Shown one piece after another: positions 1-64,000 of a stretch of 64,000 nt of DNA (positions are counted from its first letter, which is position 1; each line of letters begins with the position of its first letter). Origin of the DNA: Myxococcales bacterium. Lineage in GTDB: Bacteria; Myxococcota_A; Polyangia; Polyangiales; Polyangiaceae. The stretch covers positions 1 to 64,000 of the forward strand of contig JAAFHV010000013.1 in the NCBI GenBank assembly GCA_013297655.1, in the 5' to 3' direction. A program made the translations under genes and the position numbers. The notes below the pieces were generated by a model. That model was not told the origin of the DNA. It was given only the letters and a program-made list of their open reading frames with translations, and ran no database searches.

Positions 1-378
1 CGACTCGGCGCCGAGGACACGCTGCCCCTCCCGCGCGAGGGGGCCCCATATCGTCGCCACCCACTGCCGCGCGTGCTCCGTGAGCTCCACCAGCTCGCCA
101 CCCGGTCCTCGCGTCCGACGCGTGTATCCTGCAAGCTCGAGCCGTCGCAGGCGGTCGCGGGCGATACGGGCGGGCTCCACCCCCGGCTCTGCGAGCTTCG
201 CCGCGGTCGCCGCGCCGCCGTAGAGCAGCGCAGAGAGCACCGAAAGATCGCCGCGCGGGAGCCCGAGCGCCGCGGCGGCGGCCTCGTCGATCGTGTTCGT
301 CGCGTCTTGAAAGTGCACGATCTCGACCCCGATCATCGCGACGAGCGCCTCCTTTCGTTCTCTCGCGCTCGGTTTCAT
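1..378 (-). CDS. MarR-type winged-helix regulator (C-terminal end cut by window edge)
   Basis: The minus strand is open from an ATG at 378 to the window edge (126 codons, no stop). It contains a winged-helix pattern: LPRGDLSVLSALLYGG, a helix-turn-helix around residues 50-75, then a basic wing (RRTRGPGGELVELTEHARQW). This is typical of MarR/PadR-like regulators, which bind operators as dimers. It is divergent from the FAD monooxygenase at 500, an arrangement in which MarR proteins commonly control the neighbouring oxidoreductase. The 121-bp spacer shows no obvious palindrome, so autoregulation is inference. The alternative ATG 13 codons downstream (VAMIGVE) is also possible. Confidence 0.6.
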   Translation of the reverse strand, partial: MKPSARERKEALVAMIGVEIVHFQDATNTIDEAAAAALGLPRGDLSVLSALLYGGAATAAKLAEPGVEPARIARDRLRRLELAGYTRRTRGPGGELVELTEHARQWVATIWGPLAREGQRVLGAES

Positions 379-499
379 TTCGTCACGATGCCACGGTTCT
401 CGGGTGCTCCGCGGTGCCGCCCGCCGTTCGCAGCAAGATCGAGCAAAACCGAGCAGCCCGCGGGAAGACGTGGCTCGTGACCGCGCTTAACTCGAGCGG

Positions 500-1702
500 A
501 TGAACGAACGTCGAACGAAGGCTATCGTCGTGGGCTGCGGAATCGGAGGGCCCGTCGCTGCGATCGCGCTCACGAAGGTCGGATTTTCGACGGTCGTATA
601 CGAGGCGCACCTCGATCCGGATCACGACCGCGGGAGCTTCTTGAATACCGCCTCCAACGGCGTCGACGCCCTCCGCCTCCTCGGGATAGGCCCTCGCGCG
701 CTCGAAGCGGGATTCTCCACTCCACGCATGGTCATGTGGAGCGGCACCGGCAAGCGCCTCGGCGACGTCGCGAACGGGCGCACGAGCGCAGACGGCTCTA
801 CGAGCGTCACGATCGAACGAAGGCACCTTTACCGTGGATTGCGCGACGAAGCCTCCGCGCACGGAATTCGTATCGCTCACGGCAAGAAGCTGGACGGGCT
901 CGCGTTCGATGGCGACGGTGTATGCGTTTCGTTCGCGGACGGCTCGAGCGACCGCGCCGACCTCGTCGTCGGAGCCGATGGCATCCACTCGCGCGTACGC
1001 ACGCTCATCGATCCTTCGTGCCCGGCGCCGCGCTACACCGGACAGCTCAGCGTGGGCGGAATCACGCGCGGCGCGCGGATCTCCGCGACGCCGGGGGAAT
1101 ACCATATGATCTTCGGAAAGCGCGCCTTCTTCGGATACTCTGCTCCGCGCGCGGGCGAGGTGTATTGGTTCGCCAACGTGGCCGAGCCCGAGACCACCCG
1201 CGAGGCGCTCGCCGCGGTGGGCTCCGACGCGTGGAAAGCGCGCCTCGGAGCGCTCTTCGAGGGCGATGCCGGCCCCGCGATCGAGGCGATCGCGGCGACG
1301 GAGAACATCGTGGCATATCCAATCTTCGATATGCCACGAGTGCCCATTTGGAGGCGCGAGGGCGCGGTGCTCCTCGGTGACGCGGCGCACGCCACCTCGC
1401 CGAGCGCGGGGCAAGGGGCGGCGCTCGCGATCGAAGACGCGCTCGTCCTCGCGAAGTGCCTCCGCGACGTCGACGGGATCGAGCCGGCGCTCGCGGCGTA
1501 CGAAGCGCAGAGGCGGCCGCGGGTCGAGAAGGTCGTGAAGTACTCCGCGCGGGTCGGCGGCACGAAGGTGCCCGGTCCGTTCGGGCGCTGGCTACGCGAC
1601 CTCGTCATGCCCTATGTCTTGTCTCGATACGCCAATTCGGACGCGCACGCGTGGTTGTACGACTCCGGCCTCGGGTGGGACGAGCGCGCTGAAACCGGGT
1701 GA
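500..1702 (+). CDS. FAD-dependent monooxygenase (UbiH/TetX/zeaxanthin-epoxidase type)
   Basis: This 400-residue protein has the full flavoprotein hydroxylase signature. The N-terminal Rossmann dinucleotide motif GCGIGG is at residues 12-17. A DG motif (VVGADGIHSR) lies near residue 157, and the GD motif LLGDAAHATSPSAGQGAALAIEDA near residue 290 binds the FAD ribityl phosphate. Family members hydroxylate aromatic or polyketide-like substrates using NAD(P)H and O2; the substrate here cannot be read from sequence. No signal peptide is present, so it should be cytosolic. It is divergent from a MarR-like regulator, which suggests ligand-inducible expression. Length is normal for the family. Confidence 0.85.
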   Translation: MNERRTKAIVVGCGIGGPVAAIALTKVGFSTVVYEAHLDPDHDRGSFLNTASNGVDALRLLGIGPRALEAGFSTPRMVMWSGTGKRLGDVANGRTSADGSTSVTIERRHLYRGLRDEASAHGIRIAHGKKLDGLAFDGDGVCVSFADGSSDRADLVVGADGIHSRVRTLIDPSCPAPRYTGQLSVGGITRGARISATPGEYHMIFGKRAFFGYSAPRAGEVYWFANVAEPETTREALAAVGSDAWKARLGALFEGDAGPAIEAIAATENIVAYPIFDMPRVPIWRREGAVLLGDAAHATSPSAGQGAALAIEDALVLAKCLRDVDGIEPALAAYEAQRRPRVEKVVKYSARVGGTKVPGPFGRWLRDLVMPYVLSRYANSDAHAWLYDSGLGWDERAETG

Positions 1703-1867
1703 CGGTCTTTCGAGCGGCGTGTCGAAAGTGGACTCGACGAAAGCAAACGGGAACCCGAGCCACCGCTCTCGTAGATGAGGCATCCTGCCACAGTCCGCCT
1801 CGAAGATCGTCGGTGGTGCGGCACGCAGGCTTTCCGGTTCTCGGTCGGGGCTGGTAGAGGCGAGGGC

Positions 1868-3064
<1,197 letters not shown>

Positions 3065-3077
3065 CCCGCGCTTCACC

Positions 3078-3119
3078 AAAACGGCGACGTACCCCACGCG
3101 GGTGCGTCGCCGTTTTTTT
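3078..3119 (+). terminator. Rho-independent terminator
   Basis: A 12-bp perfect stem (AAAACGGCGACG with CGTCGCCGTTTT) encloses a short GC-rich loop and is followed by a run of seven T. It starts 14 bp after the stop of the methyltransferase-like lipoprotein. It also faces the 3' end of the convergent gene at 3209. Confidence 0.85.
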
Positions 3120-3208
3120 GCGTCCGCGACGGAGCACGCGCGGTCGAATCGATCACGCTCGCCGGACGCGCGCGACGACGAGGCGCGACGACGAGGCTCC
3201 GAGGCTCC

Positions 3209-4372
3209 TCAGCGAAATCCCTTCGCGAGGCCCGCCGCGAGCCAGTCACGGTAGGCGACATCGGCGGCGCGGTACGTCTGCACGCCCTTCTCCCCGCGCG
3301 TCGCGAAGAGCAGGCAGGCGACCTTCGGGGGCACGAACGCGGACCTTCGCAGCTCCTTTCCGGTCTGTGCATCATACACACGAAGAGTGACGTCTTCGTA
3401 GCGTATTTTGTACGAGAAGGACGCGTAGGGGCACGTCGCTCCCTCGCGGTACGTCGCGGTCTCGAGGGCCACGTAGCGCGCGTCCCGAACCTTGCCAGGC
3501 GCGCCGAGGTGCACGACCTCGCCGTCCGTCTGACGCCACACGATCGCCTCTACGGGAGCCTCCGAGGCCTTTGGCGCGCGCACCATCTGATCGACGGCCT
3601 CCGCGATCCACGCGCGATCGCGGAGCCCGGGAGAGCCGACGAGAAAGCTCTCCTCCGAAACCGCGCGCGCTCCGTTCTTCTCCACCACGAGCGAGAGCGT
3701 GCTCACGAGGCCCTTCGAGGGGGCGAGCGTCTCCAGCGCGAGGTTGCGCGCGATTTCGGAAGACGACACCTCCACGTCGGCGAGCCCCGTCTCCGGGACG
3801 ACCACCTGCGTGCTCCCGATCGTCACCTTCGCGCCCTTTGGCCCACCAACGACGACCGGCAGCGTTCGATCACCCGGAGCCCAGTAAATGACCGCCGCCT
3901 CTTTGCCACTTTCCTGGTGCGCGCCGGCGCGGGCGCGGGCGAGCGAGATCGGCAGTGGCTTGCCGGTGAGCGCGCGTCTCCCGTGCAGGATCGCGGCGCC
4001 GAGGGGCTCCTCGGGGAGCCACGGGAGCGACGCTATCGGGACCGGCAGGGTGACCTTGCTCGTGCCCCAGCGATCTTTGCGAAACCCCTTCTGGCCCGCG
4101 GCGACATCGATCGCGCTGCCGTAGTATCCGCGCCAACGGGACCGCGGGAGGGTGAGGTTCACGTTGCCGCTCGGTGGCACCAGCGTGCCGCCGCCCTCAC
4201 GCACGTGGTTCGAAAGCTCGACCTTCACGCCGGGCTCGGTCGTCACGCGCACCACCACCGCGGAGGGGGTCACCTCGACGAGCTCGGCGGTGACCGCGAT
4301 CGGCTTCGGCTTGCACGCCATGGAGCTGGTCGCTGCGACGAAACAGACACAAAGCGTCAGGCACTTCCGCAT
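3209..4372 (-). CDS. Lipoprotein of unknown function
   Basis: This is a 387-residue protein starting at the ATG at 4372. The start was chosen because it opens into a signal peptide with lipobox SMAC (MRKCLTLCVCFVAATSSMAC). The frame is open further upstream to 4543, but that stretch is Arg/Pro-rich and looks non-coding. The mature part begins with a beta-rich segment (ITAELVEVTPSAVVVRVTTEPGVKVEL) resembling an Ig-like or PEGA-like fold, followed by regions without recognisable motifs. It is probably anchored in the inner or outer membrane. It converges on the upstream methyltransferase-like gene across a terminator. No function is assigned. Confidence 0.7.
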   Translation of the reverse strand: MRKCLTLCVCFVAATSSMACKPKPIAVTAELVEVTPSAVVVRVTTEPGVKVELSNHVREGGGTLVPPSGNVNLTLPRSRWRGYYGSAIDVAAGQKGFRKDRWGTSKVTLPVPIASLPWLPEEPLGAAILHGRRALTGKPLPISLARARAGAHQESGKEAAVIYWAPGDRTLPVVVGGPKGAKVTIGSTQVVVPETGLADVEVSSSEIARNLALETLAPSKGLVSTLSLVVEKNGARAVSEESFLVGSPGLRDRAWIAEAVDQMVRAPKASEAPVEAIVWRQTDGEVVHLGAPGKVRDARYVALETATYREGATCPYASFSYKIRYEDVTLRVYDAQTGKELRRSAFVPPKVACLLFATRGEKGVQTYRAADVAYRDWLAAGLAKGFR

Positions 4373-4578
4373 GCCGGAAGTTAACACGCGCGCCTCCCGC
4401 GGCGATCCGCCACCTGGCGGGTGCCGAGGTCCGTCGCACGCCGGCGCTTGCCGATCCAGGGACGTGCGGCCGACGAGAACGAGCCACCTCGCGGGCTCGC
4501 GCGGGCACGGAGCGACGGCGCTCACGGGGTCGCGGCAGAGCACTCACGAGCGCGTCGCTCACGCATGCCACGTAGCCG

Positions 4579-5574
4579 CTACGGACGAGGCGCAGCCGTG
4601 CGAGGCGGAGAAGATCGACGCCCGAGATCGTGGCCGACGATCCGTGACAGCGACGCGCGGACCGGATCGACGAGGGCGGAAATCAACGTACGCTCGTGGT
4701 TTCGCTCCGCGCGCACGAGGCCGACCCGCGGCGGCCTCTCGCGTGTCGCGATGCGCAGGGTGCCGAAGAGGAGATCCCAGATCGCGAGCGCTGAGCCGTA
4801 ATTGCTGGATACTTTTGCGAATTTTGCGTGATGGAGCTGGTGCTGGGCCGGGCTCACGAAGATACGCTCGAGCGGCGCGGGCCAGGCCACGAACGCGTGC
4901 GAGTGGCGCAAGCTCGCGCCGGCCATCGTCCAGAGGAAGCCAATCGCGTCGACCCCGAAGATCTCGATCGCCCGCAGCTTGCCAGGATAGAGCCACACGA
5001 AGACGCCCGTCACGAGACCGGCGGTGAGCACGCCGCGCGCTTGGTTCAAGGCGCTCTCGATGGGGTGGACCCGGTAGAGCGTGAGGGGCGTGAGCAGGTC
5101 GGCGGAGTGGTGCACCTTGTGGATCTCCCAGAGCGCGGGCACCGCGTGCATGGTGCGGTGGACCCCATAGCGCGTGAGATCGTCGGCGACGAAGAGCGCG
5201 ACCGTGAAGGCGACGAACAGCCACGTGCGATCGGCGGGAGCGACGAGCCCGGACCGACCCACGTGCTCCAGCGCGAACCCCGCGATCGCCATCGCGATCC
5301 CGAGCGCACCGACGCGAAACGGCCAAACCAACACCGCGTGCACGAGCCCACGCACCACGCACCACGCGACGTCGAAGCGCGACGACGCGTGGAAAAAGAG
5401 CTTCCGCGGGAAGAGCCAGCGCCCGAGCGACGCACGCGCCACACGCCGCCGCGCGACAATCCACGCGAGCGTGACGAAGCCCACCGAGCACAGTAGGTAC
5501 GGCAAATGAACCCGGTGGCTCGGCCCGAACAGCGCGACGAATGGCTCGATCAGCGATTCCAGAAGAGGTGGCAC
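4579..5574 (-). CDS. Sterol desaturase / fatty acid hydroxylase family membrane protein
   Basis: The 331-residue integral membrane protein carries the di-iron histidine boxes of the fatty acid hydroxylase superfamily: HRTMH (HxxxH) near residue 141, HKVHH (HxxHH) near 153, a later SHAFV segment and QLHHAKF near residue 248. Several hydrophobic helices precede and separate the boxes. Members use a non-haem di-iron centre and O2 to hydroxylate or desaturate lipids or sterols. Some myxobacteria make sterols, but the substrate is not deducible here. The start is a GTG preceded by a GGAG ribosome-binding site about 7 nt upstream. Confidence 0.82.
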   Translation of the reverse strand: MPPLLESLIEPFVALFGPSHRVHLPYLLCSVGFVTLAWIVARRRVARASLGRWLFPRKLFFHASSRFDVAWCVVRGLVHAVLVWPFRVGALGIAMAIAGFALEHVGRSGLVAPADRTWLFVAFTVALFVADDLTRYGVHRTMHAVPALWEIHKVHHSADLLTPLTLYRVHPIESALNQARGVLTAGLVTGVFVWLYPGKLRAIEIFGVDAIGFLWTMAGASLRHSHAFVAWPAPLERIFVSPAQHQLHHAKFAKVSSNYGSALAIWDLLFGTLRIATRERPPRVGLVRAERNHERTLISALVDPVRASLSRIVGHDLGRRSSPPRTAAPRP

Positions 5575-5667
5575 TCAAAGCTCCGACTACCCAAAACGAC
5601 AGATATGAAAGGAGCGGGGGCGACGACGACAATGCCGCTTTCCCGAAGCGCGCGCTCGGCGTCGGAG

Positions 5668-6963
5668 TCAGTCGTTGTCGCCTTCGACCCTCTTCGGGAG
5701 CTCGAGATCGAACGCGGAGAGCACCTCGACCTTGAGCACGTCGGTCATCTTGCGGACGGCGTCGTGGAGCGCGATCACCTTGTCGGGCTCGCGCGCGATC
5801 GCGTCCTCGAGAGATGCGCTCGAGATCGCGCCGGCAGCCTTTTTTGCCTCGTCCGAGGCCGCGCGCATGTCGTTCGATACGGTCTTTGCGCCAAGGCCCT
5901 CGAGCAAATCGTCGAGTGCGATTCCGGCCCCGCCGACCCCTCCCTCGCCGCAGCCGAAGAAGATCCGCGAGAAGGCCTCCAGGTTCGCCCTGATCCACGG
6001 CATATCGAGCTTCGCGTAAACGGACTCCACCTGCTTCGCACAAGAAGCGCCGGTGCAGCCAGATTTGGCGAGCGGCCGCCCGAGCTTTTGGTCTTTTAAG
6101 TCCGACTCGAGATAAAAGAGCGCGTCGACGATCGCGTTGATGGCGATTTGTTGCGACCCGAAGTGCCGACTCCCCGCGCCAGCCTTCGCGAGCTCGCCGG
6201 AGAAGTCTCCGCCCACGGGATCCCACTTCTGCGCGACACCTTCGAGGCGGGCGCTCACGTCCTTCGCGACGACGGCGAGGTATTCGCGACGACGGGCCGC
6301 GCGCTCGGGCTCGGCGACGGCGGCCCACGTGCCTTCCGTGTTGACGACGGACGTGGGGGCGCAGGCGTTCTCGGCTCCGGTGCGGTGGACGAGCGACTCG
6401 GCCGCGCCGAGGCCACGCGCAGCGACGAGCGACCGCGCGACAAAATCGCCGGCCGCGTAGCCCTTCGAAACGAGCGTCTCGTCGACGAGGCAGGGGTTCA
6501 GCGCGGGCCACGCGTAGACGTGGACGCGGGTGTCCTCGCCGCCGGGCGACGTCTTTGGGCCATACGGTCCGAGGCGCACGATCTCCGCTTTTTGCACCGA
6601 GATCATGAGCGCGGCATAGGCGGCCTTCGTGGCTTCACGGTTCGTGTCGCTCGGGTCGCGGACCGCGGCGGTGCACGCCGCCTCGAAGGCCCTCGCGGAG
6701 ACCGCGGCTTCGCGCGCGATGCCGTAGGTGCACGCGGCGATCGACGCGAGCACGTCGGCGCGGGTGAACGTACCGGCCTCCGTCTCGTAGACCGTCGCGT
6801 CGCCGGTTGGCTTCGGCACAGCCGTCTTCGCGGTCGTGCACGAGACGAGCGCGACGAGCCCAGCCGCGACGACGAGCGGCGCAAAGGCGAACACACGCGG
6901 ATATGGACGGCCACGGCCCCCAGGCGTGCCGCGCGTTCCGCCGAGAGAACCGGAGGCGCTCAC
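5668..6963 (-). CDS. Imelysin-family (M75-like) lipoprotein
   Basis: The GTG start at 6963 overlaps the stop of the upstream DUF4920-like gene in a GTGA junction, giving 431 residues and an N-terminal segment ending in lipobox LVSC. The middle holds the imelysin signature GPYGPKTSPGGEDTRVHVYAWPALNPCLVDETL, in which the Trp-Pro and Asn-Pro-Cys-x-Val-Asp elements are typical. The family's GxHxxE site reads GLGAAE (RGLGAAESLV), so the histidine is missing, as in the imelysin-like proteins that are not thought to be peptidases. Family members are often iron-regulated. Here a Fur-like palindrome precedes the operon, which supports a periplasmic role in iron handling. Confidence 0.75.
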   Translation of the reverse strand: MSASGSLGGTRGTPGGRGRPYPRVFAFAPLVVAAGLVALVSCTTAKTAVPKPTGDATVYETEAGTFTRADVLASIAACTYGIAREAAVSARAFEAACTAAVRDPSDTNREATKAAYAALMISVQKAEIVRLGPYGPKTSPGGEDTRVHVYAWPALNPCLVDETLVSKGYAAGDFVARSLVAARGLGAAESLVHRTGAENACAPTSVVNTEGTWAAVAEPERAARRREYLAVVAKDVSARLEGVAQKWDPVGGDFSGELAKAGAGSRHFGSQQIAINAIVDALFYLESDLKDQKLGRPLAKSGCTGASCAKQVESVYAKLDMPWIRANLEAFSRIFFGCGEGGVGGAGIALDDLLEGLGAKTVSNDMRAASDEAKKAAGAISSASLEDAIAREPDKVIALHDAVRKMTDVLKVEVLSAFDLELPKRVEGDND

Positions 6964-7520
6964 TGGGCGTTGCGGCCGCGCATCTCGACGCCGTACGCCG
7001 TGAATTCGGCCGTCTCGGCGGTGCCGTCGGGGTTCTTGTTGGTGATCGTCGCGCCCTCTTCTTCCATGTGCGTGACCTCTTCGGCCGTCATCATGCGAAC
7101 CTTGAGGGTGCCCTCCATCTTCACCCGCGCGCCGCGTGAGTTGAGGGGCACGAAGAACTTGTAGTTGCGGAAACGGACCGTGAGCGACAGCGCCGAGCGA
7201 TCGCTCTCCGGTCGCACGTCCATCCAGCAGCCGCGCTTGAGACAGTTCTGGCGAACGACGCCGGAGGTGGTGAGCTTCTTCCCCGCGTAGTCCTTCGGCT
7301 TGGCGAGCAGCTCCTCGAACGAGACCTCGCTCGACCCGGTCAGCTCGGCGCCGAACAGCTCGAACGGCTCGGCGGGCGTCTCGGCCGGGGTCTCCGTCGG
7401 CGTGGCGACCGGCGGAGCCTTGGCAGTGCCCTCCCCCGTCGGCTGCGGCTCGGCCGCCGAGGCACAGGCGAAGACGAAGAACGGAAGAACCAGCGACGCG
7501 ACCGTGGTGCGAGAGAACAT
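6960..7520 (-). CDS. DUF4920-like lipoprotein, first gene of the imelysin operon
   Basis: This is a 186-residue protein with a signal peptide and lipobox (FFVFAC, Cys about residue 19). A Thr/Pro/Glu-rich linker (residues 25-52) leads into a small OB-like domain. Conserved features are LTTSGVVRQNCLKRGCWMDVRP, a strand FVPLNSRGARVKMEGTL, and a C-terminal EEVTHMEEEGA. This matches the pattern of DUF4920 proteins, whose Cys/His residues suggest metal or redox binding. It is translationally coupled to the imelysin-like gene (GTGA overlap). Its ATG lies 15 bp from the edge of a perfect 21-bp palindrome resembling a Fur box, so iron-dependent repression is likely. Confidence 0.75.
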   Translation of the reverse strand: MFSRTTVASLVLPFFVFACASAAEPQPTGEGTAKAPPVATPTETPAETPAEPFELFGAELTGSSEVSFEELLAKPKDYAGKKLTTSGVVRQNCLKRGCWMDVRPESDRSALSLTVRFRNYKFFVPLNSRGARVKMEGTLKVRMMTAEEVTHMEEEGATITNKNPDGTAETAEFTAYGVEMRGRNAQ

Positions 7521-7535
7521 GCGCGCACCATATGA

Positions 7536-7556
7536 TCTTGAAAATCATTTTCAAGA
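7536..7556. promoter_or_regulatory. Fur-box-like perfect 21-bp palindrome
   Basis: The arms TCTTGAAAAT and ATTTTCAAGA are exact reverse complements around a single central C at 7546. The core TTGAAAATCATTTTCAA closely resembles Fur operators. It lies between divergent genes, 15 bp from the ATG of the DUF4920/imelysin operon and 36 bp from the ATG of the lipoprotein at 7593. It is therefore placed to repress both. Confidence 0.75.
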
Positions 7557-7592
7557 AGATTCGGGGAGCCGCGTTTGCTATCGCGTGCGTCG

Positions 7593-8348
7593 ATGGGAAA
7601 CCGCATCCTCGGGTCGCTCGCAGGCGCTGCATCGTTGGCCGTTTTGGTCACCGCGTGCTCGTCCACCACCGCCGCTCCGACGGACGGAGGGCTCGAAGGC
7701 GGCGCGCGCGGGGTCGACCCGTTTTGCCGCACGCGGCCGCGCCTCTCGTTCTGCGAGGACTTCGACGAGAAGCCCCTCCCCGGAACGTTCGACGCGATCG
7801 AAGGCGACGCGACGCTCTTCTCGCTCGAGCCTAGGAAAGACTCCCCGTCGGAGCCGAACGTCGCGGTGCTCACGCCGAGAGAAGGCAGCACCGACGCCCG
7901 CTTCGTGACGCTCGCGAAAGAAGGGATCAAGTACAACTTGTTCTTCCTCGCGCAGCTCTTCCCCGGGCACGGCCGGGTCGACCTCGCGGGGGTAGAGGAC
8001 GGCGTATACAAGCTCGTCATCGGCCTCGACGCGAAAGACACCTGGTACGTCGAAGAGACCCGTTTCGACCAAAATGGAGGATCCAGTCCCACCCTCCTCT
8101 TGCGCGAGACGAAGGTCGCCGTCGACCCGAACGATCTCACCTCCGTGCGCCTCGACGTCTACGTCGACGGCCCGGGAATCGGGCATATGCGCTTTCGCTC
8201 GGGCGACGACGTCGTGTACGAGAACGAACCGCTCGCGTTCCCGTCCGCCAAAACGACCCTCGCTCCGAGGGTGTTCGTCGGGGAGAAGATACGCGAGGGC
8301 GCAGCGGCCAAGCTCGTGCTCGACAGCGTGACCCTCGGCGAGGACTGA
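7593..8348 (+). CDS. Lipoprotein of unknown function, divergent from the imelysin operon
   Basis: The ATG at 7593 opens a 251-residue protein with a lipoprotein signal (lipobox VTAC, Cys about residue 21). The mature part has paired cysteines early (DPFCRTRPRLSFCEDFDEKPLPG). A beta-rich body ends in VFVGEKIREGAAAKLVLDSVTL, a pattern seen in concanavalin/laminin-G-like jelly-roll lipoproteins of myxobacteria. That assignment is tentative. It shares the Fur-like palindrome at 7536 with the divergent operon, so it may be co-regulated by iron. An upstream TTG at 7575 is possible but lacks a ribosome-binding site. Confidence 0.68.
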   Translation: MGNRILGSLAGAASLAVLVTACSSTTAAPTDGGLEGGARGVDPFCRTRPRLSFCEDFDEKPLPGTFDAIEGDATLFSLEPRKDSPSEPNVAVLTPREGSTDARFVTLAKEGIKYNLFFLAQLFPGHGRVDLAGVEDGVYKLVIGLDAKDTWYVEETRFDQNGGSSPTLLLRETKVAVDPNDLTSVRLDVYVDGPGIGHMRFRSGDDVVYENEPLAFPSAKTTLAPRVFVGEKIREGAAAKLVLDSVTLGED

Positions 8349-8435
8349 GCGCGACGACAAACGCACGCGCGGCTTACGTGCGTAATACATATTTTACGGA
8401 GGGCTCCCTTCGCGAGCGAAGAGACGCGCCGTCGT

Positions 8436-9794
8436 TTACTCGGCGCGACGGACGAAGGACGCCGCGAAGTACCCGTCGGTGCCGTGGTCGCTCGGCAACA
8501 GACGAAACGCGCTCGCCTCGCCGAACACGCGGCGCACGTCCTCGGAGGCGAATGGCGCTGGCGTGAAGCTCGGGTTCTCGGCGACGAACGCGTCGACCAC
8601 GTCTTCCGCTTCGTCGCGGAGCACGCTGCACACCGAGTACACCAGCCTTCCGCCGGGACGGACGAGGGTGGCTGCCCGCGCGAGGATGCGGCCCTCGAGG
8701 ACGGCGAGCTCCGTCAGGCTCTCGGCGGTGCGACGGAGCCAGAGATCGGGGCGCCTGCGCAAGGTGCCGGTGCCGGAACAGGGCGAGTCGACGAGCACCG
8801 CGTCGTACCCGCTCGGCGCGTCGCCGGTGCCGACCGACCAGTCGACCGCGAAGGTCGCGCCGAGCTTCGCGCCCCGTGCCTCGAGCTCGGTCGCGAGGCG
8901 CTCGAGCTTCTTCGGGTGCAAATCGGCCGCGTCGCACGAGCCCGCGCGGGCGGCGAGGAGCGCCGTTTTGTTTCCGCGACCGGCGCACGCGTCGAGCACG
9001 CGCTCTCCCGGCCGTGCGCCCACCGCGAGGGCGAGGAGCTGCGAGCCTTCTTCTTGGACGAACGTTCCGTCGCCGATCGACGCCGCGAGGGTGGCCGGGT
9101 TTCCCCCGCCCTTCACCGTGAACGCGAGCGGCGATACGCGCCCCTCTACGACCACCGCGCTCGGTGAAATTTCGCTCGCACGCGCCATCGCTCGCGCGCG
9201 GAGCTCTGGAGCGGGCACACCGAAACAGGGCGGCGGTGGCACGTGCGACGCGGCGAGGAACGCCTTCGCGCCCTCGGCGCCGAGCGACCTCACGAGCGCG
9301 ACGCGGAGCCACTCGGGAGCCTGCGCGACGAGCGCTTCGATGCGCGCCGCGTCGTCGAACGTGGCGGCGCGCTCCGAGAGCCGACGAAGCACCGCGTTCG
9401 CGAACCCGGCCACCCGTTCGCCACGAACGGCGCGAACGAGATCGACCGCCTCGTTGACCGCCGCGAACGCGGGCACCCGATCGAGGCCGAAGAGCTGGTA
9501 CCCCGCGACGAGCAAATTCGAGTGAGTCTCGGGATCCAGATCGGCCTTGCCACGAGACGACGCGCGCGCGATCTCGGCGTCGACGAGGGCGCGGTACCGG
9601 AGGGCCCCGTAGACGAGCTCGGTCGTGAGAGCTCGCTCGCGGGCGTCGAGCTGGACCGCGCGATCGATCTCGGACGAGAGCGCAGCGGCGGCGAACGCAC
9701 CGTCACGTAGCGTGCGCGCGACGACACGCGCCGCGACGAGCCTCGCCGTCGGTTTCAGCCTGGGTTTGTCCACCGTGCTCTTGCTGGGCTTCAC
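8436..9794 (-). CDS. rsmB: 16S rRNA m5C967 methyltransferase RsmB
   Basis: The 452-residue protein has a NusB-like RNA-binding domain (about residues 15-145) followed by a SAM-dependent RNA m5C methyltransferase domain. Motif I reads VLDACAGRGNKT, motif IV reads VLVDSPCSGTGTLRRRPD with the release cysteine, and motif VI reads LVYSVCS with the catalytic cysteine. RsmB methylates C967 of 16S rRNA using SAM in the cytosol. The start is a GTG that overlaps the stop of the upstream IPT-repeat lipoprotein (GTGA), so its translation may depend on that gene. Both cysteines are present, so it should be active. Confidence 0.93.
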   Translation of the reverse strand: MKPSKSTVDKPRLKPTARLVAARVVARTLRDGAFAAAALSSEIDRAVQLDARERALTTELVYGALRYRALVDAEIARASSRGKADLDPETHSNLLVAGYQLFGLDRVPAFAAVNEAVDLVRAVRGERVAGFANAVLRRLSERAATFDDAARIEALVAQAPEWLRVALVRSLGAEGAKAFLAASHVPPPPCFGVPAPELRARAMARASEISPSAVVVEGRVSPLAFTVKGGGNPATLAASIGDGTFVQEEGSQLLALAVGARPGERVLDACAGRGNKTALLAARAGSCDAADLHPKKLERLATELEARGAKLGATFAVDWSVGTGDAPSGYDAVLVDSPCSGTGTLRRRPDLWLRRTAESLTELAVLEGRILARAATLVRPGGRLVYSVCSVLRDEAEDVVDAFVAENPSFTPAPFASEDVRRVFGEASAFRLLPSDHGTDGYFAASFVRRAE

Positions 9795-11923
9795 TCGGGG
9801 CGCATGCGAATCTGCGGGGGAGGCGTGAACGTGGGGTCCGTCATGCTGTAGGGCTGGATCCGCACGACGGCCTTCTCGCAGACGCCGAGCGCGAGGCCGC
9901 CGCCGTTCGCCTTGGTGAGGCCAGGGCAGTACACCGCGCCGCCGCGGTCGGGTTCGGGCGCGCTGAAGGCGCCGGGGCCATCGAGCCCTTCTGCGATCGC
10001 GCCGACGCAGCCTTCACGCTCGGGGACCGAGACGGGCTTGGTGCCGCGCTTGTAGAGCGAGATGAAGCCGTCGTCGGAGCGTGCCCCGTCGCCCGTGCAG
10101 ACCGCCCACGCCGAGAGCGTGACGGGCTGACCGGAGGTGTTCTGGACGACCCAATAACGAACCGGACGAACCATCGCGCTCAGAAAGCCCGGACAGACCG
10201 CGGCGCTCTGGAAGCCGGTCTCGGTGGGGGCGGCGGTGAACAACGTGGGGATGGTGGTCGTGTTGTTGAGCGCACCGAGCGGAACGTCGACGCCGACCGT
10301 GTCGCAGCCGACCGTGAAATTCGAGGCCGCGGAGGTGCCGCCGCCGGGGCTGGGCGTCATGACCGTGATCGCGACGGTGCCGGGGTTCGTCATGTAGCTC
10401 GACGAGATCGTGGTCGTGAGCTGCGTAGCGTTGACGAACGTGGTGGTCGCCGCGACGCCGTTGATGCGGACCACGCTGGTCGCGACGAAGCCGGTGCCGA
10501 GCACGCTGATCGCGCGGTCGGCGGACCCGACGGTGCCCGAGCTCGGCGAGAGGCTCGAGATGATGGGCGCGGGGTTCTGCACCATGATGCTCGCCGCGGA
10601 CGACGTGCCGCCGCCGGGAGCCGGGTTGACGACACGAACGGAGACCGCGCCTGCCGCGGAGATCGCAGCGGCGGGGAGCGTGGCGCGGAGGGTGCCGCCG
10701 TCCACGAACGAGGTGGGCGCGGCGACGTTGTCGAACGTGACCTGCGACGCGGCGTAGAAGCTCGAGCCGGTGACGGTGATCACGGTGGCCGCAGACCCAG
10801 CCGCGACGGTGGTGGGCGCGACCGCCGCGAGGACCGGCGCCGAGTACTGCACGCGGAAGACGACCGGCGCGGAGAGACCACCTCCAGGTGGCGGATTTTG
10901 CACGGTAATCGGGAACTCGCCGGCCGCGGTGAGCGACGTGGCGGGCACCGTCGCGGTGAGCTGCGTCGCGCTTACGAAGGCCTTCGTGATCGAGACGCCG
11001 TTGAACAGCACCTGCGTGGTCGCGAGGAACCCGGAGCCGTCCAAGGTGATCGGGACCGCCGCGCTGCCGACCGTCGACATGGCGGGGGTGACGCGCGTGA
11101 GGACGACGTTCGGGTTCGTGACGGTGAACGCGATGGTCGTCGACGGGCCGCCACCGGGAGCCGGGTTGGTGACCTTGATCGGGAAGGACCCCGACGTCGC
11201 GAGCAGCGCGGCGGGCACGGTCGCCGAGAGCTCGGTCGCGCTAGTGAAGGTGGTGGTGAGGTCGGTGGTGCCGAAGGCCACCTTGGCGCCGGGCACGAAG
11301 CTCGTGCCGGCGAGGGTGAGGGTGAGGGTGGGCGAGCCCGCGACGGCGCTGAGAGGAGAGAGCTGCGTGAGCGCGGGAGCCGGATTTTGTACCTCGAAGG
11401 TGAGCTCTTTGCTCGCGCCGCCGCCGGGGGGCGCAGTGCCGACCGAGATGCGAAGCGTGCCGACGGCGAGCAGCTTGTTCGAGGGGATCGCGCCGCGGAG
11501 CTCGGTCGCGGAGATGAAGGTGGTCGCGAGGGGCGCACCGTCGAGCTGGATGACGGAGCGGGCGACGAAGTTGTTTCCGGTGACGACGATGCTGGGGCCG
11601 ACGCCGCCGACGAGGGCCTTGTCCGGCGAGACGCTGGTCACGATCGGGGCTTTGGCGATGTCCGGATCGAGCGGCGCCGACGTGGTGGGCTTGGGCGGCA
11701 CCGACCCGGTGAGGGTGGCCGAGGGCGTGACCGAGGGAGCCGCGTCCGGCTCGTCGATGATCGGGACCGCGCTCGAGCACGCGCTCGCGAGCGTTCCCCC
11801 CAGGCCCAAGATCGACACGAAGAGGATCGCGACCAAGCGCCGCGCGGCGAAGACCGATGCGATTGGCCCCCGTCGCCCGCGGCTCGCTTGCATGTTCGTC
11901 CCGCGGCTCGCTCGCATGTTCAT
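9791..11923 (-). CDS. Lipoprotein with five IPT/TIG Ig-like repeats
   Basis: This is a protein of about 710 residues with a lipoprotein signal (lipobox LASAC near residue 50). Five tandem IPT/TIG domains of about 85 residues follow, each opening with a motif such as SVSP, QLSP, RVTP, AVAP or SLSP and ending in a NPAPGGGxS hairpin. The C-terminal 150 residues contain several cysteines and form a separate domain. Such proteins are usually surface-exposed adhesins or scaffolds. The first 16 codons hold an imperfect 24-nt duplication (MRASRGTN / MQASRGRR). An alternative GTG lies one codon upstream at 11926. It is coupled to rsmB by a GTGA overlap, an odd partnership. Confidence 0.8.
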   Translation of the reverse strand: MNMRASRGTNMQASRGRRGPIASVFAARRLVAILFVSILGLGGTLASACSSAVPIIDEPDAAPSVTPSATLTGSVPPKPTTSAPLDPDIAKAPIVTSVSPDKALVGGVGPSIVVTGNNFVARSVIQLDGAPLATTFISATELRGAIPSNKLLAVGTLRISVGTAPPGGGASKELTFEVQNPAPALTQLSPLSAVAGSPTLTLTLAGTSFVPGAKVAFGTTDLTTTFTSATELSATVPAALLATSGSFPIKVTNPAPGGGPSTTIAFTVTNPNVVLTRVTPAMSTVGSAAVPITLDGSGFLATTQVLFNGVSITKAFVSATQLTATVPATSLTAAGEFPITVQNPPPGGGLSAPVVFRVQYSAPVLAAVAPTTVAAGSAATVITVTGSSFYAASQVTFDNVAAPTSFVDGGTLRATLPAAAISAAGAVSVRVVNPAPGGGTSSAASIMVQNPAPIISSLSPSSGTVGSADRAISVLGTGFVATSVVRINGVAATTTFVNATQLTTTISSSYMTNPGTVAITVMTPSPGGGTSAASNFTVGCDTVGVDVPLGALNNTTTIPTLFTAAPTETGFQSAAVCPGFLSAMVRPVRYWVVQNTSGQPVTLSAWAVCTGDGARSDDGFISLYKRGTKPVSVPEREGCVGAIAEGLDGPGAFSAPEPDRGGAVYCPGLTKANGGGLALGVCEKAVVRIQPYSMTDPTFTPPPQIRMRPE

Positions 11924-12210
11924 CACCTGCTCCCGGGCGGTCTATGCCACATTCCCGCGGAGCTTGCCATGGCGCGGCAAACGGCGCGCGGCGACGGCCA
12001 AAACCACGGCAAAGTCGCCATGTTGTCGCGCCCGGTTGCCGAAATGCGCAGCGCCCGGAATTCGGCTCGGACGCGCGAACGGCGGTTGAAAAGTTGGCGG
12101 ACGCGGCGAACCCTCTGAAGTAAGATCACGGTTTGGTGCGCCGGGTGAAACCGTGCGTGCCCGTGGTTCCCCCATACGAGCGATTCTCGTCCTCACCCTG
12201 CGAGCTACCC

Positions 12211-14139
12211 ATGAGATTTCCTCTTCCTTCCCGACGCCGCGCGATGCACGCCCTCTACGCGACCCTCGCTGCAGCGGCGACGCTGGCGGCCCCGAAGGTG
12301 GCGCACGCGCAGCTCTTCTCGGAGAGCTGGGAGCAGAACACCACCGCCAAGTGGGTCGCGTCGAGCACGGTCAACACCTACAACGAGACCGGCGTCCCGA
12401 GCGGGCTCCGCAACTCCGTCGTCGACGACGGACCGACCGCGGCCTGCGCGGGTCGTTATGCGCGCGAGACGCGGGGCACCTCCGGCGGGCGCATGTTCTC
12501 CAAGGTGGCGGCCGGAATCCCCATCGCGGCGAACACCACGTACTGCCTCATGGGATACGTGCGCTCGAACACCGCGGGCGTGCCCTACCTCGGGATCAAC
12601 TTCGAGGCGACGGCGACCATGACCGGCGTCGGCAGCTCCACCGACAACGAGTGCTGGCTCATCGGCACCGCGGGCTTCTCGAACACGGGCACCGCCGGCT
12701 TCTTCTGCCCGTCGGCGGCGACGAACCAAATCGGGAACAACCCCGCGACCGGCGCCGTGCCGGCCGCGAGCACCACGTGGACGTTCGTGTCGCGCCAGTT
12801 CACCACCGGCGCGAGCGTGGCCACCCACAACTTCGCGCACATCAAGTACGAGCACTTCTGCGGCAGCGCGGCGTGCGGCGGCGCGCAGACCACCGAGCCG
12901 AACGGCCCGGACTTCGACGACATCCGCCTCATCGCCGGCACGTGCCCCGCGACCGCGCCCGCCGACATGGCGCCGCACGTTCCCTGCACCGGAAATAACC
13001 CTGTTTGCGAGGTTGGTGGCGCGGCAGCGAACGCCAAGTGCGTGGAGTGCAACGGCGACTTCGGCAACGCCGGCGCGACCCGCGCGTGCCCCACCGCGGC
13101 GGCCGCGATTTGTGTCACCGCGGGCGCCGAGAAGGGCTCGTGCAAGCCCCCCTGCAGCGGCGACTTCGGCTCCGGCGGCGCAGCGGCGTGCACCGCGACG
13201 GCTCCCTTCTGCAAGCCCGCGGGCCAGCCCACCGCGACGTGCAAGGCGTGCAATGGAAACGCCGGCAGCGGCTCGACCGAGGCCTGCGACGCAGCTTCGC
13301 CGAACTGCTTCACCACCGGCGCAAAGAGCGGCTCGTGTGGCAAGTGCACGACGAACGCCGAGTGCGGCTCGGCAGCTCCGCGCTGCGACACCACGAGCGG
13401 CCTCTGCGTGAACGACTGCACCAAAGACGACGACTGCGGCACCAAGACGAGCGGCAAGGTCTGCAACGCGAACAAGTGCGCAGACGGCTGCCGCGGCGAC
13501 ACCACCGCCGGCAACGGTTGCCCCGCCGACAAGAAGTGCAGCTCCACCAACGCGACCATCGGTCAGTGCGTGGACAACGTCCCCACCGCCAAAGACAGCG
13601 ACAACGACGGCATCTCGGACGACGACGAGGTTCGCCTCGGCCTGAGCCCGACCTCGCCCGACACCGACGGTGACGGCCTGTTCGACGGCGCCGAGCTCGG
13701 CCCCGACAAGACGAAGGGCCTCGACAGCGACGGCGACGGCAAGATCGACGCGAACGACGACGACGACGACGCAGACGGGATCCTCACGAAAGACGAGATC
13801 TCGAAGCAGCGCCTCGCGAACCTCACCGACGACGTCGACGGCGACGGGAAGAAGAACTGGCTCGATCCCGACTCCGACGGCGACAGCGTCCCCGACCTCG
13901 CGGACGGCGTCGGCGACAGCAACGGCAACGGCAAGCCGGACTTCCTCGACAACACCGCCCCGAACGCAGGCCCCGGCTCGGACGGCGGGCTGACCGAGTT
14001 CGATCCGAACCCGGACGGAAAGCTCGAGGGCGGAAGCTGCGCCGTCGCGCCCGGAATGGGATCTCGGAGCGGCCTCGGTCTCCTCGGCGTGAGCATGGGC
14101 GTCGCGGCGCTCTTCGTCTCCCGTCGTCGCCGCCGCTGA
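12211..14139 (+). CDS. Secreted Cys-rich / thrombospondin-type-3 protein with MYXO-CTERM-like anchor
   Basis: The protein has 642 residues from the ATG at 12211. An N-terminal signal peptide ends in AHA-Q. Residues 30-255 form a beta-rich lectin-like region (LFSESWEQNTTAKWVAS). Residues 255-450 are Cys-rich repeats. Residues 455-600 hold thrombospondin type-3-like calcium loops (DSDNDGISDDDE, DTDGDGLFDGAE, DSDGDGKID). The tail has a single Cys (GGSCAVAPG), a hydrophobic helix and a terminal Arg cluster, the layout of the MYXO-CTERM sorting signal that directs myxobacterial proteins to the cell surface. The architecture recalls surface recognition proteins, but homology to any named one is not claimed. 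It is followed by a terminator. Confidence 0.85.
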   Translation: MRFPLPSRRRAMHALYATLAAAATLAAPKVAHAQLFSESWEQNTTAKWVASSTVNTYNETGVPSGLRNSVVDDGPTAACAGRYARETRGTSGGRMFSKVAAGIPIAANTTYCLMGYVRSNTAGVPYLGINFEATATMTGVGSSTDNECWLIGTAGFSNTGTAGFFCPSAATNQIGNNPATGAVPAASTTWTFVSRQFTTGASVATHNFAHIKYEHFCGSAACGGAQTTEPNGPDFDDIRLIAGTCPATAPADMAPHVPCTGNNPVCEVGGAAANAKCVECNGDFGNAGATRACPTAAAAICVTAGAEKGSCKPPCSGDFGSGGAAACTATAPFCKPAGQPTATCKACNGNAGSGSTEACDAASPNCFTTGAKSGSCGKCTTNAECGSAAPRCDTTSGLCVNDCTKDDDCGTKTSGKVCNANKCADGCRGDTTAGNGCPADKKCSSTNATIGQCVDNVPTAKDSDNDGISDDDEVRLGLSPTSPDTDGDGLFDGAELGPDKTKGLDSDGDGKIDANDDDDDADGILTKDEISKQRLANLTDDVDGDGKKNWLDPDSDGDSVPDLADGVGDSNGNGKPDFLDNTAPNAGPGSDGGLTEFDPNPDGKLEGGSCAVAPGMGSRSGLGLLGVSMGVAALFVSRRRRR

Positions 14140-14157
14140 GCTTCGGCTCATCTCTGG

Positions 14158-14193
14158 AAAGGCGCGATATCCTTCGGGGATCGCGCCTTTTCC
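14158..14193 (+). terminator. Rho-independent terminator
   Basis: An 11-bp stem (AAAGGCGCGAT with ATCGCGCCTTT) with a loop centred on CCTTCGGGG is followed by a T-rich stretch. It lies 18 bp after the MYXO-CTERM gene. Confidence 0.8.
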
Positions 14194-14232
14194 TTTTGCG
14201 TCGCGCGCGACCGGTGGTGCTACCTTGACGGC

Positions 14233-14547
14233 GTGAGCGAGCGAAAGAAAGAGCAAGGGAGCCTCCTCGCGGGCTTCGGACTCGGCGCCGTCACGATGGC
14301 GATCGGGGTCTTCGTCGCGACCCGTTTCGTCGGCGGCTCGCTCTTCGGAGAGTCGAGCTCCCGCGACAAGGCGATAGCCCTCCTCGCCGTGCTCGCGCCG
14401 CTCTTCTTCGTAGGTCAGCGGGCGCTCTCGGCGGGCTCCGCTGGCCGCGTCGGCGAAGCGCGCGGGCTCTTCTTGGGGCTCGTCTCGGGGGCCATGATCG
14501 GGCTCTTCCTCGCGTTCGGGATCGGGATGAAGAGCGCGGGGCTGTGA
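14233..14547 (+). CDS. Small four-helix membrane protein, unknown
   Basis: This is a 104-residue protein from a GTG start at 14233. A charged N-terminus (MSERKKEQGS) is followed by three or four hydrophobic helices (about residues 11-35, 46-62 and 72-100) rich in Gly, Ala and Phe. No motif or family is recognised. It is convergent with rseP and follows a terminator, so it is probably monocistronic. The coding-like third-position bias supports it as a real gene. Confidence 0.6.
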   Translation: MSERKKEQGSLLAGFGLGAVTMAIGVFVATRFVGGSLFGESSSRDKAIALLAVLAPLFFVGQRALSAGSAGRVGEARGLFLGLVSGAMIGLFLAFGIGMKSAGL

Positions 14548-14698
14548 GCCGAACGCGCCGGGGCCTGGTTAAGGTTTTGGCGACACGGCTCGCGGCGGCG
14601 TGAAGGTCCTCGACCATCGAAACCGGGTCGGAAGTCGCGAGCGCGAATAAGGTCGACCCAGGATTCGTGCGCGCTGCGCAAGCGCCTTGGCACGCAGA

Positions 14699-16411
14699 TC
14701 AGGTCACGAGCTCTTTTGCGTGCGCCTTGATCGTGTCCCACTTTCGGGCAACGTCGTTCTTGAAGGCGAGCGTCATGAGCAAGACGAGCACGCTCATGCC
14801 GACGAGGCTCGCGATCTCGCGCGTGCGGAGCGAGAGCGGCTTTCGACGAATGCCCTCGAGCACGAAGAACACGAGGTGCCCGCCGTCGAGCACGGGGATC
14901 GGGAGCAAGTTGATGAGCCCCAAGTTCACCGACGTGATCGCCATCGCCCAAACGAAGTAGCGCGTGCCCTTCGCCCCGGCCTGACCCGCGACGTCGTAGA
15001 GGGTAATCGGCCCGCTCACCGTCGCGAGGCTGACCCGCCCTTGCGTCACACGCAAGAATCCCACGCCGATGAAACGGACGACCGCGAGCGTCTCCTCGAA
15101 GCCCTTTCGGAGCGCGTAAAACAGGCGATTGTCGTTCGGCACCGTCTCGTCTTTGGCCTTCGGCACCCAGTGCGTCGTGCGAAATACGTAACGGGCATAC
15201 GACTGGCCGACCTCGTCTTGCCACTCTTCTTTGCGGAGCTGGAACGTACCGCTCTTGCGCTCGCCCTCGCGGGTCCACACGAGCTCGTGGGTGCGCGCGG
15301 CGTCGTGGAGGAGGGCCGTCTTCATCCCCACGAAGAGGCGCTGCGGCTCGCCGTCGAGCGCGATGATGCGATCGCCGGCGCGAAGCCCCGCGCGCCACTC
15401 GCTCGAGCCCTCGGGAACGAACGCGACGTACATGTCGCTCGCCTCGATTCCGGTGCGCGTCACGACGTCGCGCTCGCGGGCGGCCCAGTCGTCGACGTGG
15501 GTGCCCATGTCCTCCCGCGGGAGCGGCGTGAGGGTCGCCACACCCATGTCCATCACCGCGACCTCGAAGAGCCCGGGCTCGGCGCGCACGGGACGCATGT
15601 AGGTGATCGTCAAAGTGTCGCCGCGGCTCTTCGTGAGGATGCGCACCAGATCGACGAAACGATCGATCTTGCGGCCGTTCACGCTCGTCACACGATCGAA
15701 GGTGCGGAGGCCGGCGCGGTAGGCGGGGGTGTCGGTGCGCGGCACGCCGATGACGGGCGCCGAGAACGTGGGGCTTATCCCGATGCGGGCGACCTTCTGC
15801 ACCATCTCGAGCTCGAGCGGCTCGAGCTCCTCGATCTCTTCCGCCGGCTTCAAGTCGACGTCGGTCTCGGCGCCGTCGCGCGAGACCACGATCCGCACGG
15901 TCTTGCCGGCGCGCTTCGCGATCGCGTCCTGCACCTCGGGGAAGCTCGCGACCGGCTTTCCGTCGATCGAGACGATGCGATCTTCCGGCATGAGCTTGCC
16001 GTCGGCGGGCTTGCCGGGGATCACCTGGCCCACGACCGGCGAGAGAAAGTCACGGTCCTCGTAGAAGACCGACGTGTAGAGCAAGATCGGGAAGAGGATG
16101 TTCATCCCCGGGCCGGCGAGCACGATCACGATGCGCTTCCAGAGCTTCTGCGACTCGAACGTGCGGGTGCGATCCTCGGGCAGGATCGCCTCGGTGCTCT
16201 TGCCCTCCTCGAGCATTTTCACGAAGCCACCGAACGGCAAAATGCCGATGCAGTACTCCGTCTCGCGGCCGCGGATTTTCACGATCTTGGGGCCGAACCC
16301 GATCGAGAACGTGAGCACCTTCACGCCGAAGATTTTCGCGAACGCGAAGTGCCCCGCTTCGTGGATGAAGATGAGGACGCTGACGAACGTGACGAAATAG
16401 AGGAGGTCCAC
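14699..16411 (-). CDS. rseP: Site-2 zinc metalloprotease RseP
   Basis: RseP cleaves anti-sigma factors and signal peptides within the inner membrane. The 570-residue protein has the catalytic HEAGH motif in the first helix (residues 16-20) and two PDZ-like modules in the middle (GSSEWRAGLRAGDRIIALDG and the region around PVVGQVIPGKPADGKLMPEDRIVSIDG). The C-terminal LGLINLLPIPVLDGGH motif supplies the third zinc ligand. The start was set at the GTG at 16411, because the extra 29 Arg-rich residues up to 16498 are unlike the family, whose N-terminus enters the helix at once. It is somewhat longer than E. coli RseP because of the extended PDZ region. An uncharacterised membrane protein gene lies immediately upstream. 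Confidence 0.9.
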   Translation of the reverse strand: MDLLYFVTFVSVLIFIHEAGHFAFAKIFGVKVLTFSIGFGPKIVKIRGRETEYCIGILPFGGFVKMLEEGKSTEAILPEDRTRTFESQKLWKRIVIVLAGPGMNILFPILLYTSVFYEDRDFLSPVVGQVIPGKPADGKLMPEDRIVSIDGKPVASFPEVQDAIAKRAGKTVRIVVSRDGAETDVDLKPAEEIEELEPLELEMVQKVARIGISPTFSAPVIGVPRTDTPAYRAGLRTFDRVTSVNGRKIDRFVDLVRILTKSRGDTLTITYMRPVRAEPGLFEVAVMDMGVATLTPLPREDMGTHVDDWAARERDVVTRTGIEASDMYVAFVPEGSSEWRAGLRAGDRIIALDGEPQRLFVGMKTALLHDAARTHELVWTREGERKSGTFQLRKEEWQDEVGQSYARYVFRTTHWVPKAKDETVPNDNRLFYALRKGFEETLAVVRFIGVGFLRVTQGRVSLATVSGPITLYDVAGQAGAKGTRYFVWAMAITSVNLGLINLLPIPVLDGGHLVFFVLEGIRRKPLSLRTREIASLVGMSVLVLLMTLAFKNDVARKWDTIKAHAKELVT

Positions 16412-16519
16412 GCTAGCGCGAAGCCTCGCGCGTAGGCGTGAGCGGCCGCGGTTCGACGAGGGGCCGCGCGACACACGGCAGCGTCCGGGGAGACTCACGC
16501 GCGAGGATGGGACCCACGC

Positions 16520-17344
16520 TCATCCGCTCTCGACGCGCGAGGTGGTGCGCCCGGGGACGACGCCGCCAGGGAAGGGCGCGGAGCGTTTGTGCACGCCACG
16601 CAAGAAGCGCCTGAATGGCTCGCGCGATGCTTCTTCCACCGCGACACCGACCGGCTGCACCGAGAGGAAAAAAGCGAGGAGACCCGCGCCGCCGATGGTG
16701 CTGACGACGCCGAACGCCGGTGCGCGGGTGGCGACGTAGGTGAGCGCTCCGCAAATCGCGAGCTCCACGACCGCGAACGCGAGGTGCGCCCTCACCCGCG
16801 CGGAGAGGAACGCGCGCGGCTCGATCGCGGAGAGGAACACGAGCGCCTCCCCCTCGGCGACGAACCAGACCTTCTTGCCCTTCGTGAAGGGCACGCTCAC
16901 CGTGCGCGCCGCCCCCTTGGAGCTCCGCGCATCCTTGTAGAGTGCATCGAGCTCCGCGTCGCCGTCGAGCGTCGCGCTCGTCGTTTGTGTCGCCGCGTCG
17001 GGCCAAACCTCGAGCGAGCCTTTGCCCGTGATCGTGACGGTGGAGCCGTTCGCGTCGATCGTGCCGCCGAAGACCTCGCCGCGGTACGTCTTGTCCGAGA
17101 ACACGATCGCGGGAGGTTCGCCGTCCATCGCGCGCCCGAGCTGATCGATGGCATGCAGAGCGAGCGCTCCCCCCTCGCCTTCCCCCGCGAGCACGGTTCC
17201 CGTTCGAACCTTCGCGAGGCTGCGGAAGCGGGCTGCGAGCGTGCGCGCGTAGCTTACCGACGCGAGCGCACACAGGAGCGCCGCGCACCACACGATCGCG
17301 AGGCAGAGGTAACCCAGGACGGGATACGGGACGGGACCGAGCAT
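16520..17344 (-). CDS. Membrane protein of unknown function upstream of rseP
   Basis: This is a 274-residue protein with one N-terminal helix (residues 8-30) and two C-terminal helices (about 180-225). They flank a beta-rich domain of about 140 residues (SDKTYRGEVFGGTIDANGSTVTITGKGSLEVW). The topology, with a soluble domain between one N-terminal and two C-terminal helices, resembles E3-ligase-like GIDE proteins of bacteria, but I could not confirm conserved residues and give no family. It ends about 110 bp before rseP and begins 4 bp from the end of the desaturase gene, so all three may be co-transcribed. Confidence 0.65.
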   Translation of the reverse strand: MLGPVPYPVLGYLCLAIVWCAALLCALASVSYARTLAARFRSLAKVRTGTVLAGEGEGGALALHAIDQLGRAMDGEPPAIVFSDKTYRGEVFGGTIDANGSTVTITGKGSLEVWPDAATQTTSATLDGDAELDALYKDARSSKGAARTVSVPFTKGKKVWFVAEGEALVFLSAIEPRAFLSARVRAHLAFAVVELAICGALTYVATRAPAFGVVSTIGGAGLLAFFLSVQPVGVAVEEASREPFRRFLRGVHKRSAPFPGGVVPGRTTSRVESG

Positions 17345-17348
17345 GACC

Positions 17349-18386
17349 CTAGGCCGACGTCCCCGCCGCTTCGACCTCGGCGCGACGCACCTCGCGCGAG
17401 GCGAGGTCGGCCGACTCGACGTTCGCCTCCGCGAGCGCGACGGCGCGCATCTTTGGCCGCGAGAACCGCAAGAAGTACGTCTTCGCGAGGTAGAGCACCA
17501 TGCTCGGCTCGTTCAGCGAAGGGTCGATCCGCTGCACCGCCTCCGCGTCGTGCCACTCTTGGAGGGCCGACCAATGAAGGCCCGCGCGGTTGTGGTGGAT
17601 CGTGTGGAGGCCGTTGTTGCACATGACCCAGTTGAAGGCGCGGCCGACGAAGTTGCGGGAGTGGTTCCACTCGCTCGTCACGTCGCAGCCGTCGTGCTGG
17701 ATAAGGTTGATTCGGAGAATGCCCCGTGCACCCCAAAGCTGCGGAATCACGATAAAAAACAGCGCCGTCCAAAAGTCGATCGCGAGGAGCACCCCGGTGA
17801 GACCGAAGGCGAAGATTTGCTCTCGGACGTACTGCCCGCGGAACTCGCCGCGCCCGAGCAGCTTCGACCACCGGGTGACGCCGTTGAAGGTGCGCGGCCC
17901 CGCCACGTTCGGGAAGTGGAGCAGGTTGAGGAGGTGCCAATCGAAGCGCACGTGCTCCGGCGCGGCCCAGTCTTCCTGGCCGTCGTCGTCGAAGTGGTGG
18001 TGCACCAAGTTGTGCGACGGGATGTTCGCCGACGCCGGGTAGAGCGACCCGAACGAGAGCAGCAGGCGCCACACCTCGTTCGCGAAATTCGCCTTGAACG
18101 GCCCCGCGTGGAGCGAGTTGTGGATGACCACCGAGTTCAAGAACGAGAGCCAGCACGCGAACAGGAGGCACGGGATCGTGCGCGCGGCGGGCACGAAGAA
18201 CATCGTGCCGAGGAGCCCGAGGTACAGCACCACGATCGCGACCTGACGGAGGTCGTGCACGTTCTTGAGCGGACCGAACGGCTTCGCGACCTGAGGCCGC
18301 GGACGCTCGCGGCGAGTCTTCACGTGCGCGCGGTCCTCGTCGGCGCTCTTGGGGCGGTCGGTGGGACGCAGGGCGGAGGTGGACAT
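17349..18386 (-). CDS. Fatty acid desaturase
   Basis: This is a 345-residue membrane enzyme. The three histidine boxes of acyl-lipid/acyl-CoA desaturases are clear: HNSLHAG near residue 96, HNLVHHHF near residue 131 and HTIHHNRAG near residue 268, with hydrophobic helices between them. The di-iron centre introduces double bonds in fatty acyl chains and adjusts membrane fluidity. The ATG at 18386 was chosen because it has a good AAAGGGG ribosome-binding site. The ORF runs upstream to 18551, but that part is non-coding in character. It is divergent from a second desaturase, with a 249-bp shared promoter region. Confidence 0.88.
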   Translation of the reverse strand: MSTSALRPTDRPKSADEDRAHVKTRRERPRPQVAKPFGPLKNVHDLRQVAIVVLYLGLLGTMFFVPAARTIPCLLFACWLSFLNSVVIHNSLHAGPFKANFANEVWRLLLSFGSLYPASANIPSHNLVHHHFDDDGQEDWAAPEHVRFDWHLLNLLHFPNVAGPRTFNGVTRWSKLLGRGEFRGQYVREQIFAFGLTGVLLAIDFWTALFFIVIPQLWGARGILRINLIQHDGCDVTSEWNHSRNFVGRAFNWVMCNNGLHTIHHNRAGLHWSALQEWHDAEAVQRIDPSLNEPSMVLYLAKTYFLRFSRPKMRAVALAEANVESADLASREVRRAEVEAAGTSA

Positions 18387-18635
18387 GAGCGCCCCTTTCT
18401 TGAGCCGTTCCGGACCCGCCGTCAACCGCGTCGTGGCGCGGGCTGGGTGCGCACGAAACGCTGTGAATCTCCCTACGCGGAGGCCCTCGAGGGGGTGCTC
18501 TCGGCGGGGTCTTGCGCGAAGGAGGATTCGCGTCGAAAAGAGGTTGAACAACTTCGTTGCCGAGGGGGGAACCCACAGCTAGAACAGCCGCACTTCGTGG
18601 CCCCGGGTGGGGTCTGCAAGGAGGAAATCGGGTTC

Positions 18636-19526
18636 ATGGCCGCCGCAACACGTCCCCCCTCGTGGTTCACCTCGTTCGGGACCTTGCCCCACTTGCACTT
18701 CCGTCGCGACAAGAACTTCTACCGTCGCTACGACGCGAAGTGGTTCGTGTTCAGCCTCGCGCTCATCGCGGTCTTGCACTTCGCGAAGATCCCGATGCTG
18801 CTGCCGGAGCTCAAGCTCTGGTACCTCGCGGCGTTCCCGGCGGTCCTCTACTTCCACATCGTGTGCAGCCTGTTCGTGCACAACGCATCCCACGGCAGCT
18901 TCCCCCGCGCGATAAACCGCATCATGGGCGAGCTCTGCGGGTTCATCGTGCTGTCGCGCTTCGCCTCCTGGCAGATCGTTCACGAGCGCCACCACCGCTA
19001 CAGCGACGACCAGGTGAAAGACCCGCACCCGCTCCTCCCTGGCTACTTCGAGTTCACGTGGCGCGGCATCACGAACGTCGAGAAGCAGCTCCAAACGGCG
19101 TACCTCGAAGTCTACGGCGACACGGAAGAGAACCGCGCTCGCGAGCGCACCCGCGCCATGATCAGCTTCAGCACGAACTTCGTGCTCATCGCGTTTTTCT
19201 ATCGCCTCCTCGGCCCCGGCGGGTTCGTCGCGTTCTTCCTCCCCGCGCAGGTGCTCGGCTGGATGTTCGTGATGCACTTCAACTGGGTGACCCACAACGG
19301 GCTCGCGAAGGACGGCAACTACCACCCGGTCAACATCGACAGCGGATACTACTGGCTCGGGAACCGCATCTTCTTCGGCATTTACATGCACGGAAACCAC
19401 CACAAGCGGTCGAACGTGTTCAACCCGCTCTTCTGGGACGACGCGAAGTTCGGCAAGGCCGACCCGGTGGTGAAGCCCTATCCGGTGCCCAAGCTCGAAG
19501 AGCAAGACGCCGTCCCCGCCGAGTAA
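18636..19526 (+). CDS. Fatty acid desaturase family protein
   Basis: This 296-residue membrane protein starts at the ATG at 18636 behind an excellent ribosome-binding site (AAGGAGGAAAT). Its histidine boxes are HNASHGSF near residue 89, HERHHRY near residue 118 and HGNHHKR near residue 253. Four hydrophobic helices are visible. It is distinct from the divergent desaturase at 17349, so the pair probably acts on different positions or substrates. A palindrome GTTGAACAAC at 18543 lies in the shared intergenic region and could be an operator. A rho-independent terminator follows. Confidence 0.85.
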   Translation: MAAATRPPSWFTSFGTLPHLHFRRDKNFYRRYDAKWFVFSLALIAVLHFAKIPMLLPELKLWYLAAFPAVLYFHIVCSLFVHNASHGSFPRAINRIMGELCGFIVLSRFASWQIVHERHHRYSDDQVKDPHPLLPGYFEFTWRGITNVEKQLQTAYLEVYGDTEENRARERTRAMISFSTNFVLIAFFYRLLGPGGFVAFFLPAQVLGWMFVMHFNWVTHNGLAKDGNYHPVNIDSGYYWLGNRIFFGIYMHGNHHKRSNVFNPLFWDDAKFGKADPVVKPYPVPKLEEQDAVPAE

Positions 19527-19543
19527 ATTATCCCTCACGAGAT

Positions 19544-19581
19544 ACGAAGGACCAGCCCTCCGTTGGTCCTTCGTTTCGTTT
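19544..19581 (+). terminator. Rho-independent terminator
   Basis: An 11-bp perfect stem (ACGAAGGACCA with TGGTCCTTCGT) is followed by TTCGTTT. It lies 17 bp after the desaturase stop. Confidence 0.8.
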
Positions 19582-19799
19582 CGAAGGCCCTCGCGGCCTG
19601 GTGGATCGGAGCCGCCTCGGGCCCTCTCGTGGACCCGTTTCGATCGTGGAAACCCAGCTCGCACCGCTCGGATCGCGCTTTCGGATTCGAGCTTCGCGGC
19701 GGTCCCCCGAGCCTTCACGAGAGGCTCGTGTCCACGGGCCTTGCATTGCCGGCAAAGGTGCCGATACCCTCGTTCTTTCAGGCGTAGGACCTCGCGTCG

Positions 19800-20960
19800 A
19801 TGGCCAAAATTCAGTCGCCGCTACTCGGCTACAACAACAACGTCCGGCACAAGAACCGGGTCTTCCACATTCAAACGGAAGACTCGGGGGTGAAGCACCC
19901 GCACGTCATCACGCACCTGTTCATGGATGGCGGTCGCATCCTGAAGAGCGTGAAGCGCAGCTACGCCGAGCACGTGGGCTCCGATAGCCTGAGCGAGACC
20001 GTTCGCCAGCTCATGAAAGAGCAGCACAAGGCGATGTTCATCGCCTTGCGCGACGGCGAGTACGATCACCTCCTCGAGGTCGCGCCGATCCCGAGCTCCG
20101 GGCAGACCGCGGTCGCGAAAGCGCCGCTCGCGAGCGCCCCCACCGCCAGCGCCGCTCCGATGAAGGAGGAGTCCGGCCGACGCGACGTGCGCGAGGTCCA
20201 AGCATCTCAGGTCCCTTCCCAAGCGCCTGGCCCGGTTGGCCCGTCCGTTCAGCCTGGCCCCGTCCAGCCTGGCCCGCATGCCCCGGCTGTTCCGTTTTCG
20301 CGGAACGACTCCAGAACGGACGTCGCGGTCACGAGCGCGAAGGCCCCCGAGACCTCGCGCGACATGCCCGCGGGCATCGACATGCAGGCGATCGAAGCGG
20401 CCTCGCTCACCACCGGCGAGCGCGCGGCGATGTCGATCTCGAACGATCTTCCCCCTCCCCCGAAGAACCTCTTCCAGAAAGAGCTCACCGGGAACATCGG
20501 CTACCGCAGCACCCACGTCGACGACGAAGAGGCCAGCCGCGGCGTGCAAACCCCGGTGAAGCGACCCGCGTCGAGCCCTCCGCTCAACCAGACACGGCGA
20601 AGCAACGGCTCTACGCCCGCGCCGGAAAAACGCCCGCACGGCCGCACCCAGCCCTCCGTCGCGCCGCCGCCCACGAGCCCACTCCACCGGCCCTCGGTCG
20701 CGCCGATCTCCACCTCGAAGCCGATCGTTCAGCCGGCCCAATCGAACGCGAGCTCGCCCCCTCCGACTCAAAAAGACACCCCGAAGGACGATCCCGCGAA
20801 GTCGCGGCGCTACGCTCCCGCGCGGCCCGCCGCCATCTTCGGGCAGACCCAGGCGCCGAGCTCGTCGATCTTCGGCGACGACCTCGTGGGCGACAAATCG
20901 CTCGACGAGGTCATCTTGAGCTACCTCGTCGACGATCTCTCCCCGCCAAAAAAGCCCTGA
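19800..20960 (+). CDS. Hypothetical protein with conserved N-terminal domain and disordered Pro/Ser-rich tail
   Basis: This is a 386-residue cytosolic protein. The first 95 residues form a compact domain (LLGYNNNVRHKNRVFHIQTEDSGVKHPHVITHLFMDGG ... LRDGEYDHLLEV). The rest, to about residue 360, is Pro/Ser/Thr/Ala-rich and looks disordered. A short acidic helix at the very C-terminus (GDKSLDEVILSYLVDDL) resembles an interaction peptide. I do not recognise a named family. The compact domain plus long linker plus conserved C-terminal peptide suggests a scaffold or adaptor. The 273-bp region before it carries a terminator and no other gene. Confidence 0.65.
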   Translation: MAKIQSPLLGYNNNVRHKNRVFHIQTEDSGVKHPHVITHLFMDGGRILKSVKRSYAEHVGSDSLSETVRQLMKEQHKAMFIALRDGEYDHLLEVAPIPSSGQTAVAKAPLASAPTASAAPMKEESGRRDVREVQASQVPSQAPGPVGPSVQPGPVQPGPHAPAVPFSRNDSRTDVAVTSAKAPETSRDMPAGIDMQAIEAASLTTGERAAMSISNDLPPPPKNLFQKELTGNIGYRSTHVDDEEASRGVQTPVKRPASSPPLNQTRRSNGSTPAPEKRPHGRTQPSVAPPPTSPLHRPSVAPISTSKPIVQPAQSNASSPPPTQKDTPKDDPAKSRRYAPARPAAIFGQTQAPSSSIFGDDLVGDKSLDEVILSYLVDDLSPPKKP

Positions 20961-21113
20961 TTTCATTCAGGATTTTCGCGCGTACGGGAGCTTGAGGCGA
21001 GCTCCGCGGGGGCGTCACGGGAGCCAGCCGGTCGTGCTTCGGGCGATGTTCGACGGCGCGGCGCGTACGGGGAATTTGGCCCCTCGGCCATCGGCGCCGT
21101 ACATTTTCAAGCG

Positions 21114-21950
21114 ATGCGGTCTCACCGTCGTTTGTTGCGTTCGGGTTGGCGTGGGCTCGCCTTCGGTGCGGGTGGCCTCGCGCTCACGCTCACGCTCGTG
21201 GGGTGCGCTCACGAGTCTGCCGCCGACCAAAAGCTGGCCATGCTCCAAGAGGACATGAGCCACCTCACGCAGGAGCGTGACGTCATCGAGAAGCGGCTCA
21301 CCGCCCTCGAGGTCGCGCGGGCGGATGCCCCGAAGACGGCGGCCGCGCAAGACGGACAAGATCTTCGCGTCGTGCGCGTCGATCCCGATCGCCCGCCGAC
21401 ATCCGAGGATCCCGAGGACGTCGCGCCGCGACCGTCGATCAAGGTGATGGGCGTCGGCACCCCCGGTGGTCGCGCGGCGCGCGGACGACGCGAGGATCCG
21501 GACCCCGTCGTGTCGACGAGCGAGCCCGGATCGCGACCGAGCGCGCTCGATCCCGAAGCGCGCAAGGCGTACGACCAAGCGCTCGAGAAGGCGCGCTCGG
21601 GGAGGCATCGCGAGGGGCTCGAGCTGATGAGCGCGTTCCTCGTGAAGTGGCCCGATCACCCGTACGCCGACAACGCGATGTACTGGCGAGCCGAGTGCAT
21701 GGCCGCCCTCGGCGAGCCGGCGAAAGCGATCGCGGAGCTCGAAGGCCTCGTGTCGCGTTTTCCCCTCGGGAACAAAACCCCGGACGCCCTCGCGAAGCTC
21801 TCGATTCTCTACGAACGCCAGGGAGACACCGCGAAGGCCAAGACCGCCGCGGATCGCCTCGAACGTGACTACCCCAAGAGCGAGGCGGCCAAACGCCGCT
21901 CGCGCAAACCTTCCGAACGCTCGGCGGATCGGCCCAAGGACGTGAAATGA
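21114..21950 (+). CDS. CpoB/YbgF-like TPR lipoprotein
   Basis: This 278-residue protein has a lipoprotein signal (lipobox LVGC, Cys about residue 31). A coiled-coil segment follows (residues 38-70, QKLAMLQEDMSHLTQERDVIEKRLTALE), then a Pro-rich linker and C-terminal TPR repeats (ARKAYDQALEKARSGRHREGLELMSAFLVKWPDHPYADNAMYW). The order coiled coil then TPR matches CpoB/YbgF, periplasmic factors that link Tol-Pal and peptidoglycan synthesis. No tol/pal genes are nearby, so the exact role is open. Its stop overlaps the start of the LysM protein (ATGA), pointing to a shared envelope function. Confidence 0.78.
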   Translation: MRSHRRLLRSGWRGLAFGAGGLALTLTLVGCAHESAADQKLAMLQEDMSHLTQERDVIEKRLTALEVARADAPKTAAAQDGQDLRVVRVDPDRPPTSEDPEDVAPRPSIKVMGVGTPGGRAARGRREDPDPVVSTSEPGSRPSALDPEARKAYDQALEKARSGRHREGLELMSAFLVKWPDHPYADNAMYWRAECMAALGEPAKAIAELEGLVSRFPLGNKTPDALAKLSILYERQGDTAKAKTAADRLERDYPKSEAAKRRSRKPSERSADRPKDVK

Positions 21951-23338
21951 CCCGCTCTCTCCGAACCACCGGTTTTTCGGCGAAATCCAGGCTCTTTGCG
22001 CTCCTCGTCGGGCTCGGGATCGTGTCGGCGACGGCCAACGCGAACGCACAAGCTGGCGGCGGCGCGGCCCCCGCGGGCGGCGGTGGAGCACCCGCGGCAG
22101 GCGGCGGAGGAGCACCCGCGCCCGCAGGTGGCGGCGCGGCTCCCGCAGCAGGCGGCGGGACATCGTTCGTTCTGCCGAACTATCCGAACGCGGTCGTCGC
22201 CCCGGTTCCGGAGGGCGGCAACCTCGGCGGCGGAAACGTCTCGTCTTCGTCGTCGAAGCCCCTCACCGGGCCGAACGATCGCGACGGCTTCGACCTCGGG
22301 AAGAGCAGCGCCGGCGGCGTGAGCCGTGGTCGCGAGGACGCGTCGTTCGTGTTCGGCGGCACCCGCATGAGCCGCAACCCGAACTCGCAAATCCACGTAG
22401 TGCGTAAGGGCGATACGCTCTGGCACATCTGCGACGAGTACTTCCAGAATCCCTATCAGTGGCCGCGAATCTGGTCGTATAACCCCGAAATCCAGAACCC
22501 GCACTGGATCTACCCGGGCGACCAGGTACGCCTCCGTGTCGGCGCCCAGTCGGACGAGCCTCGTGGCCGCGGCGGTCTCATCGATCGCACGCGCACCGTA
22601 CCGCAGGGCACGATTTTCCTCAGGAACGAGGGCTACGTCGAGGATCAGTCGTCCAACTGGGGCGAAATCAACGGCTCCCCGGAGGACAAGATGCTCCTCT
22701 CCGAGGGCGACGAAGTTTACATTCGTTTCGCCGACAACCGCGAGGTGAAGGAGGGGCAGCTCCTCACCGTTTATCGCCCGCAAAAGTCGATTCGTGGCGG
22801 CGAGGTGATTGGCATTCAGGGCACGGTCCGCGTCGACAACTGGCGCGCCAAAGACCACACCGCTCGCGCTCGCATCGTCGAGGCGACGGACGTCATCGAG
22901 CGCGGCGCCCGCATCGGCCCGATCACGCGCCGCTTCGAGGTGGTACCTCCCGTTCGGAACGAGGAAGAGGCCGCCGCGCAGGTCGTCGCGAGCGTTCGCA
23001 CGCACGCCCTCTACGGGCAAGAGCAGGTCATCTTCATCGACCGCGGCGAGGACGCGAAGATCAAGCCGGGCAATCGCCTCTTCGTGCTCCGCAAGGGCGA
23101 CGCCTGGCACGACAGCTTCACGAACCGCAAGGCCGTCCCCCGCATCGCGCTCGAGAACGAGTCACCCGCCGCGATCGAGAACGTTCCCAAGCCCAAGGAC
23201 GAGACCAAGCTCCCCGAGGAGGTCGTCGGCGAGCTCCGCGTGATCACCGTCGGCAAGAAGACGAGCATGTGCATCTTCACGAGCTCGCGACGCGAAATCG
23301 AGGTCGGCGACAAGGTGTTCATGCGCAAGGGCTACTAA
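21947..23338 (+). CDS. LysM-domain peptidoglycan-associated protein
   Basis: This 463-residue secreted protein has a signal peptide ending ANA-Q. A Gly/Ala/Pro-rich low-complexity linker covers residues 36-75. A LysM domain follows (residues 144-200): HVVRKGDTLWHICDEYFQNPYQWPRIWSYNPEIQNPHWIYPGDQVRL. LysM domains bind the glycan backbone of peptidoglycan. The C-terminal half is beta-rich and conserved-looking but without a named family (KEGQLLTVYRPQKSIRGGEVIGIQGTVRV). It is coupled to the CpoB-like lipoprotein by a 4-nt overlap, so both probably work at the cell wall. No catalytic motif is visible. Confidence 0.85.
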   Translation: MTRSLRTTGFSAKSRLFALLVGLGIVSATANANAQAGGGAAPAGGGGAPAAGGGGAPAPAGGGAAPAAGGGTSFVLPNYPNAVVAPVPEGGNLGGGNVSSSSSKPLTGPNDRDGFDLGKSSAGGVSRGREDASFVFGGTRMSRNPNSQIHVVRKGDTLWHICDEYFQNPYQWPRIWSYNPEIQNPHWIYPGDQVRLRVGAQSDEPRGRGGLIDRTRTVPQGTIFLRNEGYVEDQSSNWGEINGSPEDKMLLSEGDEVYIRFADNREVKEGQLLTVYRPQKSIRGGEVIGIQGTVRVDNWRAKDHTARARIVEATDVIERGARIGPITRRFEVVPPVRNEEEAAAQVVASVRTHALYGQEQVIFIDRGEDAKIKPGNRLFVLRKGDAWHDSFTNRKAVPRIALENESPAAIENVPKPKDETKLPEEVVGELRVITVGKKTSMCIFTSSRREIEVGDKVFMRKGY

Positions 23339-23389
23339 GCCCCCCGAGACGCCCCCCGGGCCGCGAGGCAAAGCTTCGAGGCCCGCCCC

Positions 23390-23529
23390 CATTTACGCGC
23401 GACTCCCCTCTTCCCGGGTCCCCGAGCCCGCTCGCTCTCTCTCCGAGCGCGACTCCCGAGCCTCTCTCTCTGCTCTCCGAGGGCAAGTCCCCGAGCCCCT
23501 CTCTCTCCGAGGGCGGGTCTCCGAGCCCC
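23390..23529. repeat. Degenerate low-complexity repeats in intergenic spacer
   Basis: The 317-bp gap between the LysM gene and the reductase gene contains degenerate repeats of a CTCTCTCCGAGGG-type motif (about four copies of roughly 35-40 bp units with CCCGAGCCC). No gene with coding-like codon bias crosses it. Confidence 0.6.
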
Positions 23530-23656
23530 ATGAAGGTAGGGCGATTCGGGGCGAGACCGAGCTCCAGCTAGGAGGCCGCGCGGAGCGAACTCCTGTTCGT
23601 GAGCACGGCCGACGACGCTGGGGCGAAGGTATCGCCCCGAAGCGCCCTGCCTTCAT
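23530..23656. repeat. Long imperfect inverted repeat (29-bp arms)
   Basis: The left arm 23530-23558 begins ATGAAGGTAGGGCGATTCGG. The right arm 23628-23656 is its reverse complement with about 3 mismatches in 29. The arms enclose 69 bp. The right arm ends at the first base of the stop codon of the minus-strand reductase gene. It could fold into a strong hairpin acting as a transcript end for both neighbours, or be a miniature repeat element. Confidence 0.7.
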
Positions 23657-24390
23657 CAGTCGTAGCGTTCGGAGTGGACTTGCTTGCGCTCGAGGCCCAT
23701 CTCGGTCCGCAAAAGCTCGCGCACCGCGCTCACCATGCGGTGAAGACCGCAGATGTACACGTTCGTGCGGCCGTGCGGCGCGAGCTCCTCGTAGAGGGCG
23801 CGGACGTGGGTCTGAACGTAACCCGTCTTTCCGCCCCAGCCCTCCGCCGGGGGCCGCGAAAGCGTGAAGAATGCACGGAAGCTCGGGTGCTTCGACTGGA
23901 GCTCCTCGAGCTCCTCGACGTAGATGCGATCCTCGGGCGTGCGAACGCCGAACACGAGCCGCATCGGAGAGTCGTCGCCTTTCGCGAGCGCGTCTTTCAG
24001 CATGCTCCGGAGGGGCGTGTAGCCCGTGCCGGTCGCGACGAAGAGCGAGGGCCCGCGCTCCTTGCGGTAAAAAATGCCCTGCGGTCCGGTCACGCTCACC
24101 TTGTCGCCGGGCACCATCGCGTGGAGGCGGGTCGAGCCGGGGCCACCTTCGACGCGCGTGACGGCGAGCTCGAAGCGCCCGGTGCCGTTCGGAGGCGACG
24201 CGATGCTGTAAGCGCGGCGGAGCTCACCTATCGTGGGGGCAAGCTCCATGTTCACCCACTGGCCGGCCACGAACTCGACGGGCTTGCCGTCGTCGCGCTC
24301 GAAGGTGACCTCACGCACGCCGGGGGCGAGCGGACGAGAAGAGACGAGCGTCGCGGAGAACGTTTCGATCGCGGCCATCGGCCCGGTCAT
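23656..24390 (-). CDS. FNR-type flavin oxidoreductase (ferredoxin/flavodoxin-NADP reductase family)
   Basis: This is a reductase of about 244 residues. The FAD-binding beta-barrel has RAYSIASPP (RxYS motif, about residue 62). The NAD(P)-binding half opens with VATGTGYTPLRSM (about residue 115) and ends with a cysteine motif VYICGLHRMVSAV near the C-terminus, as in the ferredoxin-NADP reductase superfamily. It should transfer electrons between NAD(P)H and a protein acceptor through FAD. No iron-sulfur domain is fused and no partner oxygenase is adjacent. The start is ambiguous: ATG at 24390 is used, and ATG at 24378 fits equally well. Confidence 0.85.
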   Translation of the reverse strand: MTGPMAAIETFSATLVSSRPLAPGVREVTFERDDGKPVEFVAGQWVNMELAPTIGELRRAYSIASPPNGTGRFELAVTRVEGGPGSTRLHAMVPGDKVSVTGPQGIFYRKERGPSLFVATGTGYTPLRSMLKDALAKGDDSPMRLVFGVRTPEDRIYVEELEELQSKHPSFRAFFTLSRPPAEGWGGKTGYVQTHVRALYEELAPHGRTNVYICGLHRMVSAVRELLRTEMGLERKQVHSERYD

Positions 24391-24465
24391 AGCAAAAACC
24401 AAGACCGAATCGCGCACGACACGTTCGTGGCCGCGGACGGGCAACGCCGTGACCGCGGCGACCCC

Positions 24466-25104
24466 TCACGCTCCGCGGGTTTTTGCCTCGGATCCGAGGC
24501 GGTACGCGTAGCTCGCCTTCACCCGGGAGAGCGTGGAAAACCTCATTTCCATGCTCAAGAGGGCGTCCAAGGTTTGATCGGTCGTCATGCCGCGTGCGCG
24601 CGCTTCGTCGAGCACGAGGCCTATCGAAGGGGTCGCGTCGTCGGGGTGAAAGAAGGCGCCGGGGAGCACCGCGACGGAGCCCTCGTCGTTCGCGACGAGG
24701 CGCGCGTCGGCGAGGCCACCTTCGTGATGGAAGATGCCCGCGTTCATCGAAGGGTCGAACGCGTCGACCCAGAAGACGGCCGACGACCAAAGATCGCGGA
24801 AGCCGACGCGGGTGCCGCTCTCGGGCCGCACCTCGAAGAGGCCGCGGTGCGCGCGCGCGAACGTGCGCGCGACCTTCGCTTCCGCAGGGCCCAGGATCGG
24901 AGCAAAATGGTGACCGAGGCCTCCCCGCGTGAGCGCGTCGTCCCAGAACGCGCGCGACCTTCGTTCGAACCACGGATCGTCCGAGGTGAAGCTACCGGTG
25001 CGCGCGAGGAACTCACCGCGGAGGCGCGTGGTGAGGGCTTCGTTCTTGTCGCTCCCGGCGAGAGAAACTACAGCGTCGTACACGGTGAAGGGGGAGGGCG
25101 TCAC
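24466..25104 (-). CDS. Hypothetical cytosolic protein
   Basis: This is a 212-residue protein from a GTG at 25104. The reading frame is open far upstream, but only this part has protein-like composition. It contains FTVYDAVVSLAGSDKNEALTTRLRGEF and an aromatic-rich middle (FRDLWSSAVFWVDAFDPSMNAGIFHHEGGLADARLV). There is no signal peptide or transmembrane helix, and no family is recognised. It is upstream of the flavin reductase gene on the same strand with a 75-bp gap, so the two may form an operon. Confidence 0.6.
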   Translation of the reverse strand: MTPSPFTVYDAVVSLAGSDKNEALTTRLRGEFLARTGSFTSDDPWFERRSRAFWDDALTRGGLGHHFAPILGPAEAKVARTFARAHRGLFEVRPESGTRVGFRDLWSSAVFWVDAFDPSMNAGIFHHEGGLADARLVANDEGSVAVLPGAFFHPDDATPSIGLVLDEARARGMTTDQTLDALLSMEMRFSTLSRVKASYAYRLGSEAKTRGA

Positions 25105-25227
25105 GGGAGCGGACCGCAGTTTTTCCCAAGTTCGGGGAGATGGGGACCCTTTTCGGCGTAAGCCTCGAGAAGCCCGCCTTTTCGCGCGCTCTCGACAACG
25201 CTCCTCACCTTCGGATAATCCCGGCCC

Positions 25228-26790
25228 ATGACCGCCTCGTCTCGCCTTCGTTCTTCGCTCTCGCTCTTGTTCGCCTCCGGAATCTGCGTCGCATCGATGG
25301 CGGCGTGCGGCGGCCCCACCATGCCCCCGGGTGGGATGGGCAAGCTCGGCGACAAGACGTTCGCAGGGCAAAACAAGTGCAACCCGAAGAACCACGATCG
25401 CCCCTTCATCATCGAGTGGGACGCGACGGATCAGTCGAGCTTCCAGTCGTATACCGCGAGCGACGTCGTCGTCGTGAAGTACGAAGGCTGCGAGATGAAG
25501 GTGCTCGACGGCTGCCGCGAGGACAACGCGAAGGGCAAGAACGGTTCGTACGCGCCGGTGCAGTGGACGAGCGGCGGCGTCGAGACGATCGACATCCACG
25601 ACGAGGGCGAGCTCTACGCGAAGCTGCCCCTCGGTGCCGCCACCCTGAGCGGCAAGGTCGAGAGCGGCGAGAAGCTGCACATGGAATATTACGTGAGTGG
25701 TACACGCACCGCCACGCGCGACTCCGTGTACCGCGCGGAGCTCGAGAAGAACCCGCGCTGCGCTGGCGCGACCCACTTCGTTTACGCGTACAACCTCGGC
25801 GCGTTCGCGCTCGCGACCCAGTCGAACCTGAAGGGCGAGGTCCACGGCTCATATTTCGGGTTCGGCGCCGGCGGCAGCAAAGCGAGCGAGACCAAGGCCG
25901 AAAAGAAGGGCGGCGAGCTCTCGGCGTGCAAGGGCGCGGAAGCGAAGGAGGTCGAGAACTGCAAGGTGCCGGTGCGTCTCACGCTTCGCGAAATCAGCGC
26001 GGGCGAGAACCCCATGAACGCCGGATTGAAGGGCAAGGAGAGCGACCCGGCCCTGAATGCGATGGGCCTCTTGAAGGCCGACAGTGACGCAGAGAAGAAG
26101 GCTGTCGCGCTCTTCCAAAGTGCGCTCACCAAGATGCAGTCGGGCGACGGCAAGGGTTGCCTCGCGGACATGGACCAGCACGACGTGCTCGACCCGCGGC
26201 CCGGAGGCCTCACCACCGAACCCTCGAGCGGCAAGCCCCACGGCATGCGCGCTCAATGCGTTATGCTTACCGGCCAATGCAACGTGGGCAAGGAGATGCA
26301 CCGCAAGGCTCTCCAAGCCGTGAAGAGCGGCGAAATGGGACCCGAGCGCATCGATACCGTAACTGACGCGGTCGCGTCGCAGTGGTGCCGTGGATCGGGT
26401 ATGGGCGACAAGGACAAGCTCGTTGCGGCAGTGAATACCCTCACGATGGCGAGCGGTGGCGTTCAGCGAAAATCCGCCGCGGAGTGCCAAGAGGCCTTCG
26501 ACGCCTGGATGCGCCTCCGCGCGACGGCCGAGCCCAAGCCCGGCTTCGACAGCATCACGGCCAGCGCGGTCGGGTGCTTCGCGAAAGCGGGCGATTGCGG
26601 CGCCGCGTGGAAGGCCTTCAAGGCCATCAACGACGCGATGGCGCCGGGGGAAGAGCGCCGGAGGCCAGGGCGACGGGGCAACCCCGACATCGTGACGCAC
26701 GGCCCGAGCCCCGACGGTTTCAAGTACTACACCGAGGAAGAAGCTCGGAAAGGCTTCGAGAGACTCGTCGAAACCTGCAAGGCAAAGTAG
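25228..26790 (+). CDS. Large lipoprotein of unknown function
   Basis: This 520-residue protein has a lipoprotein signal (lipobox SMAAC, Cys about residue 27). The N-terminal half is beta-rich (KCNPKNHDRPFIIEWDATDQSSFQSYTASDVVVVKYEGCEMKVLDGC). The C-terminal half is helical and Cys-containing, with repeats reminiscent of TPR packing (KKAVALFQSALTKMQSGDGKGCLADMDQHD). Cysteines occur in pairs, suggesting disulfides in the periplasm. It resembles a group of large lipoproteins common in Polyangia, but no function is known to me. The start has no strong ribosome-binding site, but the signal peptide begins immediately. Confidence 0.75.
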   Translation: MTASSRLRSSLSLLFASGICVASMAACGGPTMPPGGMGKLGDKTFAGQNKCNPKNHDRPFIIEWDATDQSSFQSYTASDVVVVKYEGCEMKVLDGCREDNAKGKNGSYAPVQWTSGGVETIDIHDEGELYAKLPLGAATLSGKVESGEKLHMEYYVSGTRTATRDSVYRAELEKNPRCAGATHFVYAYNLGAFALATQSNLKGEVHGSYFGFGAGGSKASETKAEKKGGELSACKGAEAKEVENCKVPVRLTLREISAGENPMNAGLKGKESDPALNAMGLLKADSDAEKKAVALFQSALTKMQSGDGKGCLADMDQHDVLDPRPGGLTTEPSSGKPHGMRAQCVMLTGQCNVGKEMHRKALQAVKSGEMGPERIDTVTDAVASQWCRGSGMGDKDKLVAAVNTLTMASGGVQRKSAAECQEAFDAWMRLRATAEPKPGFDSITASAVGCFAKAGDCGAAWKAFKAINDAMAPGEERRRPGRRGNPDIVTHGPSPDGFKYYTEEEARKGFERLVETCKAK

Positions 26791-26901
26791 CTCGAAAAAG
26801 CGCGTTCTCGCGGGCGGGCTTGGTTCTTGGTAGACTCCACGCGCAAGCTCCCTTCGTCCCGAGGGGCGCCTCGCGCGTAGGTCTCCCGGACTCCTCGCCC
26901 C

Positions 26902-27285
26902 ATGCAAAATCGCATCTTTTTCCCGCAAGCCGCCCTCGACGAATGCATCATCGACGGGCGCATCGAGCTCTCGGGTGGCGAGCTCACGATCGTCTCCGAG
27001 AAGCGGACCTACCGCGTCGCGGAGGCCGTCCGTGTCGTCACCGAGGTCACCGGCGCGGAAGACGTGAACGAGCTCATCGGAAAGGTGAAGTCGGTCGCGT
27101 TCCTCCAAGAGCTGGGGGCCGAGCTCCTCGAGACGTCGATGCTCATCGGCGACAACGCCTACGACGTGGTCCCCGGCTTCACCGGGTTCCCCTCCACGTC
27201 GTACGACGACCACAAGAAGGCGCGCGGCGGATTCGCGTGCGAAGGCAGCGACGAGGCCCTCGTGCGAAAGCTCATGGGGAGCTGA
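26902..27285 (+). CDS. Conserved hypothetical protein, first gene before the hemX-hemA pair
   Basis: This is a 127-residue cytosolic protein. It has a beta-rich N-terminus (RIFFPQAALDECIIDGRIELSGGELTIVSEKRTYRVAEAVRVVTEV) and a helical C-terminus (FLQELGAELLETSMLIGDNAYDVVPGF). No catalytic motif was found. It ends 4 bp before the GTG of the CcsA/HemX-like gene, which in turn overlaps hemA, so the three genes look like one operon and a link to tetrapyrrole synthesis is plausible but unproven. Confidence 0.7.
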   Translation: MQNRIFFPQAALDECIIDGRIELSGGELTIVSEKRTYRVAEAVRVVTEVTGAEDVNELIGKVKSVAFLQELGAELLETSMLIGDNAYDVVPGFTGFPSTSYDDHKKARGGFACEGSDEALVRKLMGS

Positions 27286-27289
27286 CCCG

Positions 27290-28198
27290 GTGACCCCGCG
27301 GATCGCGGACGTGCTCTTCGTCGCGGCGGCGCTCGACTACCTCGTCGCCACCGTGCTCTTCGTGCGCTTTTTGCTCTCGAAGACGCCGAGCGAAAAACAC
27401 GAGCACTTCGCGGCGCGCCTGGTGGGTGTGGGCGCCATGTTCCACCTCAGCCATATCCTGACGGCGTCGCTCGTTTGGCGCGTGTGCCCGGTCGCGGGGG
27501 TTCACTTCCCGATGAGCGTCGCGACGATGCTCATGGCTGCAGGATACACGGTGTTTCGCAAGCGCTGGCGGCTCGACGTGCTCGGCGCGTTCGTGGCGCC
27601 GCTCGCCCTCACCGCGCACCTCGCGCTTCGTTTTACGGGCCAAGGCCCCCTCGACCCCACCCCGCGGTTTCGCTCGGCGATGCTTCCGGTGCACGTCGCG
27701 ATGAACGTGCTCGGGATCGCGCTCTTTAGCTTGGCGTTCGCGGCGGCGGCGCTGTTCTTGGTGCAGGAGCGGCTCCTCAAGCAAAAAAAGACGATGGGGC
27801 TCTTCCGGCGCCTCCCCCCGCTCGACGCGCTCGATCGCGCGGAGCACCGGTTCCTGCTCGCTGGGTTCCCGCTCCTCACCCTCGGTATCGTCACCGGCAC
27901 CCTCTTCGTTCGGCGGGTCGACGCGGTGACGGCCGCCGATGTGGCGCGCACGGGCTTCGGCTACGCGACGTGGCTCCTCGCCGCGGGGGTGCTCTTCCTC
28001 CGCGCGTCGGCGGGCTGGCGTGGTCGCCGCGCGGCCTACGGCACAATCGCGGGCTTCGGGTTCGCGCTCCTCGTACTTGCACTCTACACGTTTCGCGAGC
28101 CGGCCAAGGATCCTCCCAAGCCGCACGCGGTCGCCGACGATCGCGCGCTCGTCGCCCCCGTGGCGGGGAACGCGAACGCAGAAAAGGGGCCGTCATGA
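27290..28198 (+). CDS. HemX/CcsA-family membrane protein
   Basis: This 302-residue integral membrane protein has about eight hydrophobic helices. It contains the histidine-bearing segments of the CcsA/HemX cytochrome c assembly family (GVGAMFHLSHILTASLVW and LPVHVAMNVLGIALFSLAFAAAALFLVQERLLK). HemX proteins are encoded next to hemA in many bacteria and can lower glutamyl-tRNA reductase levels, while CcsA homologues handle haem for cytochrome c. Both fit the context. The GTG start is 4 bp after the previous stop, and the TGA overlaps the hemA ATG (ATGA), a clear coupling signal. It lacks the WWD haem-handling motif as far as I can see. Confidence 0.78.
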   Translation: MTPRIADVLFVAAALDYLVATVLFVRFLLSKTPSEKHEHFAARLVGVGAMFHLSHILTASLVWRVCPVAGVHFPMSVATMLMAAGYTVFRKRWRLDVLGAFVAPLALTAHLALRFTGQGPLDPTPRFRSAMLPVHVAMNVLGIALFSLAFAAAALFLVQERLLKQKKTMGLFRRLPPLDALDRAEHRFLLAGFPLLTLGIVTGTLFVRRVDAVTAADVARTGFGYATWLLAAGVLFLRASAGWRGRRAAYGTIAGFGFALLVLALYTFREPAKDPPKPHAVADDRALVAPVAGNANAEKGPS

Positions 28199-29541
28199 CG
28201 GCGCCCGCGAAGCCTCCCGGCGGCGAGGGGATCGTCGTGGTGGGGCTCTCCCACAAGACGGCGCCGGTCGACGTGCGCGAGCGTTTTGCGGTCGCGGAGG
28301 GTGCGCTCCCTGCCCTCCTCGCCCGGCTCTCTGCCAAACCTGAGATCGCGGAGGCGCTGTTCCTGTCCACCTGCAACCGGGTGGAGGTTTTTGCGCGGGC
28401 GGAGGGCGCACGCCACGACGACGCGCTGCGAGCCGTGCGCGAGGTGCTCCGCGAGCACGCGCAGGTGCCCACCCACGAAGAGATCACCTCCTATCTCTAC
28501 GAGCGCGAGGGCGAAGAGGCCGTGCGCCACATCTTCCGGGTGACGGCCAGCCTCGACAGCATGGTGCTCGGCGAGCCGCAAATCCTCGGTCAAGTGAAGG
28601 AGGCCTATGACCTGGCCTCCAGCGCGGGCGCGCTCGGCAACCTGCTCGGCCGCTGCCTTACGCGCGCGTTCTCGGTCGCCAAGCGCGTGCGCACCGAGAC
28701 GGCGCTCGGGGCGGGCACGGTGAGCATCTCCAGCGTCGCGGTCGATCTCGCGCGCAGCATCTTCGGCGATCTCGCCGGCCACACGGTGCTGCTCGTCGGC
28801 GCGGGCGAAATGGCCGAAGCGGCGGCGAAGAGCCTCGGCAAGGGGGCGCGCTCCATCCGCGTGTGCAACCGCAGCTTCGAGCGCGCAGCGGCCCTCGCGC
28901 AGACGTTCGGCGGCACCGCGTCGCCGCTCGATCAGCTCGAGGAGGAGCTCGTGCTCTCCGACATCGTCGTCGTCAGCACCGCGAGCCCCACCTACGTGAT
29001 TGGCAAAGATCTCGTGAAGCGCGTGATGAAGCGGCGCCGCGGCCGCACGCTCTTCATCGTCGACATCTCCGTCCCGCGAAACGTGGATCCGGCCGCCCAC
29101 GAAGACGTCGACAACTGCTTCGTTTACAACGTGGACGACCTCGAGCAGACCGTCGCCGAGGGTCTCCGCGCGCGGAAGAGCGAGGCCACCCGCGCCGAGG
29201 CGATCGTCACCGCCGAGCTCGGGGAGTGGAACTCGTGGGTGCGAGGGCTCGACGTCTCGCCCACGATCGTGAAGATGCGCGCGAAGACCCGCGCCGTGCT
29301 CCACGCCGAGCTCGAACGAAGCCTGTCCGGCAAGCTACGGCACCTCGGCCCCGACGAGCGCGCCGCCCTCGCGCAGATGATGGACGCGGCGGTGAACAAG
29401 CTCCTCCACGGGCCGACCGCAAAAATGAAGGGCGAAAACGCGCAAGATCTCGTGCGCACGGCCCGCGAGCTCTTCGATCTGGAAGACGATCGTGAGCAAA
29501 GCGCGACCCGCCCCGAGGACGAGAAGCGCGTCGAGCACTGA
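28195..29541 (+). CDS. hemA: Glutamyl-tRNA reductase
   Basis: This enzyme catalyses the first committed step of tetrapyrrole synthesis by the C5 pathway, NADPH-dependent reduction of glutamyl-tRNA(Glu) to glutamate-1-semialdehyde. The 448-residue protein shows VGLSHKTAPVDVRE (residues 16-29), the nucleophile in LSTCNRVEVF (Cys60), LGEPQILGQVK near residue 128, the NADPH-binding VLLVGAGEMAE near 200 and FIVDISVPRNVDP near 288. The C-terminal dimerisation helix is intact. The start ATG at 28195 overlaps the hemX-like stop. No hemC or hemD follows, so the pathway is split in this genome. Confidence 0.95.
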   Translation: MTAPAKPPGGEGIVVVGLSHKTAPVDVRERFAVAEGALPALLARLSAKPEIAEALFLSTCNRVEVFARAEGARHDDALRAVREVLREHAQVPTHEEITSYLYEREGEEAVRHIFRVTASLDSMVLGEPQILGQVKEAYDLASSAGALGNLLGRCLTRAFSVAKRVRTETALGAGTVSISSVAVDLARSIFGDLAGHTVLLVGAGEMAEAAAKSLGKGARSIRVCNRSFERAAALAQTFGGTASPLDQLEEELVLSDIVVVSTASPTYVIGKDLVKRVMKRRRGRTLFIVDISVPRNVDPAAHEDVDNCFVYNVDDLEQTVAEGLRARKSEATRAEAIVTAELGEWNSWVRGLDVSPTIVKMRAKTRAVLHAELERSLSGKLRHLGPDERAALAQMMDAAVNKLLHGPTAKMKGENAQDLVRTARELFDLEDDREQSATRPEDEKRVEH

Positions 29542-29610
29542 GCGACGCCGAGGCCTGCCGCGAGCGCGAGCCGGTCTATCGGGACGTGCGCGCAAGTACG
29601 CGTGGACCGG

Positions 29611-30597
29611 TCAAATCCAGCGCTTGAACCGAAACCAGCCGAGCATCGCGACGGGCACCGCCAAACACGCGCCGAGCATAACCCACATGAGCTGATGCGA
29701 GTGGGTCCAACCGGGCACTCCGGGCATGTCGTCGAAGTTCTGTCCGAAGAACCCCACCACGAAGCTGAGCGGCAAAAAGAGGGCGCTCATGATGGTGAGG
29801 TATTTCATGATCTCGTTCGTTCGGTTCGAGACCGACGAGAGATAGGCGTCCATCGTGCTCGAAAGCAGATCGCGGTTCGCCTCGATGCCCTCTGCCATCC
29901 GCACGAGGTGGTCGTACACGTCACGAAAGTAGGCCGCGTTCGCCTCGCTCACGCGCGAGTCGGGAGATTTCGCGAGCGCGAGCATGAGGTCGCGCTGCGG
30001 CGAGAGCACCCGTCGCATGGTGGAGAGCTCGTGCTTGAGCGAGAAAATACGGGCAAGGTGCGAGCGCGAGGGTGTCCAAAGCACCTCCTCCTCTAGATGC
30101 TCGAGCTCCTCCGAGACCTTGTCGAGGATAGGAAACGTGGAATCGACCATTTGATCGATCACGAGGTAATGCAAAAAGTCTGGCCCTCGCCGCGCGAGCT
30201 GCGGCTTCGCGAGCGCCCTCTTTCGTGCGCTCGTGAGCTGGGGCAACGCCTCGAGGTGCACCGTAACGAGGTAACCGTCGCCGAGGAACGAGTGGAGCTC
30301 GAGCGGGTCGAGCTTCTCGACCTTCTTGCCTAAACAGAGAAAGCCGTGCGTCACGACGAACGTCACGTCGCCGTACTCTTCCATCTTCGGACGCTGGTCG
30401 AGGTGGAGACAGTCCTCGATCGCGAGGGGGTGGAAATCGAACGCCGCGCGCAGCACCTCGAGGTTCGCTTCGTCCTGCTTTTCGAGATCGATCCAGCGGA
30501 TGGTGCCCGCGGGCGGCTTCGCGATCCGGCGGAGCGCCTCCTCTCCTACGTGCTCGGTCGCGGGTCCTTCGGCGGAAAAATCGGTCACGGTGAACAT
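29611..30597 (-). CDS. corA: CorA-family divalent cation channel with GQN instead of GMN motif
   Basis: This 328-residue protein has the CorA layout: an N-terminal alpha/beta cytosolic domain, a long stalk helix (about residues 150-260), and two C-terminal transmembrane helices (YLTIMSALFLPLSFVVGFF and LMWVMLGACLAVPVAMLGW). The helices are joined by a loop that normally begins with the selectivity signature GMN. Here it reads FFGQNFDDMP, so the Met is Gln. CorA channels import Mg2+ (or Co2+/Ni2+), and ZntB relatives transport Zn2+ with other variants, so the ion is uncertain. The start at 30597 is ATG; a GTG two codons upstream is possible. Confidence 0.85.
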   Translation of the reverse strand: MFTVTDFSAEGPATEHVGEEALRRIAKPPAGTIRWIDLEKQDEANLEVLRAAFDFHPLAIEDCLHLDQRPKMEEYGDVTFVVTHGFLCLGKKVEKLDPLELHSFLGDGYLVTVHLEALPQLTSARKRALAKPQLARRGPDFLHYLVIDQMVDSTFPILDKVSEELEHLEEEVLWTPSRSHLARIFSLKHELSTMRRVLSPQRDLMLALAKSPDSRVSEANAAYFRDVYDHLVRMAEGIEANRDLLSSTMDAYLSSVSNRTNEIMKYLTIMSALFLPLSFVVGFFGQNFDDMPGVPGWTHSHQLMWVMLGACLAVPVAMLGWFRFKRWI

Positions 30598-30688
30598 GTA
30601 CACGACGAGCGTACGCGCGTTTCGCCCCCGTCAGCGGATTGAAGCAACGGGACAGCAGGCGTTTGCGGTCCTCGGTTATGCTCGTGCG

Positions 30689-31084
30689 ATGGCCCTCGTC
30701 CTCTGTGCTTCGTGCTCACGTCACGTCCGCGTCTCGTCGTCGTCGTGTCCCTTTTGCGGCGACGCGATCGAAGGCACCCTCGCGGTCGACGGCTCGCGCA
30801 CGCGCCTCTCGCGCGCGGCGATGGTCTTCGGCGCGGTCGCGATCTCGGTCGGCGCCGCGGCGTGCTCGAAGGAGACGATCGCGCAGCCCTACGGCGCCCC
30901 GCCGAACCCGCACCCGCCGGAGGACGCCGGCGCGGCGGTGGTGTCGCTCTACGGCGCCCCGCCCGAGGTGCCGACGACCCCGCCGACGGCGATAGCCGCG
31001 CCCTACGGCGCGCCGCCCGATCTTCCGCGTCCGACGATCGACGCGGGCGCGAGCAAAGACGCGAGCACACCAAAGAAGAAGTAG
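30689..31084 (+). CDS. Small zinc-ribbon-like protein with YGAPP repeats
   Basis: This is a 131-residue protein. It opens with a CxxC...CxxC knuckle (LCASCSRHVRVSSSSCPFCGDAIEG, residues 5-29), which could bind zinc. A hydrophobic helix follows (residues 43-60), then a Pro-rich tail with three YGAPP repeats. The order, a cytosolic zinc ribbon, one membrane span and an external Pro-rich tail, suggests a small single-pass membrane protein. The ATG at 30689 was chosen because the upstream open frame lies antisense to corA. No function is known. Confidence 0.6.
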   Translation: MALVLCASCSRHVRVSSSSCPFCGDAIEGTLAVDGSRTRLSRAAMVFGAVAISVGAAACSKETIAQPYGAPPNPHPPEDAGAAVVSLYGAPPEVPTTPPTAIAAPYGAPPDLPRPTIDAGASKDASTPKKK

Positions 31085-31180
31085 CGCCACGCGCGACCAA
31101 CGCGCGTGACCGTGGTCTGAGCTGCCGCGCGCCGACATGTGTGCACTCTACATGCGACTGCGCGCCTCGATCTGGCCGGC

Positions 31181-32098
31181 CTACTTTGGGGCTCGCGACA
31201 ACGAGAGCGAACGCAGCTCACGGACGAGGGCCTCGAAGACGACCGCGACCCGTGGAACCGTGCGTAACGTCGCGCGCGTGACGACGAACAGCTCGAGGTG
31301 ACCGAGCGCGGAGGCTCCGGGGGGCGAGAGCACCGCGAGGTCGGGGAGCACCTGCAGCAACATGCGCGGCGCGACCGCGACGCCGAGCCCGGCGCGCACG
31401 GCAGCGAGCTGCGTCTCGACGCTGGAGCACTCGAGCCTCGGTGTGGCCCCCAAGCGTGCGAGGGCGCGCGACTCGGGCGTATCGGCGCGCTCGAGCACGT
31501 ACGAGGTCCATGGGAGCTCGTGCGGTGCGACCTTCGCGAGCTCGGCCTTTCGTTTCTTGGAGACCAGGATCGCGAGGTCGAGACGCGCCACCCGTTGGCC
31601 CACGAGCTCTCCCTTCGCGGGACGAAAAAAGCGCAGCGCGACGTCGGCCTCGTGGCGCTCGAGATCGGCGACGTCGTCGCTCGTGCGGAGAAAGATCGTG
31701 AGCCCTGGATAGTCGGCGAAGAGCGATGGAAGGATGCGCGGGACGACCACGTGCTGCGCGAGCCCCTCGGTCAGCGCGAGGCGAACTTTGCCCCGCGGGA
31801 GCTCCTCCGCGCGGCGGGCAGTGTCTTCCAGCGCGAGCACCGCCCGTTCGACCGCGAGCGCGGGCTCGACGAGCGCGTCACCGTGCGACGTGCGCCTCAC
31901 CGCGCGCGCGCCCCGCTCGAAGAGAGCGCGACCCAAATCCGCCTCGAGAGACGCCACGCGCCGGCTCACGGTCGACTGGTCCGTCGCCAACGCGCGCGCG
32001 GCACCGGAGAAGCTCGCCGCCCGCACGACGGCGAGGAAGTACCGAACGTCCTCCCATTGGTTGAGCCCGACCGGCGGGTGGGGTGCGAGCTGTGCCAT
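31181..32098 (-). CDS. LysR-family transcriptional regulator
   Basis: This is a regulator of about 305 residues with the LysR N-terminal helix-turn-helix (residues 10-70: WEDVRYFLAVVRAASFSGAARALATDQSTVSRRVASLEADLG). A periplasmic-binding-protein-like effector domain follows (KVRLALTEGLAQHVVVPRILPSL onward). It is divergent from the flavodoxin-fold oxidoreductase at 32168, the usual arrangement for a LysR protein and its target. The start is set at the ATG at 32098; a second in-frame ATG at 32110 is possible. The palindrome ATGCA-N4-TGCAT (32097-32110) overlaps the start and may be an autoregulatory site. Confidence 0.85.
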   Translation of the reverse strand: MAQLAPHPPVGLNQWEDVRYFLAVVRAASFSGAARALATDQSTVSRRVASLEADLGRALFERGARAVRRTSHGDALVEPALAVERAVLALEDTARRAEELPRGKVRLALTEGLAQHVVVPRILPSLFADYPGLTIFLRTSDDVADLERHEADVALRFFRPAKGELVGQRVARLDLAILVSKKRKAELAKVAPHELPWTSYVLERADTPESRALARLGATPRLECSSVETQLAAVRAGLGVAVAPRMLLQVLPDLAVLSPPGASALGHLELFVVTRATLRTVPRVAVVFEALVRELRSLSLSRAPK

Positions 32099-32127
32099 GC
32101 AATCGTGCATAGCATAGATGGGCATCT
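32097..32127. promoter_or_regulatory. Candidate LysR operator region (two short palindromes)
   Basis: The 69-bp divergent spacer contains ATGCA-N4-TGCAT at 32097-32110 and AGATG-GG-CATCT at 32116-32127. Their location between a LysR gene and its divergent neighbour fits an operator, although no binding data exist. Confidence 0.35.
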
Positions 32128-32167
32128 GTGCCTGGATTGCCCGCCGCACGGTGAACATAATCGGGCG

Positions 32168-32797
32168 ATGACACAAGCCCTCGTGCTCCTCGGCCACGCC
32201 GAAAAAACGAGCTTCAACGCCGCGCTCGCAAACGCCTACGCCGATGCCTTCCGCGCGGCGGGAGGCTCCGTGAAGCTAGTGACGTTGAGCGACCTCGCGT
32301 TCGATCCGATCCTCCGCGCCGGCCACTCCGGGGCGCAGCCGCTCGAGCCCGACCTGCTCGCCCTCCGCGACGCGTTCGAGGAGGCGCGCCACGTGGCGTG
32401 GTTCTTCCCGACCTACTGGGTGTCGCCGCCGGCGGTCGTTCTTGGCCTCGTCGATCGTCTCTTTTTGCCAGGGTGGGCCTTTCGCTACGAGAAGGGGAAG
32501 GCGCTCCCGGTGGGGCTCCTTCGCGGACGAAGCGCGCGGGTGGTGACGACGATGGACAGCCCCGCGTTCTGGTACACGCTCGCGAACCACCGCGCGATCC
32601 ACGGCTCGTTCGTGACGGGGACGCTCTCGTTCGTGGGCTTCGGCCCGATCCGGACGACGCCGGTGTACTCGCTGCGCGACCTCGACGCGAAGGCGCGCGC
32701 CAAGGTGCTCCGCGACATGACGGCCCTCGCTCGCCGCGACTACGCCAAAGCCCCCCCAGCGCTGCCGGAGCCCGCGCTCGCCCTGAAGAGCCATTAG
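32168..32797 (+). CDS. Flavodoxin-fold NAD(P)H oxidoreductase (Kef-QR/MdaB type)
   Basis: This 209-residue cytosolic protein has the flavodoxin-like fold. It starts with a first strand and phosphate loop (ALVLLGHAEKTSFNAALANAY, residues 4-24). It has a central FPTYWVSPPAVVLGLVDRLFLPGWAFRY segment that is characteristic of NAD(P)H quinone reductases such as MdaB/KefF. Such enzymes reduce quinones or electrophiles in two-electron steps using FMN or FAD. Divergence from the LysR regulator suggests induction by an electrophile or quinone. The ATG at 32168 is preceded by sequence antisense to nothing, so this start is secure. Confidence 0.85.
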   Translation: MTQALVLLGHAEKTSFNAALANAYADAFRAAGGSVKLVTLSDLAFDPILRAGHSGAQPLEPDLLALRDAFEEARHVAWFFPTYWVSPPAVVLGLVDRLFLPGWAFRYEKGKALPVGLLRGRSARVVTTMDSPAFWYTLANHRAIHGSFVTGTLSFVGFGPIRTTPVYSLRDLDAKARAKVLRDMTALARRDYAKAPPALPEPALALKSH

Positions 32798-32857
32798 CAG
32801 GCTTCGTGGCGACGCGTTTTTCGGCACGAATGGGCGCGTTCGCCGTACCCTGGAGGG

Positions 32858-33442
32858 ATGAGCGAAGACGGCCGTGGGAAAGAAGATTGGTTTTACGCCG
32901 CGGTCGTAGAGAACATTCCGACGATGGTGTTCGTGAAGGACGAGAGCCTGCGCTTCGTCCTCTTCAACCGCGAAGGGCGCGAGCTTTTGTGTCTCCCGGA
33001 GGACAAGCTCCTCGGGAAATCGGACCATGACTTCTTTCCGAAAGAGCAGGCCGACTTCTTCAATGCACGCGACCGCGAGACGCTCGCGCGGAAAGAGGTC
33101 GTCGCGGTAGAGGAGCCCGTCGATACCGAGAACGGGCGACGCTACCTCTACACGAAGAAGATCCCGCTCCTCGATCCGGCCGGCAACCCGAAGTACCTGC
33201 TCGGCGTCTCGCTCGATATCACCGAGCGAAAGGCGATCCAGGACGAGCTCGAGGCCGTGAACCAGAAGGCTCGCGAGGCGCTCGCGCAGGTCATGGCGCT
33301 CGAGCCGCTCGCGGCAGCCGGTGGGCGCGCGGCCGAGGTCGGGAGCAAGATCGCCGAGCTCCTCGAGGGCTCTGCATCCGACGATCCGAAGGTAAAAGAA
33401 GCTCTCATGCTCGCAAAAGCGCTCGTCCTCGAGGTCGGGTGA
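32858..33442 (+). CDS. Stand-alone PAS-domain protein
   Basis: This is a 194-residue protein consisting of one PAS domain (about residues 9-130). Typical features are an N-terminal cap (FYAAVVENIPTMVFVKDESLRFVLFNREG), the core SDHDFFPKEQADFFNARDRE and the conserved end of PAS/PAC (LLGVSLDITERKAIQDELEAVNQKA). A helical tail (residues 130-194) could be a dimerisation signal helix. No kinase or GGDEF domain follows. It lies immediately upstream of the ECF/anti-sigma pair (43-bp gap), so it may sense redox state or a ligand for that system. No Cys or His cofactor ligand is obvious. Confidence 0.75.
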   Translation: MSEDGRGKEDWFYAAVVENIPTMVFVKDESLRFVLFNREGRELLCLPEDKLLGKSDHDFFPKEQADFFNARDRETLARKEVVAVEEPVDTENGRRYLYTKKIPLLDPAGNPKYLLGVSLDITERKAIQDELEAVNQKAREALAQVMALEPLAAAGGRAAEVGSKIAELLEGSASDDPKVKEALMLAKALVLEVG

Positions 33443-33450
33443 CGATTCCT

Positions 33451-33478
33451 TGTAACGGTCTGCCGGTGGTCGGGGTCT
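33451..33478 (+). promoter_or_regulatory. ECF-type promoter upstream of the anti-sigma/sigma pair
   Basis: TGTAACG (33451-33457) is separated by exactly 14 nt from GGGGTCT (33472-33478). The same two blocks with the same 14-nt spacing precede bcp at 34390. GTAAC-like -35 and GTCT-like -10 elements are typical of ECF sigma factors. The -10 ends 7 nt before the GTG of the anti-sigma gene, so the mRNA may be leaderless. Confidence 0.65.
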
Positions 33479-33485
33479 CATCGCC

Positions 33486-33773
33486 GTGATCGTCACTTGC
33501 CGAGATCTCGCGGCGCGTCTCACCGAGCTCGAAGAGGGCGTCGGCTCGGCCGTCGAGCGTGCCTCGCTGCGCTTCCATCTGTCGATATGCGCGCGCTGTC
33601 GGAGGTACGTCGCCGAGCTCGACCGCCTGAAGGGCTTGCTCACCGATCTCGGCCGCGAGCAGGACCCCGTCGTTCCGATGTCCGCGGAGGCCGCTCCGGA
33701 TCCCGCCGTCGCGCGAGCGCTCTCGACGTTTCGCGCTTGGAAAACCGGTGAATCGTCCCCCGACGACGACTGA
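33486..33773 (+). CDS. Zinc-binding anti-sigma factor (ZAS type)
   Basis: This 95-residue protein has the ZAS motif Cys5-x25-His31-x3-Cys35-x2-Cys38 (HLSICARC), as in RsrA/ChrR-like anti-sigma factors. There, zinc holds the fold that binds region 2 and 4 of the sigma factor, and oxidation or another signal releases it. No membrane helix is present, so it is cytosolic. The GTG start (33486) follows the -10 element by only 7 nt, with no ribosome-binding site. The gene overlaps the possible GTG start of the sigma gene and lies upstream of it, whereas the usual order is sigma first. Confidence 0.8.
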   Translation: MIVTCRDLAARLTELEEGVGSAVERASLRFHLSICARCRRYVAELDRLKGLLTDLGREQDPVVPMSAEAAPDPAVARALSTFRAWKTGESSPDDD

Positions 33774-33774
33774 C

Positions 33775-34371
33775 ATGCACCCCGAGGACGCCTTGGTTGT
33801 GCGCGGTCTGCTCGCGCGAGACGAAGCCGTCTTCGAGGCGCTCGTGAGGCAACTCCACGGCAAGCTCGTCGCCGTCGCGCGGAGGCTGCTCGGCGAGCAC
33901 GAGGCCGCGGAAGACGTCGCGCAAGAGACGTGGCGCCGCGTGCTCTCGTCGATCGCGACCTTCGAGGGCAAGAGCAGACTCGCCTCGTGGATCGTGCAGA
34001 TCGCGAAGAACCGCGCAAAAACCCGCCTGGAACGGCGCAAGCGCGAGATCCTAATCGGCGACGAGGGCCTTGATCCGACCGCGACGTGGTTCGACGGCTT
34101 CGGCCAATGGCGCTCCTCGCCCGCGGCTTGGGACACTCCCGAGTCGAGCCTCGAGCACGAGCGGCAAAAGCAACTCCTCGCCGACGCGCTCCTCACCCTC
34201 CCCGCCCGCCAGCGCGTGGTCGTCACCCTCCGCGACGTGGAGGGCATGGACGCCGCGACGGCGAGCGAAACCCTGGGAATTTCGCAGGAGAACCAGCGCG
34301 TGCTCCTCCACCGTGGGCGCGCCGCGCTTCGCGACGCGGTCGCCGCCGCCATGCGCGCGCGACCCTCGTGA
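33775..34371 (+). CDS. ECF RNA polymerase sigma factor
   Basis: This is a 198-residue sigma-70 family factor. Region 2 is at residues 8-80 (VFEALVRQLHGKLVAVARRLLGEHEAAEDVAQETWRRVL). A linker of about 40 residues contains WFDGFGQWRSSPAAWDTPE. Region 4 is at about residues 130-185 (LTLPARQRVVVTLRDVEGMDAATASETLGISQENQRVLLHRGR). It should direct RNA polymerase to the TGTAACG-N14-GGGGTCT sites found before its own operon and before bcp. The ATG at 33775 is used; a GTG at 33748 would overlap the anti-sigma gene. There is no signal-sensing extension. Confidence 0.87.
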   Translation: MHPEDALVVRGLLARDEAVFEALVRQLHGKLVAVARRLLGEHEAAEDVAQETWRRVLSSIATFEGKSRLASWIVQIAKNRAKTRLERRKREILIGDEGLDPTATWFDGFGQWRSSPAAWDTPESSLEHERQKQLLADALLTLPARQRVVVTLRDVEGMDAATASETLGISQENQRVLLHRGRAALRDAVAAAMRARPS

Positions 34372-34389
34372 CGATTTTCGCGATTCGTC

Positions 34390-34417
34390 TGTAACGCTCG
34401 GCCGCCTCACGGGGTCT
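34390..34417 (+). promoter_or_regulatory. Second copy of the ECF-type promoter, before bcp
   Basis: TGTAACG (34390-34396) and GGGGTCT (34411-34417) are separated by 14 nt, identical in both blocks and spacing to the site at 33451. The peroxiredoxin ATG is 30 nt downstream of the -10, with an AAAGGACC ribosome-binding site between. Confidence 0.65.
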
Positions 34418-34447
34418 TCGGGGCGTACCCAGAAAGGACCGACCGCG

Positions 34448-34897
34448 ATGCTGAGCACTGGAGAGAAGGCCCCCGAGATCGAGCTCGTCGCTGCGAACGG
34501 CAAGACCGTGCGCCTCTCGGATTTCTCGGGAAAAAAGCTCGTCGTATTCTTTTACCCGAAGGACGACTCGCCTGGCTGCACGCGCGAAGCTTGCCAGTTC
34601 CGCGACGCTTACGACGACTTCACGGAGGCCGGCGCCGAGGTCATCGGCATCAGCTCGGACTCGACCGCCTCGCACGAGGCGTTCGGGAAAAAACACGGCC
34701 TCCCGATGACCCTGCTCTCGGACCCGAAGGGCTCCGCGCGGAAGAGCTTCGGCGTCGGCTCCACCCTCGGCATCCTCCCCGGTCGCGCGACCTTCGTGAT
34801 CGACCGCGAGGGCGTCGTTCGAAACGCGTTCTCGTCGCAGCTCCGCCTCGGCAAACACGTGGAGGACGCGCTCGCGGTGGTCAAGAGCCTCTCTTGA
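34448..34897 (+). CDS. bcp: Peroxiredoxin of the Bcp/PrxQ family
   Basis: This is a 149-residue thiol peroxidase. The peroxidatic and resolving cysteines are Cys44 and Cys49 in PKDDSPGCTREACQF, the C-x4-C spacing of atypical 2-Cys PrxQ enzymes. The thioredoxin fold continues with VIGISSDSTASHEAFGKKHGLPMTLLSDPKG and ATFVIDREGVVR. It reduces hydrogen peroxide and organic hydroperoxides in the cytosol with thioredoxin. Its promoter is the second copy of the ECF motif, so it is probably under the control of the adjacent sigma factor, giving an oxidant-responsive circuit. Confidence 0.93.
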   Translation: MLSTGEKAPEIELVAANGKTVRLSDFSGKKLVVFFYPKDDSPGCTREACQFRDAYDDFTEAGAEVIGISSDSTASHEAFGKKHGLPMTLLSDPKGSARKSFGVGSTLGILPGRATFVIDREGVVRNAFSSQLRLGKHVEDALAVVKSLS

Positions 34898-34975
34898 TGA
34901 CCGCGAGCGTCCGGTGTCGCGCTGCGCGCGCGTGAAGAGCTTCGTTGCGCGGGAACGACGTGGCACGATCGCGCG

Positions 34976-35719
34976 GTGAACGAGACCGATGGGCTCCACG
35001 TGACGGTGCTCGAGCTCCCCGCGCGGTGGGAAGCGCGTGACGAAGCGCTCGCCGACGTCGACGCGCTCCTCGAAGGGCAGGTTACGGATCTCGTCGTGCT
35101 CCCGGAGCTCGCCATCACGGGGTACCTGTCGCCTCTCCTCGACGCAGACCTCACTCGCTTCGGCGAGCCGCTCGACGGGCCCACCATGTCCGCGCTCGCC
35201 GCGCTCGCGCGTCGACACCAGGTGCACCTCGTGGGCCCGCTCGTGCTCCGGGAGGGAGGGCACACGTTCAACGCCGCGGTGCTCCTCGATCGCGCGGGCG
35301 AGCTACGTGCACTCTACAAGAAACGACACCCGTGGATCCCGGAGCGGTGGGCGACGGCGGGCAGCGAGCGTCATCCCGTCGTCACGATCGAGGGCACGAA
35401 GGTCACCCTCGCGATCTGTTACGACCTGCATTTTCTCCCTGTCGAAGCTCGCGCGGAGCTCGTCGCGAGCGATCTCCTCGTCTTCACGAGCGCGTGGGTG
35501 GACGAAGAAGACACGCGCGTGCCGCTCCTCGCCGAGCTCTCCCGCACGTTCGGGATCGCGGTCGCGAACGCCAACTGGAGCGCGGGGGTGGTCGATCTGC
35601 CGGGCCAAGGCGGATCGGTCGTCCTCGACGCGAGCGGAAACGTGCTCGCGCAGGTGGAGCCCGGGCAGCGCGCCGCGGGGGCGCGGATCGACGTCTCGAA
35701 ATCGCGACACCGACTGTAA
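34976..35719 (+). CDS. Carbon-nitrogen hydrolase (nitrilase superfamily)
   Basis: This 247-residue enzyme has the full Glu-Lys-Cys triad of the superfamily: Glu44 (VLPELAITGY), Lys116 (YKKRHPW) and Cys148 (LAICYDLHFLP). Family members hydrolyse amides such as omega-amides or N-carbamoyl compounds in the cytosol; the substrate is not predictable. The GTG start at 34976 is close to the bcp end (78-bp gap), but there is no second ECF-like site, so co-transcription is only possible. Length is slightly short for the family, yet the core is complete. Confidence 0.88.
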   Translation: MNETDGLHVTVLELPARWEARDEALADVDALLEGQVTDLVVLPELAITGYLSPLLDADLTRFGEPLDGPTMSALAALARRHQVHLVGPLVLREGGHTFNAAVLLDRAGELRALYKKRHPWIPERWATAGSERHPVVTIEGTKVTLAICYDLHFLPVEARAELVASDLLVFTSAWVDEEDTRVPLLAELSRTFGIAVANANWSAGVVDLPGQGGSVVLDASGNVLAQVEPGQRAAGARIDVSKSRHRL

Positions 35720-35749
35720 GCACTCCGTAGGGCATGCGTTCGGCCCACC

Positions 35750-36202
35750 ATGCACAAGGACGCGCTGCCCATCGCCGAGCCCTGCCACGCCGACTGGAAC
35801 GCCATGAAGCGCGGCGATACGTCTCGCTTCTGCGGCGACTGCAAGAAATCGGTGCACGACGTGTCCAAGCTCTCCGCGTCACGAGCAGCCGCGCTCTTCG
35901 CCGCGCCGGCGACGGAGGGACTCTGTGTGCGTTACCTCTACGACGAGCTCGGACACGTGGTGTTCGCCGACACCTTCCGCGACCGTCCAGTGCCCGTCGT
36001 TGCCCTGTTGCGCAAGACCGCCAAGGCCGCCGCCGCCGCGGCCCTCCTCGCGCTCCCGCTCTCGCTCACCGCTTGCATGGGCGCGATGCAGCGCCCGATG
36101 CCGGTAGCTCCGCCCCCCGCGGCGCCCGCGATGGACGCATCGGCGGTCGAGACACTGGACACGAGCAACACGAGCGACGCCGGCGTGACGCTCGCGAAGT
36201 AA
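35750..36202 (+). CDS. Small Cys-rich protein with membrane helix
   Basis: This 150-residue protein has an N-terminal Cys-rich segment (PCHADWNAMKRGDTSRFCGDCKKSVHDVSKL). The cysteines (residues 12, 28 and 31) resemble a small metal-binding knuckle seen in proteins of unknown function in Myxococcota and Bacteroidota. A hydrophobic helix (residues 90-108, AAAAALLALPLSLTACM) and a Pro/Ala-rich tail follow. It is probably a single-pass inner-membrane protein with the knuckle in the cytosol. The start is 30 bp after the hydrolase gene. No function is known. Confidence 0.65.
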   Translation: MHKDALPIAEPCHADWNAMKRGDTSRFCGDCKKSVHDVSKLSASRAAALFAAPATEGLCVRYLYDELGHVVFADTFRDRPVPVVALLRKTAKAAAAAALLALPLSLTACMGAMQRPMPVAPPPAAPAMDASAVETLDTSNTSDAGVTLAK

Positions 36203-36249
36203 GCCTCCAAGCCTCGACATTTCTCCAGGTTCCGGCATCCTTCGCGCAC

Positions 36250-36672
36250 GTGGACGAGCCCGAGATCGCCCCTCCGACGTCGTCGCCGACCGACCAGCAA
36301 AGCGCACCCTGCTCGGTCGAGGAGGGCTTCGTAGCGGTCATGTCGACCCCCGACGTCGCGCCCATTCTCGCGCCGGTGCGACGCTGGAAGGTGATCGTCG
36401 CCTTCGTCGCTGCGGTCCTCGCGCTGCTCGCGTCGATCGCGTTCTTCCTCGATGCGACGAGGCGACTACGCGAGAACCGAAGCATGGACGTGGCTTTCCC
36501 CGGGAACCGGCGCGTGGGGTTCTTCGGGATGGACGGCTTCAAAGACTGGGGGTGCAACGAAGGTCACGAGCACCTCTCGGCACCGTACTGGACGGGAGCC
36601 CTCCTCGCGGTTGCCATCACCACGCTCCTCGCGTTCGTCTTTTTCCGCCTCGCGCGTCGCCCTCGCGGTTGA
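36250..36672 (+). CDS. Two-helix membrane protein, unknown
   Basis: This is a 140-residue protein from a GTG at 36250. The N-terminus is Pro/Ser-rich and acidic (DEPEIAPPTSSPTDQQSA). Two hydrophobic helices (about residues 42-63 and 115-136) enclose a periplasmic-looking loop with FPGNRRVGFFGMDGFKDWGCNEGHEHL. An alternative start is the ATG at 36340, which would keep both helices. No family is recognised. It lies 47 bp after the Cys-rich membrane protein gene in the same orientation and could be its partner. Confidence 0.55.
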   Translation: MDEPEIAPPTSSPTDQQSAPCSVEEGFVAVMSTPDVAPILAPVRRWKVIVAFVAAVLALLASIAFFLDATRRLRENRSMDVAFPGNRRVGFFGMDGFKDWGCNEGHEHLSAPYWTGALLAVAITTLLAFVFFRLARRPRG

Positions 36673-36722
36673 GCTTCACGATTCCTTTGGCGACCGCGCG
36701 CATGCCCGCGTATCGAGCGCGC

Positions 36723-37730
36723 TCAACGCGCGAAGCGGGCCCGAATCGCGGCGTGGTCGGAGCCCGCAAATCCGCGAGTCTCTTCACGAAATACCTGAAA
36801 CGAGCCCGGCAACACGCGCCCCGGAGCGCGGTTGGCCACGAAAAAATGATCGATCGCGAGCCAACGGCCACCGTAGAGGTTCGTGCCGATCTCCGAGAGC
36901 GGCAGGCCCTCGGTCGCGCGGACGAGCTCGCCCCCTTCGACCATCGCTTGGAGCGGAGCCGAGCCGGGGACGTCGTTCAAGTCGCCCCCGAGGAGCACGA
37001 TCGCGGACGGGCTCACGCGCGCGACCGCCGCGACGATGCGACGGGCCGCGAACGCCTCCGCGAGGCGACGCTCCGGATCGTCGTTCACCTTGGACCGAAA
37101 GTGCGCCGCGAACGCGACGAGCTCCCCGATCGGCGTCGTGAGGTGCACTTCGAGGAGATCGCGCGAGAACGACGTGGTCGTGCCATCCGGAAGATCCAGG
37201 CGCTCGTCGGTGTGACGAACGACACGGTCGATCGGGAACCGCGAGAGCACGCCGACGTCGACCGAGGCTGGCGCGTTCGTCTCGGCGAGGAAGACGCCTT
37301 GCATGTCGGGCAACCCCTGCGCGACGGCGGCGAGGCACGGCGCGGTCTCCACCTCTTGCAGGAGGACAACGTCGGCCGCGAGCTTGCGGAGCCCCTTGGT
37401 CAGCTCCGCGACCTTCGCGTCGAACGCGCGCTGCGAGGGCTGCTCTTCGTAGTCGCCGGCGCCGCACGCCCCGGTGTCGCACGTGGTGTCGAACAGGCGA
37501 TGCACGTTGAACGAGGCGACCGTCACGCTCGGTGGCTCCGGCGCGGCGTCGACCACGGCGCCGTCGTTTACCTTGCTCGCGTCGGGGAGGCCGCCGTCTC
37601 TTCGCGGCGTGGGCTCGATCGGCACCTCGTCGCGGCACGCGACCGCGAGGCAAACGGCCGGCGCGAGGAGGAGCGCTCCACGAAGGTACCCCACGGACCC
37701 GAGCATGCATCCGAACGCACGCGCCGTCAC
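36723..37730 (-). CDS. Endonuclease/exonuclease/phosphatase (EEP) family lipoprotein
   Basis: This 335-residue protein has a lipoprotein signal (lipobox LAVAC, Cys about residue 32). An EEP fold follows, with ASFNVHRLFD (Asn, near residue 72), LLQEVE (metal-binding Glu, near 121), the GGDLNDVPG motif (near 245) and the terminal SDHAAIRARF, which supplies the catalytic Asp-His. The fold supports DNase I-like or phosphodiesterase chemistry outside the cytosol. The GTG start (37730) overlaps the stop of the upstream DUF7661-like gene (GTGA). The ATG at 37706 is an alternative that keeps the signal peptide. Confidence 0.8.
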   Translation of the reverse strand: MTARAFGCMLGSVGYLRGALLLAPAVCLAVACRDEVPIEPTPRRDGGLPDASKVNDGAVVDAAPEPPSVTVASFNVHRLFDTTCDTGACGAGDYEEQPSQRAFDAKVAELTKGLRKLAADVVLLQEVETAPCLAAVAQGLPDMQGVFLAETNAPASVDVGVLSRFPIDRVVRHTDERLDLPDGTTTSFSRDLLEVHLTTPIGELVAFAAHFRSKVNDDPERRLAEAFAARRIVAAVARVSPSAIVLLGGDLNDVPGSAPLQAMVEGGELVRATEGLPLSEIGTNLYGGRWLAIDHFFVANRAPGRVLPGSFQVFREETRGFAGSDHAAIRARFAR

Positions 37731-37954
37731 GCTTCGTGCTCTCGATCGATCCGGACGACCCGCGCGCCGGGCTTGGCGAGCTCGTGGAGGAGGTCGTCGA
37801 GCGCATGGGCGACCTGGGCGTCGGCGAGATCCGGATCGAGGACGATGTCCTCGCGCAGCCGACGCTTGCCATCGTCTCCGACCTGAAGCACGACGAACGC
37901 GCCGTTTCGTCGCGTAACGTCGAGCACGAACCGGCCATAGACGTCGAAGCGCAT
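37727..37954 (-). CDS. Small DUF7661-like protein
   Basis: This is a 75-residue cytosolic protein, MRFDVYGRFVLDVTRRNGAF..., with the compact pattern I associate with DUF7661: a two-stranded start, GDDGKRRLREDIVLDPDL and a final helix DDLLHELAKPG. The ATG at 37954 was chosen because the upstream extension is Arg/Thr-rich and unlike the family. It is coupled by a GTGA overlap to the EEP-family lipoprotein gene and starts 7 bp after the alpha/beta hydrolase gene ends, so the three are one operon. Function unknown. Confidence 0.65.
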   Translation of the reverse strand: MRFDVYGRFVLDVTRRNGAFVVLQVGDDGKRRLREDIVLDPDLADAQVAHALDDLLHELAKPGARVVRIDREHEA

Positions 37955-37961
37955 CGTTTGG

Positions 37962-39122
37962 TTACTCCGCGCCAGGCTCACGTCGACGAGGTCCGAGGCT
38001 CGCGACGAACGTGTCGAGGTCGGTGTCGAGGCGTGCGTCGAGTTGGTGATCCGCGCCCGGATACGCATGAAGGCGGAGCTCGAGCGCAGCGCGGCCTTCG
38101 CGCTTCGCTTTGGCCTGACTCGCGACGAGCGCGTTCACGTTCGTGATCGGCGCGTTCACGTCGCGCTCGCCGTGGAAGAGCTCGAAGCGCGCGCCGGGCC
38201 GGAGGGTCGCGAGGCGCTCCATCACCGCCGTGGTGCTCTCCCTCGCCATCGGGTGCTCGAGGTAACGCCAAGGCATGCCGAGGAGCACGAGATAGTCGTC
38301 GTCGTGGGCAGTCGCGGCCCTCCTGAACGCCTCTATCTCGAATGGCAAAAACACTCCGAGCTGGCGCTCCGCACCGGTCGTCACCGGCTCGAGCGGGAGG
38401 CCCGAGAGCACGTTCGCCTCCACCCGCGCCGCCCACGCGCGATCGCCTCGTTCGCTCACCGCCGTCAGCACTCGCACCCACACCTGGGCACCCTCGCTGT
38501 GACCGTGTGCGAGCACGCTCGCGTCTTCCGAGACGTGCGGCTGCCGACGCGAAACGTCGATCGCGTTCGTGGCACACGCGACCAAATCCGCCAACGTGTG
38601 GCGATCGAAGGCTTCACGATCGAGGGTCGTGATGCCAGCGACGGTGCTGCCGACGCCCGGCTTATCGACGCTCAGCAGCGCGAAGTTGCCATTCTTACCC
38701 GCTGCCCGCGCGAGGCCGTCGAGGTCTCCCGGAGCGGTCGTATAAATGCCAGTCCCGTTCTGAAAGAGAACGATCCTTTCGTCCTTCGTTCTTGCGACCG
38801 AGGAAGCGCGCGAGCGGCGCAGGTAGGCGCAACAATGAAGCCCTGCCGTGTCGGCGGGCACGACGAACGCGGAAACCTCGAGCGCCGCCGATACGCCACG
38901 CTGCGCGGGCACCACGCAGGCCCCAGCGTCGCGAGGAGGCCGCGGAATCTCGGAGACCGGGGGCTTCGTGTGGCGCCGCACCGCTGGCGTCGCCACCGCC
39001 CCTCCCGCGACTGCGACGGGGCCTGGCGGCGGCCGAGAGCCGCACGCCACGAGCACGAGCGCGAGCGCGAACCGCGCCGCTGCCCTCCTTCGCCACTCCG
39101 ACGATTCGCGCACGACGCTCAC
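37962..39122 (-). CDS. Alpha/beta hydrolase lipoprotein
   Basis: This is a protein of about 386 residues with a lipoprotein signal (ARFALALVLVAC) and an alpha/beta-hydrolase fold. The nucleophile elbow is GHSEGAQ (near residue 228 of the longer ORF). The acidic residue is probably the Asp of FHGERDVNAP, and the histidine lies in YPGADHQLD near the C-terminus. It may act as an esterase or peptidase in the periplasm. The start is uncertain: GTG at 39122 gives a short, normal n-region, while GTG at 39113 or 39188 is also possible. An AT-rich stretch at 39220-39240 could hold its promoter. Confidence 0.72.
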   Translation of the reverse strand: MSVVRESSEWRRRAAARFALALVLVACGSRPPPGPVAVAGGAVATPAVRRHTKPPVSEIPRPPRDAGACVVPAQRGVSAALEVSAFVVPADTAGLHCCAYLRRSRASSVARTKDERIVLFQNGTGIYTTAPGDLDGLARAAGKNGNFALLSVDKPGVGSTVAGITTLDREAFDRHTLADLVACATNAIDVSRRQPHVSEDASVLAHGHSEGAQVWVRVLTAVSERGDRAWAARVEANVLSGLPLEPVTTGAERQLGVFLPFEIEAFRRAATAHDDDYLVLLGMPWRYLEHPMARESTTAVMERLATLRPGARFELFHGERDVNAPITNVNALVASQAKAKREGRAALELRLHAYPGADHQLDARLDTDLDTFVASLGPRRREPGAE

Positions 39123-39261
39123 CCCACGAGCATCGCCGCTCCGAACGCGCGTGGGAAGCGGGACGAGCTCCGAGGTCGTCGATGTCACGACGCGCGCCCC
39201 TCGCTACAATCGAAAACTTAGTTGACCAATATTCAGCGAGCGCAACGGAGCACGGTCGGAG

Positions 39262-40392
39262 CTAGACCGAGGCCTCGTCGTGCGCGCGGCCCGCGGCGTA
39301 GTCGAGGATGATGCGCGCGGCTTCGTCGTCGCCCCCGCGACCGAGAGGCGCGGAGGTTGGTCGCGGACAGGCTAGCGCGCCGCGAATGCCGGCCTCCACG
39401 TCGCCACGGCGGAACGCCTCGCTCGTGATGGCGCATTGACGAAACGAGCGCCGGAGCGCTTCGACGAGAATGCCCTCTTCGCGAAAGCTCTCCCTGCCTA
39501 CCCAAGCGAGCGGTTTGTCGTTCACGGCGCACTCGGACAAAAGTCCGAACCCCGTCTTCCCGAGCACCACGTCGCACGAGGCGAGCAAATCGGTGAACGA
39601 GACGTGCTCGCGATCGAGCACGCGGACCTTCTCCGACGCGACGCGGAGCGGCGGCAACGTGAGCAGCTCCACGTCCCCGATCGCCTCCACCCTCGCGACC
39701 GCCTCCGCGTCCCACTCGACCGACAGGATCGAGATCAGCACCCACGTGCGATCCTCGCGGAGACCGTAACGAGCGGCGAGCTCCGCGCGACGACTCTCCC
39801 CCGGGGTCGCGACGAGGGGAATGTCGGTGCGGCGCGGGAACGCCGTCATCGCCTCCGAAAAGGGCAATCGCAAGATGCGGTCGGCTACGCCATATCCTTC
39901 GCGGAAGTGAGAAACCACGGGCGACCATCGCGGGTCGTCCTTCGCGAACGGCTCGTAGATGAAATCCCAACCGAAGTTCGCGACCCCGAGGGCGGGTATC
40001 CCCACGCGGCGAGCGGCGACGAGCGGAATCGCAGGGATATCGGCGACCACCGCGTCGACCCCGAGCGCGCGCAGGAACGTGACCTCCGCGGCGACGAGGC
40101 GCTCGGCGTCCGCCACGATGCGCTCGGCGCGCGCGAGGCTCTTCTCCAGATCGACGCGGAGAGCGTCGATTTGCACCATCCCGGCGTCGAAGCGCGCGGA
40201 GCGAACGTGCATTCGCGCGTGCGCGTGAGGGAGGCGCGCGCGCAGATAGGCCTCCGGGACCTCCGTCACGACGTGGAGAGTCGCCTCTGGAGCGGCGCGT
40301 AACAAAGCCGCGAGAATGTCGCACGCCCGAGTGACGTGTCCGAACCCGTGGGCGGTGACGTAATAGGCGATCGACGGGCGGCGGCTCTCCAC
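39262..40392 (-). CDS. MurG-like glycosyltransferase-fold protein
   Basis: This 376-residue protein has the GT-B pattern of the UDP-GlcNAc transferase superfamily. The N-terminal IAYYVTAHGFGHVTRACDIL resembles the N-terminal GT domain fused to plant arabinokinases. The C-terminal nucleotide-sugar region is SFTDLLASCDVVLGKTGFGLLSECAVNDKPLAWVGRESFREEGI. No membrane helix is present, so it should be cytosolic or peripheral. The acceptor is unknown. The GTG at 40392 is preferred over the TTG at 40419, since conserved sequence begins directly afterwards. Confidence 0.75.
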   Translation of the reverse strand: MESRRPSIAYYVTAHGFGHVTRACDILAALLRAAPEATLHVVTEVPEAYLRARLPHAHARMHVRSARFDAGMVQIDALRVDLEKSLARAERIVADAERLVAAEVTFLRALGVDAVVADIPAIPLVAARRVGIPALGVANFGWDFIYEPFAKDDPRWSPVVSHFREGYGVADRILRLPFSEAMTAFPRRTDIPLVATPGESRRAELAARYGLREDRTWVLISILSVEWDAEAVARVEAIGDVELLTLPPLRVASEKVRVLDREHVSFTDLLASCDVVLGKTGFGLLSECAVNDKPLAWVGRESFREEGILVEALRRSFRQCAITSEAFRRGDVEAGIRGALACPRPTSAPLGRGGDDEAARIILDYAAGRAHDEASV

Positions 40393-40488
40393 CCGATCGA
40401 GCTTACGGCAACCCGACAATCCTCGCTCGGCGAAGGTCGTCGGCTGCCCTATCGGAGGCGCCGCCTCGGCACGGTGGCCTGGAGATGC

Positions 40489-41751
40489 CTATCTGATCGC
40501 CAAACGATTCATTGCGAAGCTCGACGCGGCGGTCGAGGGCAGCTCGGCGGGCGACGTCGTGGCAGAAGGGCTCGTCAGGCGCGCGCGTCGATCGTGGCCG
40601 GCGATAACCCGTGAAGCCGCGACGACGACGAAAGGCCGCATCGCGAGGTACACGAGCGGCACGTGCGCCGCGGCCCGCACGACGAGCAGGCCGAGGAACG
40701 CGCCGAACGAGCGCTCGGCGTGATACGCAGGCGATCGCACGCTCTTCACGAGGAACGACCACGCCCGCGGATAGGCCATGAGGCGCGGATGCGACACCAT
40801 CGTAGGCTCGAGCGGGCGGAGGAAAAACGGCTGCCGCGGCGGCGGGTCGGCGTCCGCGTCCTTCCACGCGTGGGCAGACTTGGCGGCGGTGAACACCGTG
40901 CCCCAATACAGACCCCAGCCGAGCGCGAGCACGGGCGCGAAGAAGTGGCCCACGCTCGGCATCTCCAAGACCACGTAGAGTGGGAACGCGGAAACGAAGA
41001 GGAGCGAGCCGCGCACCCGATCGCGGAGCTTTCGGAGTGCCCACTTCAGGTCGACGGACGGCCGCGGAACACGAGGCTCGTCGTCGGGCACTATCCCGAT
41101 CGCGAGGGAGGTGCGCCGCGCGAGCTCGTCGTCGTATTGGCGAGAGAGCGCGATCACGAGCCACTCCGCCAGCACCGCGAACGCATAGACCCGCGATACG
41201 AGCGGGAGCCATGGGAAGCGGGCGAGCACGCGCGCGGCGAAACCATCGAGCCGCGTACGTCGTTTCTTCTCGAAGTGCGCGCCCGGCTGTTTGGGGCGCG
41301 TTGGCTCGGCAGCGCTCGATTTGCCCTTCTTCGTCACCACGACGTTCGCGTTCGCGGGGATCGGGACGTGGAGCGACCCTACGTCGATCGACCGCAGTGT
41401 CTCGACCTCCGTGTCGTCGTCGGCCTCGGACGCGGGCGGCGGGGGAGCGCCGTGAGCGAGCACGACCGCATAGATCGCAGTGACGAGCACGACGATCGCG
41501 ATCCGCGCGCCGTTGATGCGAAGGGCATAACGACGAAGATCGGAGTCCGCGAAGACGGCGCGCACCATGTGGGGAAACAGCGCGATCGCCTCGAGCGGGC
41601 CGCGCACTCGGGCGTGCCGTGGCCTTCGCCCGACGGAGCGTGCCCGCCTCGCGTCGCCCACGACGGCATAGAACGCGCGGAGCACCGCGCGCCGAACGAA
41701 CGCTCGACCCGCGCGCCATACTCCGTAGCCCGATGCCGTCGTCACCTGCAT
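40489..41751 (-). CDS. Multi-pass membrane protein of unknown function
   Basis: This 420-residue protein has at least four hydrophobic helices (about residues 82-101, 180-200, 245-275 and 338-365). Between them is a basic cytosolic region (KKGKSSAAEPTRPKQPGAHFEKKRRTRLDG) and a segment with several Arg/Lys pairs. No transporter or enzyme motif is visible. It starts 10 bp after the TPR-like lipoprotein gene on the same strand, so they are probably co-transcribed. The alternative overlapping frame (40403-41719) is Arg-rich and was rejected. Confidence 0.65.
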   Translation of the reverse strand: MQVTTASGYGVWRAGRAFVRRAVLRAFYAVVGDARRARSVGRRPRHARVRGPLEAIALFPHMVRAVFADSDLRRYALRINGARIAIVVLVTAIYAVVLAHGAPPPPASEADDDTEVETLRSIDVGSLHVPIPANANVVVTKKGKSSAAEPTRPKQPGAHFEKKRRTRLDGFAARVLARFPWLPLVSRVYAFAVLAEWLVIALSRQYDDELARRTSLAIGIVPDDEPRVPRPSVDLKWALRKLRDRVRGSLLFVSAFPLYVVLEMPSVGHFFAPVLALGWGLYWGTVFTAAKSAHAWKDADADPPPRQPFFLRPLEPTMVSHPRLMAYPRAWSFLVKSVRSPAYHAERSFGAFLGLLVVRAAAHVPLVYLAMRPFVVVAASRVIAGHDRRARLTSPSATTSPAELPSTAASSFAMNRLAIR

Positions 41752-41761
41752 TCGCGCGATC

Positions 41762-42775
41762 TCAGAACGGTTGGCGCCAATCGAGGCGGCGAATGCGGGT
41801 GCGGCGCTGCTCGCGCGTCTCGTTGACGGCCTCGATCACGGGGCCCGCCACGACGACGAGCTGGTGCTTGGGGTTCATCGCCTTGAGCTTGGCGTACTCG
41901 TCGAACTTGGCGGTGAGGCCGGTCGACATGAACACGATCTGCGCCTGCGCGCGGCAGAACTTCGGGTCTTTCGCGAGTGCCTCTTTGAGCTGACGAATGC
42001 CGCCCTCGAAGTCCCCTTTTCGCTCGGCGTCCGAGATCCCCTTCAGGAAGAGGAGGCCGACGCTGTTCGGGTTCTTCTGCTCGACCTCTTTGACCATCGC
42101 GTCGAACGCGGGCCAGTCGCTGCGCATGCGGTGGTAGTCCGCGAGCACTCGATAGCCCTCGTAGCCCTCCGGGGTGGTCTTCACGAGACGCTCGGCGAGC
42201 GCGGCCCCTTCGCGAATGTGGGTCGGCGCGATCCGCGAGAGCGCCGACACGATCGGGCCGCCCTCGTTCACGATGGTCTCCACGCGCTCGAGGCGCACCT
42301 TGTCTTGCGGGGTGGCCTTGCCCGCCGCCTCGAGCTCCGCGAGCTCGCGTGCTTCTTCGCGGAGGTCACTCGAGAGCACGTCCATCACCTGCGCGACGAT
42401 GCGCAGGTTTTCACCCCACGCGAGCTCGATCTGGGCGGCGAGCGTCTGTGCCTTCGGGCTCGGGTCGGCCTTCGCGAGCTTCACGGCGGCGGGGAACAAA
42501 TCGACCTGGTCGCTTTGGAGGATCGCGAGCACGTCGTCGAGCGACTTGGGCGCCCGGAGCGGGTTTTGCGCGTCGCCCTCGGCGAGCTTCTTTCCGAGGT
42601 CGTTCAAGACCGCCTGCGCTTGCTCGGTGGACATCGCCGAAGCGCGCGGGGGGGCCATCTCGCTCGTGGTGCGCGGCGTGGAGAGCGCGTCCGGCGGCGG
42701 TGTGCAACCCATCACGAAGGTGGAGCCGAGGCCGAGCCCGATGCACGTGAGCGCGCCGATGAGTCCTTTTTGCAT
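41762..42775 (-). CDS. TPR-like lipoprotein
   Basis: This is a 337-residue protein starting at the ATG at 42775. The lipobox is FVMGC (Cys about residue 24). After a Ser/Pro-rich linker, a helical region contains degenerate TPR-like repeats (AAALAERLVKTTPEGYEGYRVLADYHRMRSDWPAFDAMVKEVEQKNPNSVGLLFLKGISDAERKGDFEGGIRQLKEALAKDP). TPR proteins serve as scaffolds in envelope assembly. The gene is the first of a two-gene operon with the membrane protein at 40489. The upstream extension to 42826 was dropped because the signal peptide starts here. Confidence 0.75.
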   Translation of the reverse strand: MQKGLIGALTCIGLGLGSTFVMGCTPPPDALSTPRTTSEMAPPRASAMSTEQAQAVLNDLGKKLAEGDAQNPLRAPKSLDDVLAILQSDQVDLFPAAVKLAKADPSPKAQTLAAQIELAWGENLRIVAQVMDVLSSDLREEARELAELEAAGKATPQDKVRLERVETIVNEGGPIVSALSRIAPTHIREGAALAERLVKTTPEGYEGYRVLADYHRMRSDWPAFDAMVKEVEQKNPNSVGLLFLKGISDAERKGDFEGGIRQLKEALAKDPKFCRAQAQIVFMSTGLTAKFDEYAKLKAMNPKHQLVVVAGPVIEAVNETREQRRTRIRRLDWRQPF

Positions 42776-43068
42776 CGCTCGCCCATACCAAACTCGGCTC
42801 GGACCGACTACCCGCCTCGTCTGCAAAGAGCCCGAACGAGCCGTAAGATAGCGAAATCCGCGCTCGTAGGGCGCTGGGGCGCGCTCGCGATGGGGCGCAA
42901 GTCTGTCACAGGTGCCCCCGCCGTCGCGAGCGACCTCGGGGGTGGCGGAGACCTGAAAATATCGCCCTTTGCCGCACGGAATCCCGCCGCGCCGAAGGCC
43001 CCGCCCTCGACCGAGCCTTTGGCATCGCGCGTGCTCTTGGGAGGGCCTCTACACAAAGGAATCTACCC

Positions 43069-43311
43069 ATGGTCAGTCCGCAGAACATCAAGCCGCAAAC
43101 CCCCGTCGTGTGCTCCGAGAACGGCCAATTCGCGACCGTCGATCACATCGTCGGAACCGACACCATCAAGCTCGCCAAGGGCAAGGATGGAAAGCACCAC
43201 TACATCCCCCTCTCGTGGGTCACCTCCGTGGACGACAAGGTCCACGTCGACAGGCCCGGCGATCAGGCGATGCGCGAATGGAAGGACTCCCCGCCCACCG
43301 CGCAGAGCTGA
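43069..43311 (+). CDS. DUF2171-family protein
   Basis: This 80-residue cytosolic protein matches DUF2171, a small PRC-barrel-like family: VVCSENGQFATVDHIVGTDTIKLAKGKDGKHHYIPLSWVTSVDDKVHVDR. A Pro/Ser tail follows (MREWKDSPPTAQS). Such proteins often occur with stress or membrane genes, and their role is unknown. It has a good AAAGGAA ribosome-binding site. Its last 49 bp (from 43263) and the terminator behind it are duplicated in tandem from 43418. Confidence 0.8.
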   Translation: MVSPQNIKPQTPVVCSENGQFATVDHIVGTDTIKLAKGKDGKHHYIPLSWVTSVDDKVHVDRPGDQAMREWKDSPPTAQS

Positions 43312-43353
43312 GCTCGCCGTCGCTACATCGACGCCGACGTAGACGCAGACGCA

Positions 43354-43403
43354 GGCGCGTCGGCCGTGGTTCTCCCAACCATGGCCGACGCGCCTTCGCT
43401 TTT
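43354..43403 (+). terminator. Terminator of the DUF2171 gene (copy A)
   Basis: An 18-bp stem (GGCGCGTCGGCCGTGGTT with AACCATGGCCGACGCGCC, one mismatch) with loop CTCCC is followed by TTCGCTTTT. Confidence 0.75.
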
Positions 43404-43518
43404 GGCGCGCCGCGAGCTCAGGCGATGCGCGAATGAAGGACTCCCCCCCACCGCGCAGAGCTGAGCTCGCCGTCGCTACATCGACGCCGACGCAGACGCA
43501 GACGCAGGCGCAGGCGCA

Positions 43519-43570
43519 GGCGCGTCGTCCGTGGTTCTCCCAATCATGGCCGACGCGCCTTCGCTTTTGG
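43519..43570 (+). terminator. Duplicated terminator (copy B)
   Basis: This is the same hairpin as copy A with about three stem mismatches (GGCGCGTCGTCCGTGGTT with AATCATGGCCGACGCGCC), followed by TTCGCTTTT. It has no gene of its own directly upstream and lies in the duplicated segment. Confidence 0.6.
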
Positions 43571-43764
43571 CGCGCCGCGAGTGCATTCGGCACTGGCTCG
43601 AGGGGCAGGGTCGATCGTGGCAATTCGGCGCTCGGCGTGGGGCGCGGCGCAGCGAGCGGCAGAAACGCCACGCCGCAGTCCGCGTTCCACCACGAAAATG
43701 GCGACAAAACGGGAGTCGCGGCGAGGCACGACGATTGCTCTAGCTCTCCTATCGGAGGTTCATC

Positions 43765-43842
43765 ATGAAGTACGGAATTGCGTGGTTTATCGGAGTGCCC
43801 CCCGTCATCATCGCGGTTTGGTTCCTTGCCAATCATTGCTGA
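43765..43842 (+). CDS. 25-residue single-span membrane microprotein
   Basis: An ATG at 43765, 6 nt after a GGAGG ribosome-binding site, opens a 25-codon frame: MKYGIAWFIGVPPVIIAVWF followed by LANHC and TGA. It is almost entirely one hydrophobic helix with a Lys at the N-terminus and two central prolines. The strong ribosome-binding site and the hydrophobic coding are the main support. It is too short for routine gene callers. It lies downstream of the duplicated DUF2171 terminators in a 453-bp region with no other gene. Confidence 0.5.
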   Translation: MKYGIAWFIGVPPVIIAVWFLANHC

Positions 43843-43885
43843 CGACCGCTGTCGCTCGCCGCATCACCGCGAGCGCTCTACCCCC

Positions 43886-43917
43886 TCTCGCCTTCCGTGG
43901 GGAAAGCGGAGGGCGAG
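43886..43917. terminator. Possible hairpin terminator of the microprotein gene
   Basis: The stem CTCGCCTTCCG / CGGAGGGCGAG (one mismatch) with loop TGGGGAAAG lies 44 bp after the microprotein stop. It lacks a T-run, so assignment as a terminator is weak. The rest of 43843-44121 shows nothing recognisable. Confidence 0.35.
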
Positions 43918-44121
43918 CTCGTGACCGCCGTCACTGCCTACGAAGCCGCCGTCGCCAGGAGCTGAGCGCGCCCGTTTCACGACGTTCGTGGCAGGTCGTC
44001 GATGTACTCTGTCGCGCGCACGGGCGTGGACTATGCGCTATGACGACGCACAGTGTCCCCACGTCCGTTGCGAGGCGCGACTGCCCTCGGTCCGTAGCTC
44101 GACGGCCTGCGAACGGAGTGC

Positions 44122-44655
44122 TCAGTTCCCGGGTTCGAGGACGAGCGGGTAAACGATGGTGGTGCTCGCGTCCTTGACGGCCGGGAACTTGAGCTTCCCG
44201 AACGCGCCGAGGATGCAATTGATGACCCCCGCCGAGGCGAGGGTCGACCCCTCGTCCTTTGCAGTGGAAACCTTCCCGTCGGGATCGATCGTGAACTTCA
44301 CGTTCACGCGACCGGCGAGGGCGGGGTTCTTCGCGAGCGCGGCTTGGTAACACTTGCGGAACGTCTTCGTGCTCGCGTGAAGAACGGTCTGCACGTCGGC
44401 GTCGCTGCGTTTGGTGGTGATCTCGCGCTCGAACATCGTCGCGCCATCGGCGGCGAGCCATTTCTCGGTGCCGCCGTCGAACGCCTTGGCCTCGGATTTG
44501 GGCGCGGACTCGGCTTTTTCTGCGCTGGCGGCTTCGTGCGCGACGGAGGGTGCGTCTGGGGCCGGCGGGGTGCCGGCGCAGGCGACGACGCCACGCGCGC
44601 CAACCACGACGACAGCCAAAAACGCGGGAATTCGGACAATGGATAGATTTCGCAC
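44122..44655 (-). CDS. Lipoprotein with AgmX/PglI-type TonB-like C-terminal domain
   Basis: This 177-residue protein has a signal peptide with a cysteine at ARGVVAC. A Pro/Ala/Glu-rich linker (residues 27-60) leads into a C-terminal domain: FRKCYQAALAKNPALAGRVNVKFTIDPDGKVSTAKDEGSTLASAGVINCILGAFGKLKFPAVKDASTTIVYPLVL. This is the AgmX/PglI C-terminal pattern, widespread in myxobacteria, resembling TonB ends. AgmX and PglI are linked to gliding motility and envelope complexes, but here the domain stands alone. Two cysteines in the domain probably form a disulfide. Confidence 0.8.
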   Translation of the reverse strand: MRNLSIVRIPAFLAVVVVGARGVVACAGTPPAPDAPSVAHEAASAEKAESAPKSEAKAFDGGTEKWLAADGATMFEREITTKRSDADVQTVLHASTKTFRKCYQAALAKNPALAGRVNVKFTIDPDGKVSTAKDEGSTLASAGVINCILGAFGKLKFPAVKDASTTIVYPLVLEPGN

Positions 44656-44752
44656 GCGCGGAGCTTACCACCCCCACGTGAGGCGAGAGCTGCCGCTTCG
44701 TGCGCCGCGACACCGCCTTGACACTTGCGACCGGTACGCGACCGATGCCGAC

Positions 44753-45277
44753 GTGGCTGCCCCCCTCACGTGCAAAGCGGATCCGTCGATCGCCCTGGTG
44801 CCGGTGGAGCGATCCAAGGCTTTAGCGCTCACGAATTTGTTCGAGCTTTATGCCCACGACTTCAGCGCGTACATGGCACTCCCACTCGACGAGGAAGGCC
44901 GCTTCGGGGTCGAGCTCGCCGAGACCTGGTTCACCGACGCCGACCATTTCGCCTACTTGGTCCGCGAGCGGCAGGCGCTCGTGGGTTTCGCTCTCGTTCG
45001 GCGCGGGTCGGAGCTCGACGGCGCGCGCGACGTGATGGACGTCGCGGAGTTTTTCGTGGTTCGTGGCGCGCGCAGGCGTGGAGTCGGCGCGAAGGTCGCG
45101 CGCGCGCTGTTCGAGGGATTTCCCGGATCGTGGGAGGTTCGTGTCCGCGTCGCCAACGCGCCCGCCGTCACGTTCTGGTCGCGCGCGATCGAAGCGCACA
45201 CCGGCCTCCCCCCGAGCGGACTGCCCTATTCGGCGAAAGGCGCGGAGTGGCGGGTCTTCCGGCTCGACTCGCGCTGA
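44753..45277 (+). CDS. GNAT-family N-acetyltransferase (paralogue 1)
   Basis: This is a 174-residue protein from a GTG at 44753; earlier open frame would overlap the divergent lipoprotein gene. It has the GNAT acetyl-CoA loop RRRGVGAKVARALF (near residue 105), preceded by VMDVAEFFVV and FALVRRGSEL strands. It transfers an acetyl group to an unknown amine. It shares long matching stretches with the protein at 46516 (NLFxLYxHDFS, FALVRRGS, MDVAExFVVRxARxRGxGAKV, FxGxWEVRVR), so the two are duplicates. It is the first of a pair around a lipoprotein gene. Confidence 0.8.
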   Translation: MAAPLTCKADPSIALVPVERSKALALTNLFELYAHDFSAYMALPLDEEGRFGVELAETWFTDADHFAYLVRERQALVGFALVRRGSELDGARDVMDVAEFFVVRGARRRGVGAKVARALFEGFPGSWEVRVRVANAPAVTFWSRAIEAHTGLPPSGLPYSAKGAEWRVFRLDSR

Positions 45278-45312
45278 GCCCAGGCTTGGTAAGGCCCGGA
45301 GCGAGAAGGCTC

Positions 45313-45335
45313 TATCGTGATTGCCACTCACGATA
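45313..45335. promoter_or_regulatory. Perfect inverted repeat between GNAT and lipoprotein genes
   Basis: TATCGTGA and TCACGATA are exact reverse complements separated by 7 nt. The position, 135 bp before the next ATG, would suit an operator or a small hairpin. No T-run follows. Confidence 0.4.
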
Positions 45336-45469
45336 ACGGTGACGAGCTCCATCGTCGGTCTACGCGAGCGACGCGCGATGCCCGCCGCGGGGAGCAGACG
45401 CCAACGTGCCCGACACGGTGAGTCGCGCCCCCGTTGCGCGGACCGCGATCCGAGCCCACCTCTTGGGAC

Positions 45470-46225
45470 ATGCCGCGCGCACACCTCGCCCTACCCGCCG
45501 TCTCATTGGCAATGACGTTCCTCGCTGGCTGCGTGAAGCCACCTCCGCCCGAGGTCGCGAAGCTCGCCCCGCAAGGCGATGTGAAGGTGGCGCAGGCAGA
45601 GGCGCCCAAGGAGCCTGATTGGCATTCTCACGGGCGATGCAAGTCGGCGGTCGAAGCGACGAACGACGGCGACGTGCTGATCGTCACGAGCGACGCCGAC
45701 CACTACGCGGTCTTCCTACCTCCCCACCCGATGGTGCAAATCGACGGCACCGAAGCTTCGTTCGCGAAGAGCCGTGGGCTCGTGCTGAAGGTCACCTACC
45801 CGTCCGTCGACGCGCACGTCTCGCTCGTCTCGGTGCCGGCGGCGTCCGTGGTCTCGGAGCAGCGCAGCCTCGCAGCCTTCCTCGGCGCGACGGAAAAGCT
45901 CATCGCGAACGGGCAGAAGGGGACGCAGTTCGCGCGGCAAGTGAACGGAGTGCCTGGCGCGATGGTCGCGACGCTGAGCGGCAAGCTCCCTGCCGCGAAT
46001 GGGAGCGCCCTCCCGTTCTCGCAGTGGACCACCATCCGCCAGCGGCCGAGCGACAAGCGCCTCTTCACGTTGACGGTCACCGCGACCGCGCCGACGCCCG
46101 AGAGCAGCCGCATGTGGCAAGGGCTGCTCTCGCTGCCGCAGAATCCCACGTTCGATCCGAAGCCCGACGCCACCGCCGAGCCCCCGGGGAGCCCCGCTAC
46201 GATGCCCGCGACGACCCTCATGTGA
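45470..46225 (+). CDS. Lipoprotein of unknown function
   Basis: This is a 251-residue protein starting at the ATG at 45470. The lipobox is LAGC (MPRAHLALPAVSLAMTFLAGC, Cys 21), followed by a Pro-rich spacer and a mixed alpha/beta domain (DVLIVTSDADHYAVFLPPHPMVQIDGTEASFAKSRGLVLKVTYPSVDAHVSLVSVPAASVV). The C-terminal tail is Pro/Ala-rich. No family is recognised. It sits between the two GNAT paralogues and directly before a fragment resembling the rpoC 3' end. Confidence 0.68.
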   Translation: MPRAHLALPAVSLAMTFLAGCVKPPPPEVAKLAPQGDVKVAQAEAPKEPDWHSHGRCKSAVEATNDGDVLIVTSDADHYAVFLPPHPMVQIDGTEASFAKSRGLVLKVTYPSVDAHVSLVSVPAASVVSEQRSLAAFLGATEKLIANGQKGTQFARQVNGVPGAMVATLSGKLPAANGSALPFSQWTTIRQRPSDKRLFTLTVTATAPTPESSRMWQGLLSLPQNPTFDPKPDATAEPPGSPATMPATTLM

Positions 46226-46226
46226 G

Positions 46227-46301
46227 GCCTCGGGGGCTTCGCTTCCGTCACTGCTACCTCCCGAGAGTCGTGGGCTCACTCGTCGTCGACGGCGGCCGTG
46301 A
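46227..46301. repeat. Degenerate copy of the rpoC 3' end and terminator arm
   Basis: About 75 bp resemble 47389-47465, the rpoC stop region and terminator arm, at roughly 80% with one or two gaps. Shared blocks include CTTCGCTT, ACTGCT, CGAGAG, GTGGGCTCACTC and GAC-GCGG. The rest of the 290-bp gap to the next gene shows nothing recognisable. It looks like a relic of a duplication of this junction. Confidence 0.55.
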
Positions 46302-46515
46302 CGCACCTTCGTTTCGCGCAGGGTCGGTGCCCTCGAGGCGCGCAACGGCATTCGGCCTCTAAAGCCCACCACGCGAGGACGCGAGGACGACCGTCGAGAC
46401 GTGGAGACGCGCGGCGCGCGGCCCGGAACGCATCGTGTTGCCCGAGGCGCCACGACGGACGTTATTCGGATAGGCACGCTTGACGATCGCGGTGCGGCCG
46501 TCTCCTATCGGGCCG

Positions 46516-47046
46516 ATGAAAACACCGGTCCTCGCGTGCACGACCGACGCGGGAGTGGTCCTCGTGCCCGTCGATGACGGAACGCGGACCGCGCTCGAGA
46601 ACCTCTTCCAGCTCTACGTGCACGATTTTTCGAGCATCGTGCCGATCGATGTCGACGACACGGGCCGCTTCGAGGCCACCATCGCGGACGAGTGGTTTGC
46701 ACGCGAAGACCACCACGCCTACCTCGTCCGCGAGGACGACACGCTCCGAGGTTTTGCCCTCGTTCGCCGCGGCTCGCGCGTCACCGACGATCCGAAGCCG
46801 ATGGACGTCGCGGAGCTCTTCGTCGTCCGCGCTGCGCGGGGCCGTGGTCTCGGCGCCAAGGTCGTGCAGACGCTCTTCGATTCGTTCCCCGGCCGCTGGG
46901 AGGTCCGCGTACGAGATGCGAACGCCGCCGCCCTCGCGTTTTGGTCGAGCGTCGTATCCGGCGAAGCGGACGGCGAGGTGGAGCGCGCTCCGCACTCCGA
47001 CAGCGGCGTGCCGTGGACGGTGTTTCGTTTCACGACCACGGCGTGA
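46516..47046 (+). CDS. GNAT-family N-acetyltransferase (paralogue 2)
   Basis: This is a 176-residue protein from the ATG at 46516. It has the GNAT pattern LVPVDDGTRTALENLFQLYVHDFSS, FALVRRGSRV, PMDVAELFVVRAARGRGLGAKVVQTLFDSF (acetyl-CoA loop RGRGLG) and WEVRVRDANAAALAFW. It is clearly homologous to the protein at 44753, with the same length and domain order. A TTG at 46480 would add 12 residues and is less likely. The region to rpoC (47047-47437) holds only a possible 41-residue ORF and the rpoC terminator. Confidence 0.82.
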   Translation: MKTPVLACTTDAGVVLVPVDDGTRTALENLFQLYVHDFSSIVPIDVDDTGRFEATIADEWFAREDHHAYLVREDDTLRGFALVRRGSRVTDDPKPMDVAELFVVRAARGRGLGAKVVQTLFDSFPGRWEVRVRDANAAALAFWSSVVSGEADGEVERAPHSDSGVPWTVFRFTTTA

Positions 47047-47171
47047 CGTCGTCCGACGTGTCGAGGGCCTCGGGAACTGGGGGAAACCGATGGAAACCAG
47101 GCACTTGCGCTGCTGCCGACGGCGCGTTCATTCGCCGTAAACGCCGTTCGCGATTTCTGCGAGGAGCGCCA

Positions 47172-47297
47172 TCAGGGACGCGCGGGTGAGCGGGCGCGAG
47201 ACGACGCGATCGTTTTGCCCACCGCGAACACACCGACGACCTCCGCGATCTCTTCGACCGCATAGGCGATGTCGTGGAGCTCCTCGAGCGACGTCAC
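47172..47297 (-). CDS. Possible 41-residue ORF downstream of rpoC
   Basis: A GTG at 47297 opens 41 codons to a TGA at 47172. An in-frame TAA lies just upstream, so this is the full frame. The first 33 codons have strong G/C third positions like real genes here (VTSLEELHDIAYAVEEIAEV), and the end looks less coding. The spacing to a GAGGG box is too short for a good ribosome-binding site. It may be a decayed gene end rather than an active gene. Confidence 0.25.
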   Translation of the reverse strand: MTSLEELHDIAYAVEEIAEVVGVFAVGKTIASSRARSPARP

Positions 47298-47363
47298 CCC
47301 TCGATCTTACCGAATGCGGCGCCGACAGCCACCTGGTGCTCCCGCGCCGCGCTCGCGCCGCGA

Positions 47364-47400
47364 TAAAAGCAAAAGGCCCAAGGGTCTCCCCTCGGGCCTT
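47364..47400 (-). terminator. rpoC terminator
   Basis: The stem AAGGCCCAAGGG / CCCTCGGGCCTT (one mismatch) with loop TCTC is followed on the minus strand by TTTTGCTTTTA. It begins 38 bp after the rpoC stop. Confidence 0.8.
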
Positions 47401-47437
47401 CGCTTTACGTTACTGCTCTCTCACGAGAGCGGTGGGC

Positions 47438-51688
<4,251 letters not shown>

Positions 51689-51803
51689 GGAGATGCCTTT
51701 CTAAACGGTATCGAAGCTTGAAGAGAGGACCCGAGGGGCGCTTGCGTGGACCGCAGCGCCGCGCCTCGAGGTCAGAAACGTGTAGCCTGCAACCTTTGGA
51801 GGA

Positions 51804-51846
51804 AGCGGGGTGGGGCAAGGATCGAACGACCCCTGCCCCGCCCGCC
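51804..51846 (-). promoter_or_regulatory. GC-rich hairpin in the rpoB-rpoC spacer
   Basis: The arms GCGGGGTGGGGCA and TGCCCCGCCCGC pair with one bulge across a loop of about 16 nt. It follows the rpoB stop and has no T-run, so it may be a processing, pausing or attenuation site inside the rpoBC transcript. The spacer has no gene. Confidence 0.4.
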
Positions 51847-51850
51847 GCGA

Positions 51851-55987
<4,137 letters not shown>

Positions 55988-56257
55988 CGAATGCTCCTGC
56001 TCGCGGCACGACTCGAAGAGAAAAGGAGGGCAGCCGGTGCGCGTTCCGGTGGCCTCGGGACAGGCTAAGGATATGTGGGGACGCGCTACCTGACAGGCAT
56101 CCGGAGCAAAGTCAAGCGTGACGGCACGCGCTTTGCCTAGGAGGAACTGGCCGGGTGTTCAGTCGTTGTCGAGAAGCGCGTGATTCTTTGGGTTCTAGTC
56201 GTGATTTTCACTTTCGGCCACCGCTGGCGCTCGGCCGCCCGTACATCGTCGTACTTG

Positions 56258-56311
56258 GCGCGCGAGGTGCCCTCCGAGAGGCGCGCGAGATGCCCTCCGA
56301 GAGGCGCGCGA
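56258..56311. repeat. 23-bp tandem repeat upstream of rpoB
   Basis: Two full copies (56258-56280 and 56281-56303) and a partial third of GCGCGCGAGGTGCCCTCC plus GAGAG occur in the 382-bp gap between rpoB and the YdcF-like gene. They differ by a single base. No gene crosses the gap. Confidence 0.7.
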
Positions 56312-56369
56312 TTTCTCGAGCGCGGCGGCCTCGTGAGCGCCTCGTCGGAGCACGCACGCGCTCCGACGA

Positions 56370-57116
56370 TCACGGATCGAGCGCGTCGCTCCCGCGTCGC
56401 ATGACGGCCTCGTTCGGCGCGAACTCGAGGGTCGTCGAGGAGTGGTTCTTGATACTCCCGACCATGTATCCGAGCTCGGCGCGCGACCGGAGCTCGAAGC
56501 TCGAGAGGCGCCCGTTCGCGAAGTAAAATGCCTGGTCTCGGCTCGTCACGACGAGCGCGGTGCGGAGGTGGTACTTCAACATGAAGCGGCCCGCGTTGCG
56601 GAGGTTCGTCGTCGAGTGGCGCGCGCACGGCTCGATCACGATCGCGCTCTCGGAGAGGCCGCGCTCGAGCAGGTACTGCTTCATCACGAGCGCTTCGTTG
56701 TGCGGCGTGCCGGCAGGGCGCACGTTGCCTCCCGAGACGAGCACCAGGTTCGCCACCCCTCCGCGATAGAGCTCGACCGCGTGATCGAGGCGCGCGGCGG
56801 CCACTGGGTGCACGTGTGGCATCGGTTTGTCGGCGTCGTCCGGGGTGTATCCGGGCACCACGAGCAAATCGTACGGGGCGTCGCTCCGCGCGAGGAGCGC
56901 ATCGGACTGGAGCGCGTCTTGGTTCTCTTTCGAGAGCAGAACGCCGGGCGCGGGCGCGCAGTACGACCAAGGCCCCTCGACCTTCACGATCGCCGCGGTC
57001 GGCGTCGATGGCGGGCTCCGCGCTCCGCAAGCGAGGCTCGTGGGCGCGACGAGCAGCATGAGCGCGAGCGCAAGAAGCCGAGCTCGATCGCGCAGCGGCA
57101 CCCCCGCGTCCATCAT
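56370..57116 (-). CDS. YdcF/DUF218-family lipoprotein
   Basis: This 248-residue protein has a lipoprotein signal (lipobox TSLAC, Cys about residue 30). A DUF218/YdcF-like fold follows, containing YDLLVVPGYTPDD, LDHAVELYRGGVANLVLVSGGNVRP (the SGG motif), NEALVMKQYLLERGLSESAIVIEP and STTNLRNAGRFM. Family members (YdcF, SanA, ElyC) affect envelope integrity, and some bind SAM. The ATG at 57116 overlaps the stop of the upstream gene (TGATG). It is the last gene of a three-gene operon inserted between rplL and rpoB. Confidence 0.82.
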   Translation of the reverse strand: MMDAGVPLRDRARLLALALMLLVAPTSLACGARSPPSTPTAAIVKVEGPWSYCAPAPGVLLSKENQDALQSDALLARSDAPYDLLVVPGYTPDDADKPMPHVHPVAAARLDHAVELYRGGVANLVLVSGGNVRPAGTPHNEALVMKQYLLERGLSESAIVIEPCARHSTTNLRNAGRFMLKYHLRTALVVTSRDQAFYFANGRLSSFELRSRAELGYMVGSIKNHSSTTLEFAPNEAVMRRGSDALDP

Positions 57117-57499
57117 CAGCCCTTCTGCGTCTCCTCGTTCCACTCGCTGTCGAGATCGGTCGTCGACTCGGGCTCGCCTCCCGCGGTGGGCTGCGTTGCT
57201 GGACTCGAGGTCGTGTAGAGGTCGTCGCGGATGGGCGGCAGCGGCCCGCCGAGGTGCTGCGGGCCGACGCGCTGGAGGATCTCGGAGAACGTCACGTGGA
57301 CGGTGCGAAACTCGTCCTCGCGTCGCGTGGCGAGGACGGCAGCCGGCACCACACGCTCGATGGTGGGCTCTTCGTCGGCCGAGAAGGCGGCGAGAGGTGG
57401 CTCCGGGTACTCCGCCGTGATCTCGTCGTCAGGCGGAAGGATCGAGCCCTCGGAGGGATCTCCGGCTCCGGGGGGAGTGGTTTTGGCGCCGTCCGACAC
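57116..57499 (-). CDS. Small acidic protein of unknown function
   Basis: This is a 127-residue protein from a GTG at 57499. It is Pro/Glu/Asp-rich and probably partly disordered (SEGSILPPDDEITAEYPEPPLAAFSADEEPTIERVVPAAVLATRREDEF). One short region could form a structured element (FRTVHVTFSEILQRVGPQHLGGPLPPIRDDLY). No signal peptide or membrane helix is present. It lies 39 bp after the SUMF1-like lipoprotein gene and overlaps the next gene by one base, so it belongs to the same operon. Confidence 0.6.
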   Translation of the reverse strand: MSDGAKTTPPGAGDPSEGSILPPDDEITAEYPEPPLAAFSADEEPTIERVVPAAVLATRREDEFRTVHVTFSEILQRVGPQHLGGPLPPIRDDLYTTSSPATQPTAGGEPESTTDLDSEWNEETQKG

Positions 57500-57538
57500 G
57501 CTAGAAACGCTAGTCCATCTCGCGCGAGCGCGCACCCG

Positions 57539-59632
57539 TCACTTGAAGCGCATGCAGCGGGCGCCGAACGCCCCTGCCATCATGCGCGGAGTCGAGATCT
57601 GGTTGCGGTGGTGCTGCACGCTGCTCCAGCCGAGCCCGAAGCCGCGGTATCCGAAGGTGTTGTTCGGCATCACGACGGCCTCCATGAGGTTGCCCTTCAT
57701 GTCGCGCCAGCCGCCGACACCGGGCGAAATCTCGACCACGTCGCCGGGGACACGACCGGGGGCTGCCACGCGCGCGGCGCCGTCGAACGAGTTGCCGCCG
57801 TCGCCCGGATAATAATACACGAGTGTCTGCGAAATACCGTCGCAGCGGGTCATGCCGTCGGGCCCGGAGACGATCCCGTTCGCGCACGACGGGTTCTGCC
57901 CCGCGACGAGGAGGCGCGAGTTGTTGCCAGAGACGTAGTCCCAGACTTCGCTCGTCGCGAGCTGCCCGCCGTCCCACGCGCAGAACGCGGCGAGCATGGC
58001 AAACGAGGCACAATTGAGGGATTTGACGTCGGTCTGGTCTTGCGTGAAGTACCGACGACCGCCGGTGTACGCGGTCGCGATCGCGTCCGGGAAGTAGTAC
58101 GTGCCGTAGCCGTACGAGCCCGGCGTGGTGGAGCAATTTTGGTTGTGCGTGACCGCGTAGTCGTTGCTCGGCCAGCCGACCCCGGGCTGCGTGTAGTACT
58201 CGGGGAAGAAGGTCGCCCCCGGCGCCATGAGCGAGAAGTAGAGGCCCGGGCGGAACGTGAAGTTGCCCGAATTCACGCTCCATGTGGTCTGCGTGCGAGT
58301 CGCCTGGTAGAGGTCTTGACCGGGATAGAGGAGATCGGTCGTCGGCTGCGCGACGGTGAAGCTCTCTTGTTGCCCTTCGCCCGAAGCGGGGAGCGCGTTC
58401 TCCCAGCCGTTCACCCAGCGCGCGGGGCGATTGGCGGCCATGTAGCCCTTCACATTCGGGCCGCCGAGCGCGCCGGCGACGGTGGTCACGAACGCGCGCA
58501 TGCGACCGGCGGTGACCTCGTATTTGTCGAGGTACACGGTCTTACCGGGCTGACGAGCGTCGCTGAAACCGGGGACCGCGATGCTGGTGCAGCAGCTCTC
58601 GTGGTTCACCCCGGCGCCGCCCACCTCGCCGGAGCCGCACGTCTCGCCGCCGAGGGGCGCGCGGCAGCTAGGCCCTTCGAGGCAGCGCTTCTTGGTGGCG
58701 CTGCACGCGCTCGAGGTGCAGTCGCGGTCCGTCGCGCAGATCTTGTCGGCCGCGCACTTGGGGGCGACCGCGCCTCCGCAGTCGATGTCGGTCTCGTCGC
58801 CGTCTTTGCGGCCGGCCTTGCGCGGCTCGCACTTGAGCATGCCCCCGTCGAGGGAGCAGAAGCCGCTGTCGCAGTCGCCGCCCACTTTGCAGATCTTGGT
58901 GGCGGCGCAGACGGGCGCGGTGGGGCCACCGCAATCGACGTCGGTCTCGGTGCCGTTCAGCACGCCATCGTTGGCGTAGGCGCCGGCGCAGGCCTTCGTG
59001 GGCAGACAGATGCGGCTCGCGCAGTCGTTCGCGACGAGGCAGGGCTCGTTGGCTTGGCACGCGGGGGCGAGCGAGCCGCCGCAGTCGATGTAGGTCTCGT
59101 CGCCGTTCTTCACGCCGTCCGTGATGGTGGGCGCGCGGCAGACGAAGGTGCGACACACGCCGCTCGCGCAGTCTTTGGCGTTCGCGCAGCTCTTGCCGTC
59201 GGCGCAGCGCGCGGCGACGAGGCCGCCGCAGTCGACGTCGGTCTCGTCGTTGTTGAGCACGCCGTCGGTGGGGCTCGACTTTTTGCAAACGCCGCCGATG
59301 CACGGGAGCGCGTTGCAGTCGTCTTGGTTGAAGCAGGCCTTGCCCGCGGCGCACTTGGGGGCCGACTTTCCGCCGCAGTCGACGTCGGTCTCGTCGCCGT
59401 TTTTGAGGCCGTCGGTGGCGCTCGCCGCCACGCAGACGTTGTTCACGCAGCGCCCGCCGTCGCACCCGAGCTCGGGTGTGCACGCGACGGGAGGCGGGAT
59501 GATCGCGCCGTCGGCGGCGGTAGACGCGGTGGGCCCTGCGTCGTCCGTGATGGTGGGATCCTCGGTGCAGGCCATGGAGGCCATGCCCACCGAAACCGCG
59601 AACACGAGTCCGACGCCGACGATCCGTTTCAT
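57539..59632 (-). CDS. Lipoprotein with five Cys-rich repeats and a SUMF1/FGE-like C-terminal domain
   Basis: This 697-residue protein has a lipobox ASMAC (Cys 22). Five Cys-rich repeats of about 50 residues follow (residues 50-310), each with the core NGDETDVDCGG ... C(x4-5)DC. The C-terminal 350 residues form an FGE-sulfatase (SUMF1/EgtB/PvdO)-like domain with the entry strand VYLDKYEVTAGRMRAFV and FCAWDGGQLATSEVWDYVSG. The usual RGGSW...C active-site end reads MMAGAFGARCMRF, so formylglycine-type activity is doubtful. This is the first of three genes inserted between rplL and rpoB. Such lipoproteins are a hallmark of Polyangia. Confidence 0.85.
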   Translation of the reverse strand: MKRIVGVGLVFAVSVGMASMACTEDPTITDDAGPTASTAADGAIIPPPVACTPELGCDGGRCVNNVCVAASATDGLKNGDETDVDCGGKSAPKCAAGKACFNQDDCNALPCIGGVCKKSSPTDGVLNNDETDVDCGGLVAARCADGKSCANAKDCASGVCRTFVCRAPTITDGVKNGDETYIDCGGSLAPACQANEPCLVANDCASRICLPTKACAGAYANDGVLNGTETDVDCGGPTAPVCAATKICKVGGDCDSGFCSLDGGMLKCEPRKAGRKDGDETDIDCGGAVAPKCAADKICATDRDCTSSACSATKKRCLEGPSCRAPLGGETCGSGEVGGAGVNHESCCTSIAVPGFSDARQPGKTVYLDKYEVTAGRMRAFVTTVAGALGGPNVKGYMAANRPARWVNGWENALPASGEGQQESFTVAQPTTDLLYPGQDLYQATRTQTTWSVNSGNFTFRPGLYFSLMAPGATFFPEYYTQPGVGWPSNDYAVTHNQNCSTTPGSYGYGTYYFPDAIATAYTGGRRYFTQDQTDVKSLNCASFAMLAAFCAWDGGQLATSEVWDYVSGNNSRLLVAGQNPSCANGIVSGPDGMTRCDGISQTLVYYYPGDGGNSFDGAARVAAPGRVPGDVVEISPGVGGWRDMKGNLMEAVVMPNNTFGYRGFGLGWSSVQHHRNQISTPRMMAGAFGARCMRFK

Positions 59633-60054
59633 TGGCTAAAGCTCCCGCAAGATCTCTTACGAGCCTAGCGCCCTCGCGTATCCATCACCACCCGATTTTT
59701 CGCGTCGCATCGCGTGGGGAAGCCCACGGGGCGCGCTTTGCTTCGGTGCGGACGCTTCGGGTGCCACACCAAGGATCTTCTCGGTCCTCGCCTGCGAGCG
59801 CTCGCGCGAGCGCCACGGCACACCGACCGCGGAGAGGTGCCACGAGGAGCGCCGTGGCGGCACGAGACGCGACCGCGAGCACGTCGCCCGTACCCCGATG
59901 CGGACCGCGCACGACGCCTCCGCGCGCCTCGCGTGCGAACGTGAGCGCCCCCTGCCCTCCGCGAGCGACAGCCCCTTGGTACCTCGCTGGCCCCGAGCGC
60001 GCGAACGCCGCACCGGCGCACAGGCGCGCACGACCGAGCTCGGCGCACCAAAAG
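59633..60054. other. Intergenic region, no gene assigned
   Basis: This region between the SUMF1-like lipoprotein gene and the rplL terminator is very GC-rich. A minus-strand open frame (59685-60122) has biased composition and no convincing start, so I leave it out; it might be a decayed gene. The promoter of the lipoprotein operon should lie near its upstream end, but I see no clear hexamers. Confidence 0.4.
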
Positions 60055-60088
60055 AAAAAAGCCGCCCTCCCGAAGGAGAACGGCTTTT
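60050..60088 (-). terminator. rplL terminator
   Basis: On the minus strand, AAAAGCCGTTCTCC pairs with GGAGGGCGGCTTTT around a TTCG tetraloop and is followed by TTTTTTCTTTT. It lies about 50 bp after the rplL stop and separates the ribosomal-protein genes from the downstream accessory genes and rpoB. Confidence 0.88.
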
Positions 60089-60138
60089 GCGATTCCCGTT
60101 CCCCGATGCGTGCAAACTGCACGTACCAGGGAAGAGCT

Positions 60139-60519
60139 TTACTTGAGAGCGACCTTGGCGCCGGCCTCTTCGAGCTTCTTCTTCATGTCGTCGGCATCCG
60201 CCTTCGAGACGCCTTCCTTGAGAACCTTGGGCGCGCCCTCGACGAGGTCCTTCGCCTCTTTGAGGCCGAGGCCCGTGATCTCGCGGACGACCTTGATGAC
60301 GTTGATCTTGTTCGCGCCGGCTTCCGCCAACTCGACGTTGAACTCGGTCTGCTCTTCTTTGGCGGCCGCGGGAGCCGCAGGTCCGCCGACCATCGCGACA
60401 GCCGCGGGAGCGGCCTTGACGCCCCACTTCTCTTCGAGGGTCTTGATGAGCTCCGCGATCTGGATGACGGGGAGGTTCGAGAGGTAGTCGACGACCTGGT
60501 CCTTCGAGATGTCAGTCAT
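60139..60519 (-). CDS. rplL: Ribosomal protein L7/L12
   Basis: This 126-residue stalk protein starts at the ATG at 60519, preceded by a GGAG ribosome-binding site inside the longer open frame (an in-frame ATG at 60534 is unlikely). It has an N-terminal dimerisation helix region ([27 protein letters not shown]), an Ala/Gly/Pro-rich hinge ([22 protein letters not shown]) and the C-terminal factor-binding domain ending [46 protein letters not shown]. It recruits translation GTPases to the ribosome. A strong terminator follows, so it ends the transcript. Confidence 0.97.
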
Positions 60520-60613
60520 GTTCGTATTCTCCAAAACGTTCTAAAAATCTTTATCGGGTCATTGACCGACAGCCTCGGAATTGGGCGCCGGCCGGCGAAA
60601 GCACGCGGGAAGT

Positions 60614-61159
60614 TCAGCCCTTGTCTTCTTTGGCCTTGAGCACGTACACGAGGTTCTGTGCGGGGGCCTGGAGGAGCTGGACGAACTGGGTAAGGGGAGC
60701 CTGGAACGTTGCGAGGAGCATGGAGCGGAGCTCGTCCTTGCCCGGCATCGTCGCGAGAGTATCCTCGACGGCTTTGCCATCGAGAATTCCGCCGTCCAAA
60801 AGCCCAGCTTTGATCTGGAGCTTCTGTCCTGCGTCTCCCTCGTCCTTGCGGAAGGCCTTGACGACCTTGGCCGCGGCAGACGGATCCTCGTAGCTCCACG
60901 CGACGCCCGTCATTCCCGTGAGGGACTTGCCGAGCTTGTCGTCGTAGGGGCTCGCCTTGAGGGCGTGCTTGATGAGCGTGTTCTTGACGACGGCGTACTC
61001 GACTCCGACTTTGCGAAAATTCGCGCGGAGCTTGGTAGCGCTTTCCACGGTCATGCCCTTGTAATCCAAGAGAATGACGGAGGTCGCCTTGTCGAACTTG
61101 CCCTTGACCACGCCAATGATGGTGGTCTTGCCTTCTTTGGTGCTGGTAGCGGCTGCCAT
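60614..61159 (-). CDS. rplJ: Ribosomal protein L10
   Basis: This 181-residue protein has the L10 fold: GVVKGKFDKATSVILLDYKGMTVESATKLRANFRKVGVEYAVVKNTLIKHAL followed by GMTGVAWSYEDPSAAAKVV. It anchors L7/L12 dimers to 23S rRNA and represses its own synthesis in many bacteria. It starts 2 bp after the rplA stop, with a GAGGAGG ribosome-binding site inside the end of rplA. The 94 bp to rplL may carry regulatory structure, though I see no terminator. Confidence 0.96.
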   Translation of the reverse strand: MAAATSTKEGKTTIIGVVKGKFDKATSVILLDYKGMTVESATKLRANFRKVGVEYAVVKNTLIKHALKASPYDDKLGKSLTGMTGVAWSYEDPSAAAKVVKAFRKDEGDAGQKLQIKAGLLDGGILDGKAVEDTLATMPGKDELRSMLLATFQAPLTQFVQLLQAPAQNLVYVLKAKEDKG

Positions 61160-61161
61160 GA

Positions 61162-61872
61162 TCAGGCCTCCTCGACCTTGCCCAAGAACGCCGCCGGGTC
61201 GACCTTCAAGCCGGGGCCCATGGTCGAAGAGACCGTGATGCTCCGGATGTAGGTTCCCTTAGCCGTCGAGGGCTTCTGGCGAATGAGCGCGCCAATGAGG
61301 GCCTTCGCGTTGTCGGCGAGCTCCGACTCCGTGAACGAGCTCTTGCCGATACGAGCGTGCACGATGCCCGCCTTCTCGACGCGATACTCGATTTTGCCGC
61401 CCTTGGCCTCTTTCACCGCGTTACCGATATCGAACGTGACCGTGCCGACCTTGGGGTTCGGCATGAGGCCGCGAGGACCGAGGACGCGACCGAGCTTACC
61501 GACAGCGCCCATCATATCGGGCGTGGCGATGACGCGGTCGAAGTCGAGGAATCCTTCGTTGACCTTGGCCACCATATCGTCGCTACCAGCGAAATCGGCG
61601 CCGGCCTCGCGGGCCTCGCGCTCTTTGTCGCCTTTTGCGAAGACCAGCACGCGCACCGTTTGACCCGTGCCGTGCGGAAGGACGATCGCTCCGCGAACCA
61701 TTTGATCGGCGTGTTTTGGATTCACGCCGAGTCGGACCGCGATGTCGACCGTCTCGTCGAATTTAGCGAATTTCGCCGTCTTTACGATGGCGCACGCCTC
61801 TTCGACCGTATATTTGCGCGCGGTGTCGACGTCTGTCGCCACCTTCGTGCGATTCTTGGACAGTTTCGCCAA
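61162..61872 (-). CDS. rplA: Ribosomal protein L1 (TTG start)
   Basis: This is a 236-residue protein opening with the typical L1 sequence (M)[10 protein letters not shown] and containing [29 protein letters not shown] and [15 protein letters not shown]. The start codon is TTG at 61872, behind a GGGAGG ribosome-binding site. No in-frame ATG or GTG lies nearby upstream. L1 forms the ribosomal exit-site stalk and can repress its own operon. The 211-bp gap to rplK is longer than usual for this pair. Confidence 0.96.
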
Positions 61873-62083
61873 TGTGCCTCCCTTTCGGTCCCTATGGGCT
61901 CGGAATGAGCCTTCGGGCCTCCCACCGTCCGCTTGCGCGGCTTTCCGGAGGGGCGCTCCGGGTGGTGGTGTCGAGGTTTTCGAGTGCGTCGCCAGGAACC
62001 ATTTCGAGGTCGACGCGAAAAGTAAAATGAGCGCTCGCGACGGTCAGTCCTGAGTCAGGCGCAGAACGCGCCGGACGGGCCCG

Positions 62084-62521
62084 TCACGCAACGATGTCGA
62101 TGCCCATCGAGCGGGCGGTGCCGCGGATGGTGCGCTTGGCCGCCTCGAGATCCGTGCAGTTCATGTCCTGGATCTTCATCTTGGCGAGCTTGTCGACCTG
62201 CTCTTCGGTGACCTTGCCGACCTTGGTCTTGTTCGGCTCTTTCGAACCGGACCCGGGCTTCTTGTTGGTCGCGAGGCCGGCTTCCTTCTTCAGGAGCACG
62301 GCGACCGGCGGGGTCTTCAAGATGAAGGTGAAGGAGCGGTCCGAGTAGACCGTGATCACCACGGGGATGATCATGTCGCCGCCGGCGGTCTTGGCGTTGA
62401 ACTCCTTGCAGAAGCCCATGATGTTGACGCCGTGCTGGCCGAGCGCGGGACCGACCGGGGGAGCGGGGTTCGCTTTGCCGGCCGGGAGCTGGAGCTTGAT
62501 TTGTCCGGTAACTTTTTTCAT
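62084..62521 (-). CDS. rplK: Ribosomal protein L11
   Basis: This is a 145-residue protein, (M)[44 protein letters not shown], with the C-terminal RNA-binding domain ending [20 protein letters not shown]. It binds the GTPase-associated centre of 23S rRNA. A strong ribosome-binding site (TAGGAGCAGGAA) precedes the ATG. In most bacteria nusG and secE lie directly upstream; here the upstream region is a promoter, a decayed gene and repeats. Confidence 0.97.
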
Positions 62522-62640
62522 TTCCTGCTCCTACGAGGGGGTCTCTCCGGGGGCACCGCCTTGAGAGAGGCGCCTCGTGAGGATCGTAGTGGTGTCGCAA
62601 ATCCTCCGGGCCTGCTCGCGCGGGGCCCTGGGGGGCGCTC

Positions 62641-62668
62641 CTCTTACCAAAGCGCCACGCGTTTGCAA
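62641..62668 (-). promoter_or_regulatory. Candidate promoter of the rplKAJL operon
   Basis: On the minus strand, TTGCAA (62663-62668) is followed after 16 nt by TAAGAG (62641-62646), about 120 bp upstream of rplK. The -10 match is poor, so the call is tentative. The long leader could carry regulation, but no riboswitch or tRNA is seen. Confidence 0.3.
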
Positions 62669-62760
62669 GCACACTCGACGCAATCGGCCACCACGACCGA
62701 CGGCAGACCGTTTCACGCGCGATTTCCGACCCTTCGGGACGGAGCTCGACGCGGCGGCGT

Positions 62761-63214
62761 TAGTACCACTCGAGGCCCGCGACGCCAGCGCTGATCGCGA
62801 TCGAGGGAAGCTCGGGCCCTCCGAAGGCGACGAGCTCGAAGGTGGGGGGAAGTGCAGACCCGCTTCCGCGCCGCTCCGTCGGCGGACGGGAAAGATGGCG
62901 CGCGCGAGGCCGCCGACACGCACGAACGCACGAGGACGGAGTCGGAGCGCGCGGGGAAAGGCAGCATCACTCCGAACGCGGGCCCGACCGAGAGCTCGAA
63001 CCGCGGCGAAGGACGAAGCGCGATCGTCGCCGCGACGTAAGGCTGCAGCGCCGCGACGTAGCTCGCGCCGCTGGTGGGCGCGAAGAGCGCTGCCGCGAAG
63101 GTGGCCTCGCCCTAAACCGAAACGATCTCGCCGAGCCGCGCCCCTGCCCGCCCCGCGAGCGCGACGTAGGGTCCATCGCGCTCGAACGCGAGCCCGCCGA
63201 TCGAGAGCGTCGCG
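62761..63214 (-). pseudogene. Decayed outer-membrane beta-barrel-like protein gene
   Basis: Reading the minus strand and switching frame gives continuous protein-like sequence. The first part is LAFERDGPYVALAGRAGARLGEIVSV, then a TAG (63112-63114), then GEATFAAALFAPTSG and FELSVGPAFGVMLPFP. After a frameshift comes VRVGGLARAIFPVRR, and after another FELVAFGGPELPSIAISAGV ending in LEWY and TAA (62761). The alternating hydrophobic strands and terminal aromatic residues suggest an outer-membrane barrel or surface-type protein. At least one nonsense mutation and two frameshifts make it nonfunctional. The 5' end is lost near the repeat array. Confidence 0.5.
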
Positions 63215-63379
63215 TCGCTCTGGAGGCGCGAGCGTCGTCGCTCCGGAGGCGCGAGCCGCGTCGCTCCGGAGGCGCGAGCCTCGCGTCGCTCCGGAGGCGC
63301 CAGCGTCGCGTCGCTCCGGAGGCGCCAGCGTCGTCGCTCCGGAGGCGCGAGCCTCGTCGCTCCGGAGGCGCGAGCCTCG
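63213..63379. repeat. 23/25-bp minisatellite, seven copies
   Basis: Seven copies of a unit beginning TCGCTCCGGAGGCGCGAGC start at 63215, 63238, 63261, 63286, 63311, 63334 and 63357, giving periods of 23, 23, 25, 25, 23 and 23 bp. Copies 4 and 5 share a variant (GCCAGC for GCGAGC). The array lies at the 5' edge of the decayed barrel gene. It is head-to-tail without spacers, so it is not CRISPR. Confidence 0.85.
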
Positions 63380-63592
63380 CTCCCCCGACCTGGCGTGGGT
63401 AGGTCGGCGCGGGAACGTCGACGGGAGTGGGCCCGCGCGATAACGATGTCTCCGCGAGCGACGCCCGTGGGAGGGAAACCACGGCGAGCCCGAAGCGTCC
63501 GCCGCGACCGGGGCGCCGAATGACCGCGATACCGAGGCTCATACACCACCCACGATTGACCATTTCCGGGCGTCTACATCCTTGCATTCTAC

Positions 63593-64000
63593 ATGAACGC
63601 ATCTTCCACCACGTCACGGTCGATAGCTGTCCTCGCGACGACGCTCATCGTCGTCGCCGCCAGCTCGCGCGACGCGCACGCGGAGCCGGTGCGTTTCACT
63701 CTCGACGCGAAGAACGAGTCGGAGACGTGGACGTCGAACGTGGTGGCCACCACCCGCCTCGCTCTTTACGGGATGGATACGGTGATGGGTCCGCTCGAAA
63801 AGAGCGACCCGAGAGGCCTCGCGGAGACAATCGGCCGCATTTCCACGTTCACGCTCTTCGAGCTCCCGATCCTCTCCTATGCGCTCGTGATTCCGCACGA
63901 GGTTTTTGGACACGGCTCGCGCTATCGCGAATTCGGTGGCGACGCGTCGGTGAGCCTCGACGCGCCTTTCCCCTATAGCTTCGAGGCCGATCACTCGGTG
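63593..64000 (+). CDS. Secreted protein with HEVFGH motif (cut by window edge)
   Basis: This is the first 136 residues of a protein from the ATG at 63593. It has a signal peptide (SIAVLATTLIVVAASSRDAHA-E). The next segment is conserved-looking (ATTRLALYGMDTVMGPLEKSDPRGLAETIGRISTFTLFELPILSYALVIPHEVFGHGSRYREFGGDA), with a hydrophobic stretch before the possible metal-binding motif HEVFGH. The C-terminus is outside the window. A membrane-bound metallohydrolase is possible, but the motif differs from HExxH. Upstream there is no clear promoter. Confidence 0.65.
   Translation, partial: MNASSTTSRSIAVLATTLIVVAASSRDAHAEPVRFTLDAKNESETWTSNVVATTRLALYGMDTVMGPLEKSDPRGLAETIGRISTFTLFELPILSYALVIPHEVFGHGSRYREFGGDASVSLDAPFPYSFEADHSV

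Follow-up and report, generated by a model that had tools for sequence, protein, structure and literature searches.

The stretch of DNA analysed (the window) comprises 64,000 nucleotides of a Myxococcales bacterium. The locus studied here contains the genes of a small zinc-type anti-sigma factor, an ECF sigma factor and a peroxiredoxin, as well as two copies of a promoter-like motif. Its features are as follows.

32858–33442: PAS protein gene, upstream of P1
33451–33478, + strand: P1, predicted sigma-dependent promoter of the anti-sigma/sigma operon; exact motif, kept 5' of the anti-sigma gene in the related genomes G030 and G107
33486–33773, + strand: anti-sigma gene, soluble zf-HC2 type, ligands C5-H31-C35-C38, GTG start (PF13490, 20.7 bits)
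33775–34371, + strand: ECF sigma gene, regions 2 and 4 (PF04542, 61.6 bits; PF08281, 45.1 bits)
34390–34417, + strand: P2, predicted sigma-dependent promoter of bcp; exact motif, kept 5' of bcp in the related genomes G030, G107 and G011
34448–34897, + strand: bcp/prxQ-type peroxiredoxin gene, C44-x4-C49 (PF00578, 140.6 bits)

The anti-sigma factor, the ECF sigma factor and Bcp are 95, 198 and 149 residues long, respectively. The ATG of the sigma gene lies one base after the anti-sigma stop codon, and this start is matched by MHPED in G030. The membership of the sigma factor in the ECF group was indicated by PF04542 and PF08281, both of which scored above their cut-offs. The peroxiredoxin belongs to the AhpC-TSA fold family and has its peroxidatic and resolving cysteines five residues apart (C44 and C49); the closest solved chain is 3drn. 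As its best named NCBIfam models, PrxQ and thiol peroxidase, stayed under their cut-offs (105.4 bits against 260 and 99.8 bits against 140, respectively), its Bcp-type label here comes from motif and best match and not from an equivalog.

P1 lies 8 nt from the anti-sigma GTG and P2 lies 30 nt from the bcp ATG. The GTG at 33486 is the first possible start of the anti-sigma gene, since a TAA within the -35 block closes the frame upstream. The -10 block ends at 33478, so a transcript started from P1 would have little or no leader ahead of the anti-sigma gene. The anti-sigma ATG of G030 is found at almost the same place relative to P1. Transcription from P2 would leave a leader of ~25 nt with AGAAAGGAC ahead of the bcp ATG. 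No sigma-70-like promoter was found near the locus. The gene calls of the first-pass annotation proved right, and so did its statement that the motifs precede the anti-sigma/sigma operon and bcp. It had also included the PAS gene in the module, and this part did not stand: no relative of the gene is present at the orthologous loci, and P1 comes after its stop codon, ahead of the anti-sigma gene. A carbon-nitrogen hydrolase gene located 78 bases after bcp (34976–35719), the product of which is weakly like deaminated-glutathione amidase, was likewise rejected as a module member, since the other module loci lack a relative. Just upstream of the PAS gene (31181–32797), a gene for a LysR-type regulator is divergent from a Flavodoxin_2 (quinone-reductase-like) gene; the two are possibly another redox unit.

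The search of the window for TGTAACG-N14-GGGGTCT gave two exact matches, both on the + strand (33451–33478 and 34390–34417), and no third site elsewhere in the window even when up to three mismatches were allowed. The same two copies, both of them intergenic, are the only exact ones in the whole genome (G000; 9,917,297 bases in 546 contigs). The first-pass annotation had reported that the motif occurs exactly twice with identical blocks and spacing and had proposed a genome-wide scan; its report is borne out both in the window and across the 9.9 Mb genome. The base composition predicts 0.06 exact copies in the genome, and the chance of a second exact copy on the same strand less than 1 kb away is about 6e-6. 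With up to two mismatches, the whole genome gave 14 matches versus 19 for the reversed-pattern control, that is, no excess beyond the pair, and the loose three-mismatch count in the window was at the background level (shuffle mean 3.4). The significance of the pair therefore comes from its exactness, its position and its conservation, not from the number of loose matches. The relaxed pattern TGTAACG-N14..16-GGTC added one site in the genome, which lies within an RHS-type reading frame. It should be noted that the genome scans are pattern searches, which weaker targets elsewhere could escape. A literature search for the motif returned chance sequences only. The hexamer CGATTC is present 2 or 3 bases 5' of both -35 blocks (33441–33451; 34376–34390), and GAATC-like stretches are seen 5' of P2 in G107 and G011; an extension of the promoter is possible.

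For the examination of conservation, the sigma factor was searched for in 108 genomes of the family Polyangiaceae. Three close relatives, 46–49% identical, were found in other genera (G030, G107 and G011), and the gene order anti-sigma, sigma, bcp is common to all three. Only four loci of this full type are known, two of which lie at contig ends, with bcp cut in G030 and P1 missing in G011. The motif is present at 5/5 readable promoter positions in the three relatives. The spacer is N14 at P1 and P2 of G030 and N13 at P1 and P2 of G107 and at P2 of G011; across the genera, identity is 94% in the motif core and 36% in the spacer. The first-pass annotation had staked its reading beforehand on conservation of the motif at orthologous loci, and the motif is indeed kept in the three other genera. 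In the four module genomes, TGTAACR-N13/14-NRGGTC had 10 matches, 7 of them at the module locus. The other three (G030, G107 and G000:C135) look intragenic and were rejected as promoters. Ten sites of a stricter pattern elsewhere in the family were rejected as well; genes for a sigma, an anti-sigma or Bcp are absent from their vicinity, and nine of the ten fall within a long open frame. TGTAAC-N14..17-GGTC was absent from the 29 bcp loci checked in the family that stand apart from such a sigma gene, and some of these standalone Bcps are 65–67% identical to that of the window.

The sigma factors and the peroxiredoxins have different histories. In a maximum-likelihood tree of 63 sigmas, the four module sigmas came out on a single branch, recovered in all 200 bootstrap trees (UFBoot 98, SH-aLRT 49). 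In the Bcp tree, in which the G030 sequence is cut at 58 residues, the proteins of the window and G030 were paired and those of G011 and G107 were nested in another clade; a single group of the four module Bcps was rejected (AU p = 0.0006). Since the sigmas form one clade and the Bcps two lineages, bcp was either replaced in place or acquired on two occasions without loss of the promoter link, and the link between promoter and target has thus outlasted the enzyme lineage. In either history, the predicted promoter marks bcp as the kept target. We tentatively suggest, at a little under even odds, that the regulon of this dedicated sigma is its own operon and one peroxidase, and that it was kept until another Bcp lineage replaced the peroxidase under the same promoter. 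The conserved unit would then be the promoter and the regulator, not the enzyme lineage.

The motif was also looked for in the wider clade of sigma/anti-sigma pairs. In 17 other homologs from the order, the sigma gene precedes the anti-sigma gene and no bcp adjoins. The 400 nt upstream of these sigma genes contain 7 copies of [TC]GTAACG versus 0.67 in shuffles, none of which (0/300) reached 7. Six of the seven sites are on the opposite strand. Five of these face the start of a divergent gene, encoding DoxX, GST, MAPEG, a glyoxalase-like protein or a Cys-rich protein beside an MbnB/TglH/ChrH enzyme, and the sixth has a DUF3641 radical SAM frame downstream. A candidate promoter motif is thus obtained for a wider myxobacterial clade of ECF/zinc anti-sigma pairs beside GST, MAPEG, DoxX and glyoxalase-like genes. 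Two distant homologs elsewhere in the phylum (L177 and L179) adjoin an AhpC/TSA gene (FYRGGWCPFC), which is a second association with peroxiredoxins.

Several further observations were made in these homologs. The [TC]GTAACG element is found upstream of the sigma gene in L108, L116, L117, L118, L121 and L122, in most cases opposite a divergent gene of thiol or electrophile metabolism, with -10 variants that end in G(A/T)C. Matches that fall inside the sigma gene were dismissed in L111, L112, L119 and L122 because they code for the CNxLG stretch in region 4.2. In the Rhizobiaceae homologs L048, L049, L050, L053, L056 and L062 (all near 4635), L052 (4639) and L059 (3877), TGTAACG...GTC lies between the sigma and anti-sigma genes, and there the anti-sigma gene may possess an ECF promoter of its own. 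The block of L048 overlaps the sigma stop codon, and its conservation may be partly coding. In the actinobacterial homologs L045, L046, L054, L057 and L058, the gene divergent to that of the sigma factor encodes in each case a similar secreted protein (HALFIETD...VLSY...).

The reading of the twin sites as ECF promoters, already made in the first-pass annotation, is supported by their look: a GTAAC-type -35, a GTC-type -10 and a spacer of 13 or 14. Judged from sequence, P1 and P2 are very probably promoters of this sigma. We propose, with a probability of about 0.72, that the locus is a self-contained and self-amplifying ECF sigma/zinc anti-sigma switch, the two predicted promoters of which drive its own operon and PrxQ. 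At rest, the small cytoplasmic zinc anti-sigma would hold the sigma factor, as expected from its family. The anti-sigma would release the sigma on a signal, for which oxidation of the thiols that bind zinc is the likeliest candidate, and the free sigma would guide RNA polymerase to TGTAAC(G)-N13/14-(x)(G/A)GGTC promoters, only two of which are detectable. The firing of P1 would yield more anti-sigma and sigma, a positive feedback with a built-in brake. The firing of P2 would yield the PrxQ/Bcp peroxidase, which would remove the oxidant. ECF regulons are usually guessed from one autoregulatory promoter. Here, a second near-identical promoter, the absence of the motif elsewhere in the genome and its conservation across genera despite two Bcp lineages point to a clean two-promoter circuit.

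The assignment of the anti-sigma factor rests on its ligands and its fold. C5-H31-C35-C38 is invariant in 23 homologs, and H-x3-C-x2-C beside an ECF sigma gene fits the ZAS family. The structural model consists of four helices (pLDDT 83), and its best structure matches are anti-sigmas (RsiW, Z 6.3; MucA, 5.2; RslA, 4.4), which scored above the unrelated rows; RslA was also found by sequence (E 0.003). The N-terminal cysteine, the residue required for oxidative sigma release by the ZAS protein RsrA (PMC4960319), is at the RsrA spacing (C11-H37-C41-C44 in RsrA). The residues E39, E40, L45 and E46, which flank the ligands of RsrA and contribute to its redox sensitivity (PMC5358783), are not kept; mapped by offset with no gap assumed, they correspond to S33, I34, R39 and R40. 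The protein scored 19.5 bits with the RsrA equivalog TIGR03988 (NCBIfam; cut-off 62.5) and is not filed as RsrA.

We consider it probable, with less confidence than in the promoters themselves, that the input is oxidation of the anti-sigma thiols. In H. influenzae, the expression of rpoE2 goes up with HOCl and H2O2 (PMC7907618). CHCC ligands do not prove redox sensing, since RsiW carries them yet is not released on oxidation (PMC5358783) and MseR, with the same ligand spacing, is unresponsive to H2O2, diamide and singlet oxygen (PMC2893595). The same promoter wiring could thus serve an anti-sigma that is no redox sensor and that answers to a soft metal, zinc loss, an electrophile or a partner protein, with PrxQ as general protection. 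The neighbours at the sister loci (GST, MAPEG, glyoxalase-like, DoxX and the Cys-rich protein beside the MbnB/TglH/ChrH enzyme) would fit electrophiles or metals no less than oxidants. However, a peroxidase is the predicted target in 4/4 module loci and AhpC/TSA genes adjoin the two distant homologs, and L15 and L48 are hydrophobic here as in RsrA, in contrast to the corresponding positions of RsiW. We therefore regard a non-redox signal as a serious but rather unlikely alternative to thiol oxidation.

It is very improbable that the paired blocks are the operator of another regulator, a repressor or activator common to both transcription units. The evidence for the sites comes from DNA sequence, and two blocks at a fixed spacing could suit a dimer, but neither block repeats the other in inverted or direct form and the spacer shifts by one base between genera. 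Fixed blocks separated by 13 or 14 nt favour contacts by sigma2 and sigma4 over a dimeric repressor. Moreover, the blocks resemble ECF promoters (GTAAC(g,a)-N14-15 of EcfF, PMC3420878; the meningococcal sigmaE -10 CGTCT), and their placement relative to the start codons is promoter-like. A chance repeat in GC-rich DNA is hardly credible: loose matches are common in the shuffles of the window, but an exact pair within 1 kb is not (about 6e-6), and the orthologous loci of other genera carry the pair as well.

The proposed sigma-driven circuit can be compared with four known systems. In Corynebacterium glutamicum, the ECF sigma SigH, which has the anti-sigma RshA, directly activates prxQ under oxidants, so an ECF sigma driving PrxQ is already known in kind; the SigH regulon, however, is large, and prxQ is not stated as part of the sigH locus (PMC5811025). 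In contrast, the module described here has two detectable promoters, the anti-sigma gene first and bcp directly behind. SigR/RsrA of Streptomyces coelicolor shares the C-x25-H-x3-C-x2-C ligands and the soluble four-helix anti-sigma (PMC4960319), but the thiol regulon of SigR is large, the charged residues flanking the RsrA ligands are not kept here and the RsrA equivalog score is far under the cut-off. EcfF/OsrA of Bradyrhizobium japonicum has a near-identical -35 and spacing, and EcfF is autoregulated and H2O2-responsive; meanwhile, its -10 is (c,t)CG(t,a) versus GGTC here, and OsrA acts via Cys129 and Cys179 and is not a small CHCC protein (PMC3420878).

The closest circuit in size is sigmaE/MseR of Neisseria meningitidis. 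MseR is a small zinc-type anti-sigma with the same ligand spacing (C4-H30-C34-C37), and the system is autoregulated, with a -10 of CGTCT and a tiny regulon limited to its own operon plus one gene for antioxidant repair (PMC2893595). It differs in that the anti-sigma gene comes after the sigma gene, the -35 is GTMAGBWTT with a 12-13 spacer, the target is msrAB and H2O2, diamide and singlet oxygen elicit no response (PMC2893595). Compared with these known kin, the module is distinct in its gene order, in having PrxQ as its sole detectable target beyond its own operon and in the link kept across two Bcp lineages.
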